From a bacterium (GTDB lineage: Bacteria > Verrucomicrobiota > Kiritimatiellia > CAIKKV01 > CAITUY01), in NCBI GenBank assembly GCA_037143175.1, contig JBAWZF010000005.1, positions 1 through 64,000 of the forward strand: a DNA stretch of 64,000 nucleotides, given 5' to 3'. Of the stretch, positions 1 to 64,000 are shown in pieces (position 1 is the first letter of the stretch; every line of letters starts with the position of its first letter). The notes under the pieces are model-generated. The model was given only the letters and a program-made list of their open reading frames with translations. It ran no database searches and had not been told where the DNA came from. Both the position numbers and the translations under genes were made by a program.

Positions 1-96
1 CCGTTCACGAGAATCTACACTCGCATGCCATTTACGCTGTCCCTCATGTATTACGTCATCAGATCCCACGCGATTGGTTCTAATTGCTCTCTGTCA

Positions 97-124
97 TCTG
101 CCTTCTGCCTTCTGCCTTCTGCCT
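97..124. repeat. Heptamer tandem repeat (tctgcct)x4
   Basis: Four perfect consecutive copies of TCTGCCT lie in the non-coding 287 bases before the first gene. The rest of that stretch shows no convincing gene, RNA or terminator. Three other intergenic gaps in the window hold different arrays with the same 7-bp period (12607-12641, 13223-13250, 16240-16274). Confidence 0.85.
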
Positions 125-287
125 ACTGGATTCTTCACCATAATTTAACATTTTACCGCCCTGATCCGGCTTGCTCGCAAGAGGCTTTACGGCTACTATT
201 TACTAAGAAAAAGACATTACGGTTTCTTTCCCAAAAAGGCTGGTGATGGCCTGAATTTTAAATATTGATAATCGAGGTCGCGAAGAG

Positions 288-3200
288 ATGAAAAAGCAAC
301 ACATTCTACAAGGTTTGACTATTACTCTGGCTGTTTTATGGTCTCTTCCTACTATGGCCTTGATTCAGGATCAATACTCTGAAGATTTTGACACAAACTG
401 GCCGGGAGCACCTTGGGCAGCGAACAAATACTCCAACGTCGTAAATGCCGTTAGCGGCTGGTCCATCAGCAGCAATAGTATTTCCGCTCTAGGGGGGACT
501 AACTATTGCACAACCCTCACAAATTCCTGCTACTTTGTGCGAGGCGGCCTGTCAGCCCTTACCTCACCTTTACTAACCAACGGAATTGGCGCGGTCATTT
601 ATGACGCAAGATACGGTAGCACTGCCACCTACGGAATATTTTCCCTCGAAAGTTCTTACGATGGTGCGATCTGGTTTACCAACTCGATTGTCTCGAACAA
701 CGTCAACTCGATGCAGCCCTACACCAATATCGTGAACTCCTTGAGCAACCAGTTTTTCCGTTTTCGTCGTATTGACGATAACACCACCACCTTCGCTGTC
801 GACACTGTCCGTATCACCTACCCCACCCCAGTGGTGACCGTTAGCGCCCCCATCATTACGCCCTTGCGCCCCACAGATCAGGATCCTGTCACCCTCTCCG
901 CCAATGTCACCATCCAAAGCGTTCCCGACACCTTCGCCATGACCAACTACTGGCGAGAGTGGCCAGCCACCAACTGGACGCTTTATGCGATGACCTCCAA
1001 TAGCCCTACCCTCTATGAAGCGAATTCCAATATTCCGGCAAAACCCATCGGTACGCGGGTCGAATCTTTCGCTCGGGCCACCTACACCGCAGATGGCGCA
1101 ATCTACGTCACCAGTTCCAGCACCAATGCCTACGTCGTCATCCCAAAGTCCTCCTACACTAACCTGACCGTCATTGGACAGCTCGCCGCATCCCTCCGCA
1201 ATGGAGCCAACTACCAATGGCAAGGGGTCATTCAAGTGACTAATGCCAACCCAACCTTCACATTCCAAGGCATCAGCAATTCCGTAACGAATACCTGGGG
1301 TGAGCTAAACCAGACAGTCACCAACACTCCACTCTACGGTCAGGCCGAGGTGACCACCAACAATATCACCCTCTACACCACCAATACGGGCTACTACCTC
1401 TTCTCCCTGACGGAGACCAACCTCGATTACACCGTCCGCTCCTGTACCTACGAGAACTTCAACATCTGGACCAATGCAGATTCATCCACCCCGCCACACA
1501 CCAACAGTACTGACTGGATTCTCTTTTCCGGGAATACCTCCAATGACACCTCTCGCAGTTTCTTCGACACAGGCCGGTCAGCCATCGTGGAGACCAACGG
1601 CTGGCTAAGGTCGCCTCAACTCACCAATGGCATCGGGCAGATTTCTTTCTGGCACCGCAACTGGCAGACTACCGGAGCACCTACCGGAAGGTTCCAAATC
1701 CAGACATCCTCTAATAACATCGATTGGGACACCCTTGGTGGCGGCATCATCAGCAACATCGTCTCCACCAATTACCTTTTTTTCTCAGGAGCAGTAAACG
1801 AAATTGCCAGTAAATACGTTCGCATTCTGAACACGAACACCACCGCGCGCCTCTGTCTGGATGAAGTAGCCATCGTATCGCCTGGAGCGGTAGTGAGCGC
1901 CGCTAGGCTTGAAACCACCCCATCTACCGGGGCAACCATTGTCGACCCGATCGCGATACGAGTTGAGCTCACCCCTAACAACGGGGCCACAATAAGTGAT
2001 GTCACCGCTTGGTATCGGTTTGGTAGCAACGGAACGTGGATACTCGGGGCCATGACTGCCACAGACAGCGTCCATTACGTCCTTAGCTCGGCCATTACAG
2101 GCGCACCGGTGGGTGAACTGCAGTACACCGTGCAATATAATTTCAGCGGTTTTCAAGCACCAATCGGCTCTAGCTTTTCCCCTGTCAACGGCACGAACAA
2201 TCCTGCCATCTTGAATGTGAGCGAACCAGTCAACAATAGACAAGAAGATTTTGACACCAACTGGCCCGGAGCTCCATGGGCAGCGAACAAATACTCCAAC
2301 GTCGTAAATACCGTTAGCGGCTGGTCCATCAGCAGTAACAGTATTTCCGATCAAGGGGGGACTAACTATTGCACAACCCTCACAAATTCCTGCTACTTTG
2401 TGCGAGGCGGCCTGTCAGCCCTTACCTCACCTTTACTAACCAACGGAATTGGCGCGGTCATTTATGACGCGAGATACGGCAGTACTACCACCTACGGAAT
2501 ATTTTCCCTCGAAAGTTCTTACGATGGCTCGATCTGGTTTACCAACTCAATTGTCTCCAACAACGTCAACTCGATGCAGCCCTACACCAATATCGTGAAC
2601 TCCTCGAGCAACCAGTATTTCCGTTTTCGCCGTATTGACAATAACACGACCACCTTCGCGATCGACACTGTCCGTATCACCTATCCCCCCGCGAACGTAT
2701 CCATCACCAACACCTATATTAATCCCAATTATCCAGTAGCTGGACAAACATTCATTGCCTCCTGCGACATCGCTTCGATCAATCCGAACTTCCCGGCTTA
2801 CAACATCACCACCCCAGTTTTTTATTATTGGACTGGTGCCAGCGCACCCACTCCTGTGACCATGATCCCGGATGGGATCATAGGCTTAACACACCACTAT
2901 TACACCCCGTCCATCTCGTTGGGAACTGATGCCCGCGATAAAACCTACAACTATTACATCAGCACTACCTTTGAAGGTTACTCCGCTAGTGACGCTGAAA
3001 GACAAAGTCCAAAGAATTCAATAACAAACACTTTTGGCGTCCGAGCCTATGCCTCCGACTATCAAAATATCACCGCCACGGTGAATGGCAGCAACTCGAC
3101 GGCACGACTCCTTACCAATGGCATCTGGCAAACCATTTTCAATGTCGACAGTACCAACAGTACGCTCAGTTTAGCACTGCAGGGCTACGGCTATTCCACC

Positions 3201-6200
3201 GGCCTCGGCATATCCGCCAGCATCGTCACTTGGGGAAACTCAAACAATTGGCAAACCACACTCCCCCTCGCAGACTATGCCGGCAGCGGTCAAACCAATA
3301 TCACCCTTACCGGCGGGACGTTCTTCGGCCAATATCTGGTACGCTTCAACGAATTAACCCTTGAATATTTTGTCCTGCCGTGCGTTTGGCAGGATTTTGA
3401 CGGATGGACGGCAACGAATGCCTACACATTAACCGGAAACAGTGGCTTGCCGGCAATCGAATGTAATTTTAATGACTGGACGACCAATGACACCCGCACC
3501 CGGACTGAAGATTTCTCCAGCCAAAATTGGAATAATTACACAAACACCTACACGACTGGCACCAGCCCCAATCCCGAAAATTATCCGTTTTATCAGATAT
3601 ATGGCGCTCGCGTAGCGAAAGTAGGAGGCGCACAAGGATCCGTCGTTCAGATTCAGTCAAATGATTTAGGTTTTCTCAGCAAACGAGGCTGGATCGCGCA
3701 ATTAAGTACATCCGCAATCCAGAATTACCCGCTACGAGGCATTGGCACCATTTCCTACAAGTACAGGGCCGCCACCACCAATCCCCCCTGCACACTTGGT
3801 GTCTACCTGTTCCCAACAAACCAATACGTGGATGAGAGTTCATATTATTCGAATCCAGGAGAATGGGTGGCCCTCACTAACCACACTTCTGTGGTCAATG
3901 CATTAACCAATACAGCCTTCACCGTAGGTTCGATCTCTCTTAATACCAACATCACTTCGATGGTTATTTTTTCTCACGACGCAGGCGATCAGAACGTCTA
4001 TTTCGATGACTTATCTGTCGATGAATGGTATGCCGACACCAAAACCAATGCCAACTGGATCGCATACGAAAGTTGGATTGAAACAAGGCCCGACGGCGGA
4101 AACACATGTAGATTCGACCCGACCCGCTCGACTAAAACGGAGCAATATTTACGGACCCCGTTACTCACCAAGGGGATTGACACCATAACCTTCGATTATT
4201 GTAGCGGCAACAACACTGCCGGACAATCGATTACGAACACGTTTGAAGGGTGGTCCACAAACAGTTACGGCAACTACACATACATGAACTGGATATTTAT
4301 AAACGGACGCACAGCGTCTGACAAATCGTACGCCGCTAACGGTAGTACTAATTCGGCTTGGCTAAACGGGGCACCCAGTTCCACCAACACCTCCCTTTGT
4401 TCCCCGCAACTAATTAATGGTGTCAGAAAATTAATGTTTGACTACCGCAACTGGAACACCAGCGGCACCCCTACCTGCGCACTTCAAGTGCAAGGGGCAT
4501 CCTCAGCCACACCGTGGATCTGGACCACCATCACTAACCTCTCTACCACCATAAACTCAACCAACTATGTCTCCTTCACCAATAACTTCGTTATTCCAAA
4601 TTATAATTACATCAGGATCCTGAACAATCCTTACGGCTCCAATGCCCCAGCATGTATTGACAACGTAATCATAGATGAAGCCCCTGCCACCATTGCAGGC
4701 CGTTATATCACCAATTCATTCGATGCCTGGATCACTGCGTCATATGGCAATTACTCTTCCAACAACTGGGTTCTGACAAACGGTCAGTCATCCGCTGACG
4801 CTACTCGTACTCGCGGAGGAAGCGGCAGAGCGGTCTGGCTGAATGGTACAACGGGTGGCACGAACACCTCCCTCCGCTCACCCTATCTCAATTTCGGATT
4901 CCAAGGCGTGGAATTCTGGTACCGCAACTGGGAGACAAATGCCTCACCTGCAGGCAAGTTCCTGGTTCAAGTAGCCCCCTCCGACACCCCCGCGAGCTGG
5001 GTTACGATCGATACGATTTTCCCCATCGATTCAACTAACTACACCAAATACGCCAACACCTCCATCAGCCTTACTAACCATTATGTACGGATTGTCAATA
5101 ATCCCGATGGAACCAACGCAGCCGTCTGTATTGATGACATCTCTCTAGGGGACTTCCCCTACGTCAGTTTTGATGTGCAAATGAGCACGAACCTGATCAC
5201 TTGGACAACGCTTTCAACCGTGTCACGCTCATTCGCGGGCGGCTCGGCCACAGATTACCAACCCTACACCCTCTATTCACCGACGAACTTGAGTATGTAT
5301 GTTCGCATTTACAGCAAAACCCCTGCTCCAAATATTCTTCTAGTCGATGATATCAGCATCACTCAATTTTCGAGAGGGGAGAACTGGATAGCAAATAATG
5401 TTAATATCAATAAAACCCCAACCAACCCCTTCCGCCAATTTGTCGGAGGCGCAGGCTTCTTGAACAGCAATCGAACGTCCGAGGTCGATGCGCTCGTGGA
5501 TACGAATGTATGCCCCTATATCCAGTCCCCGCCCCTGGTGGCTGGCATTGGCGAGATCAGCTTCTGGTACCGGAACTGGGCCGTCTCGGGCAGTCCGGCC
5601 CCAACCCGTCTTTACATTCAGAAATCCAGCGACTCAGCAACCTGGAGCACGGTTTTTGAATTACCCGTGGAAAGCGCCACCAACACGGCCGACTATCGTT
5701 ATTTCAGCGGCTCGATATATGACACGAACAGCCACTATGTCCGAATCAGCAACAATGATACGGATGTTCTGCCAGTAGGACGCGTCTGCATTGATAACAT
5801 CCTGGTGACCACCCCGCTGGCCAGTTCCCTCACCCTGAGCAACCTCGTCATCGCACCGGGCATTCCGCTCTATTCAAACGCAGTGAAAGTGGCTGTAGAG
5901 GCATCACGCCTTTTCCTCATTGCCCCTTCGAACCTTACCCTGAATACCATGTACGGAACAGGCTCGACCTATGCCGCCATGTCTTCCGCTGGTTACGCTT
6001 CAGCACCCATGACCTGCGTGTCCACTAATCTGGCGACTAACCCCAGGACCTACCGATATGAGACAACCTCGGGCATACCCGCCATGCCTGCGGACACCTT
6101 TGTGAAGTACGAGGCCAGAGCATCATTTAGCGGCTATCACCCGGAGATTTTCAGCCCGACGATTAATAAGACCCTTTCCGTCGCACCCACATGGTATGCC

Positions 6201-7070
6201 CCTCTCCCATCAACCGGAATGGCGTACTACGTCGTGTTCTCCTGTCCGACGGGAAGCGTGTGGATTAATGAAATTAATTATTTTGATTATTATACCGATT
6301 ATTCCTGGACTAACGAATATATAGAACTTTGCGGCAGGGCTGACGCTAATTTGAAAAACTGGACCATTGGAATCTATGATGCAAACGGGATAAGGTGCAA
6401 CGGAATCACCGTCACGAACCACCCAGTATTGCAAAACAAGACGAACGGTTTTGGATTCTGGGTGCTAGGTGATTCTGGTGTTGCCAATGTGGATATGGTT
6501 TTTACAGGAAAAGTCCAACAATTTACTGTGTATGATTATGCAGATGCAACTAATCAAAATCTCCCGTTTGGGGGCGGCCTCACCCTCACCCGAGGCAGTG
6601 GCGTCCTAGAACAAAAAATCTCCTATGGCGGCGGAGCGGTCGGCTTCCCCCCTAGCGTAGGGTCTGACGCTGTCACTTATGATGCTGGCTCCCTCGGCTT
6701 AAAGAATTCAGGAAGCAACTATAATCAGTTCGCCTGGGACGAATTACCTCAAGGTTCACCGGGATACATCAACTACGGGCAAACACTCTTAGGGCAATCA
6801 GAACAAAATGCACCACCTCCGGTAGTAAGAATTGTCAGTTTTTATAGAGATACAACCAACGTCTGGATCGAATGCATTAGTACGAATTTATGGGCACCGA
6901 CCCCTTGGTATTCTACAAACCTACTGAATTCGAATGGTTGGGTTTACATAACAACACCGTTCTGGAGCAGTTACCCGGCGTTTACGGCAAGCAACACGGT
7001 GACCCTTCACTTCGCCCCACCCACCAACAACCCAGTATATTTCAGGGTTGTCGCGACGAATACACCGTAA
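288..7070 (+). CDS. Giant modular secreted protein with repeated beta-sandwich-like modules and lamin-tail-like domain
   Basis: 2260 residues. An N-terminal signal peptide (basic MKKQ, a hydrophobic stretch, Ala-Leu cleavage region near residue 25) implies export. The body is rich in Asn, Thr and Ser. It contains about seven related modules of roughly 150 residues, near residues 32-180, 385-533, 653-801, 1032-1248, 1314-1465, 1474-1624 and 1694-1842. Each has a core like SP-x-L-x-x-GI-x-x-I-x-F-x-YRNW and closes with a motif like YVRI-x-NN...CIDDI. Around residues 1990-2078 a segment with WINEINYFD and NEYIELCG resembles a lamin-tail domain, which is common in bacterial surface proteins. Modules 1 and 3 are nearly identical in DNA. 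The protein is convergent with the pseudopilin operon, so it could be a type II secretion substrate, but that is inference. Adhesion or carbohydrate binding is plausible; no catalytic motif was recognised. Confidence 0.85.
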   Translation: MKKQHILQGLTITLAVLWSLPTMALIQDQYSEDFDTNWPGAPWAANKYSNVVNAVSGWSISSNSISALGGTNYCTTLTNSCYFVRGGLSALTSPLLTNGIGAVIYDARYGSTATYGIFSLESSYDGAIWFTNSIVSNNVNSMQPYTNIVNSLSNQFFRFRRIDDNTTTFAVDTVRITYPTPVVTVSAPIITPLRPTDQDPVTLSANVTIQSVPDTFAMTNYWREWPATNWTLYAMTSNSPTLYEANSNIPAKPIGTRVESFARATYTADGAIYVTSSSTNAYVVIPKSSYTNLTVIGQLAASLRNGANYQWQGVIQVTNANPTFTFQGISNSVTNTWGELNQTVTNTPLYGQAEVTTNNITLYTTNTGYYLFSLTETNLDYTVRSCTYENFNIWTNADSSTPPHTNSTDWILFSGNTSNDTSRSFFDTGRSAIVETNGWLRSPQLTNGIGQISFWHRNWQTTGAPTGRFQIQTSSNNIDWDTLGGGIISNIVSTNYLFFSGAVNEIASKYVRILNTNTTARLCLDEVAIVSPGAVVSAARLETTPSTGATIVDPIAIRVELTPNNGATISDVTAWYRFGSNGTWILGAMTATDSVHYVLSSAITGAPVGELQYTVQYNFSGFQAPIGSSFSPVNGTNNPAILNVSEPVNNRQEDFDTNWPGAPWAANKYSNVVNTVSGWSISSNSISDQGGTNYCTTLTNSCYFVRGGLSALTSPLLTNGIGAVIYDARYGSTTTYGIFSLESSYDGSIWFTNSIVSNNVNSMQPYTNIVNSSSNQYFRFRRIDNNTTTFAIDTVRITYPPANVSITNTYINPNYPVAGQTFIASCDIASINPNFPAYNITTPVFYYWTGASAPTPVTMIPDGIIGLTHHYYTPSISLGTDARDKTYNYYISTTFEGYSASDAERQSPKNSITNTFGVRAYASDYQNITATVNGSNSTARLLTNGIWQTIFNVDSTNSTLSLALQGYGYSTGLGISASIVTWGNSNNWQTTLPLADYAGSGQTNITLTGGTFFGQYLVRFNELTLEYFVLPCVWQDFDGWTATNAYTLTGNSGLPAIECNFNDWTTNDTRTRTEDFSSQNWNNYTNTYTTGTSPNPENYPFYQIYGARVAKVGGAQGSVVQIQSNDLGFLSKRGWIAQLSTSAIQNYPLRGIGTISYKYRAATTNPPCTLGVYLFPTNQYVDESSYYSNPGEWVALTNHTSVVNALTNTAFTVGSISLNTNITSMVIFSHDAGDQNVYFDDLSVDEWYADTKTNANWIAYESWIETRPDGGNTCRFDPTRSTKTEQYLRTPLLTKGIDTITFDYCSGNNTAGQSITNTFEGWSTNSYGNYTYMNWIFINGRTASDKSYAANGSTNSAWLNGAPSSTNTSLCSPQLINGVRKLMFDYRNWNTSGTPTCALQVQGASSATPWIWTTITNLSTTINSTNYVSFTNNFVIPNYNYIRILNNPYGSNAPACIDNVIIDEAPATIAGRYITNSFDAWITASYGNYSSNNWVLTNGQSSADATRTRGGSGRAVWLNGTTGGTNTSLRSPYLNFGFQGVEFWYRNWETNASPAGKFLVQVAPSDTPASWVTIDTIFPIDSTNYTKYANTSISLTNHYVRIVNNPDGTNAAVCIDDISLGDFPYVSFDVQMSTNLITWTTLSTVSRSFAGGSATDYQPYTLYSPTNLSMYVRIYSKTPAPNILLVDDISITQFSRGENWIANNVNINKTPTNPFRQFVGGAGFLNSNRTSEVDALVDTNVCPYIQSPPLVAGIGEISFWYRNWAVSGSPAPTRLYIQKSSDSATWSTVFELPVESATNTADYRYFSGSIYDTNSHYVRISNNDTDVLPVGRVCIDNILVTTPLASSLTLSNLVIAPGIPLYSNAVKVAVEASRLFLIAPSNLTLNTMYGTGSTYAAMSSAGYASAPMTCVSTNLATNPRTYRYETTSGIPAMPADTFVKYEARASFSGYHPEIFSPTINKTLSVAPTWYAPLPSTGMAYYVVFSCPTGSVWINEINYFDYYTDYSWTNEYIELCGRADANLKNWTIGIYDANGIRCNGITVTNHPVLQNKTNGFGFWVLGDSGVANVDMVFTGKVQQFTVYDYADATNQNLPFGGGLTLTRGSGVLEQKISYGGGAVGFPPSVGSDAVTYDAGSLGLKNSGSNYNQFAWDELPQGSPGYINYGQTLLGQSEQNAPPPVVRIVSFYRDTTNVWIECISTNLWAPTPWYSTNLLNSNGWVYITTPFWSSYPAFTASNTVTLHFAPPTNNPVYFRVVATNTP
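381..825 (+). repeat. In-frame intragenic direct repeat, copy 1
   Basis: This segment of about 445 bp recurs at 2244-2688 with a constant offset of 1863 bases and no indel. The two copies differ at scattered single bases only. It encodes the first module of the giant secreted protein. The near identity, against the highly diverged other modules, points to recent duplication or gene conversion. Confidence 0.9.
2244..2688 (+). repeat. In-frame intragenic direct repeat, copy 2
   Basis: Second copy of the 381-825 segment, encoding the third module of the same protein. Being direct and in frame, recombination between the copies would delete 621 residues without breaking the reading frame. Confidence 0.9.
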
Positions 7071-7117
7071 GTTGACATTCAGTTATCAGAGATAGGGGGA
7101 TGTTTTTCATCGGTAAA

Positions 7118-9307
7118 TTACTCGTTTTCCAGGATTTTGAAGAATCGAATAATTCGAGGGTGTACGCCAACACTATTCGTGTGTGAGTCTCGCCATACTT
7201 CAGCTAAAGCTCGCGCACCAGCCAGTCCGGTCGTACCAAGACCAGCCACCGAACGTGTTGACTCTCCAAAAATCAGAATCATAAAATAGTTCTGTCGCAC
7301 CGTCAGGAGATCAGCAACGTTTCGCACTAACGACTCCTTATCTAACTCAGAATATGTGCTCCCTGTTAATATCTGATTCGCATCTAACCGCCCCAGATCA
7401 GACAGTCTCGCAATCTTATTTGTCGCAGTCATTGCTCTCAATGCCTGATTCATCGAGTTCAAAGTAGATCCGATTAATCTAGTCGCCCCTGATCCATGAG
7501 GAAAATCAAGAAACATCTGGCTATAAACAGCGTTCACCACATTGGAACTAGCGGCATTAGGATTAACCAAGCCCCTCTCGAGAGGGGTTACAATGGATTT
7601 TGCCGTAAAATAATCTAGAACTGGATAGAGTGGTGCTAGGGGATTGGCTCGTGTGAACAACCGCACCGTCCGCCATGCATCACCTATAAATAAATAGCCT
7701 AGCTCACCCGTCACATCCAACGGCTTATCAATGCCACTGAATCCCTTCACATAAATGGCTGTGTCATATTCTCGACTCTCCCACCCTGGAACACGATCCA
7801 CCACCCCGACGAAGGCCCCCCCCCAATATCTCAAAGTTAAATTATTTGTCGTACCAAGTGTGTGACGTAAGGAGTTAGGTCTTGGTGCTGCCCATTTCGT
7901 CGGGTCGTAATTTAGCCGGGCATCGCAGCACTCACGATCCACATCTGCCGAAAAGGAGACAGAAACCGGAGGGACTGGAACTACTGGAACTAGTGGAAGA
8001 TTCAAACCCATTGAAATAGGCAAAACAACAGGCGAATTGGTTACAGAATCAACCACAATGCTTCCTTTTGTAATCCAAACCCGCACTTCCGCCGTTGCGG
8101 TCCATGTTATGGATCCAGCAGTTTGCACCCCACCTGGAAACGGGATCGGCCTGTAACCTGGCCCATACGGCGCTACATAGTACTCCCCAGCCCCACTTAT
8201 CATGAAAGAACCACTTACTGGCGCAGGGAGTGAAAGCGCAGGAACCGAAGAACCCACAATTGTGAGTGTATAATTCAACCTAAACCCAACCATGCTCGCC
8301 CCACCTTTGAACGGGAAGACAACTTCAAATTTCAAAAAGTTTGTTCCTTGCAAATCATATGTGTTTGCAGCAATGGGAGTCGCACAAACGGTGTTACTCA
8401 AATACACCTCGTTGACCATCCACACCGGTTCAACATAAGGCCCTTCCGCATTCCCCGCACCTGCCACCCCAAGATTCCCCGGCTCGACATCTCCATCAAC
8501 GTAGTCCAATAAATTCGTAAACAAAACGCCTGCTTGAGTGCTGTTGTATCCAGCATTTATAAACCCGCCAATTATATTAGTGTTGTTCCTTAGACTCGCC
8601 GAACCACCACCAATAAACTCGACTGAATTGGTCGGAGATGCGGAATATGTGACGAAATCTGTTATAGGCAACGCTAACGCCCCTGAGGCCCTACCGATCT
8701 CTCCAAGTTCTTGAATCGTTTCATACTTCGGCGATCTATCCGCAACAAGTTGACCAGGAAGTATAACTTCCGGACAATTCCCTAATTGTATTTCACAAAC
8801 ATTTGTCCCGATACTACGCGCAGTAACTCCATCACCAGCCACATTCGCATCCAATAAACCGGAACAATTCACAATCATATACCCAATTCGTCCACGCTCC
8901 AGCCTCACAGACGTAACATCCACCCATTTCGGCCAGGGGCTGATTCCAGCCAGCAGGGGGGCGCGCGGGATCCAGTCCAATACTGGCGAATTAGTCACGC
9001 CATCGATATTCACACTTCCATTGGTTGAAACAAAAACATCCCAATCGGGATAAGGATTATTACCAAGGTTCGCATCCAGATCCGCCAACGCCCTCGCCAT
9101 CGCCACATGCAGGAATTGTCTGGCCCGAACATCATTCCGGAAAGCACCCGAAGCCACGCGCTCTGTGCGCATATAAACGGCAAACGCCACAGCCATGACC
9201 ATCATCAGGGCGAGTAACCCGATCACCATGATCAAGGCCACACCTGATTTTGAAACCTTCCGAGAGTCTATCTCAACTCTTTGTGATCTTAACATGCTTC
9301 TGTTCAA
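7118..9307 (-). CDS. GspK-like minor pseudopilin (Verru_Chthon cassette A-like)
   Basis: 729 residues, last gene of the pseudopilin operon. Near residues 21-48 it has a prepilin-like helix (SGVALIMVIGLLALMMV) that lacks the usual Glu at +5. That absence is typical of GspK, the tip protein that joins GspI and GspJ on the type II secretion pseudopilus. It then has MRTER and a large periplasmic region, much longer than the usual GspK of about 320 residues. Verrucomicrobia have similarly long versions in their pseudopilin cassettes. The TTG start at 9307 is chosen because a strong GGAGGGG lies about 10 bases upstream; the ATG at 9295 is too far from it. A run of nine G codes for a Gly pair near 7816-7824. 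The family call rests on the N-terminus and gene order. Confidence 0.72.
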   Translation of the reverse strand: MNRSMLRSQRVEIDSRKVSKSGVALIMVIGLLALMMVMAVAFAVYMRTERVASGAFRNDVRARQFLHVAMARALADLDANLGNNPYPDWDVFVSTNGSVNIDGVTNSPVLDWIPRAPLLAGISPWPKWVDVTSVRLERGRIGYMIVNCSGLLDANVAGDGVTARSIGTNVCEIQLGNCPEVILPGQLVADRSPKYETIQELGEIGRASGALALPITDFVTYSASPTNSVEFIGGGSASLRNNTNIIGGFINAGYNSTQAGVLFTNLLDYVDGDVEPGNLGVAGAGNAEGPYVEPVWMVNEVYLSNTVCATPIAANTYDLQGTNFLKFEVVFPFKGGASMVGFRLNYTLTIVGSSVPALSLPAPVSGSFMISGAGEYYVAPYGPGYRPIPFPGGVQTAGSITWTATAEVRVWITKGSIVVDSVTNSPVVLPISMGLNLPLVPVVPVPPVSVSFSADVDRECCDARLNYDPTKWAAPRPNSLRHTLGTTNNLTLRYWGGAFVGVVDRVPGWESREYDTAIYVKGFSGIDKPLDVTGELGYLFIGDAWRTVRLFTRANPLAPLYPVLDYFTAKSIVTPLERGLVNPNAASSNVVNAVYSQMFLDFPHGSGATRLIGSTLNSMNQALRAMTATNKIARLSDLGRLDANQILTGSTYSELDKESLVRNVADLLTVRQNYFMILIFGESTRSVAGLGTTGLAGARALAEVWRDSHTNSVGVHPRIIRFFKILENE

Positions 9308-9384
9308 TTTTATTTCCCCTCCAAATCCTAAAACTCGATTGATTTAATGCGCAAGGGACTTCCCTCATTCATCGGCAGGCGGGA

Positions 9385-9963
9385 TTAATACTTGTACCGA
9401 TTCCTATTAGGGAACGTCACGCGCGATGAGAATTTCTTAACTCCCGTACTTGCGCCCGAAACCGACACTTTCACATCAACGTATTGCGGAAACGTCTGAG
9501 TGCTATTATCACCCCCAGGTCCCGCTTCAATCTCGAAAGCAACCAGATTTGTATCGCACAACTGTTGCCCCAGCCGCGACAATGTCCCCGCATAGGTGTA
9601 AGTCACATTCGTCCCAGCACGAGTCGAGTTGGTTGCGTCACCAATAATATAAAAACTCGCAGAACCAGCAGAACCAGATATTGGACTAAACGTATAACCC
9701 AAATTCGTACTCATCACCGCCTGCGACAAATCCTGAGCAACAAAATCAACAACGGCCCGCCCCGTCATATTCACCTCGGAAAGCCGGACCCCTGTTGACC
9801 ATGTGGCCGAGGCTTGAGCAAATATTCTCGCAACAATCAGTACGATAATTACCAGAATCCCCATGGCCACCAGGAGTTCCAGCAGGGTAAAAGCCGCAGA
9901 ATCTTTCTTCTTCCTGCAGCAGTCGTTAACCCGGTCTTTGAGTATTGCTTTTAGAATTCTCAC
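9385..9963 (-). CDS. GspJ-like minor pseudopilin
   Basis: 192 residues. The type III prepilin signal is AAFTLLELLVAMGILVII near residue 24, with Glu at +5 of the mature protein, after a basic leader (RKKKDS). A prepilin peptidase would cut before the Phe and the product would join the pseudopilus tip. The C-terminal half (SRLGQQLCDTN, LVAFEIE) fits GspJ or the Verrucomicrobial cassette protein C. The start is GTG, 6 bases after the gspI-like stop. It lies between the gspI-like and gspK-like genes, the canonical order, which supports the call more than the sequence does. Confidence 0.75.
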   Translation of the reverse strand: MRILKAILKDRVNDCCRKKKDSAAFTLLELLVAMGILVIIVLIVARIFAQASATWSTGVRLSEVNMTGRAVVDFVAQDLSQAVMSTNLGYTFSPISGSAGSASFYIIGDATNSTRAGTNVTYTYAGTLSRLGQQLCDTNLVAFEIEAGPGGDNSTQTFPQYVDVKVSVSGASTGVKKFSSRVTFPNRNRYKY

Positions 9964-9969
9964 GGCTTT

Positions 9970-10437
9970 CTACATCCCTTGAAAATAGAATTCAGTATAG
10001 GCCGAACTATGCGGAGGGTAAAAGGACCCGTATTCTCCATCGCAAACTTCAACCAGTGCTGAAAAATTAGTTTCATTTATAGATACCCTATACCGCAACC
10101 AATCGCTATCAATCGCTGGAAATCGTACTTTAAAAACGCCAGGAGTGGCTGTCGTTGATGGCGAATTAGCCACCACTCCCTGCTCAATATTCGAGAAGCT
10201 GCCAGTCGTCCAATCACCCAAATCCGTCATCGATGCCGCATTTGCCCGCATGCCATTCATGACGACTTCAGTAAAAAGAGCACACCGCGTGTCAGCCGTT
10301 GACTCCTCCATTGACCGCAACCCATCGGGAAACAGCCCAAATATCGGAATAAGCCCCAAGCCAATCACAAGTACGGCCAAACAAACTTCGATCAAACTAA
10401 AGCCTCTCTTGGCTTGATTAGATGATTTCATGCTCAT
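9970..10437 (-). CDS. GspI-like minor pseudopilin
   Basis: 155 residues. The prepilin motif RGFSLIEVCLAVLVIGLG lies about ten residues from the start, with Glu at +5. The following PIFGLFPDGLRS and the conserved residues before NGMRA resemble GspI and Verrucomicrobial cassette protein B. The ATG at 10437 is preferred: it follows a GAGGG and sits 2 bases after the preceding stop. An earlier in-frame start would overlap the upstream gene. It probably forms the pseudopilus tip with the GspJ- and GspK-like products. Confidence 0.75.
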   Translation of the reverse strand: MSMKSSNQAKRGFSLIEVCLAVLVIGLGLIPIFGLFPDGLRSMEESTADTRCALFTEVVMNGMRANAASMTDLGDWTTGSFSNIEQGVVANSPSTTATPGVFKVRFPAIDSDWLRYRVSINETNFSALVEVCDGEYGSFYPPHSSAYTEFYFQGM

Positions 10438-10439
10438 TA

Positions 10440-10931
10440 TCAGCGAACCCTCGTTATTCCTGTCAAAAGCCATACATCAATATAATTAGTCGAATCCATA
10501 CCAGCCAGATCAATAGTCTGCATCCCAACCCCGGCTCCGCCATTCGGCTTAAACGGAACGTCATTTGTCGACATGAATTTAACGCCAGGCGACAGATACA
10601 CTTGACTATAAAACTGATTGGTTCCCACTGTTATCCGCATGGAATTAGTAATCGTCCCACTGATAAACTGAACCGTGACCGGCTGACGTTTCGTTACCGC
10701 CTGTTGGCGCGCCAACATCAGTGTCGTTTGAACCGAAGAAACAGAGCGACGCATTTCAGCACCCTTTCGCATGCCAGCCCACCCGGCAATGGACAGCCCC
10801 ATAATCATCATCATGAGGCCAATCACGACCAGCAATTCGATCAGCGTAAAGGCATGCCGAGCCCGCTTCTCTGGTCTGCACCCATTCATTTCGCAACTTC
10901 CGGTCATTTGCGTTGTTTGTACTCTTGCCAT
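10440..10931 (-). CDS. GspH/FimT-like pseudopilin
   Basis: 163 residues. The prepilin cleavage motif HAFTLIELLVVIGLMMMIMG is near residue 25. The GspH signature follows: a helix with SSVQTTLMLARQQAVTKRQPVTVQF, equivalent to the 'LARSEAIRR...V' region of GspH/FimT. The chosen ATG has GAGG five bases upstream; an earlier start would run back into the preceding gene. It is the fourth of seven co-directional pseudopilin genes. The role is a minor pseudopilin in the type II secretion-like fibre. Confidence 0.78.
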   Translation of the reverse strand: MARVQTTQMTGSCEMNGCRPEKRARHAFTLIELLVVIGLMMMIMGLSIAGWAGMRKGAEMRRSVSSVQTTLMLARQQAVTKRQPVTVQFISGTITNSMRITVGTNQFYSQVYLSPGVKFMSTNDVPFKPNGGAGVGMQTIDLAGMDSTNYIDVWLLTGITRVR

Positions 10932-10938
10932 TAAATCC

Positions 10939-11409
10939 TCAATGAGTTGCACTAATATCATCACCGCCCGCGACACAATTCAGACCATATGACGAGACGG
11001 TGACAGAGTCATTTGTCGGGCTGATGACAATCCGGTAGGCCAAGTTCGAACGGAAAGGGTCACGAACAGATTCACCCGCTTTAATGCCCTCATAAAAGTT
11101 CTGACCGGCCGAGTTAATCAACAACGAAACAACCGCCTGATTATCATTATTCACCCAAGCCTGATCGCTATCAGAACTCACGCCTGGCCAGGCATTACTG
11201 ACAGTGTGATAAGCGCGAATCGCTGAAGCGAGCCCCTCCACCTCAGTTTGCGCCCGCTTATTCAGGGCATTATTTTTCACCCCCGAGAGCACCGGGAACA
11301 TTATAGCTACAAGAATCGCAATCACGGAGATGACGACAAGGAGTTCGATCAGAGTGAAGCCATTCTCCTTCTTACTGTAACACTTCTGTGTACCTTGCAT
11401 TTCCCTCAT
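10939..11409 (-). CDS. GspG-like major pseudopilin, paralogue 3
   Basis: 156 residues. The prepilin signal NGFTLIELLVVISVIAILVA lies near residue 17, followed by a long alpha helix (NKRAQTEVEGLASAIRAYH). The C-terminal loop (SSYGLNCVAGGDDI) resembles the calcium-binding loop of GspG. The start is ATG 11409, with AAGGAG just upstream; an upstream ATG at 11427 overlaps the previous gene and lacks such a site. It is the third in a row of GspG-type genes. Confidence 0.78.
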   Translation of the reverse strand: MREMQGTQKCYSKKENGFTLIELLVVISVIAILVAIMFPVLSGVKNNALNKRAQTEVEGLASAIRAYHTVSNAWPGVSSDSDQAWVNNDNQAVVSLLINSAGQNFYEGIKAGESVRDPFRSNLAYRIVISPTNDSVTVSSYGLNCVAGGDDISATH

Positions 11410-11420
11410 CTTTCTCCTTA

Positions 11421-11939
11421 CTACCAACTCGTAACATCATCCGGCGATGGGCACACTCCGTCTTTTCCAATAGACCATGCCGCCACATCCCTCGCAAGAG
11501 TACTGAACCCAGTAGGCGTGACGGAACCGGGCCCAATAGCCACTTTGTAAACATTCTTCCAAGGGTCGATGAAGGCACCTGCCGCATTGGTAGATGCACG
11601 TTCAAACTCCATATAAACACACCTTCTAGGATTGGCCACACCCCCGGCAAGATACTGCACGACCGACAACGCCACATCGCCTCCGCTGGAGTTAAGACTG
11701 GGGACCGCTGCGGTCGCCCAATCACGATAGTCGAGAAGGATCGCTTTGAAAGCTGTATTAAGCTGATTAACGTCACTCTTTGCCCGGGCCTTTTTGGCAC
11801 TTTCACGAGCTGCAGAAAATGCAGGAAACAGGAGTCCTCCTAAAATCATGATAATTGCAATCACAACCAACAACTCAATCAAAGTAAACCCACTTCGTGG
11901 CTTTTCACGCACTTCTGGTTTCATAATGCTCTTTCCCAT
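11421..11939 (-). CDS. GspG-like major pseudopilin, paralogue 2
   Basis: 172 residues. The prepilin signal SGFTLIELLVVIAIIMILGG is near residue 16. The helix (ARAKSDVNQLNTAFKAILLDY) and the C-terminal SIGKDGVCPSPDDVTSW match GspG, whose end typically reads S-x-G-x-DG...DDI-x-x-W and binds calcium. There is a GGAAGAG before the ATG. It sits 12 bases after paralogue 1. It could polymerise in the same pseudopilus as its neighbours or under other conditions. Confidence 0.8.
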   Translation of the reverse strand: MGKSIMKPEVREKPRSGFTLIELLVVIAIIMILGGLLFPAFSAARESAKKARAKSDVNQLNTAFKAILLDYRDWATAAVPSLNSSGGDVALSVVQYLAGGVANPRRCVYMEFERASTNAAGAFIDPWKNVYKVAIGPGSVTPTGFSTLARDVAAWSIGKDGVCPSPDDVTSW

Positions 11940-11951
11940 GCTCTTCCGCCT

Positions 11952-12557
11952 TTAGTCTTGAGCGGTTACTCCCACATCATCACCATTGCCGCCCTCATCA
12001 ATGCCGTTCGCCCCTATAGACCACAACTTGTACCACTGGTGATCAGGAGAATTGGAATATCTTAACTGGCTCCCCCATGAATCATTGATCGTGTGAGTAT
12101 TATTCGTCCAAGTAGTGTTTGCAAACCCATTAGACCTCCAGCCAGAACTGCCAACATCCTTTAAATAATGTTGCCATCGGGCGACTTCCGCATCCTGGTT
12201 GTGGTGAGCCCCGTTGTAAATGTAATAAACAAGCCCGGTGCTGTATCCAGTGTTCGTGGGAGTGATTGGCAAACTCGACATTGGCGTGCCCTCATACTCG
12301 TAATATACTGAATTCACAGGCGGGAAAACACCATACGTCGCATAGAAGCCGCCCAGAGCATTTTTGACCTGCTCCAGAATTCGCAGGGTGGCTACCTGCC
12401 CCGTCTTTCTTGTGACCAACGGAATAATTTTCAAAGTCATACCGGCCAGAATAAGAATGATTGCCACCACCACCAGCATTTCTATCAACGTAAAAGCACA
12501 CCGCCGTAACCTGAATGATAAGCTACTATTGAATATCTCTTCATCATGCATTTTCAT
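11952..12557 (-). CDS. GspG-like major pseudopilin, paralogue 1
   Basis: 201 residues, first gene of the seven-gene pseudopilin operon. The prepilin signal CAFTLIEMLVVVAIILILAG is near residue 20. The helix (LRILEQVKNALGGFYATYG) and the C-terminal SIGANGIDEGGNGDDVG are GspG features. A GAGG precedes the ATG by 6 bases, and a good promoter lies just upstream (12576-12604). It is longer than GspG of proteobacteria (about 140 residues) because of an insert in the globular domain. Confidence 0.8.
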   Translation of the reverse strand: MKMHDEEIFNSSLSFRLRRCAFTLIEMLVVVAIILILAGMTLKIIPLVTRKTGQVATLRILEQVKNALGGFYATYGVFPPVNSVYYEYEGTPMSSLPITPTNTGYSTGLVYYIYNGAHHNQDAEVARWQHYLKDVGSSGWRSNGFANTTWTNNTHTINDSWGSQLRYSNSPDHQWYKLWSIGANGIDEGGNGDDVGVTAQD

Positions 12558-12575
12558 GACTTACCTCATGTTCGC

Positions 12576-12604
12576 ATTATACAACATTAGCCATGCCTGA
12601 GCAA
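12576..12604 (-). promoter_or_regulatory. Sigma-70-type promoter of the pseudopilin operon
   Basis: On the minus strand TTGCTC (12604-12599) is separated by 17 bases from a perfect TATAAT (12581-12576). The start codon of the first gspG-like gene is about 19 bases further on, with its ribosome binding site between. This suggests the pseudopilins can be transcribed apart from gspF and the toxin-antitoxin pair. Confidence 0.6.
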
Positions 12605-12606
12605 GA

Positions 12607-12641
12607 CAGACCATAGACATCAGACCATAGACTTCAGACCT
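12607..12641. repeat. Heptamer tandem repeat (NagacNN)x5
   Basis: Five consecutive 7-mers, CAGACCA, TAGACAT, CAGACCA, TAGACTT and CAGACCT, share AGAC in register. They lie in the gap between the toxin gene and the pseudopilin promoter. Confidence 0.75.
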
Positions 12642-12670
12642 TAATCCATACACTCTTTCCTGGCAGCTGC

Positions 12671-12964
12671 TTACGGGCTTCTGCTGCGCCAATAATCCGG
12701 TTTCCTGTGAAGATTCATTACGGCGGCAATGATCACTACTTGATTGGAAACCGTGTAAATCAATGCGTAAGGAAATTGCTTAACAAGACACCGATGGAAT
12801 GTATTGTCCAAGGGAGTCCAGCCATCGGGAAATTCACAAATTCGTTCAATCGTTGCATACACCTGCTCTGAAAAAGCCAGCCCGAGTCCAGGCTGTTGGA
12901 GTTCGTAATAGTCAATACTGCCGAACAATTCTTCGCGAGCCGACTGGGCAAACTCATATCTCAT
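12671..12964 (-). CDS. ParE/RelE-family toxin
   Basis: 97 residues, the normal size for the ParE/RelE superfamily. Family features are the N-terminal FAQSAREELFGSIDYYE, a middle segment ending in CLVKQFPYALIYTV, and the final VVIIAAVMNLHRKPDYWR, whose His-x-x-x-x-Tyr-Trp tail is typical of ParE-like proteins. The ATG overlaps the antitoxin stop as ATGA, so the pair is translationally coupled. The family inhibits DNA gyrase (ParE) or cleaves mRNA (RelE); the tail favours the ParE branch, but the target is not certain. Confidence 0.85.
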   Translation of the reverse strand: MRYEFAQSAREELFGSIDYYELQQPGLGLAFSEQVYATIERICEFPDGWTPLDNTFHRCLVKQFPYALIYTVSNQVVIIAAVMNLHRKPDYWRSRSP

Positions 12965-13194
12965 TTTCGGTATCTCGCTTTGACTTCCTGAAATACGACT
13001 TCGCCCGGAACAGTCTGCGTCTTGCCTGAACGGATATCGGCAAGCCGTTTGTGAGATTCCTCAAGCCAAGCCTTTTCGATATCCGTTGCGGTCGGGATAC
13101 TAATGACATGCATCAATCTATCCAGTAACGACAATCTTTCATCGTTCGGGAGATCTAAAACCTCGTTATAAATTTTTTCAGCTAATGCAGTCAT
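12961..13194 (-). CDS. Addiction-module antitoxin component
   Basis: 77 residues. The sequence ALAEKIYNEVLDLPNDERLSLLDRL, then IEKAWLEESHKRLADI and a C-terminal VFQEVKARYRK, fits the short 'putative addiction module component' family (TIGR02574-like), which is regularly encoded just before ParE/RelE toxins. The ATG at 13194 has GAGG 6 bases upstream; a TTG at 13206 is possible but less likely. The antitoxin would bind and silence the toxin. The pair sits between gspF and the gspG genes on the same strand. Confidence 0.82.
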   Translation of the reverse strand: MTALAEKIYNEVLDLPNDERLSLLDRLMHVISIPTATDIEKAWLEESHKRLADIRSGKTQTVPGEVVFQEVKARYRK

Positions 13195-13222
13195 TCTACG
13201 CCTCAATAGTTTACATCCTATT

Positions 13223-13250
13223 CAATAACCAATAACTGATAACGAATAAC
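13223..13250. repeat. Heptamer tandem repeat (NaataaC-type)x4
   Basis: Four consecutive 7-mers, CAATAAC, CAATAAC, TGATAAC and GAATAAC, fill about half of the 60-base gap between gspF and the antitoxin gene. Confidence 0.75.
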
Positions 13251-13254
13251 CCTC

Positions 13255-14544
13255 TTACAAATTCCCAATGATCGAAATCATGGGCATGAACATGGCGATG
13301 ACGATGGTTCCTACAATCAAAGCCAACAGAATGATCATGATGGGCTCAATGACGGAGGTCAGCGCATCTACCGCCGTATCTACCTCATCATCATAGTTTT
13401 CTGCGATTTTCATTAGCATTTCAGGTAGGGCGCCGGTTTCCTCACCGACTTGCACCATGCTGACCACCATTGACGGGAATACGCCGGAGGCCTCAAGCGG
13501 CACCACTATCGTTTCCCCCTCTTTGACGCTGTCATGTACCTGCTCGACCGCCTTCGCCAAAACCGCATTGTTGGATACTTCTTTAACAATGTTCAACGCC
13601 TGAAGAATCGGCACACCACCTGTCATCAACGTCCCCAGCGTACGGGTGAAATTTCCAATGGCCGTTTTCCGAATCAACGTCCCAAATATTGGCAATTTGA
13701 GTGCGATCCTATCCAGGCTGACCTGCCCTGATTTTGTCGCCTTGAACGACTTGAAACCCACAACACACGCTATAATGATGCCAAGGAGAATATACCATTG
13801 CTGGGCCATGAAATTGCTGGCCCCAATAACCAGCTCCGTGAGCAAAGGCAGCGACTTTCCGCCAAGAAGGTCATCAAAGATTTCTTTGAATTTAGGGATC
13901 ACAAACACCATCAACACAATCAAAATGATCGCAGCCATAATCATGACAACAAGCGGGTAGACCATGGCGCCTTTCACTTTGTTGCGGATTTTGTTGCTCT
14001 TTTCCATGAATTCGGCCAACCGCACCAGAATCGTCTGAAGCGCGCCCGACGTTTCACCCGCCTTGACCATATTCACAAAAAAGGGCGTGAAAACCTTGGG
14101 ATATTGCGACATGGATTCGGCAAACGTACTGCCCCCTTCGACGGATTCTGCCATTCCCGCCAAAGCGGCCCTGAACTGCTGATCTTTTTCCTGTTTCTGA
14201 AGCACATGCAAACAGCGCAACAACGGTAAGCCGGCATCCACCAAAGTCGCCAATTGGCGCGTGAAAATCATGATCTGCTTGTCTTTGATCCGCGATTGCA
14301 AAAAGGACGGCATTCTGATTTCGTGGGATCCGCCACCCTGGACTTTGGCAGTCACCACGCCCTTGCCCGGAGTTCCACCCCGGGAAGGCCCGCGATTACG
14401 CCCCCCGCCCATATCGGTCACACTGGTAGGGAACAGGCCTTTATCTTTAAGGGTAGACAGGGCGCGATTCTCGTTATCGGCATCAAGCACGCCCTCAACT
14501 TCTCGCCCCTTTGCATCCATGGCAACGTATCGGAATTTCGGCAT
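13255..14544 (-). CDS. gspF: Type II secretion / type IV pilus inner-membrane platform protein GspF/PilC
   Basis: 429 residues. The N-terminus PKFRYVAMDAKGREVEGVLDA is the standard GspF start. Two duplicated cytoplasmic four-helix domains follow (IFTRQLATLVDAGLPLLRCL and the repeat NFTRTLGTLMTGGVPILQAL), with conserved VGEETGALPEML and three membrane helices, the last at the C-terminus. It forms the inner-membrane platform on which the GspE ATPase drives pseudopilus assembly. A GGAG sits 7 bases before the ATG. No gspE, gspD, gspL or gspM lies in the window. A Gly/Arg-rich linker near residues 48-70 is longer than usual. Confidence 0.92.
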   Translation of the reverse strand: MPKFRYVAMDAKGREVEGVLDADNENRALSTLKDKGLFPTSVTDMGGGRNRGPSRGGTPGKGVVTAKVQGGGSHEIRMPSFLQSRIKDKQIMIFTRQLATLVDAGLPLLRCLHVLQKQEKDQQFRAALAGMAESVEGGSTFAESMSQYPKVFTPFFVNMVKAGETSGALQTILVRLAEFMEKSNKIRNKVKGAMVYPLVVMIMAAIILIVLMVFVIPKFKEIFDDLLGGKSLPLLTELVIGASNFMAQQWYILLGIIIACVVGFKSFKATKSGQVSLDRIALKLPIFGTLIRKTAIGNFTRTLGTLMTGGVPILQALNIVKEVSNNAVLAKAVEQVHDSVKEGETIVVPLEASGVFPSMVVSMVQVGEETGALPEMLMKIAENYDDEVDTAVDALTSVIEPIMIILLALIVGTIVIAMFMPMISIIGNL

Positions 14545-14676
14545 AAGATTACTCCGTATTTAACTGTTCAAATGTAGTACGACAAACCAGCGTATGCAAG
14601 CGTGGAATGGAATCGAAAAAAGAGTTCCAAATCCTCGCTAAGGGCCGGATCATGATTTCAGGACGCCTACAACGCC

Positions 14677-14763
14677 CGCGGCTCACGCAAGGTTCGCCTT
14701 CCAAAAGAAAGAACTAGAAGGTATAGATCATTCTGCTGGAGGGCGAACCTTGCGTGAGCCGCG
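14677..14763. repeat. Intergenic 22-bp perfect inverted repeat
   Basis: CGCGGCTCACGCAAGGTTCG... at 14677-14698 is the exact reverse complement of 14742-14763; the spacer is 43 bases. The right half with flanks (14718-14765) recurs inverted at 28238-28285 with 3 mismatches in 48. A near-identical 12-mer (ATCATGATTTCA / ATCATGACTTCA) flanks the element at 14649-14660 and 14779-14790. The 287-base gap that holds it shows no gene. Confidence 0.88.
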
Positions 14764-14790
14764 TGGTCAGTGGGTTAAATCATGACTTCA

Positions 14791-14819
14791 TGCGCAAGCA
14801 GTACTGTATTGCTTGCGCA
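14791..14819 (-). terminator. Short hairpin after hexokinase gene
   Basis: TGCGCAAGCA and its exact complement flank a 9-base loop, 13 bases downstream of the hexokinase stop. There is no clear T-run after it on the minus strand, so it may be a processing or weak termination hairpin, not a standard intrinsic terminator. Confidence 0.35.
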
Positions 14820-14831
14820 AGCAATCTTCCC

Positions 14832-16151
14832 CTACCGACTGGAGTTGACGACGGCGGCGATGACGGCGGCGCCGATGCCTGAACCATCCTTGGTCAACTT
14901 CAACTGGATGCCTTTACCGGCCTTGCCTTCCAACTCACGGACGGCCTCCGCCAGACTCCTGCTGTACCCAGGGTATTTCTCAAAGAGAGAGCCGTCCACC
15001 GCCACCGTTACCCGCTTGGCCGAACGGCGCGCCACCCGGGTCAACGACCCGACAATCAGCGCCGCCGCGATTCGGGCAGATCGCCGTGAAACGATGTGTA
15101 CTACTCTGACCAGTGTCCGGTGCTCAACCGGAGTCAATTCCCGTCCGAACAGTTCTTTGGAGAGTTGCGTTAACTCTTCCTTGGAGCCCGCCTCGAGAAC
15201 ATCCATGTGAAAGCCCTTAAAAGACTCCTTATCGGCGAATACCGCCGGTACCTGACCCTCAAATAGATGCTCCTTCCGGATCAGGTCTAAAACCACCAGC
15301 CGGACCAGTTGAGGCAGGTACTTTCCGGAAATCATTTTTTCAGCAAGCTGGTGTTTGGCGTTACCCGAATCCCGATCCAATTGGCGATCATATGTGGTGA
15401 GTGGAAGCGCCTTCGAGAAGTTGCCCGACTCCATGTTGATGATCATACTTTTGCCGGAATAACCCTCTATACCTTTCTTAATCCGCCGGGAAGCCACACG
15501 TACGGCGATATTGAACCCGGTCCCTAAAATGACCCCCATCCCGCAATTAGGATCCCGCGCGGCCTGAGCCTGGAGCGTACCTACAGTGTCATTGGCCAAG
15601 GCAACAATATTCACATTATTCACGCCTTTCCGGACGAGAGCCTGGCGTTGGAGCGTGACGACCTTCTGGCCGACAACCCCTGAGGCCGAAAAATCCTTGG
15701 TCCACTTCATAAGAATACCCTCGTCAATGCCCAGCAGTTTGACAGGGAAACTGAACGTGTAGCCCAGTCCGTATTCACCGGTGAAAGCGTGATCTTTCAG
15801 AAATTTACGAAGATACCCGGCAATAGCGCCAAAAAGTTCGTCACCGGACCCGGCAATGTGTTCGCGCGTCAGTTTGTACTTCGTCTCGGCGACCACTTGG
15901 GGAAGCTTCCCCGCGCCGGCCAGTTTAACGAGCATAACCCTGAAATTAGTGCCACCGAGATCCAGGGCCAGATACAGGCCTTTCTCATGGCCGCTGGCAG
16001 CATCACAATAGGCCTGCAGCATCGCGAGGGAGCTTTTGCGGCCTGCGAGTCCCGCATCCATCTCGGCGATCATGGCCTTCTTAATGCTCCGCATACAGGG
16101 GAGCTTGACGTCAAACTGTTTCTCAAGGGTGTCAATCAACGGTGATTTCAT
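14832..16151 (-). CDS. Hexokinase, eukaryotic-type family
   Basis: 439 residues from the ATG at 16151, which has GGAG 7 bases upstream; a longer reading to 16259 has no such site. The phosphate-binding loop is ALDLGGTNFRVMLVKL, the sugar-binding segment is YTFSFPVKLLG, the catalytic Asp lies in VALANDTVGTLQA, and a GMGVILGTGFN loop follows. These are marks of the hexokinase family of eukaryotes (Hexokinase_1/2), not of the shorter bacterial ROK or Glk glucokinases. It would phosphorylate glucose or other hexoses in the cytoplasm with ATP. The length fits a single catalytic domain. The gene stands alone, separated from hcp by an intrinsic terminator. Confidence 0.88.
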   Translation of the reverse strand: MKSPLIDTLEKQFDVKLPCMRSIKKAMIAEMDAGLAGRKSSLAMLQAYCDAASGHEKGLYLALDLGGTNFRVMLVKLAGAGKLPQVVAETKYKLTREHIAGSGDELFGAIAGYLRKFLKDHAFTGEYGLGYTFSFPVKLLGIDEGILMKWTKDFSASGVVGQKVVTLQRQALVRKGVNNVNIVALANDTVGTLQAQAARDPNCGMGVILGTGFNIAVRVASRRIKKGIEGYSGKSMIINMESGNFSKALPLTTYDRQLDRDSGNAKHQLAEKMISGKYLPQLVRLVVLDLIRKEHLFEGQVPAVFADKESFKGFHMDVLEAGSKEELTQLSKELFGRELTPVEHRTLVRVVHIVSRRSARIAAALIVGSLTRVARRSAKRVTVAVDGSLFEKYPGYSRSLAEAVRELEGKAGKGIQLKLTKDGSGIGAAVIAAVVNSSR

Positions 16152-16209
16152 TATTCGTCTCCAAAAAGTTCCAGCGTTTGTATCGAACCTGAGAAGACTA
16201 ATCAAAGTA

Positions 16210-16265
16210 TAAAAAAAGCCCAAAGTTAAGAGCTCTGTCTTTCGACATTGAACTCTCAACTTTGG
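16210..16265 (-). terminator. Intrinsic terminator of hcp
   Basis: On the minus strand a 16-bp stem (16265-16250 with 16235-16220; 14 Watson-Crick pairs plus 2 G-U) closes a 14-base loop. GC and a run of seven T follow immediately (16217-16211). It lies between the hcp stop and the hexokinase start and overlaps the heptamer array. Confidence 0.82.
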
Positions 16266-16274
16266 ACTTTCGAC
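16240..16274. repeat. Heptamer tandem repeat (NNNNNac)x5
   Basis: Five consecutive 7-mers, TTTCGAC, ATTGAAC, TCTCAAC, TTTGGAC and TTTCGAC, all end in AC. Part of the array forms one arm of the hcp terminator stem. Confidence 0.65.
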
Positions 16275-16301
16275 TTCTTCAGTTTGACTTAACTTCTACC
16301 C

Positions 16302-17960
16302 TTAATTCCCGGCCAATGTGGCCTTAAGGTCAGCCTCCACGGTCGTGATGGGCTTGATGGCAAATTTCTCCACCAGAACATTCAGCACTGCCGGCGTCAC
16401 AAAGGCAGGAAGACTCGGTCCAAGCCGGATATTCTTGATGCCTAAATGCAACAGCGTGAGCAAGATACATACGGCTTTCTGCTCATACCAGGACAGAACC
16501 ATAGACAGCGGCAACTCATTGACTGAGCAGTTGAAGGCCCCCGCCAATGCACTGGCAATCTTGATGGCCGAGTAGGCATCGTTGCACTGCCCGATGTCCA
16601 ACAACCGCGGCAAACCGCCGATGTTCCCGAAATCGAGCTTATTGAAGCGGAACTTGCCGCAAGCCAGCGTGAGGACCATGCAGTCCTGAGGAACCGCCTG
16701 AGCAAATTCCGTGTAGTAGTTTCGGCCCGACTTGGCGCCATCGCAGCCGCCAATCAGGTAAAAGCGCTTGATTGCACCCGATTTTACCGCATCAATGACC
16801 GTACCCGCCACACCCAGCACAGCGCTGTGCCCAAAACCAACCAGAATGCTCTTTCCCGGCTCATCCGCAGCAAACCCCGCCGCGGCCAGGGCCGCATCGA
16901 TCACAGGCTTGAAATTGCCATCGGCAATATGATCCACACCCGGCCAAGCCACAAGTCCGCTCGTGAAAATACGGGCCTTGTAGGTGTCTTTCGGCTTCTG
17001 GATGCAATTCGTGGTCATCAGGATAGCGCCCGGGAACTCATCAAATTCCTTGCGCTGATCCTGCCATGCCCCACCATAGTTGCCCACCAGATGCTTGTAC
17101 TTCTTCAGTTCGGGATAGCCATGCGCAGGCAGCATCTCGCCATGGGTATAGACGTTAATCCCCTTGCCCTCGGTCTGTTTCAGAAGCAATTCCAGATCCT
17201 TGAGATCATGGCCCGATATCAAAATGGCCTTCCCCTTCAAGGGAGTAATGGGAACAGGCGTGGGAACCGGATTCCCATAAGCACCGGTGTTGGCCGCATC
17301 GAGCAGTTCCATGACTTTAAGGTTTACTTCACCAGTCTTAAGCGCATATCCCAGCAGTTGATCCATGGTCGGATCCGGCTTGACCAGAAAATCCAAGGCC
17401 TCGTGCATATAGGCATTGACGGTGCTGTCCACCTTGCCAAGAACCCGGGCATGCTCCGCATAAGCGGCAGTACCCTTGAGCCCAAGCAGAATCAGATCCT
17501 GAGTCCCCGCGATATCCGCGCCAAGTGCGGCAGTGCGCTTCTCAGTCGAAATGTCTTCACCCTGCTTGATCAACCCCTGAAGGTCAGTTGCGGGCGTCCA
17601 TTGCGCCGGCCCCTTCACAGCCTCGATGGCAACACCCTTGGCTTTGCACGCCGCCTCGTATTGGTTCCGGATACTTTCCTTGACCGCCGCTCCCTTGCGC
17701 AGGATTCCTTCCAGGCGTTTCGGATCGAAATTGACATTCGTTACGGTGGTGAACAAGGCCTCAATCACATACACATCAGCCGCCTGGTCCACGACTCCCA
17801 GTTTGCTGGCACGATAGGCATATTGGCTGATTCCTTCCGCCACATAGACCAAGAGATCCTGAAGCGCCGAGGTTTCCGGATCTTTTCCACAAACACCGAA
17901 CGACGTGCAACCCGTCCCCTTGCCGGCCTGCTCGCATTGATAACAAAACATGCTACTCAT
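16302..17960 (-). CDS. hcp: Hybrid cluster protein (hydroxylamine reductase / NO-stress enzyme)
   Basis: 552 residues. The N-terminal cluster ligands are Cys6, Cys9, Cys18 and Cys24, a C-x2-C-x8-C-x5-C pattern. It marks class I Hcp of anaerobes, which holds a [4Fe-4S] cluster, not the C-x2-C-x11-C-x6-C of facultative bacteria. Ligands of the hybrid Fe-S-O cluster are visible in PGVDHIADG, MTTNCIQKP, IGGCDGAKSGRNYY, TLACGKFRF and DIGQCNDAYS. The protein reduces hydroxylamine in vitro and acts in nitrosative stress, probably as an NO reductase. A GGAG precedes the start. Upstream is a perfect FNR/HcpR-like site; downstream is a strong terminator, so it is a single-gene unit. Confidence 0.95.
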   Translation of the reverse strand: MSSMFCYQCEQAGKGTGCTSFGVCGKDPETSALQDLLVYVAEGISQYAYRASKLGVVDQAADVYVIEALFTTVTNVNFDPKRLEGILRKGAAVKESIRNQYEAACKAKGVAIEAVKGPAQWTPATDLQGLIKQGEDISTEKRTAALGADIAGTQDLILLGLKGTAAYAEHARVLGKVDSTVNAYMHEALDFLVKPDPTMDQLLGYALKTGEVNLKVMELLDAANTGAYGNPVPTPVPITPLKGKAILISGHDLKDLELLLKQTEGKGINVYTHGEMLPAHGYPELKKYKHLVGNYGGAWQDQRKEFDEFPGAILMTTNCIQKPKDTYKARIFTSGLVAWPGVDHIADGNFKPVIDAALAAAGFAADEPGKSILVGFGHSAVLGVAGTVIDAVKSGAIKRFYLIGGCDGAKSGRNYYTEFAQAVPQDCMVLTLACGKFRFNKLDFGNIGGLPRLLDIGQCNDAYSAIKIASALAGAFNCSVNELPLSMVLSWYEQKAVCILLTLLHLGIKNIRLGPSLPAFVTPAVLNVLVEKFAIKPITTVEADLKATLAGN

Positions 17961-18013
17961 AACACCTGTCTCCTTGTTGTTGTTGTTTTAACTTGTCCCT
18001 CAAAACAGCGCTT

Positions 18014-18054
18014 ATTATGCATGCCCTGCTTTCCATCTCCTTGATGTATATCAA
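18014..18054 (-). promoter_or_regulatory. FNR/HcpR-type site and -10 box of hcp
   Basis: TTGATGTATATCAA at 18041-18054 is a perfect TTGAT-N4-ATCAA palindrome of the CRP/FNR family. On the minus strand CATAAT (18019-18014) is a 5/6 match to the -10 box. Its predicted start site near 18007 puts the palindrome centre at about -41, the class II activator position. FNR and HcpR are known to control hcp in other bacteria. Confidence 0.75.
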
Positions 18055-18057
18055 GGT

Positions 18058-18085
18058 TTTACAATTTAACCGAGAATGTTATAAT
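18058..18085 (+). promoter_or_regulatory. Promoter of recQ
   Basis: TTTACA (18058-18063), a 16-base spacer, then TATAAT (18080-18085). The recQ ATG is only 11 bases after the -10 box, leaving a leader of about 4-5 bases and no room for a ribosome binding site. Confidence 0.65.
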
Positions 18086-18096
18086 TTGCGCGTTTT

Positions 18097-20289
18097 ATGA
18101 TTAACTTAACTTTAAATGCATCACCACGCCCCCTAAACGCCCCTGCACGCCTTGAGGATTTGCTCTCCAAGCACTTCGGTTTCTCCACATTCCATGCAGG
18201 CCAGCGGGAACCCATTGAGGCTATTCTGAACGGGAATGATGCGGTGGTCGTCATGCCGACCGGCGCGGGAAAATCAATCTGCTTTCAATTGCCGGCCATG
18301 ATTCTTGATGGAATCACGCTGGTGGTCTCACCGTTGATATCCCTGATGAAGGATCAAGTGGACGGCCTCACCGAGCGAGGCCTGCCAGCCACCTGCCTTA
18401 ACTCATCGCTTTCCATGGAAGAGGTGACCGAACGGATTGCCGATCTTCGCCAAGGAAAAACCCGACTGGTCTATGTCGCGCCGGAACGCTTCCGTAACAG
18501 AGGCTTTCAAACTTTGCTCGCCGATCTCAAGGTGGCATTGATCGCCATTGACGAAGCCCATTGTATCAGCCAATGGGGCCATGATTTCAGGCCCGACTAC
18601 ATTCGCCTCGGCACCGTGGTAAAACAGTTCACCAAGGCCCGTGTCATGGCGCTCACCGCCACTGCGACCCCTGAGGTTCGAACGGATATTGCCAAACAAC
18701 TCGGGCTTGGGATGGATGGTCGTACGGCCCCGCAGATATTTGTCCGGGGCTTTCGCCGTGATACCCTGCGACTCGTCGTCAGCCATGTTTCATCCCATAC
18801 CGACAAAATGCGACGCATTGAGGGTATTCTTTCCCGCTACCCCACAGGCATCATTTATTGCAGTACCCGCAAACAGGTCGATCGGGTCGGCATCATGTTG
18901 GGGGAGAACAAAATCAAACATCTGGTTTATCACGCCGGCCTTACCCCTGAGAAGCGGGCAGCGGCCCAGGAACAATTCATGGGGGGCAAAGTCCCGGTTG
19001 TCGTGGCCACCAATGCCTTTGGCATGGGTGTAGATCGCTCCGATCTCCGGTTTGTCATCCACTGGGACGTCCCTGGAAGCATCGAAGCCTACTATCAGGA
19101 AGTTGGCCGAGCCGGGCGAGACGGCCAGTTATCGCATTGTGAGCTGCTCTACAACTACGCCGATGTACGTACGCAGGAGTTTTTCCTGGATGGCTCGAAT
19201 CCGGACCCTGCCACTATCCTGCAAACTTGGTCAGAAATTTACACCCTACTCAAGACTGGTGGTGCCCAGACCTGCTCACTGGACGAGTGGGCTGAACAAA
19301 TTCGCTCAACCGACAACAAGATTACGGTCCACACTTGCATGGGTCTGTACGAACGTTATGGCCTGATTTCACGTGAAATCATGGCGGGAACCCGTTGTTA
19401 CACCACGTCTCTGGTTGAACCCACCGATCTCACACGTCTGAAGGAGGCCATGCCTTCTTTGGAGGAAAAACGGCGCCGGGATCTGCGTAAACTCGACCTG
19501 ATGCTCCGTTACGTCAGTTCCCAAGGCTGCCGGCACCATTTCATTCTCGATTATTTTGGTGACAAAGAAACGCTGAGCACCGCCTGTGGCCACTGCGATT
19601 ATTGCGGTTTCGACACGGCTGTTTCAGCACGCCCCCCCACCGAAACCGAGTGGCCAGTCATTCAGAAACTACTGAGCGGAGTGGGCCGTATGGACGGACG
19701 GTTCGGCCGCAACACGATCATTGCCGTTATGACTGGTTCATCGGCAAAAGATATTATTGATCGCAAACTAAACGAGGTTTCCACATATGGTGCCCTGGCA
19801 GGAACACCCCCAGAACATTTGAAGGCCATTTTCGATGAATTGGTGCGAGCCAAAGCCATTACACTCAGCGCGGATCAATATGCCACAGCCTCGTTAACCC
19901 TGGAAGGCCGCGAAATTGCATGGCGGCGGGTCTCAGTCAGCATCAAGTGGCCAGTCCAAGCCGTACACCTTTCCAGTAATGAGCCCGATCTTCGTCGCAA
20001 ACCCATGAAGGCTGGCGCCAAACCCAATCGTAAAGCCAACCCCCTGGAAACGTTTGATCGCGTCCTTTCAGCTGTGGAAGAAAATTTGTTCGATAAATTG
20101 AAGATCTGGCGCAAAGATGAATCCTTCCACCAGGGGACGCTTCCCTATCTTGTATTCAGCAACAAAACCCTGAAAGCCATTGCGATTCTACGCCCGAAAT
20201 CCCACGCTGAACTTGAACGCATTCCCGGCGTCGGCCCTGCAAAACTTGAGGCCTATGGCGCAGATATTTTGCGCCTGATGAAGCGATAG
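18097..20289 (+). CDS. recQ: ATP-dependent DNA helicase RecQ
   Basis: 730 residues. Helicase motifs in order: Walker A MPTGAGKSICFQLPA (near residue 53), DEAH in AIDEAHCISQWGHDFRPDY (near 152), TATATPEVR, and motif VI QEVGRAGRDG. The RecQ zinc-binding region follows (CRHHFILDYFGD...CGHCDYCG), then a winged-helix part and a C-terminal HRDC domain (residues about 650-730, ending ERIPGVGPAKLEAYG). It unwinds DNA 3'-5' in recombination and fork repair. The predicted promoter is so close that the mRNA is nearly leaderless. It shares its divergent upstream region with hcp. Confidence 0.95.
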   Translation: MINLTLNASPRPLNAPARLEDLLSKHFGFSTFHAGQREPIEAILNGNDAVVVMPTGAGKSICFQLPAMILDGITLVVSPLISLMKDQVDGLTERGLPATCLNSSLSMEEVTERIADLRQGKTRLVYVAPERFRNRGFQTLLADLKVALIAIDEAHCISQWGHDFRPDYIRLGTVVKQFTKARVMALTATATPEVRTDIAKQLGLGMDGRTAPQIFVRGFRRDTLRLVVSHVSSHTDKMRRIEGILSRYPTGIIYCSTRKQVDRVGIMLGENKIKHLVYHAGLTPEKRAAAQEQFMGGKVPVVVATNAFGMGVDRSDLRFVIHWDVPGSIEAYYQEVGRAGRDGQLSHCELLYNYADVRTQEFFLDGSNPDPATILQTWSEIYTLLKTGGAQTCSLDEWAEQIRSTDNKITVHTCMGLYERYGLISREIMAGTRCYTTSLVEPTDLTRLKEAMPSLEEKRRRDLRKLDLMLRYVSSQGCRHHFILDYFGDKETLSTACGHCDYCGFDTAVSARPPTETEWPVIQKLLSGVGRMDGRFGRNTIIAVMTGSSAKDIIDRKLNEVSTYGALAGTPPEHLKAIFDELVRAKAITLSADQYATASLTLEGREIAWRRVSVSIKWPVQAVHLSSNEPDLRRKPMKAGAKPNRKANPLETFDRVLSAVEENLFDKLKIWRKDESFHQGTLPYLVFSNKTLKAIAILRPKSHAELERIPGVGPAKLEAYGADILRLMKR

Positions 20290-20334
20290 AGTCAAAGATT
20301 GCCTCAGGTCTTCTCTTTTGGCATATTTCCGGGC

Positions 20335-21054
20335 ATGCCACATCGGGTCATGAATGTTAAAGAAATTGCCGCGTACCTTCACGTTGCGCCAGCAAGAATT
20401 GAGTTACTGGTTAAGCAAAGGGAAATCCCTTTTCAAAAACAGGGTGAGCGCTTTGCCTTTCGTCGCTCGGAGATAGATGCATGGGCCTCACAGCGCATTC
20501 TTAACTTCTCCGCGCCCAATCTAGCGGATTACCATTCCCAGTCTTCGGCCAAGGTTAAAGAATTCTCTCCGGATGTGGCGATGATGCCCCAACTCCTGAC
20601 GCGCGATCGCATTCAGGCCGCCCTGGCAACCAAAACCCGTTCGTCCGTCATCCGTAACATGGTTGCGATGGCCGTGGCCACCGATCTAGTCTCTGATGGC
20701 ACTGAACTTCTCACGCTCATTGAAGAACGCGAAAAACTCTGCTCAACGGCGCTCCCCGGCGGCTGGGCAGTTCTTCATCCGCGTCATCATGACCCCTATA
20801 TGTTTACCGAGTCATTCATGGTGGTCGGCCGCTCCATTCAGCCAATTCATTTCGGGGCTCAGGATGGCCATCCCAGCGACATCTTTTTTCTGCTTTGCTG
20901 TCAAGATGACCGCCTCCACCTCCACACACTCGCGCGGTTATGCACCCTCTGCATGGAAACAAAGTTGTTGGAATTATTACGCCTTGCTGAAACCGAGCAG
21001 GGAATGATGGACGCCATTTTGGAGTCTGAGGAAAACATCATCCGCCACTTGTGA
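20335..21054 (+). CDS. Excisionase-type HTH fused to PTS EIIA-like domain, probable regulator
   Basis: About 239 residues. The first 55 form a MerR/excisionase HTH (MNVKEIAAYLHVAPARIELL...FRRSEIDAWA). Residues about 90-239 match the fructose/nitrogen EIIA (PtsN-like) fold. The segment TALPGGWAVLHPR aligns with the active-site region T-x-I-x-x-G-I-A-x-P-H-x-R and keeps the phosphorylatable His, though the usual PH is LH. No EIIB or EIIC is present, so it probably senses phosphorylation state and is not a transporter. Start is uncertain: ATG 20335 or 20350, neither with a good Shine-Dalgarno; a TTG at 20299 is also open. Its stop overlaps the GTG of pabB-pabC. Confidence 0.75.
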   Translation: MPHRVMNVKEIAAYLHVAPARIELLVKQREIPFQKQGERFAFRRSEIDAWASQRILNFSAPNLADYHSQSSAKVKEFSPDVAMMPQLLTRDRIQAALATKTRSSVIRNMVAMAVATDLVSDGTELLTLIEEREKLCSTALPGGWAVLHPRHHDPYMFTESFMVVGRSIQPIHFGAQDGHPSDIFFLLCCQDDRLHLHTLARLCTLCMETKLLELLRLAETEQGMMDAILESEENIIRHL

Positions 21055-22784
21055 ACACAGCCGTCCTCATTCATGATCCTTCCCGTGGGTGCTGGCTGGC
21101 TTTTAACAATCCCTGCCGGATCTACTCCACCTCAAATCCCGCAGAGGTGCTTCCGCTTCTTCGTGAGATTGAGGCGGCTGTTAACGAGCACAAACTGCAT
21201 GCCGCCGGTTTTATCAGTTATGAGGCTGCCCCGGCATTTGACTCGGCCTTAACAGTCCGGCATGACCCTTCAGGCTTTCCCCTGCTTTGGTTCGGACTTT
21301 ATCAGGAGCCCACCCCATGGCATCCTAGCGCACCTGCCCCGCGCTCAACCGAAACGCCGCCACAATGGACGCCCTCCATCAGCCGCGATGATTACACCAA
21401 GATCATGGGGCGGATCCGGCAATACCTGTTTAATGGCGAAACCTATCAAGTCAACTACACCTTCCGACTTACCAGTCCCTTCAACCAGAACCCGCTAACC
21501 CTTTTTGAAAATCTGGTCCACGCTCAAGGAGCACATTACTCCGCATTTATCGATATCGGGAATTTCACCATTTGCTCCGCCTCGCCGGAGCTGTTTTTCC
21601 GCTTGGATGGATCCCATCTGGAATCACGCCCCATGAAGGGGACCATGAAACGGGGAGTGACGCCCCAGGAAGATCTACTCAATGCCCAGATACTGAAAAA
21701 TTCACCCAAAGACCAGTCTGAGAATGTGATGATCGTGGATATGATCAGAAACGACATGGGACGGGTGTCAGAAAAAGGGCAGGTTACGGTCGAGCAGCTT
21801 TTCAAGGTGGAGCGGTACCCTACTGTCTGGCAAATGACTTCCACTGTATCTGCCAGCACCCAGGCATCACTGTGTGAAATATTTACAGCCCTTTTCCCGT
21901 GTGCCTCCATTACCGGGGCGCCCAAACCGCGGACGATGGCGCTCATCGCCCGCGAAGAAACCGCCCCCCGTAGAATCTATACCGGAACCATCGGCTATCT
22001 GGCACCGGACCGTCAGGCGCAATTTAATGTCGCCATCAGAACAGTGCTCATCGATAAGACCCGCCATGTTGCCGAATACGGGGTGGGCGGCGGAATTGTC
22101 TGGGACTCCGTCAGCGCCAATGAGTACGAAGAATGTTGGACCAAGGCAAAAGTGCTCACTGAATCAACGGAGGAATTTCAGCTCCTTGAAACGCTGCTGT
22201 GGACTCCCGACAAAGGCATTTTTCTATTGGAGCGACATTTAAAACGAATTGAAGAATCCGCGGAGTATTTTGGCTTTGCTATTTGCCGGGGAAAGATTCA
22301 AAACGAGTTGCTCGCCTTAAAACTGGATGGAGCCCACCGGATCCGGATTCTTGTTTCCCGTTCCGGAGTCCTCACGCTTGAATCCTACCCATTCGACCCG
22401 ACTGCCGCCAAGACCCCGGTTCGTGTCCGGCTGGCGCAAAAACCGATCGATATTTCCAACCGTTTTCTGTACCACAAAACAACCTGCCGGCGGGCTTATG
22501 AAGACGCCCAAACGAGCCTCGACGATTGCGATGATGTTCTGCTCTGGAATCCCGCAGGTGAACTGACGGAATCCACCATCGCCAACCTCGTCGTGGAATG
22601 TGATGGCGAACTCCTCACGCCGCCGGTCTCGTGCGGGCTTTTGGCAGGAACCTTCCGGGCAGAACTGCTCCTTCGGGGAGAGATCAAAGAGGCGGTCATC
22701 CACCTCGCAGATCTCCCCCGCGTCCGAAAGGTTTTTCTTATTAACTCCCTGCGAAAATGGCGCGAGGCCATTATCGTCAGGTAG
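21051..22784 (+). CDS. pabBC: Aminodeoxychorismate synthase component I fused to aminodeoxychorismate lyase (PabB-PabC)
   Basis: 577 residues. Residues about 105-375 are a chorismate-binding domain: GETYQVNYTFRL, SRPMKGTMKRG, MIRNDMGRVS, FPCASITGAPKPRTM and YTGTIGYLAPD. Residues about 385-577 are a class IV PLP aminotransferase-type lyase: LLETLLW, LLERHLKRIEESAEYF, YHKTT with the likely PLP lysine, and LTESTIANLVVE. Together they convert chorismate and glutamine-derived ammonia to 4-aminobenzoate for folate; the PabA amidotransferase must lie elsewhere. The GTG start overlaps the previous stop as GTGA, so it is coupled to the HTH-EIIA gene, an unusual pairing. Confidence 0.92.
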   Translation: MNTAVLIHDPSRGCWLAFNNPCRIYSTSNPAEVLPLLREIEAAVNEHKLHAAGFISYEAAPAFDSALTVRHDPSGFPLLWFGLYQEPTPWHPSAPAPRSTETPPQWTPSISRDDYTKIMGRIRQYLFNGETYQVNYTFRLTSPFNQNPLTLFENLVHAQGAHYSAFIDIGNFTICSASPELFFRLDGSHLESRPMKGTMKRGVTPQEDLLNAQILKNSPKDQSENVMIVDMIRNDMGRVSEKGQVTVEQLFKVERYPTVWQMTSTVSASTQASLCEIFTALFPCASITGAPKPRTMALIAREETAPRRIYTGTIGYLAPDRQAQFNVAIRTVLIDKTRHVAEYGVGGGIVWDSVSANEYEECWTKAKVLTESTEEFQLLETLLWTPDKGIFLLERHLKRIEESAEYFGFAICRGKIQNELLALKLDGAHRIRILVSRSGVLTLESYPFDPTAAKTPVRVRLAQKPIDISNRFLYHKTTCRRAYEDAQTSLDDCDDVLLWNPAGELTESTIANLVVECDGELLTPPVSCGLLAGTFRAELLLRGEIKEAVIHLADLPRVRKVFLINSLRKWREAIIVR

Positions 22785-22985
22785 TTATAACGTTTTCACA
22801 AAACGTTCCAGCCGAATCATCCCTTCTTCGATGTTGGCCATACTGCAGGCATACGACAGACGGAAATTGCCATCGGCCCCGAACGGTAACCCGGGTACGA
22901 CCGCCATTTTTTCTTGTTCAAGAAGTTTCCGGGCAAAATTAATGGAGGAGAGCGCAATTGCACTCACCCGCTCATTAAGTTCCAT
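22785..22985 (-). pseudogene. C-terminal remnant of a class I aminotransferase (AspC-like)
   Basis: 66 codons. From about residue 17 the product FARKLLEQEKMAVVPGLPFG, then NFRLSYACS and ANIEEGMIRLERFV, corresponds to the last 50 or so residues of aspartate aminotransferases (LLEEAxVAVVPGxxFG...RLSYATS). The PLP lysine and all the rest of the roughly 390-residue enzyme are missing. The upstream sequence is the intact double-NDK gene, whose stop it overlaps by 11 bases. It keeps an ATG with GGAG 7 bases before it, so a short peptide could still be made. A truncated relic is the simplest reading. Confidence 0.68.
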
Positions 22986-24141
22986 AATACTTCTCCACCC
23001 ATTCTTTTATTGTATCTTTTTGAACATCCACAATCTTCATTTCTCTGGCGGAGCTTTCCGCTGAGTCGGACGCATGCGCCGCATTGACCATAATATCGCT
23101 ACCGTACTCACGACGTACAGAGCCCGGTTGCGCCTTGGCGGGATCCGTGGGCCCAAGCAGATAACGAATCTTCTCAACGGCGCTAATGCCTCGGTAGATA
23201 AGGGCCAAACAATTCTCGGAACTTATGTGGGCTTTATCGGCTTCCGCAACTTCGGAGGGGCGGTAACCGGTCATAAATTTCACGATATCCTCGAATTGCC
23301 CATTTCCGGCGATGGGGCCGATATGCTCCCCAATTGCCGCTTTGGCATCCTCCGGGATGGAAATACCCAGCGATTTCTCAAGAATCTCCCCTGCCCGCTG
23401 GGCCATAATCCCCTTAAATTTGTTTTGAAGAATGGCACGCACAGGACCATAAAAATCCTCCGCCTGTGCAACCGTCATGGAAAACTTTCGAACGCCCACA
23501 ATCCGAAGTCCTGAACGGGACAACAGGTCGATGATATGGCCGGGCCGAACGCTCGGAAAACGGAAATTATCAGGTTTAATGAGAACCAGCGTCGTTTGAA
23601 CCCCTTCGGCATTGGACGAATCCGCGCTGTTGTCGATCACACCGCCATCCGAGTTGGAGTACTCGGCCCATAGGCGCAGGACCGAAGCGGCACGCTCCAC
23701 CGAAGGCGCGACCAATACGGCTGGCTCAAAATAGCGGACTGTCCCGGTCTCGTCCTCAATGTAATCCCCGTAGGTATCCCGTATGGTTTCGCCACCCACC
23801 CACCCGGCACGGAGATGGCCCGTGGCCTCGCGCACTTTCTGGATCGCATTTTCGCCTTCAAATACCAACAGAATCACACGCCGCCGAAGGCCGGTGACCG
23901 GATCAGGCGTATAGGATTTGCGGACATATTCACTCAATAAACGGGCAAATTCAGGTTCCGCCTGATTACTGTTTAACAGGGAGTCAGCATAGCGGGTAAC
24001 TAACTCCTGACTGGGGCCAAACATGCGGGCAGCCACGAGGTCAAGTCCTGTGCGACTCATCAGGCGTCCGATGACGCCGCCAGTCCTGGATTTTGATATC
24101 GTGTAAGGGTTGATTAATGCAAACGCCAGTTCCTGAGCCAT
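22975..24141 (-). CDS. Tandem nucleoside diphosphate kinase protein, first module degenerate
   Basis: 388 residues from the ATG at 24141, which follows AGGAG. Two NDK-like modules are visible. Module 1 (about 1-165) has ALINPYTISKSRTGGVIGRL and GGETIRDTYGDYI but reads FEPAVLVAPS where the active site should be, so it lacks the catalytic His. Module 2 (about 190-388) has TTLVLIKPDNF, GVRKFSMT and GSVRREYG, and its active site NAAHASDS (His near residue 356) fits N-x-x-H-x-SDS. Module 2 should exchange gamma-phosphates among nucleotides; module 1 may be structural or regulatory. Ordinary Ndk is one module of about 140 residues. Confidence 0.85.
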   Translation of the reverse strand: MAQELAFALINPYTISKSRTGGVIGRLMSRTGLDLVAARMFGPSQELVTRYADSLLNSNQAEPEFARLLSEYVRKSYTPDPVTGLRRRVILLVFEGENAIQKVREATGHLRAGWVGGETIRDTYGDYIEDETGTVRYFEPAVLVAPSVERAASVLRLWAEYSNSDGGVIDNSADSSNAEGVQTTLVLIKPDNFRFPSVRPGHIIDLLSRSGLRIVGVRKFSMTVAQAEDFYGPVRAILQNKFKGIMAQRAGEILEKSLGISIPEDAKAAIGEHIGPIAGNGQFEDIVKFMTGYRPSEVAEADKAHISSENCLALIYRGISAVEKIRYLLGPTDPAKAQPGSVRREYGSDIMVNAAHASDSAESSAREMKIVDVQKDTIKEWVEKYYGT

Positions 24142-24300
24142 AAAATTCTCCTCTTTCACTCTCAACATTCATTCAATTGGGCCGCAGTATCGTTGTCCCG
24201 TCCCATTGAATCAAGTAAAAACGCCCCGTTTCTTTATATAATTATTGACATCTTAAACACGCAGGGTCATTGTTACTTTATCCTAATTGGAGGTTTATTC

Positions 24301-24957
24301 ATGCCTATTCGAATCGTTCTATGTGATGACCACCAAATTATTCGCGAAGGCCTCCGTTCACTCCTTGAAAAACAACCGGATATGGCCGTAGTTGGCGAGG
24401 CACTCAACGGTCTTGGCGCCATTAAGTTGGTTGCCGACAAAAAACCGGATATCGTCGTTCTGGATATTGCCATGCCCGAAATGAACGGCATCGCGGCGGC
24501 ACGACGGATCTTTACAGATCACCCCAAAGTGAAAATCCTCGCTCTTTCCATGCACTCTGACCACCATTTCGTGACGGAAATGCTGGAGGCTGGCGCCTCG
24601 GGCTATATGCTGAAAGACAGCGCATTTGGTGAGCTCACCATCGCCATTCGCACCATTATATCAGGCGGATTGTTCATCAGCCCGAATATCGCCGGAAATG
24701 TGCTTGAAGAATTCGCCCGCCGCGCCAATCCCGGACGCCAGTCACAACGACGTATCTCCCAGTTAAGTCACCGCGAAAAGGAAATCCTTCAATTGATCTC
24801 CGAGGGCCACAGTACCAAGGAAATAGCGACGAAAATCAACGTCAGCGTTAAGACGGTCGAGACACATCGTCAGCATATTATGCAAAAAGTGGGCGTCCAT
24901 AATGTAGCCGCTTTGACGAAATATGCCGTTCGCGAAGGACTCACAAGCCTTGAATGA
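24301..24957 (+). CDS. NarL/LuxR-family response regulator
   Basis: 218 residues from the ATG at 24301, placed after GGAGG. The receiver domain has the acidic pair in VLCDDHQIIREGL, phospho-acceptor Asp55 in IVVLDIAMPEMNG, and the conserved Lys in GYMLKDSAF. The C-terminal LuxR helix-turn-helix is LSHREKEILQLISEGHSTKE and VSVKTVETHRQHIMQK. It would bind DNA once phosphorylated by a sensor kinase, but no histidine kinase lies nearby, so it is an orphan. A perfect TTGACA lies at 24245, with only weak -10 candidates after it. Confidence 0.93.
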   Translation: MPIRIVLCDDHQIIREGLRSLLEKQPDMAVVGEALNGLGAIKLVADKKPDIVVLDIAMPEMNGIAAARRIFTDHPKVKILALSMHSDHHFVTEMLEAGASGYMLKDSAFGELTIAIRTIISGGLFISPNIAGNVLEEFARRANPGRQSQRRISQLSHREKEILQLISEGHSTKEIATKINVSVKTVETHRQHIMQKVGVHNVAALTKYAVREGLTSLE

Positions 24958-25054
24958 GTGACCACTCGCTCTATGCACACCTTATATGCCCAAGATGTAG
25001 TGCATGCCCGATTTGCGATGACTGTGCGCGAGTGGGGGTTATTAAGCGGGGAAG

Positions 25055-25789
25055 TCATTCCACATAAATCAGCGTCCAAGACTTTTTTATGAACCAAAAT
25101 GAGGGCCACTGGCTGGGGTTGATGAAGTCTGCACTTGAGTTCCAGTTGCTTAATGACGCGATGGAAGTGAGTAATTCCGAAACTTTTCCCGTTCTGATTC
25201 CGGAGTAATAGCCATTATCCCAATTACCGGCATGCACTGCCGTATGCGCGCTCACGGACAACCCCGGCGGAATATAACTCGTATTCCCCCCACCACTGAC
25301 ATTATCCCAACCTTTGTTGGCAAAATTCAACCCGAACAATACGACGGCATTCGTGGCATCCCCTATCCAGGGTGACACTCCTGCCGCATTCGACACAATC
25401 GTTCCTGTATAGGCGAAAATCTGGTCGCCCTCCGCGCTGAAGACCATCGCACCACCGGATAAGCTCCCCACGCTCCAACACTTCTGAGTTCCTGCAATCC
25501 AGGAAACAACAGACCCGGCTGAAAGTGAATTCGTGCTTATCCAACTCAGGGGACCGGGCCCCACCCGACGTCCAAGATGATCCCCCCACCGAAACCAACC
25601 ATTACTGACCGATGAGTTCGTAAAATGTATTGGGGTGTTTGGCGGTATGTCACACAATGACACCCAGGCGAAGGAATCCGGCGTATCGGTATTGTAGGCA
25701 ATAACCGCCACATCACCAGCCCGCAACTGCGCCAAAGCGGGCTGGCTTATTTCCATAACCAAACTTAAAAAAAGAAGGATAAATTTCAA
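25055..25789 (-). CDS. Secreted protein of unknown function
   Basis: 244 residues with a signal peptide (KFILLFLSLVMEISQPALA). The mature start GDVAVIAYNTDTPDSFAWVSL, then PPNTPIHFTNSSVSNGWF, matches a beta-rich domain seen in secreted bacterial proteins, often beside lamin-tail or nuclease domains. No catalytic residues were recognised. The start is TTG at 25789; no in-frame ATG comes earlier than MEIS. Like the giant 288-7070 protein, it may be an exported surface component. A perfect 8-bp palindrome lies about 10 bases upstream. Confidence 0.7.
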   Translation of the reverse strand: MKFILLFLSLVMEISQPALAQLRAGDVAVIAYNTDTPDSFAWVSLCDIPPNTPIHFTNSSVSNGWFRWGDHLGRRVGPGPLSWISTNSLSAGSVVSWIAGTQKCWSVGSLSGGAMVFSAEGDQIFAYTGTIVSNAAGVSPWIGDATNAVVLFGLNFANKGWDNVSGGGNTSYIPPGLSVSAHTAVHAGNWDNGYYSGIRTGKVSELLTSIASLSNWNSSADFINPSQWPSFWFIKKSWTLIYVE

Positions 25790-25798
25790 TTAATCACC

Positions 25799-25820
25799 AT
25801 TTAGCTTTAATTAGCTAAAT
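25799..25820. promoter_or_regulatory. Palindrome upstream of secreted protein gene
   Basis: ATTTAGCT-TTAATT-AGCTAAAT is a perfect 8-bp inverted repeat about 10 bases before the start codon. It could be an operator or a small RNA hairpin near the ribosome binding region. Confidence 0.35.
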
Positions 25821-25978
25821 AGTTATGACTAACTTAAAATATAAGTCAATTTCAAAATCATGAGTTTTGACAGAATTAACTGAATGCTCAGAATGGTAAG
25901 AGAAGAATCTGCCTTTATCCCTGAACAATTTTGTATATTTTGTTCATTCTGTCGAAAATTCCACGTATTGGCGCGGAA

Positions 25979-25998
25979 TTTAGATGCGTCTGCCCTGA
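25979..25998. repeat. Dispersed 20-mer, copy 1
   Basis: TTTAGATGCGTCTGCCCTGA here is identical to 56107-56126. Both copies are intergenic. The 244-base gap around it, between the secreted protein and the helicase, holds no gene. Confidence 0.7.
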
Positions 25999-26033
25999 CC
26001 GACATACAGAGATTTCGCAGGGTGTGGTACGCC

Positions 26034-27536
26034 TCACCGGCGAGGCGGTGGGCGACGGCCAAAACGGCCCTGCTGGCGGCCTTGTGGGCGGGAGGGTGGC
26101 CGGGAATATGATGCACCGGAGTGCCCGCCTATGCCCGGGGGCAGCACGAGCAGGGCAGGTTCAGGATTTTCATAATCCAGCGCCTTACCAATATATTTTT
26201 CAATTTCAGGCATTGAAAACGCTTCATTCTCACACGCAAACGTATAGGCTTTGCCCGCCTTGCCGGCACGCCCGGTACGGCCGATTCGATGAACATAATC
26301 TTCCGCATCAAACGGAATATCATAATTTATCACATGCGAAATATCATCCACATGGAGGCCGCGCCCAGCCACATCCGTGGCTACCAGTACCCGGATGATG
26401 CCTGCCCGGAAATCTTCCAGAACCTTGATCCGCTTCTTCTGGGGAACAGCGCCGGAAAGCATATCAGCCTTGATACCACATCTTGCCATATAGCCCAGAA
26501 CTCGTTCCGTCTCATCGCGCCGATTACAAAACATCAAGACTCGTTCAGGCTTATCACGCTGGAGCAGGTTATAAAAAAGTGCAAATTTCTTGTCCGAGGG
26601 CACGGTAAACACGATCTGCTGGATGTTATCCACCGTCACCTTTTCGGGCTCGATTTCGACCTTGACAGACTCATTCGTCCACCGGGCTGCCAAACGCAGA
26701 ATATCCTCTGTAAGCGTGGCACTAAACAGCAGGGTTTGCCGGTTCTCCTTGGGTGGCGTTGAGTAAACAATCGTGCGGACATCGGGAATGAATCCCATGT
26801 CCAGCATCCGATCGGCCTCATCAATCACCAGCACCTCTACATACCGCAAATCGAGCAGGCCGCCGCGTCGAAAATCCAACAGGCGGCCCGGCGTCGCCAC
26901 CATGATATCGGGACTGATCTCCATAAGTTGTCGCTGCTGCTTGTCGTAATCCATTCCGCCATAGATACCGAGGATTTTGAGCCCGCAATACTTGCCGATG
27001 TCCCGGGCATCCTTTTCAATCTGAATGACAAGCTCACGGGTGGGCGCCAGAATCAACGCTCGAGGAGCGCCCCGTTTGGTGGGGTGCTTCCGGGGGGCCC
27101 GCAGGAAATGGGTAAAAATGGCGATCAAGAAGGCGGCCGTCTTGCCTGTGCCCGTCTGGGCTTTGCCCGTAACATCGCGTCCCGCCAACGAAGACGGGAT
27201 AGACATCGCTTGAACCGCTGTACAATACTTAAAGCCCAGATCATCCACAGCGTGCATGATTTCAGCGGGCAAATCCAAATCATGAAACCGGGTCTTCCCC
27301 TCGACGGACGGGATATCATAATCTGCAACTGCCCATTTTCGGGCCGGAGCAACAACGGGAGCCGCATGACGAACCGGAGCCGGCTTCGTCTGTACAGGCG
27401 CTGATTTTGGAACTGTATGCGAAGGGACGGCCGGAGCTGTGACACCAGCCGCCTTCTTAATTACCCCTGAATTATCAGGTTTTCGACCCAAACGCGTGAT
27501 GTGATGCTTTATTTTCTGAATTATACGACGTACCAT
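26034..27536 (-). CDS. DEAD-box RNA helicase (RhlE-type)
   Basis: 500 residues. After a basic N-terminal extension of about 80 residues come the Q-motif region (FHDLDLPAEIMHAVDDLGF), Walker A AQTGTGKTAAF, PTRELVIQI, DEADRMLDMGFIPDV, LLFSATLT, a domain 2 VATDVAGRGLHVDD, and HRIGRTGRAGKAG. The tail is Arg/Gly/Pro-rich (SRPPSRPQGRQQGRFGRR), typical of RhlE-like RNA-binding ends. It remodels RNA, for example in ribosome assembly or decay. The ATG has only a weak Shine-Dalgarno. Confidence 0.93.
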   Translation of the reverse strand: MVRRIIQKIKHHITRLGRKPDNSGVIKKAAGVTAPAVPSHTVPKSAPVQTKPAPVRHAAPVVAPARKWAVADYDIPSVEGKTRFHDLDLPAEIMHAVDDLGFKYCTAVQAMSIPSSLAGRDVTGKAQTGTGKTAAFLIAIFTHFLRAPRKHPTKRGAPRALILAPTRELVIQIEKDARDIGKYCGLKILGIYGGMDYDKQQRQLMEISPDIMVATPGRLLDFRRGGLLDLRYVEVLVIDEADRMLDMGFIPDVRTIVYSTPPKENRQTLLFSATLTEDILRLAARWTNESVKVEIEPEKVTVDNIQQIVFTVPSDKKFALFYNLLQRDKPERVLMFCNRRDETERVLGYMARCGIKADMLSGAVPQKKRIKVLEDFRAGIIRVLVATDVAGRGLHVDDISHVINYDIPFDAEDYVHRIGRTGRAGKAGKAYTFACENEAFSMPEIEKYIGKALDYENPEPALLVLPPGIGGHSGASYSRPPSRPQGRQQGRFGRRPPPRR

Positions 27537-27582
27537 GGAAATGAATACTACGCCTTTATATACACCAATACAAGCTTGGCCT

Positions 27583-27909
27583 TTACCGGATCATGATCAA
27601 AAGCATCTTAAACCGCTCGACAGCACGTACTGAATGCGGCACATTCGCGGGCATGATGAAAAGCTGACCCGCTTTAACGAGATGCGGCACCCCTCCCACA
27701 GTCAATTCTGCCATACCGTCTAAAATCTGAACTGTCGCATCAAACGGCGCCGTATGCTCACTTAAGCCCTGCCCTTTATCAAAGGCGAAAAGGGTCAGAG
27801 TTCCTGTTTTCTTATCCAATATTGTTTTGCTGACCACCGCCCCAGCCGCATAGTCTACCCCGGTCGCTAACTCAATCGCCTTACCTTTATACTCGTTCAA
27901 ATCACTCAT
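27583..27909 (-). CDS. Small cupin-domain protein
   Basis: 108 residues, one cupin barrel. Visible parts are LSEHTAPFDATVQILDG, which contains a His but an incomplete metal motif 1, and GQLFIMPANVPHSV, motif 2 with its His. Family members of this size bind a metal or small ligand; the substrate is unknown. AAGGAGG precedes the ATG. It follows the ferredoxin gene by 14 bases and would be cotranscribed from a promoter with an FNR/HcpR-like site. That suggests a role in the same redox or nitrosative response as hcp. Confidence 0.85.
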   Translation of the reverse strand: MSDLNEYKGKAIELATGVDYAAGAVVSKTILDKKTGTLTLFAFDKGQGLSEHTAPFDATVQILDGMAELTVGGVPHLVKAGQLFIMPANVPHSVRAVERFKMLLIMIR

Positions 27910-27923
27910 ATTGCCTCCTTATA

Positions 27924-28124
27924 TTACGAAACCTCCCGCTCCTCGATGGTAATCGCACCTTCAGGGCAGTGCCCCAAACAGGCCCCCAATCCATCACAAC
28001 TTAAATCACTGACCAGGCGAGCCTTCCCATCAAGGATTTGAATGGCGCCCTCCGGACAATTAGGAATACATAACCCACAGCCCGTACACTTATCCGCGTC
28101 GATCTTTATGATGTTTCGTTTCAT
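27924..28124 (-). CDS. Ferredoxin-like 4Fe-4S protein (FrdX-like)
   Basis: 66 residues. The first cluster motif is complete: CTGCGLCIPNCPEG. The second reads CDGLGACLGHCPEGAITIEE, lacking the canonical C-x2-C-x2-C spacing; this form is typical of small ferredoxins of anaerobes. The start ATG at 28124 has GAGAGGG 8 bases upstream; a GTG at 28133 sits too close to that site. Ferredoxins of this type occur with hcp in other anaerobes and could donate electrons to it. The shared regulatory site with hcp supports this, but the link is inference. Confidence 0.88.
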   Translation of the reverse strand: MKRNIIKIDADKCTGCGLCIPNCPEGAIQILDGKARLVSDLSCDGLGACLGHCPEGAITIEEREVS

Positions 28125-28154
28125 TGGCTTCACCCTCTCCTTATTTCTAATAAC

Positions 28155-28195
28155 AGGTTACTCTTATTGGAAAGAATAACATTGATCCAAATCAA
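28155..28195 (-). promoter_or_regulatory. FNR/HcpR-type site upstream of ferredoxin-cupin operon
   Basis: TTGATCCAAATCAA at 28182-28195 is a second perfect TTGAT-N4-ATCAA. A possible -10, TAACCT (28160-28155), lies at exactly the same distance from the palindrome centre as CATAAT does in front of hcp. The -10 is weak, as expected for an activator-dependent promoter. Confidence 0.7.
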
Positions 28196-28237
28196 GAAAC
28201 GAGATTAGACCCAAATCTTCGGATTGGATGCCCTGCC

Positions 28238-28285
28238 CACGCGGCTCACACAAGGTTCGCCCTCCAGCAGAATGATCTTTATCTT
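28238..28285. repeat. Dispersed repeat, single-arm copy
   Basis: This 48-base segment matches the reverse complement of 14718-14765 with 3 mismatches. Here the second arm of the inverted repeat is absent. It lies between the divergent ferredoxin and cobO genes. That gap shows no B12-box or other cobalamin riboswitch feature. Confidence 0.85.
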
Positions 28286-28335
28286 AAGGCCCTTTGATCT
28301 TGCGTCAACCATCCGGGTCATATAGAAGGATTGTC

Positions 28336-28851
28336 ATGAAGGGCTACATTCAAATATACACCGGTGATGGCAAATGCAAAACGACTGCAGCACTGGGCCT
28401 CATCATGCGTGCGACAGGCGCGGGACTCCGGGTCTACTTCGGCCAATTCATCAAAGGCCGTGACTACAGTGAAATCAAAATCCTGAAAGCCCGCTTCCCG
28501 GACGTAACGGTGATTCAATTTGGTCATGGCCATTTCATCCGAGGGAAGCCAACCCAAGGCGAGATGAGTGCGGCGGCGCACGGATTAGAAAATCTGACAC
28601 AGGCCATGCACAGCGGCCTCTACGACATCGTCATCGGAGATGAAGCCTGTACAGCCATGGCGGCTGGACTCTTTTCGGAACACGAGCTGCTCACCCTATG
28701 CGACAGTAAGCCAAAGTCTGTTGAATTGATTTTAACCGGGCGAAACGCCGGACAGGTCCTGCAAGCACGGGCCGATCTAGTTACTGAAATGAAATGTATC
28801 AAGCACTATTACAACGCAGGTGTAAAAGGTCGCCCCGGCATTGAATCTTAG
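28336..28851 (+). CDS. cobO: Cob(I)yrinic acid a,c-diamide adenosyltransferase
   Basis: 171 residues from the ATG at 28336, with GAAGGA upstream. The N-terminus KGYIQIYTGDGKCKTTAALG carries the CobO/BtuR-type P-loop, followed by GLRVYFGQFIKG and VIGDEACTAMAAGLF, and ends with LVTEMKCIKHYYNAGVKGRPGIE, all family marks. It transfers adenosine from ATP to the cobalt of cobalamin or its precursors. No other cobalamin gene lies in the window, so it may serve salvage. It is followed 15 bases later by the kinase gene. Confidence 0.93.
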   Translation: MKGYIQIYTGDGKCKTTAALGLIMRATGAGLRVYFGQFIKGRDYSEIKILKARFPDVTVIQFGHGHFIRGKPTQGEMSAAAHGLENLTQAMHSGLYDIVIGDEACTAMAAGLFSEHELLTLCDSKPKSVELILTGRNAGQVLQARADLVTEMKCIKHYYNAGVKGRPGIES

Positions 28852-28866
28852 CATGAAAGGCACACC

Positions 28867-30549
28867 ATGAGCGAATGCAACACCATCAAACTCAAATTCA
28901 GCGATGGCAAAATACTGGAATGCCCCCCGCGAACAGCCCTGAAAGATATCTTGTTATCCCCTACCGCCCCCAATGGGCTCCCCTATATTGCCGCTTTGTT
29001 AAATAATGATACCACCTCGCTCAGCTATCCCGTCGAGATGGACAGCGACATTAAGCTCCTGACGATGACTGATTCTCAGGGGTGGCATGTGTATCACCGC
29101 TCATTAGCCTTTCTTCTCGCCAAGGCCGTAAAGACACTTTATCCCGCCGCGGGATTTTCGGTTGATTATGCTGTCGGAGATGGCCTTTTCTGCGACTTCG
29201 AGCCCAAAGCAGGTGAACGGGGAGGGTTCATAACGCGCGACCAGGTTGACGCCATCCGGGAACACGTCAAAATGCTGATCAGCCAGAAGATCCCGATTGA
29301 GCGGAAAAAGATTTCGTTTGAAGATGTATCGCGCCGCCTGACCGAAGCGCACCAAACGGATAAGCTTAACCTGCTCCGTTTCAGGAATCCGCCCCGGGTC
29401 GTCATTCATGAATGCGATGGATTCTATGACCTGGCACAAGGGGTACTGGCGCCTGACACGGGGGCTTTGCACCTATTCGAACTGCTCCACTATCCACCCG
29501 GCTTTATCCTCCAACTCCCTGAACCGGGGAATGGCACCCAAATCGCCCCCTTCCGGGAATTACCCCATCTCTCAAGTATTTTTCGAGAACGTAAAAACTG
29601 GGTTCGGACCATGGGGGTTGGCACGGTCGGGCGACTGAATGAAATTATTGTCAATGGCGACATCAGTGATTTCATCAAAGTATGTGAAGCCCTTCATGAG
29701 AAAAATGTGGCACGCATCGCCGATGAAATCTTTCGACGCCGGGACACGGTACGCCTGATTGTGGTGGCGGGCCCCTCATCTTCAGGTAAAACGACTTTTG
29801 CAAAACGGTTGGCGGTCCAATTGCGGGTTAACAGTTTCCGGGTTTTCACCATCTCATTGGACAACTATTTCCACGAGCACGCCAAAACTCCACTCGATGA
29901 ATTTGGCAACCCTGATTTTGAACATGTCAACGCACTCGACCTTGAACTCTTCAATCGTCACATGGGCCAAATCGCCAAGGGCGAGGAAATTGAGCTGCCG
30001 GAATTCAACTTCGTCACAAAATTGCGGGAATTTAACGGCAAGAAAATCAAGCTGGAGAAGGATGACCTCCTCATTATTGAAGGAATCCATGGTCTTAATC
30101 CCCTTCTGACAGAAATGGTTCCTGAACCTGCCAAATTTAGAATATACGTCAGCGCGCTCACGCAACTCAGCCTGGACGCCAATAACAGAATCTCAACCAC
30201 CGATAATCGCTTAATCCGACGCATGGTGAGGGATCATAAATACCGCTCGCATTCCGCGCTCAAAACGCTCCGAATGTGGAATTCGGTCCGAAGCGGGGAA
30301 AAGAAATGGATATTTCCCTTTCAGGAAAACGCCGATGCCACGTTCAATTCAGCGCTCGATTATGAACTGGCCGTCCTTAAACCCATTGCAGAACCCCTGC
30401 TGATGGAGGTCAAACCCTTTGATCCCGAATATGCAGAAGCTCGCCGCTTAACCGCTTTCCTCATCAATTTTATCGGCATTTCGGACCGGGAAGTCCCCCA
30501 GACCTCCATGCTAAGAGAATACATCGGGCGCAGTAGTTTTAAGTATTAA
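28867..30549 (+). CDS. Uridine kinase-like protein with TGS and threonyl-tRNA-synthetase-like domains
   Basis: 560 residues. The N-terminal 60 resemble a TGS domain (IKLKFSDGKILECPPRTALK). Residues about 70-230 resemble the second additional domain of threonyl-tRNA synthetase. From about residue 300 a phosphoribulokinase/uridine kinase domain begins with P-loop VVAGPSSSGKTTFAKRLA, followed by ISLDNYF, FEHVNALDLELFN and LIIEGIHGLNP. This three-part architecture is known in many anaerobes and annotated as nucleoside kinase. It probably phosphorylates uridine or cytidine; the role of the synthetase-like part is unknown. Confidence 0.88.
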   Translation: MSECNTIKLKFSDGKILECPPRTALKDILLSPTAPNGLPYIAALLNNDTTSLSYPVEMDSDIKLLTMTDSQGWHVYHRSLAFLLAKAVKTLYPAAGFSVDYAVGDGLFCDFEPKAGERGGFITRDQVDAIREHVKMLISQKIPIERKKISFEDVSRRLTEAHQTDKLNLLRFRNPPRVVIHECDGFYDLAQGVLAPDTGALHLFELLHYPPGFILQLPEPGNGTQIAPFRELPHLSSIFRERKNWVRTMGVGTVGRLNEIIVNGDISDFIKVCEALHEKNVARIADEIFRRRDTVRLIVVAGPSSSGKTTFAKRLAVQLRVNSFRVFTISLDNYFHEHAKTPLDEFGNPDFEHVNALDLELFNRHMGQIAKGEEIELPEFNFVTKLREFNGKKIKLEKDDLLIIEGIHGLNPLLTEMVPEPAKFRIYVSALTQLSLDANNRISTTDNRLIRRMVRDHKYRSHSALKTLRMWNSVRSGEKKWIFPFQENADATFNSALDYELAVLKPIAEPLLMEVKPFDPEYAEARRLTAFLINFIGISDREVPQTSMLREYIGRSSFKY

Positions 30550-30596
30550 CTAGTTTATTGTTGATTTAAAACCCGGCATCCGGCAAAACAGGCTGC

Positions 30597-32057
30597 ATGT
30601 CAACACACAGCATGTCTTACTTCCCGGGAAGCTGCCGGTACCAGGCGTTGCTTCTCCCTTTCTCATCCCATGTCCGGGACAACGTCCGCACCTCCTCATT
30701 TCCCTGGTCAGAGCGGCATCTGCGCTGCGTCTGGACTGATGATGCCATCCGCCCGCCTGTATTGACCAGCATGGACGGACGTATCGTTACGGTCATAAAT
30801 CCCGGACGCTGGAATCTCGAGGCGGGACCTGATTTCCTGGATGCCATCCTGAAAGCCGGACCCGATGAATGTATCCTTCGGGGCGACATCGAACTGCATA
30901 TCCGCCCCATGGATTGGCGCCAGCACAAACATGCTTCAGACCCGCGTTATCGCAATGTCATTGCGCATATCACCTATTTCGAGGGCCTGCTTGCTCCTTC
31001 TGACATGCCCATCTCTGTGCTGCAGATTCCCATGAGGGCCGCCCTTCATTTACTCCCGGCATTCTCGTTTGATGGTCTTGATTTATTAGCCTATCCCTTC
31101 GCCGCGATTGCCCCGCTTCCTCCCTGCGCGGAAATCATTAAAACATGGTCTCCCGAACAACGAGGGGCACTGCTCGACTCTGCCGGCGAAGAGCGCTTGC
31201 GTCTTAAAACTGAGCGGATGGCAAAAAGCATCTCGGAAAAAGGCAAGAACCAGGCCCTCTACGAAGAGTTTATGGGGGCGCTGGGATATAAGCATAACCG
31301 TCTGGGGTTTCTGAAACTCGCCCAGCTGATTCCCCTTGAGCGGTTGCGACAGGATGCGTCCACCTCAGTTCTGCATGCCTATGCCCTGTTGCTTGGCGTG
31401 GGAGGCCTTCTCCCCCGCAAATCGAATCCCCTGTGGGATCATGAGACTCGCGCATTCATCAGAAGTCTGTGGGATATCTGGTGGAAACACCAGGCCGAGT
31501 GGAATGATCAGGTGATGACCCATACGGACTGGACGCTCGCGAATTTAAGGCCGGCCAATAACCCTTTACGCCGCCTCATGGCCGCCGCGTCCCTCTTTAC
31601 CCATGTTCCCTGCAAGGTGAGCTCGCTTTCCATCAATAACGGGAATAGTGATGCCTTATTCCGTTCCTGGCGAACCTGCCTTCAAGCAGAAGGCGCGAAC
31701 AGCTACTGGGCCTGGCGAGGGAGTTTCGCCCGACCACGCTATGCGCGACCCGAGACCTTGATCGGCCCGGGTCGGGCCGCGACAATTCTTAATAACGTTT
31801 TAATCCCGTGGTGGGCGGCAACCAATACAATCCCAGTCGGATCGTCACTGCTCACAATGCTCCCGCAGGAGGATCTTAACCGGTTCGCAAAACATACCGC
31901 TCATGCCCTCTTTGGCCATGACCACACGCCCGCCCTTTACAATTCCGGCCTTCGTCAACAAGGCTTACTGCAGATCTTCCATGACTTCTGCCTGAGCAGT
32001 AAAAACGGATGCGCAGGATGCCAGCTGCCAGCCGCGCTTAATCTACACCCGAGCTGA
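30597..32057 (+). CDS. DUF2851 family protein
   Basis: 486 residues. The family signature is clear: NPGRWNLEAGPDFLDAIL, RGDIELHIRPMDWRQHKH, then DPRYRNVIAHITYF. Further conserved parts include KTERMAKSI and the tail SSKNGCAGCQLPAAL, with a C-x-x-C pair. The function of DUF2851 is not known; the acidic and His residues in the N-terminal motifs are reminiscent of a metal-dependent enzyme, but that is only inference. It follows the kinase gene by 47 bases and converges on the CPBP gene, ending 1 base from its stop. Confidence 0.88.
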   Translation: MSTHSMSYFPGSCRYQALLLPFSSHVRDNVRTSSFPWSERHLRCVWTDDAIRPPVLTSMDGRIVTVINPGRWNLEAGPDFLDAILKAGPDECILRGDIELHIRPMDWRQHKHASDPRYRNVIAHITYFEGLLAPSDMPISVLQIPMRAALHLLPAFSFDGLDLLAYPFAAIAPLPPCAEIIKTWSPEQRGALLDSAGEERLRLKTERMAKSISEKGKNQALYEEFMGALGYKHNRLGFLKLAQLIPLERLRQDASTSVLHAYALLLGVGGLLPRKSNPLWDHETRAFIRSLWDIWWKHQAEWNDQVMTHTDWTLANLRPANNPLRRLMAAASLFTHVPCKVSSLSINNGNSDALFRSWRTCLQAEGANSYWAWRGSFARPRYARPETLIGPGRAATILNNVLIPWWAATNTIPVGSSLLTMLPQEDLNRFAKHTAHALFGHDHTPALYNSGLRQQGLLQIFHDFCLSSKNGCAGCQLPAALNLHPS

Positions 32058-32058
32058 T

Positions 32059-32754
32059 TCACCAGAATTGATATGAGGCTGTGGCCAGGACGTATAAACC
32101 CAGCAGCAGATTAGTTGTCACATGGGCCGCAGCAGCGGCCATAATGTCCCCTTTACGGCAATATAAAAGTCCATACGCCAGCCCGGCAACCAAACCGACC
32201 AACCAGCGGCTATGCTCAAATCCAAAGGCGAGGGACGCGATCAAAAACAGACCCCGCCCGACAGTCCCGGGTTTCACAGAGAGGAAATTCAGGTTGACCA
32301 ACCACCGCATAAAGAAGCCGCGCCAAAAGTACTCCTCAATCACAGCAATCACTAAAGCCGATCCCCCCAAACGCATCAACGCATAGGCCCAACCGCATTG
32401 CTCTGGCGCGAACAACTGCCCGTTCCCCGAATCACTCCCCCGGATGAAATATCGGACATAAGATTCATGTATGCGGGGAAATTGCTGTATCCAGCCCGAT
32501 TCAGGCAAAATCCAGACGATCGCCACCCCGGCACCCACAAGGACACTGAGAGGCAACAACCGGATATTCATGGCCGGGTAATATTGCCAAGGCTTCAACA
32601 CCAGCAGCGCCACAAGGCTTACCACAGTTTGGAGTGTATACCGGAAAGCAATATTACTCAGCGGCAGGCTCATGATTCCGATCCAAAGAATAAACGGAAT
32701 AATATGACGGGCCATCGCCCATCGTGCATCCGTGTTATTTTCACTCATGCTCAT
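32059..32754 (-). CDS. CPBP-family intramembrane protease (CAAX protease-related)
   Basis: 231 residues from the ATG at 32754, preceded by AAAGGGG. It has about six membrane helices. The catalytic signature is EEYFWRGFFMRWLV, followed by FGFEHSRWLVG with the conserved His and a later HVTTNLLLG with another His. Glu-Glu and the His residues form the intramembrane glutamic protease active site. The EEYFWRGF form occurs in the CAAX protease-related proteins linked to exosortases in some phyla; no exosortase is seen here. It ends the long operon after the GT9 gene. Confidence 0.85.
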   Translation of the reverse strand: MSMSENNTDARWAMARHIIPFILWIGIMSLPLSNIAFRYTLQTVVSLVALLVLKPWQYYPAMNIRLLPLSVLVGAGVAIVWILPESGWIQQFPRIHESYVRYFIRGSDSGNGQLFAPEQCGWAYALMRLGGSALVIAVIEEYFWRGFFMRWLVNLNFLSVKPGTVGRGLFLIASLAFGFEHSRWLVGLVAGLAYGLLYCRKGDIMAAAAAHVTTNLLLGLYVLATASYQFW

Positions 32755-32765
32755 GGGCCCCTTTA

Positions 32766-33914
32766 CTATCCACGGCTCATCGGGACGATTCGCCCTACCT
32801 GATGACAAGCCTCAAGTACCTGCTTCACGCCAACCGCCTGCATACAGGCAATGGTCCGGCAATACTTATGATAGCCAAATATAAAACAGGGAGAACAGGC
32901 CATCTCTTTTCTGACTACCGCAACGGTATCGGACTCCCGACACCACTTTTTGGCATCACTGGGACCAAACATCACGACCTCCGGCACATCATAGGCAGCC
33001 GCCAAGTGAGCAATTCCTGAATCACCCCCCACAAATAAATCCGCCCCGGACAAGAGCTTTGCAGTTTGAACAATCGATAATCGGCCTGCCAGCACCTTGA
33101 CCCGGTCTCCTAAGCCACATCGCTCAGCCAATTCGGACGCCATAGCACAATCACCGCACCCTCCCGCCAAACCGATGCTATTCTCCTCATTGCGGCAGAG
33201 CCCTTGCAACAATTCAATAAAATTGGCGAAGGCCCAGGTCTTATAACGGATCGATGCACCGACATGAACAAGCATCAATCGTTTATGCTCTTTCTGCACC
33301 TTACCCAGCCATGAAGCCACATCCTCCGGCAGAGTGACATCAGGAATAGCAAGGCAACCGGATACTTCAGCGGGACCGCAAACGCCAAACGGCCCCAATA
33401 ATTTCATAAACTCATCCGCCTCATACCCTTCAAGATTATAGGTGATGAGATGCGTGTAAATCGGGTTACGCCCGGGATTGATTTTGTAGCCTATCCGGAT
33501 GGAGGCCCGACTTAACAGGGCCATCACCGCCGAGAAATAGTGAAACTGCTCGGAATCTATGACGACATCATACCCCCCGGCCCACAAGCGCCGGAGAAGG
33601 CGCAAGGGATGGGCATCATAGGTGAAAACATTCATGGGGAAGGTCGACAGCTTGAGGATGTCCTCATTTCGCCTTTCGCAAATAAGGTCAATCAAAGCTC
33701 CCGGATATTTCTCATGGATTTTTTTCAACATGGGCTGTAACAGCACCATATCGCCCAAGCCTCCCGGCCGAATAACAAGAATGCGTTTGATGTCTTCCGT
33801 TCGGAATGCGCTGAAAGCAGCTTCCCGATGCAGCAGAAATAATAGGCGGCCCCCTGCCCAACACAGGAACAAGCCTATCGTGGCATCCATGATTTTCAAC
33901 AGACGTACACTCAT
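32766..33914 (-). CDS. Glycosyltransferase family 9 (heptosyltransferase-like)
   Basis: 382 residues. A hydrophobic N-terminus is followed by the GT9 start VIRPGGLGDMVLLQPMLKKI. The nucleotide-sugar half includes MLVHVGASIRYKTWAF and VGGDSGIAHLAAAYDVP, then VVMFGPSDAKKW, the classic GT9 motif. Such enzymes transfer heptose from ADP-heptose to lipopolysaccharide core or related glycans at the inner membrane. It starts 1 base after the large membrane protein and could work with it on a cell-surface glycan. Confidence 0.9.
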   Translation of the reverse strand: MSVRLLKIMDATIGLFLCWAGGRLLFLLHREAAFSAFRTEDIKRILVIRPGGLGDMVLLQPMLKKIHEKYPGALIDLICERRNEDILKLSTFPMNVFTYDAHPLRLLRRLWAGGYDVVIDSEQFHYFSAVMALLSRASIRIGYKINPGRNPIYTHLITYNLEGYEADEFMKLLGPFGVCGPAEVSGCLAIPDVTLPEDVASWLGKVQKEHKRLMLVHVGASIRYKTWAFANFIELLQGLCRNEENSIGLAGGCGDCAMASELAERCGLGDRVKVLAGRLSIVQTAKLLSGADLFVGGDSGIAHLAAAYDVPEVVMFGPSDAKKWCRESDTVAVVRKEMACSPCFIFGYHKYCRTIACMQAVGVKQVLEACHQVGRIVPMSRG

Positions 33915-33915
33915 A

Positions 33916-36903
33916 TCAATGCAGGCAACTCAACTTTTTCCTATTCACCCAAAACCAACCTGCAAGAATGAAGCAGGCAACCGAAGTAATCCCATATCCT
34001 ACGACATCGCTCCCCGTGGAGCCATAATAGAGTTCCACATCCGGCTGATCAGGAAACACACACATAAAGCCCGGTGAGATACAATACACCTGCTTCGCCC
34101 CACGAACCTTCCAATTTGGAAACCAGGTCACTTTAATAATGTGAGGGAGCCCCAAGGCGGTCGTCCGGAAATGAATACGGTCGTCCGTGACCGATTCTTC
34201 GCTGATACACTTTGTTCCCGCCATGGTTAACGGCAGTCCCTCCGCCATCATTCCGGGCACATTGGTTTGTCGCATGTCCGCAAGAGCCTTTAACACCTGG
34301 GGCGCACTCAGCACCACAAGTTCATGCCTGTCCACGCTTACCCCGGGCGTCTTCCAAAGCAAAAATTGATCCAGCGCCTGAGGCGTGTAAAGCCATTCCA
34401 GTGAACACTCCTTCCACCGGTCGGTTTCAACTACATAGGGAAGGCGGGGAGGGATAAATACATAACGCCCCTCATGGGTCATCAACTCGAAAAGCGACCA
34501 CTCCTCCTCGCGCGCAATAAAACGCCACTCCTTCATACCCTGTAACGCATCCCTTGCAACAGCACTGCGGGCAATGAAATGTTTTACATTGAACAATTCC
34601 AAATGTCGCGTGGCCCGGGCAAAATCAAATGTGGTGGGGATCACGATGGGCGGGAATCCCGCACATGACGGCGACGTTTCTCCCTGTACATAATACGAAT
34701 ACATGGAACCTAACGCCGAATTAACCAATCCGCCCTCCAGGATGGGTTTCCCGATGAGATGCGGAACGAGTTCAAAAATCCGGCTCGAACCCAACTGATT
34801 ATTTTCCTCGCAAAGATCATTTGCCAATCGTCCCGGCGAACCCTTGAGATAGGACATCAGCTTATCAAACACCGCCGCAGATGGTTTGGACTCCAAGCCT
34901 GCATAATTCCACCGGGCCCAGGATTGGGTCAGGCCCGGCCCCCACAGGCCCCCCACCGACTCGCTCATCATGACACCACACAGAACGGCAGGCACGAGAA
35001 GGCCTGCAAACACCCACCCGCCTCTTGCCCGCTCAAGTAAGACACCGACCCCCACAGCACCAAGTGCCATCATGGCAAAGAATATAAAGGGCCACAGGCG
35101 TACATTAACAAACACCGGAGAAACCCCGTATCCCCCTTCAAACAAAGTCACGCTCACCACGCACATCCAAACCAGCATCCACACTCCAGTCAGCGAACGC
35201 TTGAACCCTGCCACAATCGCAACTCCGGCAAAGACCGCCACTCCCGCGATGTACTCCGGGAAAGATCTGATCAACGACAACGTCCAGTTGCCCCCGAAAT
35301 CCATACTATCAGCCGATTTTGCAATGAGCGGGACCAGCCACCACCCCATCAGCATCAACGCTAATCCCGCCTCTACGCCCAGCACCCAAAAGGCTCGGAA
35401 GAGACGCGCATGATTCAACAGGTTTCCAGGTTTCCCCAACGGGAAACAGGCGAAGAAGGGCACAATCGCCAAAGTCATGAACATGATGACTGAGGTGAAG
35501 AAGTGAGAGGCCAGTACCAATACAAATAACAGAATCGTCCGACCGCGCACAACGCCATCCTGAATATCGCGCGTACCCAGAGCCAATGCCGGCAACATCA
35601 AGGCAAAACTCCAGCTATTGGCAATCATCCCCGCCAGAGTACTGGAAGTGTTGACCCCCCACATTGTGTGCGACTGCACAAATAGAAACGGCACCATGGC
35701 CAAAGCCATCAGGACCGGACAGAGACCAGGCAATCGCCACACTCTGGCCGCCCAATAGGCGCAAAGGGGCGTAAGCACCATCCCCGCCACACTCACGACC
35801 TTAAAGGCGATATTCAGCGGAACAAGCAAACTCATTAGAGCGGCCACCGCGTAGGGAAGGGCAAAATAATACTGAAACATCGGAAACCCACACCACCACC
35901 CCCCAGCCCAGGAAATGATCCGCCCCTGATGGAGCAGTTGCTCCTTCAGGTGACTGACCAGATAAAGATGGGCAGGTGTGTCCCCCCCCACCGGAGTTGT
36001 ATTCCGGATCAAATCAGCAGGGGAAAGATTCCCAATGATAAACAGGCTGATAACAACGAGAATCACCGTTTCAAGCAAAGGAATAGACTTTGTAATGAGA
36101 CTCCCCCGCCCCTCACGCCGCCTGTACTGGAGGATAACGAGCCCAGCAAACACAAGGATCGAAAGTCCTCCCCAAAACTTATACGACTGCCCTATCCACT
36201 TCACCTCCCCCAGCGTCACCTCACCAGATACCGTGGCACATTGTACCGAGCCATTCACGGTGCGCTCCACAATCGCAAAAATGGAATAAGTCGCCCCCGG
36301 TACCGCAGAGTGATTCGTCAGGTCAAAGGATTCGATCCGACTTATGTCGGGCTCCATGATCACCTTTCGGGCCTCACCATCAGCGGAAAACTCATCAGGC
36401 AAAATGAGTCTTACCGTCACCTCACAGGGATCATCTTGAAGTAAAAGCAACTGAATGAAAAGTTTTCCGGTTCGCTCTATCGATGCAGGGGACAGGTTGG
36501 CCGATACCCATACATCCTGATTCGTGCGACTTACTGGTAAAGGGGCGAGGGCCAATGAAGAAAAAGCATTTCCGTTAGCGTGGGCATAACGGATCCGAAT
36601 AACAGCAGGCCGCTCGTCCGGCTGTAGTGGCAGCCCCGGAAATTCAAGCTTTTCGTCGAATATTTCGCCCGGGCGGAGAAACGTGCCGGGATAACTCCTT
36701 GCTTCTATTCCCTGCATCCGGGCATCCAACGAGACCACTCGAAACGGTTCATCACCAAGATTCGTGATTTGAACAACCGCAACAGGTACCCCGTTGGTGT
36801 ATTCCAGGTAAGCTTCAGGATGAAGCCTGACGGCTCCCGCCGAAACGATAAGCGGCAGCATTATGATCCAGCCGGCCAGTAACATCTGCCAAGCTTTGAC
36901 CAT
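33916..36903 (-). CDS. Large polytopic membrane protein (6-pyruvoyl-tetrahydropterin synthase-related, GT-C-like)
   Basis: 995 residues. A signal peptide (MLLAGWIIMLPLIVSAGA) leads into a beta-rich region of about 220 residues outside the membrane. About a dozen membrane helices follow, starting near residue 240. The first loop reads GGDTPAHLYLVSHLKEQLLH and then WAGGWWCGFPMFQYYF. This Asp-x-x-x-His loop is typical of the PTPS-related membrane family, which resembles GT-C glycosyltransferases or oligosaccharyltransferases. A soluble domain (about 680-960) and a final helix end the protein. The N-terminal beta domain is unusual. The role is probably in glycan transfer outside the inner membrane, beside a GT9 gene. 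Confidence 0.75.
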   Translation of the reverse strand: MVKAWQMLLAGWIIMLPLIVSAGAVRLHPEAYLEYTNGVPVAVVQITNLGDEPFRVVSLDARMQGIEARSYPGTFLRPGEIFDEKLEFPGLPLQPDERPAVIRIRYAHANGNAFSSLALAPLPVSRTNQDVWVSANLSPASIERTGKLFIQLLLLQDDPCEVTVRLILPDEFSADGEARKVIMEPDISRIESFDLTNHSAVPGATYSIFAIVERTVNGSVQCATVSGEVTLGEVKWIGQSYKFWGGLSILVFAGLVILQYRRREGRGSLITKSIPLLETVILVVISLFIIGNLSPADLIRNTTPVGGDTPAHLYLVSHLKEQLLHQGRIISWAGGWWCGFPMFQYYFALPYAVAALMSLLVPLNIAFKVVSVAGMVLTPLCAYWAARVWRLPGLCPVLMALAMVPFLFVQSHTMWGVNTSSTLAGMIANSWSFALMLPALALGTRDIQDGVVRGRTILLFVLVLASHFFTSVIMFMTLAIVPFFACFPLGKPGNLLNHARLFRAFWVLGVEAGLALMLMGWWLVPLIAKSADSMDFGGNWTLSLIRSFPEYIAGVAVFAGVAIVAGFKRSLTGVWMLVWMCVVSVTLFEGGYGVSPVFVNVRLWPFIFFAMMALGAVGVGVLLERARGGWVFAGLLVPAVLCGVMMSESVGGLWGPGLTQSWARWNYAGLESKPSAAVFDKLMSYLKGSPGRLANDLCEENNQLGSSRIFELVPHLIGKPILEGGLVNSALGSMYSYYVQGETSPSCAGFPPIVIPTTFDFARATRHLELFNVKHFIARSAVARDALQGMKEWRFIAREEEWSLFELMTHEGRYVFIPPRLPYVVETDRWKECSLEWLYTPQALDQFLLWKTPGVSVDRHELVVLSAPQVLKALADMRQTNVPGMMAEGLPLTMAGTKCISEESVTDDRIHFRTTALGLPHIIKVTWFPNWKVRGAKQVYCISPGFMCVFPDQPDVELYYGSTGSDVVGYGITSVACFILAGWFWVNRKKLSCLH

Positions 36904-36931
36904 AGATTCTGCCGCTCCCGTCCGGGGATAC

Positions 36932-37984
36932 TTAATTGATCAGGCGAACCGTTCGGTTACCTTTTTCGATCCACCCGATTATCACCGGTTTGGAACCGGT
37001 TTTCCGGAGAATGGCGATGGATTTCTCAACATCCTGCTTTTTCACCACAACCACCATGCCAATACCCATGTTAAAGACACGGTACATTTCCTCACGATCA
37101 ACTTTACCTACCCGCTGGATAAATTTATAGACTTCAGGAACTTCCCAGGAAGTACGATCAAACACAGCATTCACGTCGGCGGGCAAAACGCGGGGAACAT
37201 TATCCGGGAATCCGCCCCCGGTAATATGGGCCATTCCGCGAACTTTAATGGATTTCATCAACGTGGTCACCGGCTTCAAATAGCTCCGATGAACGGCCAG
37301 CAACACATCAGCAACGGTTCTATGGGTGCCCGGCAAAATATCCGTGAGTTTCAACTTTGCCTGTTCAAGTATTACCCGCCGTGCCAAAGAATACCCGTTG
37401 GTATGCAAACCCGACGAAGGCAGCCCTATCATGACATCGCCGGGACGGATGGCTTTACCCGTCACCACCTTCCGTCGATCTACAACACCCACGATGGTCC
37501 CCACAAGATCATATTCTTTAGGTGGATACAATCCGGGCATTTCCGCGGTTTCGCCACCCAGCAACGCACATCCATTCTCCCGGCAAGCCTTGCAAAGCCC
37601 GCTCACGACCTGCTCAAATATCCAGCCCTCGAATTTCGAGATCCCCACATAGTCCATGAAAAATAACGGCACGGCTCCCTGTACCAGAATATCATTCACG
37701 CAATGATTCACGATATCCTGCCCGATGGTGTCATGCTTGCCAGCCAGGGCGGCCACCTTGAGCTTGGTTCCCACCCCATCCGTACTGGCCACCAAAATCT
37801 TGTCTTTTCCAGGAGAAGCAAAAAAACCACCGAAAGATCCGATCTCATTCAACACTCCGGAAGTCCGGGTGGATTTCACCATCTTTTTGATAGAGGCGAT
37901 CCCCGCCATTTTCTGATCGATATCCACACCCGCCGCCGCATAGGCAGACATGGCTTTTTTCGTCTTCAACTTTTTCGTGCTCAT
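36932..37984 (-). CDS. purM: Phosphoribosylformylglycinamidine cyclo-ligase
   Basis: 350 residues from the ATG at 37984, placed after GGAG. Family marks are MSAYAAAGVDIDQKMAGI, LVASTDGVGTKLKVA, MNDILVQGA in its local form VNDILVQGAVPLFFMDYVG, GGETAEMPGLYP, and GLHTNGYSLAR. It makes aminoimidazole ribonucleotide from FGAM with ATP in purine synthesis. It lies 17 bases after purB. Confidence 0.96.
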   Translation of the reverse strand: MSTKKLKTKKAMSAYAAAGVDIDQKMAGIASIKKMVKSTRTSGVLNEIGSFGGFFASPGKDKILVASTDGVGTKLKVAALAGKHDTIGQDIVNHCVNDILVQGAVPLFFMDYVGISKFEGWIFEQVVSGLCKACRENGCALLGGETAEMPGLYPPKEYDLVGTIVGVVDRRKVVTGKAIRPGDVMIGLPSSGLHTNGYSLARRVILEQAKLKLTDILPGTHRTVADVLLAVHRSYLKPVTTLMKSIKVRGMAHITGGGFPDNVPRVLPADVNAVFDRTSWEVPEVYKFIQRVGKVDREEMYRVFNMGIGMVVVVKKQDVEKSIAILRKTGSKPVIIGWIEKGNRTVRLIN

Positions 37985-38001
37985 GATTTCTCTCTCCTTT
38001 T

Positions 38002-39294
38002 TCACAGCCCAACTGCCTTGAACGTTCGAGCCACATCCCTGAAATGCGTCGCAAGATTAAACACCTGGTCGAGATCCCCTGCCGATACCTTGGCCATGAT
38101 TTCGGGATCCGCCTCAATGAGGTCACGGAGGTTGCGTCTCGAGTCCCAGGCCGCCATGGCATGTCGCTGAACCATCCGATAAGCCTGCTCCCGCGTAAAG
38201 CCCTTTTGAGTCAACATTAAGAGAACTTGCTGGGAATGGATCAAGCCATGCGTCAGATTGAGATTTTCCTTCATCCGCTCAGGTGACACCAGCATGTTGT
38301 GGGTCAACTTCTCCAGTCCGACTAACATATGATCGAGTGCAATCGTACTATCGGGCAAAATGACACGTTCAACGGACGAATGAGAGATATCCCGCTCATG
38401 CCAGAGCGCCACATTCTCAAGGGCAGCCACAAGGTTTCCACGCAATAACCGGGCTAGTCCGCATAGTTTTTCACCGGTAATCGGGTTCTTTTTGTGCGGC
38501 ATCGCCGAGGATCCCTTTTGTTCCTCGCCAAAATATTCTTCCACCTCAAGAACTTCAGTCCGTTGCAGATGCCGGAACTCCGTTGCCCACCGGTCAACTG
38601 AGGCGCCGACCAAAGCCACAGCAGACATATATTCCGCATGCCGATCGCGTTGCAAAATCTGCGTCGATATGGCGGCAGGCTTAAGTCCGAGTTTTTTGCA
38701 AACATATTGCTCAACGAAAGGATCAATGTGCGCGTGGGTTCCCACGGCACCGGAAAGCTGCCCCACCCGAATCACTTCACGAGCCGCCTCCAACCGTTTC
38801 AAGGCACGCCCAAATTCATCGTACATCAGCGCCATTTTGAGCCCGAAAGTGATCGGCTCGGCATGAACGCCATGACTGCGGCCAATCATGGGTGTTAATT
38901 TATATTTTTTGGCTTTGACTGCCGCCGCCTTACGCACCGCCTTGACATCGACTATCAGAATATCCATCGCCTGAACCATCTGAACGGCCAAGGCGGTGTC
39001 CAAAACGTCAGAACTTGTCAGGCCCCGGTGAATGAACCGGGAAGAAGGACCTACATGCTCGGCGACATTGGAGAGAAAGGCGATCACATCATGATTGACC
39101 TTCGCTTCAATCTCATTGATGCGTTTGACACTAAAGGCCGCACGGGATTTGATGCGTTTCAGATCCGCCGCCGGGACAATCCCCAATTCATGCATCGCCT
39201 CACAGGCAAGGATTTCGATTTTCAGCCAGATGCTGAATTTATTTTCATCTTCCCAAATATTCCCAATTTCAGGACGTGTATACCGTGGAATCAT
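38002..39294 (-). CDS. purB: Adenylosuccinate lyase
   Basis: 430 residues, a normal length. The fumarase-superfamily signature is KGSSAMPHKKNPITGE, with the catalytic Ser. Other marks are FIHRGLTSSDVLDTALA, the catalytic His region GRSHGVHAEPITFG, and RDISHSSVERVILPD. It cleaves SAICAR and adenylosuccinate to release fumarate in purine synthesis. It begins 74 bases after ftsW, where the dcw cluster gives way to purine genes. Confidence 0.97.
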   Translation of the reverse strand: MIPRYTRPEIGNIWEDENKFSIWLKIEILACEAMHELGIVPAADLKRIKSRAAFSVKRINEIEAKVNHDVIAFLSNVAEHVGPSSRFIHRGLTSSDVLDTALAVQMVQAMDILIVDVKAVRKAAAVKAKKYKLTPMIGRSHGVHAEPITFGLKMALMYDEFGRALKRLEAAREVIRVGQLSGAVGTHAHIDPFVEQYVCKKLGLKPAAISTQILQRDRHAEYMSAVALVGASVDRWATEFRHLQRTEVLEVEEYFGEEQKGSSAMPHKKNPITGEKLCGLARLLRGNLVAALENVALWHERDISHSSVERVILPDSTIALDHMLVGLEKLTHNMLVSPERMKENLNLTHGLIHSQQVLLMLTQKGFTREQAYRMVQRHAMAAWDSRRNLRDLIEADPEIMAKVSAGDLDQVFNLATHFRDVARTFKAVGL

Positions 39295-39368
39295 AAGTAA
39301 TCTCCTCTTAGAAGTGCGGTCAAAACCTATTGAATTTCACCCTTTGATGCCAGCAAATACATCAGATA

Positions 39369-40508
39369 CTACATCCATCTGGCATTATCTTTGACGGCCC
39401 TAGTGACCGCACAATCTTCCGGCACCACTCCTTGTCGGGCTATATTTACCAGTACCCCGACACACATCATGGAAACGATCAGGCTGGAACCGCCATAACT
39501 GATAAAGGGGAGAGCAAGACCTTTGGTTGGCAAGCAGCCTGAAACCACCCCGATATTAATGGCCGCCTGAACAGCCGTCATTAACGTGAACCCAGTGCCC
39601 ATTAATCGTCCAAAAAGATCAGGTGCCTGAAAACTGATAACGGCGCCACAGGCGAGAAACCCCGAGAATAAAAGCACCACGAGAATAGAGGCCGCCAGCC
39701 CCAACTCTTCACCTATAATCGCGAGAATAAAATCAGTATGAGCCTCCGGAAGGTAGAAATGCTTTTGAAGACTCTCGCCCAGCCCCACGCCCCAGACCCC
39801 GCCCAGAGTAAAAGCCTGTTCGGACTGCTGAAGATGATAGGCCTCCTTGGGATATTTATCAGGATCCATGAAAGCCAACACCCGCCCGGCTCGGATGGGA
39901 TCGTGCATCACCGCTGCACCAAACACGAGAGCCCCCATCAAACCCAGGATGACCAGGTAGCGGCCAGGGCTTCCCCCTGTAAACATAATGGCCGCCCCCA
40001 CGACCCCCAACAGGACCGTGGTGCCAAAATCAGGCTCAACAATCACCAGGATTAAAAAAATCCCCATCAATGAAAGGGGCTTCAGAATCCCCTCTTTGAA
40101 GGTTTGTCCCTTGATGCCGGATTTAGTCATCCAGGCACTCATCATGATGACCAACGCAAATTTCGCCAGTTCAGATGGCTGAGTACTGATGGGCCCAATC
40201 CGAATCCACCGGTGGCTGCCATTGATCTTGGCGCCAATCCCCGGCACCAGCACAAGCACCAGTAATAGACCGGAAAATACCGATATAGGAATCCACCAGC
40301 GTTGCCACTGATGGTAATCAATAGAGGCGGTCACCACACCTGCCACCGCGGCGGCAACCAACCAGATCAATTGCCGAAACAGGAAATAGTTTGCATCTTT
40401 GTAGACAGCGTTCCCTTTAACAGAACTGGCGCTGGCCAACATTACGATGCCCAGCGCCAGTAACAAAAGAACGATGCCCACTAATATGGTGGGCGTTTTC
40501 CGCATCAC
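39369..40508 (-). CDS. ftsW: SEDS-family peptidoglycan polymerase FtsW
   Basis: 379 residues, about ten membrane helices. It starts TPTILVGIVLLLLALGIVML, and includes GSHRWIRIGPISTQPSELAK, IGEELGLAAS and the signature LALPFISYGGSSLI near the end. It polymerises lipid II at the division septum with FtsI. It overlaps the LysM gene stop as ATGA. Position in the dcw cluster and motif favour FtsW over RodA. Confidence 0.95.
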   Translation of the reverse strand: MMRKTPTILVGIVLLLLALGIVMLASASSVKGNAVYKDANYFLFRQLIWLVAAAVAGVVTASIDYHQWQRWWIPISVFSGLLLVLVLVPGIGAKINGSHRWIRIGPISTQPSELAKFALVIMMSAWMTKSGIKGQTFKEGILKPLSLMGIFLILVIVEPDFGTTVLLGVVGAAIMFTGGSPGRYLVILGLMGALVFGAAVMHDPIRAGRVLAFMDPDKYPKEAYHLQQSEQAFTLGGVWGVGLGESLQKHFYLPEAHTDFILAIIGEELGLAASILVVLLFSGFLACGAVISFQAPDLFGRLMGTGFTLMTAVQAAINIGVVSGCLPTKGLALPFISYGGSSLIVSMMCVGVLVNIARQGVVPEDCAVTRAVKDNARWM

Positions 40509-41359
40509 TCAACAGGCGGAGGAATTTTCAAGGTCTGCCCCGCCTTAACGTCAGGCGATGATAAATTGTTCAGCTTCATGACTTCCTCGGCGCGAACACC
40601 ATACATCATAGCAATGGAGTTCAGGTCCTGATTCAGTTCAACGACATGCAGAACGTCATTCGACTTCGGGGCCGCAGGATCAACCGCCGCCGGCTCAACC
40701 GGAGCCACAGTCGCTTCGGGAACCACGGCATCAGCCGGAGCCGGGGCCGTAGGCCCTTTCACCGCGGAAGCTGCAGAACCTTTGGGAAGTTTCAGCTTCT
40801 GCCCCACCTGCAACTTGTCACTGCTCAGGCCATTGAGCTGCTTAAGAGCCCGGATTGTCGTCTTGTGGGCCACGGCGACGCTCCCGAGCATGTCCCCGGA
40901 CTTAACCACATAGACGTCGCCACTCGCGGCAACGGGCGCAGACTTCACTGCCGATTTTGCGGGCTTCTTATGCACGGCCTTACCCGCAACATGCGCAGGG
41001 GCGGCCGCATCCGCAGCACTCAGTTCAACAGAACCGGGAAGTTTCAGTTTCTGACCGACACGAATCTTATTCGGGTTCGTGATACCGTTCAGCTTGATGA
41101 TATCTTTTGTGGAAACTTTCAGCTTCTTGGCGATTGAACCAAGACTGTCACCCGCCTTGACTATATAAGTTTTGGATTCAACGACCACTTCAGCTTTGAC
41201 CTCATTGGTCTTGGCTTCAACAGACGCCACAACTTCCGTTGTCGGCGGCATCACGACCGGGCCAACCGGCTCTTCCTGAACACGGGTTGTCCCGCATCCC
41301 GCACTCAACATTAATCCACCAACGATTACGACTGACCCAATGATTCGCGCCTTTTTCAC
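40505..41359 (-). CDS. Triple-LysM lipoprotein
   Basis: 284 residues. The lipobox LSAGC near residue 22 makes it a lipoprotein. Three LysM peptidoglycan-binding domains follow near residues 62-110 (KTYIVKAGDSLGSIAKKL), 147-195 (DVYVVKSGDMLGSVAVAH) and 237-283 (LHVVELNQDLNSIAMMYG), joined by Ala/Pro-rich linkers. No enzymatic domain is present. The GTG start overlaps the murD stop, with AGGAG upstream, and the stop overlaps ftsW. The position is where ftsW follows murD in most clusters, so it may help anchor or place the division machinery on peptidoglycan (inference). Confidence 0.9.
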   Translation of the reverse strand: MKKARIIGSVVIVGGLMLSAGCGTTRVQEEPVGPVVMPPTTEVVASVEAKTNEVKAEVVVESKTYIVKAGDSLGSIAKKLKVSTKDIIKLNGITNPNKIRVGQKLKLPGSVELSAADAAAPAHVAGKAVHKKPAKSAVKSAPVAASGDVYVVKSGDMLGSVAVAHKTTIRALKQLNGLSSDKLQVGQKLKLPKGSAASAVKGPTAPAPADAVVPEATVAPVEPAAVDPAAPKSNDVLHVVELNQDLNSIAMMYGVRAEEVMKLNNLSSPDVKAGQTLKIPPPVE

Positions 41360-42720
41360 TACCTGTTCTCCTTTTTTATATCCCGCACAATTTCCAAAAA
41401 CTGTTCACCTCTGTCTTCAAAACTCTTAAACTGGTCAAAGCTTGCGCAACCGGGTGACAATAATATCACGTCACCATTTTCCGCATCTTTCCAGGCCTTA
41501 TTCACAGCCGCTTTCAAGTCAGAACAAACCACACAAGAAAGTTGATCCTGCCAAGCGGCAGCCATGACCTGTGAATATTTCCCGATAATGTAAACACCGA
41601 GGACCTTGTTTACCAGTACTTTTTTTACTGATTCCAAATCCTTTTCTTTCAATAACCCACCCGCAATCAGCCGTACAGGGCCATGCGCCATCCGAACCCC
41701 TGCCGACATGGCCGCCAGATTTGTGGCTTTGGAGTCATTAATAAAGGAAACCCCGTCTATTTCCGCCACTTTCTGCATACGGTGTGGCAGACTTTGAAAT
41801 GCGCTTGCGGCAGCCGTAACCCCCTGCAAAGATACACCGACCCCTGCCAGGGCCGCCACACAAGCAGCCGCCGTCACACCCATCACCTCATTATCAAAAA
41901 TGGAGCCCTCTACCAACACCGGTTGTGACAAACTGGCGCCGCGAATCGAGCCTTTCTCGTAATAAAAGGAGGATTTATTGGATAACCCAAAGGTGGCGAC
42001 ACGGCACCCCGACGACAAAGCGAACCCAATCTGCCCGGACAGGGCTTCAGGAATCACCGCCACATGCCGCTGATCCATGCGCCTGAACATGCGGGCTTTC
42101 ATCTCCGTATAACGCTCCATCGTTCCATGACGATCAAGATGATTGGGATTGATATTCAGCAAGATTCCCGCATCGGGGGCAAATTGCTCGACCCCCTCAA
42201 ACTGGAAAGAACTGACCTCCACCACGACCCACGCAGGCGCAGGTTCCAAACAAGCGAGCGCAGATAAAGGGGCCCCATAATTTCCACCTGCCACCGCCGA
42301 AATGCCTGCCTTCTGGAGTGATTCACAACACAGTTTCACCAGCGTGCTTTTCCCGTTTGAGCCCGTCACCGCAAGAACACGGCTTTTGCAGGCGCGCCAC
42401 CCGAGTTCGAGTTCAGAGATGACAGCTACCCCACGCCGCCGCAACTCGAGCACCCAGGGATCGGTCTCGGGAATCCCGGGGCTCACTACTCCCAAAACGA
42501 ATTGGGCCTCAGGCAAAATCCGTGATCCAATAAAAACCTGGCATCCTCTATCCCGCAAGTGCTGAGCCTTGATTTCTAACTCCGCACTTGTTCCGGCATC
42601 CGCCACCATGACCCGACGGCCCTGCTGCAGTAACAGCTGCGCAGCGGCTTCCCCGCTGGCGCCCAACCCCAGCACCAACACAACGGAATCAGCTATGGAT
42701 GATCGATCAGGCATGGTCAT
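41359..42720 (-). CDS. murD: UDP-N-acetylmuramoyl-L-alanine--D-glutamate ligase
   Basis: 453 residues from the ATG at 42720, which shares a base with the mraY stop (TGATG). The N-terminal Rossmann part has VLVLGLGASGEAAAQLL; the ATP loop is VLAVTGSNGKSTLVKL. Conserved NINPNHLDRHGTMERYTEMK, SFINDSKATNLAA and LIAGGLLKEKDL follow. It adds D-Glu to UDP-MurNAc-L-Ala. Confidence 0.96.
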   Translation of the reverse strand: MTMPDRSSIADSVVLVLGLGASGEAAAQLLLQQGRRVMVADAGTSAELEIKAQHLRDRGCQVFIGSRILPEAQFVLGVVSPGIPETDPWVLELRRRGVAVISELELGWRACKSRVLAVTGSNGKSTLVKLCCESLQKAGISAVAGGNYGAPLSALACLEPAPAWVVVEVSSFQFEGVEQFAPDAGILLNINPNHLDRHGTMERYTEMKARMFRRMDQRHVAVIPEALSGQIGFALSSGCRVATFGLSNKSSFYYEKGSIRGASLSQPVLVEGSIFDNEVMGVTAAACVAALAGVGVSLQGVTAAASAFQSLPHRMQKVAEIDGVSFINDSKATNLAAMSAGVRMAHGPVRLIAGGLLKEKDLESVKKVLVNKVLGVYIIGKYSQVMAAAWQDQLSCVVCSDLKAAVNKAWKDAENGDVILLSPGCASFDQFKSFEDRGEQFLEIVRDIKKENR

Positions 42721-43820
42721 CACCGGAATTTGAGCGTGGCTATTCCAAGCAGTGCAAAGAGAATCGAGAGAATCCAAAACCGGATCGTTACTTGCGTCTC
42801 ACTCCATTTTTTCATCTCAAAGTGATGATGAATCGGAGCCATTGCGAAAATTCTTTTTCCACGCAATTTAAATGAGGCCACCTGCAAGATCACGCTCATG
42901 GCTTCCATGACAAAGACTCCCCCGACCATCACCAGCAGAAGTTCCTGCTTGATCAAAATCGCCACCATGGCCACCGCACCCCCAAGGGCCAGACTGCCGG
43001 TATCCCCCATGAACACTTGCGCAGGATGACAGTTGTACCACAAAAACCCAAGGCAACCGCCTAAAAGGCAGCCGCAAAAGACAGCCAATTCTCCCGTGCC
43101 AGGAATATAGGGCAAAAATAAATATTCCGCGAACGCGCGGTGACCGGCAATATAGGCCATGACCAGATACGCTAACGCCACGGTGCTACTGCAGCCAATG
43201 GCCAGGCCATCCAGGCCATCCGTCAGGTTTACAGCATTGCTCGCCCCCACCACAATTAACACGATCAGTGCAATCGCGGCAAACCAGCCCATATCCTGAA
43301 TCACAGGCCCCTTGAAAAACGGAACCATCAACTGCAGGGTATGCTCGCGGGTTTCAGGCAGAATCAACAGCACCCCGCCAACAATGACCGCCCACAAAAC
43401 CTGAAGCCGAAATTTGGCTCTGGCGCTTAGCCCTTTGGCATTTTTCCCCTTCAGCTTCACCGAGTCATCCAAAAAACCCACAAACCCCATAAAAACAAAA
43501 GTTAGCAGCGTCAACAGGATATACACATTGGTCGGCATCGCCCAAAGCAACGTGGATAAAGTAACCGAGCCGATGATCAGAATCCCCCCCATCGTGGGCG
43601 TCCCCTCTTTCTTCTCATGTAAGACATGAAGCGGCGGGGCTTCTTCTTTGCGGATATATTGCTGCACTTTATACGAGCGTAGCTTTCGAATCACCCAGGG
43701 GCCCAGGATCACACACAATAAAAACGCCGTAGCGGCTCCAGAAAACGCACGGACCGTGATGTACTTGAACACCCGAAACTCAGAGATCCAGTTACTCAAA
43801 AAATGCAAATAGTAAAACAT
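42720..43820 (-). CDS. mraY: Phospho-N-acetylmuramoyl-pentapeptide-transferase
   Basis: 366 residues from the ATG at 43820, with AAGGA 8 bases upstream; a longer reading would overlap murF. Family motifs: EGTPTMGGILI, FLDDSVKLKGKNAKGLSA, NAVNLTDGLDGLAIG, FMGDTGSLALGG and PIHHHFEMKKW. About ten membrane helices. It makes lipid I from undecaprenyl phosphate at the inner membrane. Confidence 0.97.
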   Translation of the reverse strand: MFYYLHFLSNWISEFRVFKYITVRAFSGAATAFLLCVILGPWVIRKLRSYKVQQYIRKEEAPPLHVLHEKKEGTPTMGGILIIGSVTLSTLLWAMPTNVYILLTLLTFVFMGFVGFLDDSVKLKGKNAKGLSARAKFRLQVLWAVIVGGVLLILPETREHTLQLMVPFFKGPVIQDMGWFAAIALIVLIVVGASNAVNLTDGLDGLAIGCSSTVALAYLVMAYIAGHRAFAEYLFLPYIPGTGELAVFCGCLLGGCLGFLWYNCHPAQVFMGDTGSLALGGAVAMVAILIKQELLLVMVGGVFVMEAMSVILQVASFKLRGKRIFAMAPIHHHFEMKKWSETQVTIRFWILSILFALLGIATLKFR

Positions 43821-43824
43821 GTCT

Positions 43825-45234
43825 TTAATCCTTACCCAGCATGCCGGAAAGCCGGACAACAACCTCATCTAAATGTTTTCCGCGCGAGGCTTTTACCAGC
43901 ACGGCATCGCCCGGAGCGATACAATTTCTCAATATTTCAAGGCTGGATTCCAGCCCCTCACAGGAATGAACACGCTCAGCAGGGATTCCTGCAGTCATTG
44001 CGCCCGCTGCAATATGCGCACCCAACGATCCAATTGTGACAAGCCCAGCCCAATCCCCTTCCTGTAAACTCTGCCCGATCGCATGATGTTCAGCCACTTC
44101 GGAGGCCCCAAGTTCAAGCATATCACCCAACACCAGCCACTTCCGCCCGGACACGGTCATCTCCCTGAATGTACGAATCGCCGCCACCATGCTGACGGGA
44201 TTGGCATTGTAGGCGTCATTGATAAAGGTCACTCCACCCGCCACCGTCCGCTCCCAACGCATGGGAGGCCCCACAAACCGTTCAAACGCGGCAGCCATCT
44301 GTGCCCAGGTCACCCCAAACCCGCGAGCTACCGCAATGGCCAGCAAAGCATTGCTCCGGTTATGCAGGCCGGGTAAGGGCAGGCGAAAGGCATGGATTCC
44401 GCCCTCCACCCGATCTTCGACCTTACAGTTCCCCGTCTTCCCATCATCAAAAACAAGCCTGTAGTCAGCCTCCACATCGCCTCTGACGGACGTGGTGATA
44501 ACCTGCCCGGGGGCACAGGCACGCAAAATGGATTCATGTGGTTCATCCCGACTGATTACAGCGATTCCGTGTGCCGGCAAGCTCCGCAGTAATTCCCCTT
44601 TTTCGCGCGCAATCGCCTCAACAGAAGAAAAGAATTCCAAATGGACAGGCCCGACATTCGTGATGACCCCCCAGTCCGGCTTGGCAATATCGCAAAGCGG
44701 TGCCATTTCTCCCGGATGATTGATGCCCAGTTCCAACACAGCCACCTGACTTGCCTGGGGAATCGCCAGGATACTGAGGGGAAGCCCGATATCATTGTTC
44801 CAGTTCCCCTTGGTGCGAGCCGTTGTATGCGTTTCTCCCAGGAGGCAGGCAATCATTTCCTTGACCGTTGTTTTGCCTGTACTGCCCGTTACGCCCACCA
44901 CAGACAGTCCTCCGAGTTTGACGCGATACCCGGTCGCCAACTCCTTTAACGCCCGGGCTGAATCCTCCACGACCAGCAATGGAATTCCCACGTCCCGAAG
45001 TGCGTCCAGGCGGGAGCGGGAGATCAATGCCGCACCCGCGCCGGCCTCGAACGCCTGGGCCACAAAATCATGCCCGTCAAAACGCGCGCCGCGAAGCGCG
45101 ACAAATAAAGAACCCGGCGTGATCTTTTTTGTATCGTGAATGACCGCATGGATTTGTTGAGGTTGGTGCGGCACCCATTGGCCGCCGCACCAGCAAGCTA
45201 AATCCTGGGGATCAAATGTAACCGCAGCACTCAT
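43825..45234 (-). CDS. murF: UDP-N-acetylmuramoyl-tripeptide--D-alanyl-D-alanine ligase
   Basis: 469 residues. Marks: GSLFVALRGARFDGHDFV, ATP loop VGVTGSTGKTTVKEM, TKGNWNNDIGLPLSIL, ELGINHPGEM, VTFINDAYNANPVSM and LGDMLELG. It adds D-Ala-D-Ala to the UDP-MurNAc-tripeptide. The ATG overlaps the murE stop by 4 bases. Confidence 0.97.
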   Translation of the reverse strand: MSAAVTFDPQDLACWCGGQWVPHQPQQIHAVIHDTKKITPGSLFVALRGARFDGHDFVAQAFEAGAGAALISRSRLDALRDVGIPLLVVEDSARALKELATGYRVKLGGLSVVGVTGSTGKTTVKEMIACLLGETHTTARTKGNWNNDIGLPLSILAIPQASQVAVLELGINHPGEMAPLCDIAKPDWGVITNVGPVHLEFFSSVEAIAREKGELLRSLPAHGIAVISRDEPHESILRACAPGQVITTSVRGDVEADYRLVFDDGKTGNCKVEDRVEGGIHAFRLPLPGLHNRSNALLAIAVARGFGVTWAQMAAAFERFVGPPMRWERTVAGGVTFINDAYNANPVSMVAAIRTFREMTVSGRKWLVLGDMLELGASEVAEHHAIGQSLQEGDWAGLVTIGSLGAHIAAGAMTAGIPAERVHSCEGLESSLEILRNCIAPGDAVLVKASRGKHLDEVVVRLSGMLGKD

Positions 45235-46703
45235 CCATCCATCCTTATCAAAGCGTTTTTCACAACCAGACGGTCATCAAACAAGGCTTTCACCCCCGCA
45301 ATTTCCTGGGTGGTCTCATGCCCTTTCCCGGCAATAATCACAAGATCCTTATCCCGCGCCACGGCCAGTGCCATGGCAATCGCCTTGGCGCGATCCTCAA
45401 CGACCTCGTAACTTGCCCCCCCGCTAAACCCGGCACAAATTTGACTGATGATCGTTTTGGGATCCTCATCCCTGGGGTTATCCGATGTGACAATGGCAAT
45501 ATCCGCAAGGCGCGAAGCGGCCGCCCCCATCAACGCTCGTTTGCTTTGATCCCGGTTTCCTCCGCACCCAAACACCACAATCAGGCGCCCTTCGGTGAAC
45601 CCCCTTAAGGTTTCAAGCACATTGGTCAATGCATCATCCGTATGAGCATAATCCACAAATACACGCCAGCCTCGCGCGACGGGAATTTCCTCCAGCCGTC
45701 CGGGAACCCGGGCGCGTGCCGCCAAAGCCGGAAGTATCACGGCATCCTCAAACTGCAGGGCCCGGCCAGCCGTATAGGCACCCAACACATTCTGAAGATT
45801 GAAGCGCCCAAGAAGCGGCGTACTCACCCTGCTTTCGCCCCAGGGAGTCTTGACCCGACATTCACTGCCATTGGAGCCCATCTGCATCTCCATGACCTGC
45901 ACACTGGCACCCGGTTCAATGCCGAACGTAATAATTTCCGCACGGATATCCGGATCTGCAGCCAGTTTGCGCCCCCAGGGATCGTCATGGTTAATCACCG
46001 CAACGGCACGTTTATTGCCCCGCCCGAGTTCTATAAATAAGCGACGCTTGGCTTCAAAATAGCACTCCATGGTGTGATGATAGTCCAGATGATCACGAGT
46101 CAGGTTGGTGAAAAGTGCCACGTCAAAATCAACCCCATGGATCCGCTGTTGATCCAACGCGTGTGAAGAGACCTCCATGACGACACTTCGACAGCCGGCT
46201 CGAACCATCTGTCCTAAATAATCCTGGACTTCCAGCGCTTCCGGCGTGGTTCGTTGCGCGGGAATAATCCGCGCCCCGATTTCATAATGGACGGTTCCAA
46301 TCAAACCCGGTATGCACCCAACCGATTCCAAAACATCCCTGACCATAAACGCGGTCGTCGTCTTTCCATTCGTGCCGGTTATCCCGACGACCTTCAGCGC
46401 CCCACTGGGATGCCCATAGAAAACGTCGCTAAGCTCAGCCAGCGCCAACCTGGTATCTTCAACCTGGACCTGGGTTACCTCACGTGAGGAGAGCTGCGCA
46501 TGAGAGGTAACAACCACCGTTGATCCTCTCTTAACAGCCTCCTCGGCATATTCATACCCATCACAATGTGTTCCCGGTATGGCAACAAAGAGCACATCCG
46601 GCTTCACCTGCCGTGAGTCATACGCAATTCCCTTCACCTCACGGTCAGGATTTCCCCGCACCGCCAGATGTTTCACTTTTGTCAATAGTTCCGATAATTT
46701 CAT
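45231..46703 (-). CDS. murE: UDP-N-acetylmuramoyl-tripeptide synthetase, meso-DAP type
   Basis: 490 residues. Marks: VAIPGTHCDGYEYA, ATP loop VGITGTNGKTTTAFM, TTPEALEVQ, VMEVSSHALDQQRI and TNLTRDHLDYHHTMECYFEA. Near residue 408 the substrate motif is TSDNPRDEDP. DNPR is the form that selects meso-diaminopimelate over lysine, so this organism should have DAP-type, Gram-negative-like peptidoglycan. The start shares a base with the ftsI stop. Confidence 0.97.
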   Translation of the reverse strand: MKLSELLTKVKHLAVRGNPDREVKGIAYDSRQVKPDVLFVAIPGTHCDGYEYAEEAVKRGSTVVVTSHAQLSSREVTQVQVEDTRLALAELSDVFYGHPSGALKVVGITGTNGKTTTAFMVRDVLESVGCIPGLIGTVHYEIGARIIPAQRTTPEALEVQDYLGQMVRAGCRSVVMEVSSHALDQQRIHGVDFDVALFTNLTRDHLDYHHTMECYFEAKRRLFIELGRGNKRAVAVINHDDPWGRKLAADPDIRAEIITFGIEPGASVQVMEMQMGSNGSECRVKTPWGESRVSTPLLGRFNLQNVLGAYTAGRALQFEDAVILPALAARARVPGRLEEIPVARGWRVFVDYAHTDDALTNVLETLRGFTEGRLIVVFGCGGNRDQSKRALMGAAASRLADIAIVTSDNPRDEDPKTIISQICAGFSGGASYEVVEDRAKAIAMALAVARDKDLVIIAGKGHETTQEIAGVKALFDDRLVVKNALIRMDG

Positions 46704-48457
46704 CAGAATGTCTCACCCGGGCCATCTGCAGAAACGGCGCTGGATAACGGAGTCACACTCTCCGTCGGTGTAATTCCTAAATATCGTACCGCCTGCTCAG
46801 CCACCTCTCCAAATACCGGGGCAGAGACAGCCCCCCCGGTGTGAAGGGGTTGCGGCTCATCAAATACCACGATCATTGCAATCTCGGGCTTGTCGGCCGG
46901 CAAGAATCCGGCAAATGAAGCCATGTAGTCGGTTTCTGAATAATGCCCGGCAATAGGCTTCTGCGCAGTGCCCGTTTTCCCCCCCACTGAAAATCCATCT
47001 ACCCTGGCCTTGGTCCCCGTCCCGCCCTCCTCACACACGCGGGCCAACAACCGCCGCATCAGGGCCGCAGTATCGGAACGAATCGGCCGTGATATCATCT
47101 GTGGCTGACGACGCAATAATACGGTCCCATCATCCGCAATCACTTCCTTGACCACATACGGCTTCATCAACATACCGTCATTGGCAATGGCACATAACAC
47201 GCCCAGCATCTGAAGCCCGGTAACCGCCACACCCTGTCCGATGGCAATACGACTCGAACTGATGGGCGACCACTTCTGGACCTGCGCCAGGATCCCCCCC
47301 TCCTCACCCGGCAGATCCAACCCCAACTTGCTTCCGAGCCCGAAACTGCGCAGATAGCGATCCATACGCACATCACCCAGCATGATCGCAATTTTGGCGG
47401 CCCCGATGTTACTGGATTTTTTAAGGATATCCGCCACACTCAATTGTCCATAAGAGTGATAATCACGCAGCACTTTCCCCTGATAGAGCCAGCGTCCATT
47501 CTCGGTGTTAAATATCTGATCAGGTTTGACAATCCCCTCATTCAAGGCCGCCGCAATCACCGTTACCTTGAACGTCGACCCGGGCTCATAAACATAGCCG
47601 ATCGCACGATTAAGTTTCTGTGGATCGGTTGCCGCGCGGAACTTATTGGGATCAAACCCGGGCCGGCTGACCAGGGCCAGAATTTCACCCGTCCGCACTC
47701 GCTCCATAATGGCAAACGCCGCCTTGGATCGGTTACGTTCCATGGCGGAATCAATGCTTTTCTCCAGCATATACTGGAGTTGCTGATCGATTGTGAGCAC
47801 AACATCAGCCCCGCTTTTTGAAGGAATCTCCTGGGTTCTTCGTTCCACCATCTCGCGGCGGTGCCCATCCAGACGGCTCTCTATCAGGCCGGGACTTCCC
47901 TTTAAATATTTCTCAAGGGCCAGCTCAAGTCCACTGGATCCGACGCCCTCATTGTTGGCAAACCCGAGGACGTGACACAACATCATGTTTTGGGGATAAG
48001 ACCGGATTGACGCATCGCTCATGTGCACGCCCGGCAACTTAAGCTTTTCCACAGCGTCCGCTTTTTCAGCCGAGACATAACGGGCAATCACCGCGAACTG
48101 ACTGTTCGTTTTGTTCATCCGGGGCAGGACATCCACCATATCCATGGGAATCAGCGGCGCAAGACAGGTCAGAGTCGTTCCCACCCGGTTGCTCGCGATG
48201 AGCAGGGAGGGATCCACCCAGATATCCTTTACCCCCACGTTAAGCGCCAGAATACCCTCCGCAGGGCTTCCATCCAAAATCCGCCCCCGGGGCACAGTGA
48301 GTGTCTGCTTGAAAGTCCTGGTTTTGGCTGCGGTAGCCTGAATGTGGTTGCCTCCGCCCAGGTGCAAATACGCCAACCGACCGACCAGAACCGCCATTGC
48401 CAGGCTCAACAGAACCACAATGGAGACGAATCTGGTTGATCCCTGCGGCTCAGTCAT
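46703..48457 (-). CDS. ftsI: Division transpeptidase, class B penicillin-binding protein (FtsI/PBP3-like)
   Basis: 584 residues. An N-terminal membrane anchor (FVSIVVLLSLAMAVLVG) precedes a pedestal domain (TVPRGRILDG) and a transpeptidase domain with Ser in PGSTFKVT (near residue 293), KSSNIGAAKIA (near 347) and GGKTGTAQKP (near 490). It cross-links septal peptidoglycan. The start overlaps the ftsL stop by 8 bases. It has no C-terminal PASTA domains, matching FtsI and not SpoVD or PBP2x. Confidence 0.95.
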   Translation of the reverse strand: MTEPQGSTRFVSIVVLLSLAMAVLVGRLAYLHLGGGNHIQATAAKTRTFKQTLTVPRGRILDGSPAEGILALNVGVKDIWVDPSLLIASNRVGTTLTCLAPLIPMDMVDVLPRMNKTNSQFAVIARYVSAEKADAVEKLKLPGVHMSDASIRSYPQNMMLCHVLGFANNEGVGSSGLELALEKYLKGSPGLIESRLDGHRREMVERRTQEIPSKSGADVVLTIDQQLQYMLEKSIDSAMERNRSKAAFAIMERVRTGEILALVSRPGFDPNKFRAATDPQKLNRAIGYVYEPGSTFKVTVIAAALNEGIVKPDQIFNTENGRWLYQGKVLRDYHSYGQLSVADILKKSSNIGAAKIAIMLGDVRMDRYLRSFGLGSKLGLDLPGEEGGILAQVQKWSPISSSRIAIGQGVAVTGLQMLGVLCAIANDGMLMKPYVVKEVIADDGTVLLRRQPQMISRPIRSDTAALMRRLLARVCEEGGTGTKARVDGFSVGGKTGTAQKPIAGHYSETDYMASFAGFLPADKPEIAMIVVFDEPQPLHTGGAVSAPVFGEVAEQAVRYLGITPTESVTPLSSAVSADGPGETF

Positions 48458-48842
48458 TCATCACAATCCTGGTATTCCGGGCCACGCGAGCCGTAGGACG
48501 GGTTTCGTACCCATGAAGGGTATCCAAAGCACCACCATAACGGACACGGACAATTTGATCCCGCCCGGGCCAGGTCATGACCAGGCCATGCGCTTTCAAC
48601 GCCTGCTCAAGACTGGACGGCGACTGCATTTTCGCCCATTCACACTGCTCCCGCACCAATTGATCACGTAATCGGTCACGAGCCGCCTCAAGCCCCCGGA
48701 TTTCACGACCGAGAGTCTCGGTTCGCGAGTGGAGACAGACATACACCAGCGCAAACCCAACCGATACCAACAGAATCGCCACGAGAGGAATCGGGACGGG
48801 GAATTTTGCCTGTCCCTTTTTTTTGTTTTTTTTAGCTATCAT
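48450..48842 (-). CDS. ftsL: FtsL-like cell division protein
   Basis: 130 residues. A Lys-rich cytoplasmic start (MIAKKNKKKGQAK), one membrane helix (IPLVAILLVSVGFALVYVCL), then a coiled coil (LGREIRGLEAARDRLRDQLV), the FtsL architecture. FtsL is poorly conserved, so the call rests on this layout and on its place between rsmH and ftsI. Two A8 runs separated by one C code for the Lys-rich start. Confidence 0.82.
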   Translation of the reverse strand: MIAKKNKKKGQAKFPVPIPLVAILLVSVGFALVYVCLHSRTETLGREIRGLEAARDRLRDQLVREQCEWAKMQSPSSLEQALKAHGLVMTWPGRDQIVRVRYGGALDTLHGYETRPTARVARNTRIVMND

Positions 48843-48843
48843 A

Positions 48844-49773
48844 CTAGTTTTGATCCTTTCGCTCTGCGACTCTCAACTTGGCTGATCGAGCCCGGGGATT
48901 ATCCCGGGATTCTTCATCCGTTGCCACCACAGGCTTCCGGGTTAAAATCGCCATTTTCGGAAGAGCGCCAACCCACTTCGCCCCACCTTCAGGGAGCGAT
49001 TCCATTCGCCCCTGATGTCCTACAAAAAATTGTTTTACGATCCGATCTTCCAAACTATGGAAGGTAATCACGGCCATCCTGCCGCCCACTTTCAAAATCC
49101 GAAGCCCGGCTTCCAATCCCGCCTCCAGTGCCTCCAACTCACCATTCACAGCGATTCTGAGGGCCTGAAAGGTCAACGTTGCCGGATGAATCCGCCCACG
49201 TCGCCCGCCATATACCTCCATCACCAAGTCAGCCAACTGAGCGGTTCTCCGGAACGGAACTGCTCCTCGCTGCCCCACCACCTTTTGCGCAATCGCTCTC
49301 GCTCGGGGCTCTTCACCATACTTCCTGAGTAGTCGCGCCAACTCTTCTTCGGATAGTGTGTTCAATAAATCCGCCGCCGTCATCGGGCACTCCCGATTCA
49401 TGCGCATGTCCAAAGGCCCATCCCGCATAAAGCTGAACCCTCGATCCGGATCATCCAACTGATCAGAGGAGATCCCGATGTCCAACAACACCGCATCCAC
49501 CTCTTTCAAGCCCAGCCCAACCACCACCTCATCCATGCGTGCAAAACTTGACTGAACCAGCGTGCAGCGCGGAGCCATATCGCCCAACTTCTGAAGTGCC
49601 CGCTCCAGTGCGCCCGCATCCTGATCCAATGCCACCACTCTGCCGTGAGGCCCCACTGCACTCGCGAGCGCCGCCGAATGCCCGCCTCCACCCAATGTCC
49701 CATCAACCACAATCGCGCCCGGACGCAAATCCAGTCCGACCAGAACCTCAGAAAGCAATACAGACTGATGCAT
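48844..49773 (-). CDS. rsmH: 16S rRNA (cytosine1402-N4)-methyltransferase
   Basis: 309 residues. The N-terminus HQSVLLSEVLVGLDLRPGAI and SAM motif VDGTLGGGGHSAALA are diagnostic, followed by LLDIGISSDQLDDPDRGFSF, PLDMRMN, a FQALRIAVNGELEAL segment and ITFHSLEDRIVKQFF. It methylates C1402 of 16S rRNA in the decoding centre. It starts 14 bases after mraZ. Confidence 0.97.
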   Translation of the reverse strand: MHQSVLLSEVLVGLDLRPGAIVVDGTLGGGGHSAALASAVGPHGRVVALDQDAGALERALQKLGDMAPRCTLVQSSFARMDEVVVGLGLKEVDAVLLDIGISSDQLDDPDRGFSFMRDGPLDMRMNRECPMTAADLLNTLSEEELARLLRKYGEEPRARAIAQKVVGQRGAVPFRRTAQLADLVMEVYGGRRGRIHPATLTFQALRIAVNGELEALEAGLEAGLRILKVGGRMAVITFHSLEDRIVKQFFVGHQGRMESLPEGGAKWVGALPKMAILTRKPVVATDEESRDNPRARSAKLRVAERKDQN

Positions 49774-49787
49774 GTAAATATTTCAGG

Positions 49788-50219
49788 TTAAAATCCGACA
49801 TAACGAGCCGCTTCACCCAGATCGGCGGGTCCGGTTGAACCAACCTGCTTCCACAATTCCGGATTCCACAACTCAAAGTGATCAATCGACCCGACAAGGG
49901 TTACCTGATCCGCCAATTTTCCATGCTCCAGCAAACTGTCATTAATCCGAATACGCCCGGCAGAGTCCCAGGGAGCCAATTGGGATTGTGACCCCAGGAT
50001 TCGCGCAAATTGCCGGCCCTTCACATCCGCAACGGAAAGGCTCCGGATACTCTGTAAGCGTTGAATCATTTCACGGGCCGGATACACATTCAGAAACATG
50101 CGTCCCTCAAGGTCAGGCAAAACATACAAACCTCCAGCCGACAAGCCGGCACACTCCCGCCATTCCGACGGAATGGTCAGTCGCTTTTTGGGATCCAAGG
50201 AATGGGTGTAAGTCCCCAT
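49788..50219 (-). CDS. mraZ: Transcriptional regulator MraZ
   Basis: 143 residues from the ATG at 50219, preceded by AAGG; MGTYTHSLDPKKRLTIPSEW is the standard MraZ start. The second SpoVT/AbrB-like half is SQLAPWDSAGRIRINDSLLE. MraZ binds tandem repeats before its own gene and represses the dcw operon. A longer GTG reading to 50273 adds residues that MraZ does not have. It heads a minus-strand block of tightly packed genes reaching 32059. Confidence 0.95.
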   Translation of the reverse strand: MGTYTHSLDPKKRLTIPSEWRECAGLSAGGLYVLPDLEGRMFLNVYPAREMIQRLQSIRSLSVADVKGRQFARILGSQSQLAPWDSAGRIRINDSLLEHGKLADQVTLVGSIDHFELWNPELWKQVGSTGPADLGEAARYVGF

Positions 50220-50300
50220 GAAAAGACCTTGCGTGATCCCAAATATTGGTTCTTTTTTTTCTTCTGCCTGCACTTATGCCCCACACCTATGTACTCTTGC

Positions 50301-50335
50301 CACACAATACACCACTTCGCCCCACCCAGCGTCAA
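50301..50335 (-). promoter_or_regulatory. mraZ promoter overlapped by MraZ-type repeats
   Basis: On the minus strand three GTG-starting pentamers, GTGGG (from 50325), GTGGT (from 50315) and GTGTG (from 50305), follow each other at exactly 10-base steps, as in known MraZ operators. A promoter-like TTGACG (50335-50330), 18-base spacer and TGTATT (50311-50306) overlap them, so MraZ binding would block RNA polymerase. Confidence 0.65.
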
Positions 50336-50452
50336 CAATTTTCACCTTTTTTTAAGGCATTATGGACAATTTTAGTCGCGCAAACTTGTCGCTTGCCACT
50401 AATCTATGCGAAGTGTAGAAGTTACGAGGCTATTAACCAGTGAGGTATTCTG

Positions 50453-52282
50453 ATGTCTAAGTATATCGATTCTAATGTTTCACAAGAGCTGGCCGCATCG
50501 ACCCAACCGCTTCTTTTCGAGGTGGCGTGGGAAGTGTGCCAACAACTCGGAGGCATTTACACCGTTATCCGCTCGAAAGTCCCCAGCATTGTTGAGCAGT
50601 GGGGAAACCGCTACTGTCTGATTGGCCCTTACAATCCTCAAACCTCACAAACCGAGTTCGAAGAAATCCAGCCAACTGGTTTTTTTGCAGATGTACTGCG
50701 CATGCTGAATGAGCAAGGAATCGAGGCGCATTACGGGCACTGGCTTATTACGGGCCGCCCGCGCGTTCTACTGCTTAACCCCAGCTCAGTAAAATCGCAA
50801 CTCGGTGTTATTAAATATCTGATGTGGGAGCATCACAACATCGCGATGAATGATGATGATCTGGTCAACCAGGTCGTTTCATTCGGTTACGCGGTTGAGC
50901 ACTGCTTCAGAGCCATCATAAAAGCACAATCCGTCAAACGTCCGGTCATTGCCCATTTCCATGAATGGATGGGTGCCTCCGCCATTCCTGAAATCCGCCG
51001 CTCCAATATTCCCGTCTCCATCGTCTTCACCACGCACGCCACGTTGCTGGGCCGCTATCTCGCCATGAACGACCCCTGGTTTTACGATCATGCCCCCTTC
51101 GTTGACTGGGAAGCAGATGCCCGTAAATTTAACATCGAAGCCCAAGTCCGCCTGGAGCGCGCAGCGGCCCATGGCTGCCATGTTTTCACAACGGTCAGTG
51201 ATATCACCGGTTACGAGTGCGAGCATCTGCTCGGCCGTAAACCCGATACGCTGCTTCCCAACGGCCTGAACATTGAACGCTTTGTGGCATTGCATGAATT
51301 TCAGAACTTGCACCGGGTTTACAAGGAGAAGATCAACGAATTTGTAGTCGCTCACTTTTTCCCGAGCTATTCCTTTGATCTGGATCGCACCTTATACTTT
51401 TTCACCTCGGGTCGTTTTGAGTACCGGAACAAGGGCTTTGACCTCACCATTGAGTCTCTGGCCCGGCTCAATTTCCGCATGAAGCAGGCGGGCACCAACA
51501 AGACCGTCGTATTCTTCATTATCACCCGCAAGCCCATCCGTTCGATCAACGCCGAGGCGTTGCGCCGGCGCGCCATGATGCAGGAAATGCAGGATGATTG
51601 CCGTGCCATCTCCAATCAGATTGGCGAGCGTTTGTTCGTCGCGGCCTCCATGGGAAAATTCCCGGACATGGATGAACTGGTGGACGATTATTGGAGACTC
51701 CGTCTTCGCCGCCTGATGCATGTGTGGAAGAGCAAGAGCATGCCCTCAATCGTCACCCACGACCTGATGGATGACGGTAATGATGAGATACTCAATCAGT
51801 TGCGCTCCTGCCAGTTGTTCAACCAGCCGGGCGATCCCGTGAAAGTTGTGTATCACCCCGATTTCGTAACCACCAACGATCCGCTCTTCGGTATGGATTA
51901 CGATCAATTTGTGCGCGGCTGCCATCTGGGCATCTTCCCCAGCAGTTATGAACCCTGGGGCTATGCCCCGCTGGAATGCGCGGCCCTTGGACTTCCCTCC
52001 ATTACTAGCGACCTTTCGGGCTTCGGCACCTATCTGGCGCAAAATATTGATAATCACGACAAGGATGGGCTGCATGTATTGAACAGGCGGTTCAACTCCT
52101 TTGACATCTCCGCCACCACGCTGACAAATCAGCTATTCAACTTCATGCAGATGGATCGGCGTGAGCGCATCAATCAACGCAATCGCGTCCAGATAGCCTC
52201 GGAACATTTCGATTGGCACAACCTCGGCCGCTACTACGCCCAGGCCTATCAAATGGCATTGACACACAGCGGCCCCACCTGA
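50453..52282 (+). CDS. Glycogen synthase, GT3 (eukaryotic GYS) family
   Basis: 609 residues. The start FEVAWEVCQQLGGIYTVIRS, then NRYCLIGPYNP, FTTHATLLGRYL, LLPNGLNI, TSGRFEYRNKGFDLTIESLA, and the C-terminal GIFPSSYEPWGYAPLECAAL are marks of the GT3 glycogen synthases of yeast and animals, not of bacterial GT5 GlgA. It extends glycogen chains, in eukaryotes from UDP-glucose. GT3 enzymes do occur in Bacteroidetes and some PVC bacteria. GAGG precedes the ATG by 8 bases. The basic regulatory clusters of the animal enzyme were not recognised. Confidence 0.92.
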   Translation: MSKYIDSNVSQELAASTQPLLFEVAWEVCQQLGGIYTVIRSKVPSIVEQWGNRYCLIGPYNPQTSQTEFEEIQPTGFFADVLRMLNEQGIEAHYGHWLITGRPRVLLLNPSSVKSQLGVIKYLMWEHHNIAMNDDDLVNQVVSFGYAVEHCFRAIIKAQSVKRPVIAHFHEWMGASAIPEIRRSNIPVSIVFTTHATLLGRYLAMNDPWFYDHAPFVDWEADARKFNIEAQVRLERAAAHGCHVFTTVSDITGYECEHLLGRKPDTLLPNGLNIERFVALHEFQNLHRVYKEKINEFVVAHFFPSYSFDLDRTLYFFTSGRFEYRNKGFDLTIESLARLNFRMKQAGTNKTVVFFIITRKPIRSINAEALRRRAMMQEMQDDCRAISNQIGERLFVAASMGKFPDMDELVDDYWRLRLRRLMHVWKSKSMPSIVTHDLMDDGNDEILNQLRSCQLFNQPGDPVKVVYHPDFVTTNDPLFGMDYDQFVRGCHLGIFPSSYEPWGYAPLECAALGLPSITSDLSGFGTYLAQNIDNHDKDGLHVLNRRFNSFDISATTLTNQLFNFMQMDRRERINQRNRVQIASEHFDWHNLGRYYAQAYQMALTHSGPT

Positions 52283-52339
52283 TTCCTGCGCAGGACACAT
52301 GCCAGCGAAGTTATCGTAACCGATTCATGGCCGTTAAAA

Positions 52340-52869
52340 TTATCGCCTAAGCAGATCTTTAATTTCATCTTCTATATAAGGGACTGGCCTGCACGCCTTG
52401 GCGAAGTTTGGCGAGTCGGGCAAGATTTCAACAAGCGTTTCAGGCGGCAAATACATATTTCGACGCCGCACCTTTTCAACCCCTGATGAGGCTGCCGCTA
52501 AAACAAGGAAACTATCTCCGTGAGGGTCAATATTCAGAGATGCAGGCCTCATGCTTTTTTCACTCAGGATAAAGATGAGTTTTTTCAACAATTCCAAACC
52601 CTGTCTGAAATGTTTTTGAAACAAATTGAATAGCCTCGAGATCACTGGCGGAAAGCACACGTTCATCAACAGGCGTCAGAGACCGATGCCCAATTTTGCA
52701 CGTCCTTGCTTTCCGAGGGGCGCCAGAATACCGGATCCCCGCCAGTCTCACGTTGAACAAGAATCACTGTTTGAAGCGGCAAGAGATCCAGATGAGGGGA
52801 AAAGGTTGTCAGTTGACCACCCCATCCCCTGCGTGCTATACGATGCCGATTCTTAATGAAGTCGATCAT
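52340..52869 (-). pseudogene. Possible frameshifted gene relic, unknown
   Basis: No intact gene of normal size fills the 629 bases between the glycogen synthase and the isomerase. On the minus strand three overlapping frames read in sequence: 52869-52666 (starting MIDFIKNRHRIARRGWGG), 52760-52560 (with RVLSASDLEAIQFV) and 52669-52340 (ending PYIEDEIKDLLRR). They could be one gene with two frameshifts. The last frame could also encode a 70-residue protein from an ATG at 52552. No family was recognised. Confidence 0.3.
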
Positions 52870-52911
52870 TCGATTACAAGATCATAAATGTCAACCGAGA
52901 GGCTGCAACAC

Positions 52912-53628
52912 ATGAAACGATCCGAGATTAATGCCATTATGAAGGATGGACTGGCTTTCTTAAAGCGAATGAACTTTTTGATGCCGCCGTTTACCCACTG
53001 GTCACCGGCAGATTGGAAACGCAAGGGGCCGGAATGCCGTGACATCATCGACCAGCAACTCGGCTGGGACATCACGGATTTCGGATCTGGTGATTTTGCG
53101 AAGGTTGGCCTACTGCTCTTCACGATTCGAAACGGAAAGTTTTCAGATCTCACAAGACCCAACGGCAAAATCTACGCTGAGAAGATTATGATTGTTCGGG
53201 AGAACCAGCTTACCCCAACCCATTTCCATTCCCAGAAGATGGAAGACATCATTAATCGGGGTGGCGGCAATCTGGTCATCCGGATGTGGAACTCTACCCC
53301 CGGGGCAAAACTGGCTCAAACCCTCGTTACCGTTGCTATGGACGGCGTGCTTGTCAGGGTTAAGGCAGGCGGAACCATCACCCTAAAACCCGGCGAATCA
53401 GTGTGTCTGCCACAACGCCTTTTTCACCGATTCTGGGGGCAGGCTGGCAAAGGCATGGTTCTGGTGGGCGAGGTGAGCCGCGTTAATGATGACCATGCGG
53501 ACAACACCTTCTACGATCCCGTAGGTCGCTTCCCGGAGATTGAAGAAGATGTGGCGCCCCTGCATCTGTTGTACAACGACTACGCGAATTACTACCGCTG
53601 CATCGCTAAACCCGGAGATACCCCATGA
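52912..53628 (+). CDS. D-lyxose isomerase-family cupin
   Basis: 238 residues from the ATG at 52912, with GAGAGG upstream; an earlier ATG at 52888 lacks such a site. The metal site of D-lyxose ketol-isomerases is intact: His104 and His106 in TPTHFHSQKMEDI, Glu111, and His172 in PQRLFHRFWG. Family members interconvert D-lyxose and D-xylulose, and D-mannose and D-fructose, with Mn. The stop overlaps the next start as ATGA, coupling it to a heptose-1-phosphate adenylyltransferase. That may mean the true substrate lies in heptose or nucleotide-sugar supply (inference). Confidence 0.87.
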   Translation: MKRSEINAIMKDGLAFLKRMNFLMPPFTHWSPADWKRKGPECRDIIDQQLGWDITDFGSGDFAKVGLLLFTIRNGKFSDLTRPNGKIYAEKIMIVRENQLTPTHFHSQKMEDIINRGGGNLVIRMWNSTPGAKLAQTLVTVAMDGVLVRVKAGGTITLKPGESVCLPQRLFHRFWGQAGKGMVLVGEVSRVNDDHADNTFYDPVGRFPEIEEDVAPLHLLYNDYANYYRCIAKPGDTP

Positions 53629-54110
53629 GCGTTGAGAAAGTCCTATCCTGGAAATCCCTGCTCGAAAAACGTGAAGTCTGGAAGAGGGAAGGAAAATCAG
53701 TAGTCTGGACCAACGGCTGCTTCGATCTGATCCACGTCGGCCACGTTCGCAGTCTTCAGGCTGCACGTCGTTTTGGCGACGTGCTGGTGGTAGGATTGAA
53801 TAGCGACTCCTCGGTGCGAAAACTGAAAGGACCTGAACGTCCAGTGGTTCCCGAATCGGAACGTGCTGAGATCCTGGCCGCCCTGGAATGCGTGAATGCC
53901 GTCTATATTTTCAGCGATGACACACCCGAGCGGCCACTGGCTGAATTGCGCCCCGACATCCACTGCAAAGGGGAAGACTATAAGCCGCCTCACGGTAAAC
54001 CGATTCCGGAAGCGGCCTTGGTTGCAGCCTACGGGGGGAAAATTGAATTCATCCCTTTCGAGATAGCGACCTCGACAACCGGCTTGATCAAGAGCATCAA
54101 AGGCAGTTAA
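53625..54110 (+). CDS. rfaE2: D-glycero-beta-D-manno-heptose 1-phosphate adenylyltransferase
   Basis: 161 residues. The nucleotidyltransferase motif is VWTNGCFDLIHVGHVRSLQA, with HVGH as the active site, then VVGLNSDSSVRKLKGPERPV, RAEILAALECV, CKGEDYKP and the ATSTTGLIKSI end. This is the stand-alone second half of HldE, without the kinase domain. It makes ADP-heptose from ATP and heptose-1-phosphate for lipopolysaccharide. The kinase must be encoded elsewhere. It converges on a GT9 gene that could use its product. Confidence 0.94.
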   Translation: MSVEKVLSWKSLLEKREVWKREGKSVVWTNGCFDLIHVGHVRSLQAARRFGDVLVVGLNSDSSVRKLKGPERPVVPESERAEILAALECVNAVYIFSDDTPERPLAELRPDIHCKGEDYKPPHGKPIPEAALVAAYGGKIEFIPFEIATSTTGLIKSIKGS

Positions 54111-55186
54111 ACGCCAATCCCGGACTCCCGGGCCAACTCGTCAGCCGCCCGGCGGACCATTTCGACTGAAATGTCGCGAATACATTGAAAGTCCAGGTTG
54201 GCAAAGCAGGTCAGCGGTCGGGGAGAATAAAAGAAGCACGGGCTACAGGGAAGCCCGGCTCGAACCACCACGTGCGGGGCTCGATAGGGTTGTACTCGTG
54301 CCGGGCTCGTGGGGCCAAAAATGGTTACGCAAGGAACCTGCAACGCGGCCGCCATATGCATCAGGCCTGAATCGTTACTGACAAAAAGGGAGCATCGGCG
54401 GATCAAGGCTGCGGTCTGACGTAAAGTCGTTCCGGAAACCAGGTGGCACCCCGCCCCCATGCCCTCCGCAATCGTCCGCTTCAGTTCCGCCTCTTCATTA
54501 CCTCCAAAAATCAAAACGGGGGTTCCCCAATCTGCATGGAGCCCTTTTCCCAGCGCGGCAAACTTCTCCGGCGCCCAGCGCCGCCGAACCTGGTTCTTAA
54601 ACATGGCGGTCCCGGCGTGCATCCCCACCAATCGTTTTGTCCCTAACCCCTGTGACTGCAGCCATTGATCAGCAAACGCCTCGTCCTCCGGTGTCAGCAC
54701 CATTTCCAGGCGATCCTCCGCTGACGGGGGAACCGGAACACCTGTAATCAAATCCGCCAGACGCAGGTCCTCCTCAACATTGTGAAGCGCATTGTCTTCC
54801 CGCACCGCGTGGGTACTTATGAAATTCAGGTTACGCAGATCGAAATGGTCATAGCGGTGACCACCCCGGCGCCGCGCCCCGATCATCCATTGAATCACAT
54901 TATACTCAGACCGGTTGGAGGGATAGGCCAGCATGGAAGCGTCGTACTTCATGGCGCGCAACTGCCCGACAAGCCGGAGGCTGTCCCAAACCCTCGCCTT
55001 CAGGAAATCGTGAAAAAATACCGTCCGAATCAGGGGATGAGTGTTGAGCGCCTGCTCCGCCGCCTTGAACATGACCAACACATCCACAGCCGCTTCGGGC
55101 CAGGCGGTCTTGATGCGCCGGATCGCGGGAATGGTCAGTAAAGCATCGCCAACTCCAGGTAATGCAAGAACCAGTACCTGCCTCAT
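54107..55186 (-). CDS. ADP-heptose:LPS heptosyltransferase-like (GT9)
   Basis: 359 residues. It starts VLALPGVGDALLTIPAIRRI and carries LVGMHAGTAMFKNQVRRRW, LIFGGNEEAELK, and SNDSGLMHMAAALQVPCVTI followed by FGPTSPARVQPY, all GT9 marks. It probably transfers heptose to the lipopolysaccharide core at the inner membrane. Its 3' end overlaps that of rfaE2 by 4 bases in convergent orientation. The last 50 residues have several Cys (CSPCFFY, CFANLDFQCI), as in many GT9 members. Confidence 0.92.
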   Translation of the reverse strand: MRQVLVLALPGVGDALLTIPAIRRIKTAWPEAAVDVLVMFKAAEQALNTHPLIRTVFFHDFLKARVWDSLRLVGQLRAMKYDASMLAYPSNRSEYNVIQWMIGARRRGGHRYDHFDLRNLNFISTHAVREDNALHNVEEDLRLADLITGVPVPPSAEDRLEMVLTPEDEAFADQWLQSQGLGTKRLVGMHAGTAMFKNQVRRRWAPEKFAALGKGLHADWGTPVLIFGGNEEAELKRTIAEGMGAGCHLVSGTTLRQTAALIRRCSLFVSNDSGLMHMAAALQVPCVTIFGPTSPARVQPYRAPHVVVRAGLPCSPCFFYSPRPLTCFANLDFQCIRDISVEMVRRAADELARESGIGV

Positions 55187-55222
55187 TGTTCGACCCCGGC
55201 GCCTTGAAACTTCATATTCTTA

Positions 55223-55813
55223 TTAGTTCTTTCCGTGCGCCTGCTCATAGCGCTTAATCTCATCGCGGAACTTGGCAGCGTCCTCGTAGTTTTCCACCGA
55301 GATGGCCTTTTCAAGCTTGGCCTTCAATAAGGCCAATGGGGAACCTACGTTTTTTTTCGGGACCCCAACTTCGGGCTCTTTCCCGTCTTCTTTCTCCTCG
55401 TGGACTCCATCCTTCCCCTCCTCAAGCACCACTCCCGCCTTATTCATCACCTGGGCGGTCACATAAAGCGGGGCGGAACAGCGCAAGCCAAGGGCAATCG
55501 CATCACTGGGGCGAGCATCAATCTCGATCTCAATCCCATCGCGTTCCAACACCAGAACGGCATAATATGTACTTTCAACCACATCCTTAATGACCACCCG
55601 CATCAGGCGACACTCCATGCAATCCAGGACGTTCTTGAATAAATCATGAGTCAGCGGACGGGGGATCTGAACTTTTTCGAGCCACAATGCAATGGATTGG
55701 GCTTCCGCCCCACCAATAAAGATAGGCAATGACCGGGGATCCGGATCTCCTTTAAGGAGAACGACGAATCCCAGATTGGACAACGACAACCCCGCGACTT
55801 TCACATGAATCAT
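55223..55813 (-). CDS. Bifunctional nuclease-family (BFN/DUF151) protein with C-terminal UVR motif
   Basis: 196 residues. Residues 1-125 are the BFN domain: LSNLGFVVLLKGDPDPRSLP, IFIGGAEAQSIALWLE, RPLTHDLFKNVLDCM, and DARPSDAIALGLRCSAPLYV. An acidic linker follows, then a UvrB/UvrC-type motif (LLKAKLEKAISVENYEDAAK FRDEI, residues about 158-190). BFN proteins are linked to stress and may act on RNA or DNA. The same two-part form exists in other phyla. AGAGG precedes the ATG. Confidence 0.9.
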   Translation of the reverse strand: MIHVKVAGLSLSNLGFVVLLKGDPDPRSLPIFIGGAEAQSIALWLEKVQIPRPLTHDLFKNVLDCMECRLMRVVIKDVVESTYYAVLVLERDGIEIEIDARPSDAIALGLRCSAPLYVTAQVMNKAGVVLEEGKDGVHEEKEDGKEPEVGVPKKNVGSPLALLKAKLEKAISVENYEDAAKFRDEIKRYEQAHGKN

Positions 55814-55952
55814 AAATCACCTCTTCTGAAACTACCTTATCACCTTTCCTCGCATCATGAAAAGCAGGAAGACTACGTTGTCAGGGTATACTTATCTAAA
55901 TGCTCTCTAATTTTGACGATTTCGGCTCAAATACTTGAGAAACGGCATGGTT

Positions 55953-56062
55953 TTGGAGTGCGGCGGCTTGACGCCGCTATTCTTAGGCGCGGCTTGACGC
56001 GCCGTACGGGCGGCCTGTCAAGCCAGGCCTTGAAAAAGCGGCGTCAAGCCGCCGCACTCCAA
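55953..56062. repeat. Nested palindromic intergenic element (26-bp perfect terminal inverted repeat)
   Basis: The arms at 55953-55978 and 56037-56062 are exact reverse complements. Between them lie two more hairpins: GGCGCG-GCTTGA-CGCGCC and GGCCTG-TCAAGC-CAGGCC. The word GCTTGACG or its complement recurs in each hairpin. The element sits in the 370-base gap between the divergent BFN and acetyltransferase genes, and no gene is seen there. The layout suggests a small non-autonomous mobile or REP-like element. Confidence 0.85.
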
Positions 56063-56106
56063 ATTGGCGTTGCCAAATAAAGCCAAAAATTGCCAGAAGT
56101 CCGGGG

Positions 56107-56126
56107 TTTAGATGCGTCTGCCCTGA
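56107..56126. repeat. Dispersed 20-mer, copy 2
   Basis: TTTAGATGCGTCTGCCCTGA is identical to 25979-25998, in the same orientation, and lies 45 bases after the nested palindrome. Confidence 0.7.
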
Positions 56127-56144
56127 ATGGGGTGTAAGGAGATA

Positions 56145-56175
56145 TTGAAGTGATTTCTAATATCGTCTATATAAT
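56145..56175 (+). promoter_or_regulatory. Promoter of acetyltransferase gene
   Basis: TATAAT at 56170-56175 is perfect, with a weaker TTGAAG 19 bases upstream. The ATG begins 8 bases after the -10 box, so the mRNA would start at or next to the start codon. Confidence 0.5.
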
Positions 56176-56183
56176 CACCACTA

Positions 56184-56702
56184 ATGAAAATCATTTCATG
56201 TGACACCCGCCACTTACCGGCAATCCAGGCTATTTTCAATGACGCCATTATTCATTCCACGGCACTATATGAATACCAGCCTAGAACCCTTGAGACGGTC
56301 ACAGCCTGGTTCGCGACTAAAATCAAAGGTGGTTTTCCTCTGATTGGAATTGAAAATGAGAACGGCGAACTCATGGGATTTGCCACGTATGGAGTTTTTC
56401 GCAATTGGCCCGGCTATAAATATACTGTTGAGCATTCCGTCTATGTCGATGCCCGGTACCGCGGCAAAGGCATTGGCTCCCACCTGATGAAGGAACTGAT
56501 TCGCCGCGCCCAGGCTCAAAATGTTCATACGATCATCGGGGCCATCGACACTGCCAATGAAGCCAGCATGGCGCTCCATCGCAGCCTCGGGTTTGAATAT
56601 TGCGGCACCATCAAACAGGCAGGCTTTAAATTCGGTCGCTGGCTGGACATGGTCTTTTATCAGTTGATACTCCCCACCCCCACACATCCGACTGAAGGAT
56701 AA
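56184..56702 (+). CDS. GNAT acetyltransferase, phosphinothricin acetyltransferase-like
   Basis: 172 residues. It starts with DTRHLPAIQAIFNDAI and TALYEYQPRTLETVTAWFA, typical of the Pat/MnaT branch, with the acetyl-CoA loop VDARYRGKGIGSHLMKELI and AIDTANEASMALHRSLGFEY. Enzymes of this branch acetylate phosphinothricin, methionine sulfoximine or methionine sulfone, or other small amines. No ribosome binding site is present because the promoter is so close. The next gene, a sigma factor, is 52 bases downstream. Confidence 0.92.
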   Translation: MKIISCDTRHLPAIQAIFNDAIIHSTALYEYQPRTLETVTAWFATKIKGGFPLIGIENENGELMGFATYGVFRNWPGYKYTVEHSVYVDARYRGKGIGSHLMKELIRRAQAQNVHTIIGAIDTANEASMALHRSLGFEYCGTIKQAGFKFGRWLDMVFYQLILPTPTHPTEG

Positions 56703-56754
56703 TTTGTAATATTTTGTCCCTTTTGCGTAATACGGATTAAAGGGCATCATCCAC

Positions 56755-57324
56755 ATGAACGAAACCGAACTTGACCAACTTGTAGAACGCGTCCAAAACG
56801 GGGATCGCGATGCCTTTGGCGAGGTGGTTTTTGCCATTCGGAAAGAATTAAGGATTTTTCTCTCCGCCCACGCCTGCTCCATCGACATGGTTGAAGAAGT
56901 CCTTCAGCATACCCTAGTGGTGTCGTACGAAAATATTGCCAAATATGAACGGCGCGGCACGTTTCTCTCCTGGACAAAAGGCATCGCCCGCAACCTCATG
57001 CTGAAGGAGCTTAAGGCACGTTCCCGTTATGTCGCCCCCGGGGAAGATGAACTGGACCGGATCGTTCTCGACGCATCCATGCAGTCCGTTCAAGCTCTGG
57101 ATCGCGAGGAGGCGTATGTGGAACACCTCCGGAATTGCCTCACGAAGCTGCCCGAAGAGTCCCGCCAACTCATCCAGCAGCGTTATTTTAACCGACTCTC
57201 CATCCGGGAGCTGGCGTCACAGAATCATCGGACAGAAACCTGGGTTGCTGTCGCCTTGTTCCGTGTAAGAGACCTGCTCAGGGATTGCATTCCCACGTTT
57301 ACACCACCACACTTTGTGTATTGA
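56755..57324 (+). CDS. ECF-like sigma factor (Rhodopirellula/Verrucomicrobium-type)
   Basis: 189 residues. Region 2 lies near residues 10-95 (GDRDAFGEVVFAIRKELRIF, VEEVLQHTLVVSYENI, GTFLSWTKGIARNLMLKEL). Region 4, near 120-175, reads YVEHLRNCLTKLPEESRQLI then SIRELASQNHRTETWV. This matches sigma-70 proteins common in Planctomycetes and Verrucomicrobia. AAGGG lies before the ATG. No anti-sigma factor is adjacent; the Ser/Thr kinase at the end of the cluster could control it (inference). It directly precedes the ebo-type genes. Confidence 0.85.
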   Translation: MNETELDQLVERVQNGDRDAFGEVVFAIRKELRIFLSAHACSIDMVEEVLQHTLVVSYENIAKYERRGTFLSWTKGIARNLMLKELKARSRYVAPGEDELDRIVLDASMQSVQALDREEAYVEHLRNCLTKLPEESRQLIQQRYFNRLSIRELASQNHRTETWVAVALFRVRDLLRDCIPTFTPPHFVY

Positions 57325-57357
57325 TGCTGGAGGTCTATTACCGCTATCTTCCTTCCT

Positions 57358-58356
57358 ATGCCCATCGACCAGAATCAACACCTAATAAAAAAGTCGCCTC
57401 AGGAGACATCCCCATTGACCTCCTCTAACCCTCCAGCTCCAAATGCATGGAAGGGCTGGCTCACTCTTTTCCGCCCTCCAAATTTGTTTACTGTCCCCGG
57501 CGATCCCCTGGTCGGTGCCTTGCTCGCCGCCCTGGCGCTTCATATCATTCCCAGTTGGAATGCGGTATACGCCGTCATGGGGGCGGCCCTCGCCTTCTAC
57601 GCCAGCGGACTGCTGGCCAACGACTTCTTTGACCGCGATTGTGATGCTCGCGAACGCCCCGATCGGCCCATTCCGTCCGGGGCCGTCAGCCCCCTCGCCG
57701 CGAAGTGGGCCGCCATCTTTCTGACGCTGGCCGGCGTGCTCTTCACGCTCCCGGCAGGCAACACCGCCAGCGCCATCGGAATTCTCGTCGCGCTGGCCTC
57801 ATGGCTTTACAATGTCTTCGCTAAAAGGATTCCCTGGCTGGCCCCCTTCTCGATGGGAATCTGCCGGGGACTAAGCCTGATGCTGGGCGCCGCCATTCTC
57901 GGCCTTCCTGGAGTCACTTCCCCCGCCGTCCTGATGGCTGCACTTTTCCTGACCCTGTACATCGCCCTGATCACCATCATTGCGCGAAATGAAGCCGACA
58001 CGGATGCGCCCCCGATCCCCACTTGGTGCCGCTGGGGCATCCCCACAATCCTAACGGCCTGGCTGGCAATCTTCCTGCTCAATCCTGGATCCCCACTGGT
58101 GTTTCAATGGAAAAGCATGTCAATTTTATTGGGGGTCATGTCCATCCTCTGGGCCCTGGTCTGGACGGCCCAAATGAGACGTCATGCTTCACCCCGCGTC
58201 GTTCAGGCTTCCGTTGGCGGCTTGATCCGTGGCCTGCTTTTCACGCAGGCGGCACTCTGCGCTTCATGCGGCGGCGTGGGCGAAGGGTTCGCGCTCCTCC
58301 TACTATTTCTTTTTCCGGTAAGCGGCTGGATCAGCAGATGGTTTTATGGTAGTTAA
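57358..58356 (+). CDS. eboC: UbiA-like prenyltransferase EboC
   Basis: 332 residues, about eight membrane helices. The Asp-rich motif is NDFFDRDCDARERPDRPIPS (residues 88 on), of UbiA type, and WLYNVFAKRIPWLAPFSMGI is a second conserved loop. Proteins annotated as EboC are UbiA-like members of the ebo cluster. Three more ebo-type genes follow, which supports this name over a quinone-pathway UbiA. The substrate is not known. The hydrophilic N-terminal 30 residues are uncertain; the ATG has no close ribosome binding site. Confidence 0.8.
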   Translation: MPIDQNQHLIKKSPQETSPLTSSNPPAPNAWKGWLTLFRPPNLFTVPGDPLVGALLAALALHIIPSWNAVYAVMGAALAFYASGLLANDFFDRDCDARERPDRPIPSGAVSPLAAKWAAIFLTLAGVLFTLPAGNTASAIGILVALASWLYNVFAKRIPWLAPFSMGICRGLSLMLGAAILGLPGVTSPAVLMAALFLTLYIALITIIARNEADTDAPPIPTWCRWGIPTILTAWLAIFLLNPGSPLVFQWKSMSILLGVMSILWALVWTAQMRRHASPRVVQASVGGLIRGLLFTQAALCASCGGVGEGFALLLLFLFPVSGWISRWFYGS

Positions 58357-58364
58357 TTACCGGC

Positions 58365-59663
58365 ATGAATAAGCGCTTAGTCATCATTCAAGTGGCCGGA
58401 TTGGGATATGATTTCCTGACCGAATCATTCGGCATAACCTGGAAAGGGTGCACCTTTGAACCACTCAAAAGTGTATTCCCGGCCCTCACCTGCACAGCAC
58501 AGGCCACATTCCGCACTGCCGCCCCCCTTTCCAGCCATGGCATGATCGCCAATGGCCAATTCCATCGCGAACTTCACCGTCCTCTCCTCTGGGAACAATC
58601 CTCAGGATTGGTCTCCGGCCCACGGATCTGGGACTCATTCCGGAAGCGGGGAAAGCGGGTTGCCATGCTATTCTGGCAGCAGTCGCTAGGTGAAGCCGCG
58701 GATATCATCCTTTCCCCTGCCCCCATTCACAAACACGGCGGGGGAATGATCCAAAGCGTATATAGTCAACCCCCCGGCCTCTATGACTCGCTCTGCAAAT
58801 CTATCAAGCGTACTTTTCCCCTGCACCGCTATTGGGGCCCCATCGCCTCGCCCGCCTCCTCTGACTGGATCGCCCAAGCCACGGCGCTGCTGTTAAACGA
58901 TCCTAACACTGCGCCCGACCTTTGCCTGACGTATCTCCCCGCACTCGACTACGATCTCCAGCGGCACGGGCCCGCGCATCCTTCTGCCAAGCGTGCCCTG
59001 GCCGCCTTACTCAGCCAGCTCGCGCTTATTCGCGATGCCGCTGTAAAAAATGACTATGACATCCTGATCTTCGGGGATTACGCCATAGGCTCCGCAACCC
59101 AAACCGTCTTTCCAAATCGTGCCCTGCTCCAATCCAATCTGTTCAAAACACGGACTGTGGCAGGAATGCTCTATCCGGACTTCCACGCCAGCCAGGCTTT
59201 TGCGATGGTCGATCACGAGATCGCTCACGTCTACCTACGCGACCCGACTGACCTGGCCTCAACACGAACCGCACTGGAAACACTTGAGGGAATCGAGACC
59301 ATTCTGGATACCACAGCCCAGCAGACCGCAGGCATCGCCCACCCGCATGGGGGGGAACTATTGCTTGTGGCTAAACCCGGCTTCTGGTTCGCCTACCCAT
59401 GGTGGACCGCCAAGAAGAAAGCGCCCGATTATGCCAGCCATGTGGATATCCATAACAAGCCCGGCTATGATCCCTGCGAGTTGTTCTTCGGTTGGCCCCC
59501 GATCTCCGTCAGCCAGGACACCACCCGCATCAAGGGTTCACATGGCACCATTGGCAAGGACCGCGACGCCGCTTGGGCGGCCACCTGTCAGCTTGCCGGC
59601 ACCCCCACCACCCTGCAGGAGCTCGCCCAGCTTGTGAAGCAACATCTGGAGGCTGTACCGTGA
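58365..59663 (+). CDS. Alkaline phosphatase-superfamily nucleotide pyrophosphatase/phosphodiesterase-like protein
   Basis: 432 residues. The start VIIQVAGLGYDFLTESFG and VFPALTCTAQATFRTAAPLS matches the type I phosphodiesterase/nucleotide pyrophosphatase branch, with the Thr of LTCTAQAT as likely nucleophile. Later metal-site regions are YLPALDYDLQRHGP, FGDYAIG and KGSHGTIG. In the opening motif the usual metal-binding Asp (D-G-x) reads as AGLGYD, so a ligand may be shifted or absent. It belongs to ebo clusters in other bacteria. Its stop overlaps the eboD GTG as GTGA. Confidence 0.82.
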   Translation: MNKRLVIIQVAGLGYDFLTESFGITWKGCTFEPLKSVFPALTCTAQATFRTAAPLSSHGMIANGQFHRELHRPLLWEQSSGLVSGPRIWDSFRKRGKRVAMLFWQQSLGEAADIILSPAPIHKHGGGMIQSVYSQPPGLYDSLCKSIKRTFPLHRYWGPIASPASSDWIAQATALLLNDPNTAPDLCLTYLPALDYDLQRHGPAHPSAKRALAALLSQLALIRDAAVKNDYDILIFGDYAIGSATQTVFPNRALLQSNLFKTRTVAGMLYPDFHASQAFAMVDHEIAHVYLRDPTDLASTRTALETLEGIETILDTTAQQTAGIAHPHGGELLLVAKPGFWFAYPWWTAKKKAPDYASHVDIHNKPGYDPCELFFGWPPISVSQDTTRIKGSHGTIGKDRDAAWAATCQLAGTPTTLQELAQLVKQHLEAVP

Positions 59664-60841
59664 GCCACTCCATTACCAGTGTTTATCAACGGCTCTCAAT
59701 CCCCTTTGAATTCCCGGTCTATTTCCATCGGAACACCTTTTCCCCCGACAATCCGTTACTTGCCGGCACTGTTGATCGCCTCCATGAAAAATGCCGGCAC
59801 CGGGTAATGGTGTGCGTGGATAAGGGGGCCGCACGGACCTGGCCACAATGCAACGCCAAGATCAAAGCCTATTTCAAAGCCCATAAGGACTCCCTTGAAC
59901 TGGCTGGCCCCATCGAGACCATTACTGGCGGTGAACAGGCGAAGCAGAATCTATCCGGCCTCACCCGAATGATTGCACTCATGGCCAAACGTAATTTGGC
60001 CAGACAAAGCGTGGTTTTAATCATCGGGGGCGGAAGCATCCTTGATATGGTAGGATTGGCCGCCTCGCTCGTCCACCGGGGACTGCGCGTCATCCGGATG
60101 CCCACCACCGTAGTGGGACAGAATGACGTCGGGGTCGGCGTCAAAACCGGGATAGATCTTTTTGGCAGCAAAAACTTTCTCGGCACCTTTGCCCCACCTT
60201 TTGCGGTAATCAATGACTTTGATTTTCTGGATCACCTGACTGACCGAGACTGGATTGCCGGAATTGCCGAGGCCTTCAAAGTCGCCATGATTAAAGATCG
60301 CCATTTTTTTACTTTTCTTTGCAGGAATACTGAGGCCCTGAGGCAGCGCAGGCCCCGTGTCATGGAGCGGCTGGTCATCGACTGTGCCACACTCCATCTC
60401 GATCATATCCGATCTGGTGGCGATCCGTTCGAGACCGGCAGCGCGCGCCCGCTTGATTTCGGGCACTGGTCGGCTCATCAACTTGAGGTTATGTCCGGCT
60501 ATCGCCTGCGGCATGGCGAAGCGGTATCCATTGGCATCGCGCTGGATTCCTATTACGCCATGCGGCTGGGCTTGATTCCTAAAAAAGGACTCGCCAACCT
60601 GCTCACGAGTCTTCATGCCGCCGGACTCCCCATTTGGGATAAACACCTGGCGACGCTTAAGCCGAACGGTTCGCTGGCCATTCTGGATGGCTTGACCCGC
60701 TTTCAGGAACACCTTGGCGGTTCCCTTACCATCACCCTCCCCGCCCCCATTGGCTCACGGACCGAAGTTCACACCATGGATCCTGCCATCATTTCCGAAG
60801 GGATCAAGTATCTGAAAACATGCACCCTAACACCCATTTAA
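59660..60841 (+). CDS. eboD: 3-dehydroquinate synthase-like sugar-phosphate cyclase of the ebo cluster
   Basis: 393 residues from the GTG at 59660, with GGAGG 8 bases upstream. A longer frame from 59492 only reads through the previous gene. NAD-binding GGGSILDMVGLAASLVHRG (near residue 123), PTTVVGQNDVGVGVKTGIDL, KNFLGTF, and the metal ligands in GIAEAFKVAMIKD and LDFGHWSAHQLE (two His) are family marks. The shikimate enzyme is shorter (about 360), and this copy sits with eboC and eboE. It probably cyclises a seven-carbon sugar phosphate in a specialised pathway; the substrate is not visible from sequence. Confidence 0.85.
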   Translation: MSHSITSVYQRLSIPFEFPVYFHRNTFSPDNPLLAGTVDRLHEKCRHRVMVCVDKGAARTWPQCNAKIKAYFKAHKDSLELAGPIETITGGEQAKQNLSGLTRMIALMAKRNLARQSVVLIIGGGSILDMVGLAASLVHRGLRVIRMPTTVVGQNDVGVGVKTGIDLFGSKNFLGTFAPPFAVINDFDFLDHLTDRDWIAGIAEAFKVAMIKDRHFFTFLCRNTEALRQRRPRVMERLVIDCATLHLDHIRSGGDPFETGSARPLDFGHWSAHQLEVMSGYRLRHGEAVSIGIALDSYYAMRLGLIPKKGLANLLTSLHAAGLPIWDKHLATLKPNGSLAILDGLTRFQEHLGGSLTITLPAPIGSRTEVHTMDPAIISEGIKYLKTCTLTPI

Positions 60842-62013
60842 CCTATTGCCTGAATGTTCATCCCGGCGAGTCCTGGGCAGATAATCTGGCTGCTATTCAA
60901 ACGCATACTCTGGCGATCCGCGACCTCGTCTCCCCGGGCAAACCGTTCGGGCTGGGATTACGCTTGAGTCACCAGGCTGCCTCGACTTTAAGCCACCCGG
61001 AAACGCGAACCACTTTCAAGCGTTTCTTGCATGAACATAACCTCTACGCCTTCACCATTAATGGCTTCCCCTACGGATCCTTTCACACCAAACCTGTCAA
61101 AACGTCAGTTTATCAACCAGACTGGTCCACCCGCGAGCGACTCGACTATACCACCACCTTGGCGCACATTCTGGCCGAACTGCTTCCGGAAGGGACCGAG
61201 GGGAGTATCAGCACCCTCCCGCTCGGATATAAATTTTCATCAGGTAGCACCGTCGCCAGCACCCCCTCCAACGAGATGGTAATCCAACTGGCTGAATGCG
61301 CCCTCTCGCTTCATAATATATCTCAGAAAACCGGCAAAGTGGTTCATATCGGACTTGAGCCTGAGCCCGACTGTTTGCTGGAAACAACACCAGAAGTCAT
61401 CCGGTTCTTTGAAACTCAACTTTTCCCGCAAGCCACTCCACACCTGGTTTCACGCCTGTCCTGCACTCGGGCTGAAGCTGAGGCCCTTTTGCGACGACAC
61501 CTCGGCGTTTGTTTTGATACCTGCCATTTGGCCATTCAGTTTGAAAACCTGTCCGCGAGTCTGGTCCGTCTTGCCCGTCATGGTATCCGAATTTCCAAGG
61601 TCCAACTCAGTGCCGCACTGGAGGTCATTCCCACCACCGCCGCCAGAACCAGACTCTTAGCCTTTCTCGATCCAGTCTATCTCCACCAGGTCAAAACCCT
61701 GTATCTTGAGCGATATGCCGACTTGGATAAAGCATTGGAATCCCCAGTTACACCTGATGATCCTTCCTCCCTCTGGCGGATCCATTTCCACGTCCCGTTG
61801 TACTTTGAGGGCGATGCCCTGCTCCGTTCCACCGCCAAGTCCATGGATGCCAAATTCCGGGATCAATTAAGCCACCTGCCAGTCCAGCATCTGGAAATTG
61901 AAACCTACACCTTCCATGTCCTCCCCGCAGCCCTGCAAGCTGGTGGAGTGGTCTCCAGCACCGTCCGCGAATATGAATGGGTAAGAGATCAACTTGACAG
62001 GCCATCCTCTTGA
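60820..62013 (+). CDS. eboE: Metabolite traffic protein EboE
   Basis: 397 residues. The N-terminus LTYCLNVHPGESWADNLAAI, then FGLGLRLSHQA, YAFTINGFPYGSFH, VYQPDWSTRERLDYT and LLPEGTEGSISTLPLGYK are the hallmarks of EboE, a TIM-barrel protein. A barrel with metal ligands is suggested by HIGLEPEPDCLLE, GVCFDTCHLAIQFE and HFHVPLYF. In cyanobacteria ebo genes are needed to move scytonemin precursors to the periplasm. Its start lies 22 bases inside the eboD gene, so the two are coupled. Confidence 0.92.
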   Translation: MHPNTHLTYCLNVHPGESWADNLAAIQTHTLAIRDLVSPGKPFGLGLRLSHQAASTLSHPETRTTFKRFLHEHNLYAFTINGFPYGSFHTKPVKTSVYQPDWSTRERLDYTTTLAHILAELLPEGTEGSISTLPLGYKFSSGSTVASTPSNEMVIQLAECALSLHNISQKTGKVVHIGLEPEPDCLLETTPEVIRFFETQLFPQATPHLVSRLSCTRAEAEALLRRHLGVCFDTCHLAIQFENLSASLVRLARHGIRISKVQLSAALEVIPTTAARTRLLAFLDPVYLHQVKTLYLERYADLDKALESPVTPDDPSSLWRIHFHVPLYFEGDALLRSTAKSMDAKFRDQLSHLPVQHLEIETYTFHVLPAALQAGGVVSSTVREYEWVRDQLDRPSS

Positions 62014-62029
62014 AGAGATAGATAACACC

Positions 62030-64000
62030 ATGCAAACCGGAGCCAACGCCACACAACTCGATACGATCCCTCCGCGAAACGCCACAGCGGGGCGGGACAC
62101 GCCGACCCTCCTTGATATGAGTGGTGACCCATCGCCATCGCCCGAACTTCCAAACTCAGAAGCCTCTCCCTACCAGATACTGAACGAAATTGGACGTGGC
62201 GGGATGAGCACCGTCTATCTGGCGAAAGACCTGAAACTGGGCCGTTTCGTCGCCATAAAGCGTCTTAGCCAGGCCTTCCTGACCGACAGCCCCATGCGCG
62301 ACAGGTTCCTCCGTGAGGCACAGTTGATCGCTTCACTCAACCATATCTACATCGTCAAACTCTACGACTTTGACGTCAAACGCACCGAACCGCAGATTGT
62401 CATGGAATATGTGGCTGGTCCCGGCAAAGCACCCGCCCCCAACTGGCCCCCTCTCTCGCTTAATCTGGAACAGAAACTGGAGCAAAACGAGGCCCCCCTC
62501 TCCATGCGCGTCTCCGTCGTTCTGGTTAAGAAACTCTGCACCGCCATCGAATACGCCCACCGCCGCGGCGTCATTCACCGCGACCTTAAACCTTCCAACG
62601 TCCTGCTCGACGAACATGGCGAACCCCGTATCGTGGATTTTGGCATCGCCCGCCAAACCACCTCCGACGCCGCCAAACTGACGATGACCGGGACGCGCAT
62701 GCTCTCCCTCGGGTACGCCGCACCTGAGCAGGAAACCAATCCCGCAATCGCAGACGAACGTTCCGATGTCTACAGTCTCGGTGGGATCCTCTATTTCTGC
62801 CTGACAGGCGAAAACCCGCGTTTTTTCCGGGACAGTCGCGTCCCCGATTGCCTGCGGCCCATTATTCTCAAGGCCATGGAGCAAGACCCCACCCAACGGT
62901 GGAGCTCCGCTAAAGACTTTGCCGATGTTCTGGCCCAAACCGCAGGTGATTTTCTCTCTCCACTCACGGATCCAGGCATGTGGCGCTGCAAGTGGTGCAA
63001 CGCACTCAACCCCGTGGACAGCCGGTATTGTACCCACTGTAACTGGGACGGGATGGAGAGTTGTCCCGAATGTGCCGGAGAAACCCGGGTAGGTGTTCGT
63101 TTCTGCGGCCAGTGCTCCACAGACATCAAAACTTTTGAGGATATGAGAGCCCTGCTCAGCCGGTTACGTGAATACCGGCGCCAAAAGGATTTCGAACGGA
63201 TCAAGGACGCCGTTGATGCCGCCAACCGGTTCCAGCCCAAAGGGGCTAAGGGGCGAGAATTAATCCAGGACATCCAGGAACTGGGCAATACAGCCACATG
63301 GGCGCTCAATCGCAAGGATGAATTGACCCAGGCCATCACCACGAGCCTTGGCCAGCAGAACTACGAGGAAGTGCGGGAACGCCTCAACGAATACGGCGTG
63401 CTCGACGACGGCCCCGAATATAAGGAACTACGCGGCGAACTCCCCTGGCGTATTGCTGAACATAACATTATCGCCCTCCGCTCGGAGATGAATCATGCCC
63501 GGCAATTGCTGGCCGACAAGTTGCCCGGGCAGGCCCGGAACTGTCTTACCGAAATAGAGAATCGCCTCCTGTCTCTTGGTCAGTTGGAATCCCAATTTCC
63601 GACACTCAAAGGCGCGCTCATCCATGACAGCAATCAGCCTGATAGCGAACAAGGATCCTATGCAAAAGCGGTTATCTCGCTCTCCAAAGACACCGAGCAA
63701 CTGAAATCAGAACTGGACTCCATGCGCCAGTCGATCGAACGCCATATCCAGTCGGCCGCCCAGGCGCTTCAAGCACAGGATTACGAGGGCTGTCTTGCGA
63801 TTTGCATGACCATCAAAAACCTCACTGCAGAACCGTCGCCCGCCGATGTGCTGGAGGACAAGGCGTCGAAACAAATTGAACAAATTTCACGGTTGTTAAC
63901 CCGAGCCGACGATGCATTGCGAAAAAGAAGTCTGAACGCAGCGGAACGCGCCGCCAACGATGTGCTCACCCGGTTCAAAGCTGATTCGCTTCCAGCCCGG
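62030..64000 (+). CDS. Ser/Thr protein kinase with double zinc ribbon (partial, runs off window)
   Basis: 657 residues visible with no stop. The kinase domain (about 48-305) has the glycine loop IGRGGMSTVYLAKD, Lys77 in VAIKRL, VIHRDLKPSNVLLDEHGEPR (catalytic Asp near 185), VDFGIARQ and GYAAPEQE. Two zinc ribbons follow (about 316-365): CKWCNALNP...CTHCNWDG and CPECAGE...CGQCSTD. After that comes a long charged helical region with coiled-coil character. The ATG has only a weak GAAGAGATAGATA upstream. It follows eboE by 16 bases, so it is probably cotranscribed with the ebo genes. Confidence 0.92.
   Translation, partial: MQTGANATQLDTIPPRNATAGRDTPTLLDMSGDPSPSPELPNSEASPYQILNEIGRGGMSTVYLAKDLKLGRFVAIKRLSQAFLTDSPMRDRFLREAQLIASLNHIYIVKLYDFDVKRTEPQIVMEYVAGPGKAPAPNWPPLSLNLEQKLEQNEAPLSMRVSVVLVKKLCTAIEYAHRRGVIHRDLKPSNVLLDEHGEPRIVDFGIARQTTSDAAKLTMTGTRMLSLGYAAPEQETNPAIADERSDVYSLGGILYFCLTGENPRFFRDSRVPDCLRPIILKAMEQDPTQRWSSAKDFADVLAQTAGDFLSPLTDPGMWRCKWCNALNPVDSRYCTHCNWDGMESCPECAGETRVGVRFCGQCSTDIKTFEDMRALLSRLREYRRQKDFERIKDAVDAANRFQPKGAKGRELIQDIQELGNTATWALNRKDELTQAITTSLGQQNYEEVRERLNEYGVLDDGPEYKELRGELPWRIAEHNIIALRSEMNHARQLLADKLPGQARNCLTEIENRLLSLGQLESQFPTLKGALIHDSNQPDSEQGSYAKAVISLSKDTEQLKSELDSMRQSIERHIQSAAQALQAQDYEGCLAICMTIKNLTAEPSPADVLEDKASKQIEQISRLLTRADDALRKRSLNAAERAANDVLTRFKADSLPAR

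What the first reader, a model, noticed from the sequence alone, without database searches (positions are those of the whole stretch)
22975..24141. Double nucleoside diphosphate kinase with a catalytically dead first module
Ndk is usually one 140-residue domain. Here two diverged copies are fused, and only the second keeps N-x-x-H-x-SDS. The first keeps the fold-defining parts but has FEPAVLVAPS at the active-site position, suggesting a regulatory or dimer-mimicking role.
Basis: partly seen in the sequence, partly recalled or inferred. Interest (0 to 1): 0.5.

Follow-up and report, generated by a model that had tools for sequence, protein, structure and literature searches.

The report
Two-domain NDP kinase, one half dead
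Many bacteria of the Verrucomicrobiota phylum appear to make their nucleoside-diphosphate kinase as a fused pair in which one half carries the active site and the other half has lost it but looks like a permanent built-in partner.

Summary
The minus-strand ORF at 22975-24141 (388 aa) is two Ndk domains in tandem and the only NDK-family match in its genome. The first domain, modelled alone, is an Ndk fold (pLDDT 93). In 91 aligned homologues it never has the catalytic His, nor the Lys, Thr or Asn of the site. The second domain keeps the phosphoryl-transfer residues.

It is not a local oddity. Of 387 sampled Verrucomicrobiota genomes, 169 match the two-domain model, 122 have a canonical ndk, 2 have both. 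N and C domains each form one clade, consistent with one old fusion. The N domain is under strong purifying selection (dN/dS 0.02-0.04). Its positions equivalent to the dimer interface of ordinary Ndk are unusually conserved (0.38% of random position sets as conserved), its former active-site positions are not. This favours a built-in dimer partner over a regulator; nothing was measured.

The C domain also has a changed base clamp: a helical insert of about 43 residues, and Gln instead of Phe at the base-stacking position. Closest analogue: eukaryotic NME7, with the opposite order of active and inactive domains. The paper searches made here showed no description of it.

The parts
22975..24141 (-). 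Two-domain nucleoside-diphosphate kinase gene, 388 codons plus stop
   Evidence: only NDK-family match in the genome
23641..24141 (-). N domain (aa 1-167): pseudo-Ndk, catalytic residues lost
   Evidence: model of aa 1-170 alone pLDDT 93.0; of 50 listed structural matches 44 are titled NDK/NDPK and 6 are chains of axonemal complexes; site residues
24076..24093 (-). KSRTGG block (aa 17-22); K17, S18, R19, T20, G21 in 91 of 91, G22 in 90. Four of the six positions (18, 20-22) are equivalent to dimer-interface positions of M. tuberculosis Ndk, 17 to a trimer one, 19 to neither
   Evidence: interface list from PMC7554756 (passages)
23704..23724 (-). PAVLVAP (aa 140-146): former N-x-x-H-x-S site of the N domain, L at the His position
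   Evidence: His 0 of 91
23611..23640 (-). Linker (aa 168-177)
   Evidence: inferred from domain boundaries
22978..23610 (-). C domain (aa 178-388): catalytic Ndk
23299..23448 (-). Long helical insert in the alpha-A/alpha-2 hairpin (about aa 232-281, roughly 43 residues longer than canonical), followed by Gln282 in place of the base-stacking Phe
   Evidence: helices 232-258 and 264-291 in the model; Gln in 86 of 91
23062..23085 (-). NAAHASDS catalytic motif (aa 353-360), His356
22785..22985 (-). 66-codon remnant of the aminotransferase gene that follows this ndk in close relatives; its ATG overlaps the ndk stop

Best explanation
This is the NDP kinase of its host, built as a permanent heterodimer on one chain. 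Shown by sequence and model: two Ndk folds in tandem, one complete set of phosphoryl-transfer residues (C domain), one dismantled site in a domain under strong purifying selection (N domain), separate single clades of N and C domains, and near-exclusion of canonical ndk. Inferred: NTP phosphorylates His356 of the C domain, which passes the phosphate to NDP. The N domain does no chemistry; it replaces the second subunit of the head-to-tail dimer that ordinary Ndk forms, holds the C domain in its active shape, and makes it independent of self-association. Trimers of this chain would be pseudo-hexamers with three active sites. The reworked base clamp (helical insert, Phe to Gln) probably changes how, or which, nucleosides are held.
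For: C domain keeps K, Y, R, T, R, N, H, S, E of the site in 91 of 91; N domain has His 0, Lys 0, Thr 0, Asn 0 of 91 and keeps the Arg104/105 equivalent in 91 of 91. N-domain dimer-interface positions: mean entropy 0.73 against 1.38 for random sets (0.38% of 5000 as low); its active-site positions 1.64, no better than random; in the C domain and in 26 canonical Ndks the active site is near invariant and the dimer positions are ordinary. dN/dS 0.018-0.035 (N) and 0.026-0.039 (C) in the three close pairs. Full model pLDDT 84.1, pTM 0.84, superposes on both NDPK domains of NME7/FAP67 at once (Z 23.1, 272 residues, rmsd 3.0, against 15.9 for the best single-domain Ndk). 169 two-domain, 122 canonical, 2 both, of 387 genomes (about 53 both expected if independent, relatedness not corrected for). 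N and C each one clade, SH-aLRT 100 and 98. Four genomes of one genus carry shorter frames (332-363 aa) that keep the Pfam match over the C-domain site; in the one read, G282, about half of the N domain is missing and the C-domain site is intact, as expected if the chemistry sits in the C domain.
Against: The model is of one chain; its interface was not compared directly with the canonical dimer, and no inter-domain error table was available. The C-domain active-site loop is modelled at low confidence (block means 46 and 40 for aa 331-350). The interface positions were transferred by alignment from M. tuberculosis Ndk; [quoted passage not shown] and the 0.38% is one of nine comparisons, the only low one outside the active sites. 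The 80 named homologues were found with the C-domain patterns NAAHASDS and PGSVR, so C-site invariance among them is partly by construction; the 29-row set found by Pfam shows it independently. A genus with a reduced N domain, and a genome (G363) in which the C site is lost too, show that neither half is indispensable everywhere. Of 387 genomes 98 have no match to the two-domain model and no canonical match, so an NDK is not indispensable either. No activity has been measured.
Confidence: 0.65

Rival explanations
1. The N domain is a regulatory nucleotide sensor: it lost catalysis but binds a nucleotide or signal through conserved basic residues (K17, R19, R26, R88, R121) and turns the C domain up or down.
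For: K17, R19, R26, R88, R121, E139 and P140 are present in 91 of 91; R121, the Arg104/105 equivalent that holds phosphate in ordinary Ndk, is among them. [quoted passage not shown]
Against: The other phosphate-holding residues (Lys 0, Thr 0, the second Arg 45 of 91) are not conserved, and active-site positions as a set are no more conserved than random ones. Four of the six KSRTGG positions map to the dimer interface.
Confidence: 0.22
2. The N domain is a docking module for a partner protein, as domain B of NME7 is for the gamma-tubulin ring complex; a candidate is the aminotransferase encoded next to it.
For: An aminotransferase gene lies directly downstream in 54 of 78 named loci. NME7 domain B is inactive but needed for binding (PMC13256974, passages).
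Against: The downstream aminotransferase is of two kinds (29 and 25 loci) and is reduced to a remnant here, while the N domain stays conserved; adjacency may reflect shared regulation only.
Confidence: 0.08
3. The N domain is a decaying relic of a duplication.
For: In one genus it is reduced.
Against: dN/dS 0.018-0.035 in close pairs; invariant residues across 91 homologues.
Confidence: 0.03

Closest known systems
Canonical bacterial Ndk (Pfam PF00334 NDK; NCBIfam NF001908)
   Same: Fold of both domains; phosphoryl-transfer residues of the C domain
   Different: Two fused domains, one dead; helical insert and Phe-to-Gln in the base clamp; scores below the curated NCBIfam cut-offs (best 113.3 bits against 155)
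Eukaryotic NME7 / FAP67 (tandem NDPK domains in axonemal doublets)
   Same: Tandem NDPK domains with one active and one inactive; similar placing of the two domains in the model
   Different: In NME7 the first NDPK domain is the competent one and the second is inactive (PMC13256974 and PMC7024210, passages), the reverse of here; NME7 has a DM10 domain in front, not found here; here the gene stands in for the housekeeping ndk
Mimivirus-type viral NDK
   Same: Altered residues near the nucleotide
   Different: Single domain, hexameric, shortened Kpn loop rather than an expanded alpha-A/alpha-2 hairpin (PMC7554756, passages)

Membership tests
NDK family (Pfam PF00334) | Profile match over curated cut-off | tested here: met
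   121.5 bits against 27
NDK family (Pfam PF00334) | Catalytic His and phosphate-holding residues | tested here: met
   Met in the C domain (91 of 91), not met in the N domain (0 of 91 for His, Lys, Thr, Asn)
Canonical single-domain Ndk | One domain of about 140 residues | tested here: not met
   Two domains, 388 aa
Canonical single-domain Ndk | NCBIfam equivalog cut-off | tested here: not met
   Best 113.3 bits against 155
Canonical single-domain Ndk | Tetramer or hexamer of head-to-tail dimers | not testable with these tools
   Only single chains can be modelled
NME7 | Two tandem NDPK domains, one inactive | tested here: met
   inactivity inferred from sequence
NME7 | N-terminal DM10 domain | tested here: not met
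   The first strand of the first Ndk domain begins at residue 4, which leaves no room; no other Pfam family over its cut-off
NME7 | First NDPK domain competent, second inactive | tested here: not met
   Reverse order of site residues

The most novel reading that the evidence does not exclude
An ancient bacterial NDP kinase class in which a dead twin serves as an obligate built-in subunit and the live twin has a rebuilt base clamp, giving an enzyme with one site per pseudo-dimer and altered nucleoside preference, which displaced the ordinary homo-oligomeric Ndk in more than two fifths of the sampled genomes of a phylum.
Probability: 0.35. Interest if true: 0.65.

Novelty: new variant of a known kind. 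Interest (0 to 1): 0.5.

Why it matters
Ndk is a textbook homo-oligomer; a 2020 review says that all functional NDPKs described so far are oligomers (PMC7554756, passage), and a 2026 review says that this view is now being questioned (PMC13256974, passage). A natural one-chain pair with a single active site would let one test what the second subunit is for, and whether oligomerisation is needed for activity or only for stability. It also bears on annotation: the protein falls below the curated NCBIfam cut-offs although it is the only NDK match found in many of these genomes. The likeness to NME7, in the opposite domain order, makes a useful comparison.

Tried and rejected
Chance or artefact: rejected by recurrence in 169 of 387 genomes. 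A second normal ndk in this genome: none found (genome 95% complete, 107 contigs). Spread by phages or plasmids: the window protein found nothing in phages or plasmids at E 1e-5, and viral contigs gave one pattern hit that was no relative. These searches do not reach far: a canonical Ndk (G024) finds 93 plasmid records that the window protein does not. Whether the family exists outside Verrucomicrobiota was not settled: the whole-genome searches stayed in this phylum, and the named scan showed the best 80 of 518 loci. Which Ndk gave rise to the N domain could not be decided: the stems of N (1.74) and C (1.18) are long. The C insert is mostly absent in two families; in the tree they nest inside the C clade next to rows that have it, so loss looks likelier than a primitive lack, without strong support. 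Neighbour clustering gave no recurrent partner as common as the aminotransferase. Paper searches for a bacterial tandem Ndk: 0 papers; 465 papers, 20 listed; 8 listed; 0; 22 papers, 15 listed; 2, both on eukaryotic proteins; listings only, so a description further down those lists or outside this open-licence library is not excluded. Searches were read as listings for context. Passages, not whole texts, were read of PMC13256974, PMC7554756 and PMC7024210.

Rows dropped before counts: identical ORFs, 19 of 109 homologues besides the window, before the 91-row counts; L033, a near copy, from the 29-row alignment; rows 80% or more identical from the 62-row N-domain alignment; for the tree, 5 canonical rows and about a third of the N and C rows; L109 and L113 from the neighbour count for lack of sequence; L127 and L166 gave no usable canonical row.

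Full report
Observation. The ORF at 22975-24141, minus strand, encodes 388 aa. It matches Pfam NDK at 121.5 bits in three stretches from two domains. The second domain carries NAAHASDS, the first carries YFEPAVLVAPS at that place. Its three stretches are the only NDK matches in its genome at E 0.001 or better (genome 95% complete).

Fold. Modelled with a 29-row alignment, the full protein reaches pLDDT 84.1 and pTM 0.84. The best matches are the tandem NDPK domains of NME7/FAP67 in axonemal structures, aligned over both domains at once (Z 23.1, 272 residues, rmsd 3.0 for 6u42; such chains also lead, and names several of them as Ndk or Ndk 7). The N domain modelled alone from 62 rows reaches pLDDT 93.0. 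Of its 50 listed structural matches, Z 15.6-17.1, 44 are titled NDK or NDPK and 6 are chains of axonemal complexes, two of which names as NDK proteins. The stated refutation therefore did not occur.

Active sites. The 91 rows are the window and 90 distinct homologues out of 80 named and 29 unnamed loci. In them the N domain has no His at the catalytic position (L 64, M 11, F 9, I 5, Y 1, T 1), no Lys (N 68, T 23), no Thr, and no Asn (ungapped, the place is Pro in 91 of 91); one row, L019, has a His a few columns away. It keeps the Arg104/105 equivalent in 91 and the second Arg in 45. The C domain keeps Lys, Tyr, both Arg, Thr, Asn, His, Ser and Glu in 91 of 91. The named loci were selected with C-site patterns, so their C-site invariance is partly built in; the 29-row alignment found by Pfam gives the same invariant residues. 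Ten more divergent rows with an N domain also lack the His there. The Tyr position of the N domain is uncertain by one residue in the alignment.

The base of the nucleotide normally stacks on a conserved Phe, in a clamp made by the alpha-A/alpha-2 hairpin and the Kpn loop (PMC7554756, passages). In the C domain this Phe is Gln in 86 of 91, against Phe in 25 of 26 canonical rows, and the hairpin is lengthened by about 43 residues into two long helices. Two families lack most of this insert and also lack the Phe (five rows).

What the N domain is for. The review lists the residues at the dimer and trimer interfaces and in the active site of M. tuberculosis Ndk. Transferred by alignment, the dimer-interface positions of the N domain have mean entropy 0.73 against 1.38 for random position sets (0.38% of 5000 sets as low; one of nine comparisons, and the only low one outside the active sites). 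The trimer positions (1.38) and the former active-site positions (1.64) are not special. In the C domain and in 26 canonical Ndks the active site is near invariant (0.04, 0.02) and the dimer positions are ordinary. Of the invariant KSRTG run, S18, T20 and G21 fall on dimer positions, K17 on a trimer one, R19 on neither. [quoted passage not shown] dN/dS is 0.018-0.035 in the N domain and 0.026-0.039 in the C domain for the three close pairs (in the other pairs dS is 1.7 or more, or saturated, in at least one domain). So the N domain is selected, and more like a subunit surface than like a catalytic pocket. This is conservation evidence, not a measured interface.

Spread. In a sample of 58 genomes up to class level, the window's included, I read 48 with a long frame (341-706 aa) carrying the C-domain match, 1 with a canonical ndk only (G024), 4 with only a weak NDK-like hit and 5 with none; 29 of the 47 other genomes were read in full and have both domains. 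In 387 genomes of the phylum, 169 match the two-domain model at E 1.3e-49 or better and 122 have a canonical single-domain match; 2 have both (G117, G331); 98 have no match to the two-domain model and no canonical one, 7 of them with a weak Pfam NDK hit (handles typed from the two tables). If independent, about 53 would have both; related genomes are counted singly, so this is no significance test. Among the 169, G329 is a fragment at a contig end and G282 lacks about half of the N domain. The titles of the 80 named loci are Kiritimatiellae, Lentisphaerae, Victivallis, Verrucomicrobia of several kinds, Methylacidiphilales, PVC group and uncultured bacteria (best 80 of 518).

Origin. In a tree of 67 domains (23 N, 23 C, 21 single) the N domains form one clade (SH-aLRT 100) and the C domains another (98) (quick method). 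One fusion inherited as a unit explains this. The source of the N domain is not resolved.

Exceptions. One genus (G282, G314, G320, G346) has shorter frames that keep the Pfam match over the C-domain site (sequence read for G282 only). In G363 the C site is lost as well, and the best Pfam match in that genome is E 0.10. G174 has a changed N-domain block and HASDA for HASDS.

Neighbourhood. A match to an aminotransferase starts within 205 bases downstream in 54 of 78 named loci with enough sequence: 29 nearest to the L037 protein, 25 nearest to the L055 protein. L055 is over the NCBIfam cut-off for PRK09257 (aromatic amino acid transaminase); L037 is nearest to an aspartate aminotransferase model but below its cut-off. 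In this window 66 codons remain, about 13 from the start and 53 from the end of such a gene; the longest other match in the genome is 31% identical.

Comparison. By fold and C-domain residues it belongs to the NDK family; it is not a canonical single-domain Ndk and falls below the NCBIfam equivalog cut-offs. It is most like NME7 in having one live and one dead NDPK domain, but fails two defining features of NME7 (DM10 domain, domain order). The paper searches made here showed no bacterial tandem Ndk; several lists were cut short, and only an open-licence library was searched.

Noticed in passing
22785-22985, minus strand: 66-codon remnant of an aminotransferase gene, start and end joined in frame, overlapping the ndk stop; close relatives (L034-L036, L045) have the full gene here.
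   Followed up: partly
L170 (own genome, contig C57) 745-939: A second isolated 64-aa aminotransferase C-terminal piece in the same genome, beginning at nearly the same point of the protein as the window's remnant. Why two such pieces exist is unexplained.
   Followed up: partly
Downstream of the two-domain ndk in L034-L113: The downstream position is held by two different kinds of aminotransferase in different loci (29 and 25 of 78), as if one replaced the other in place.
   Followed up: partly
L153-L160 (frames of about 300-400 aa): A distinct NDK-like protein with a HASAS- or HLSAG-type motif and only a short Pfam match (one tested), beside the two-domain Ndk in four of these genomes and alone in four.
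   Followed up: partly
Genomes without an NDK match, e.g. G025, G040, G046, G051, G057: Several Verrucomicrobiota genomes over 90% complete show no NDK family match at E 0.001; what supplies NTPs there is unknown.
   Followed up: no
L139 (G363): A two-domain homologue in which both active sites are lost while the frame stays open.
   Followed up: partly
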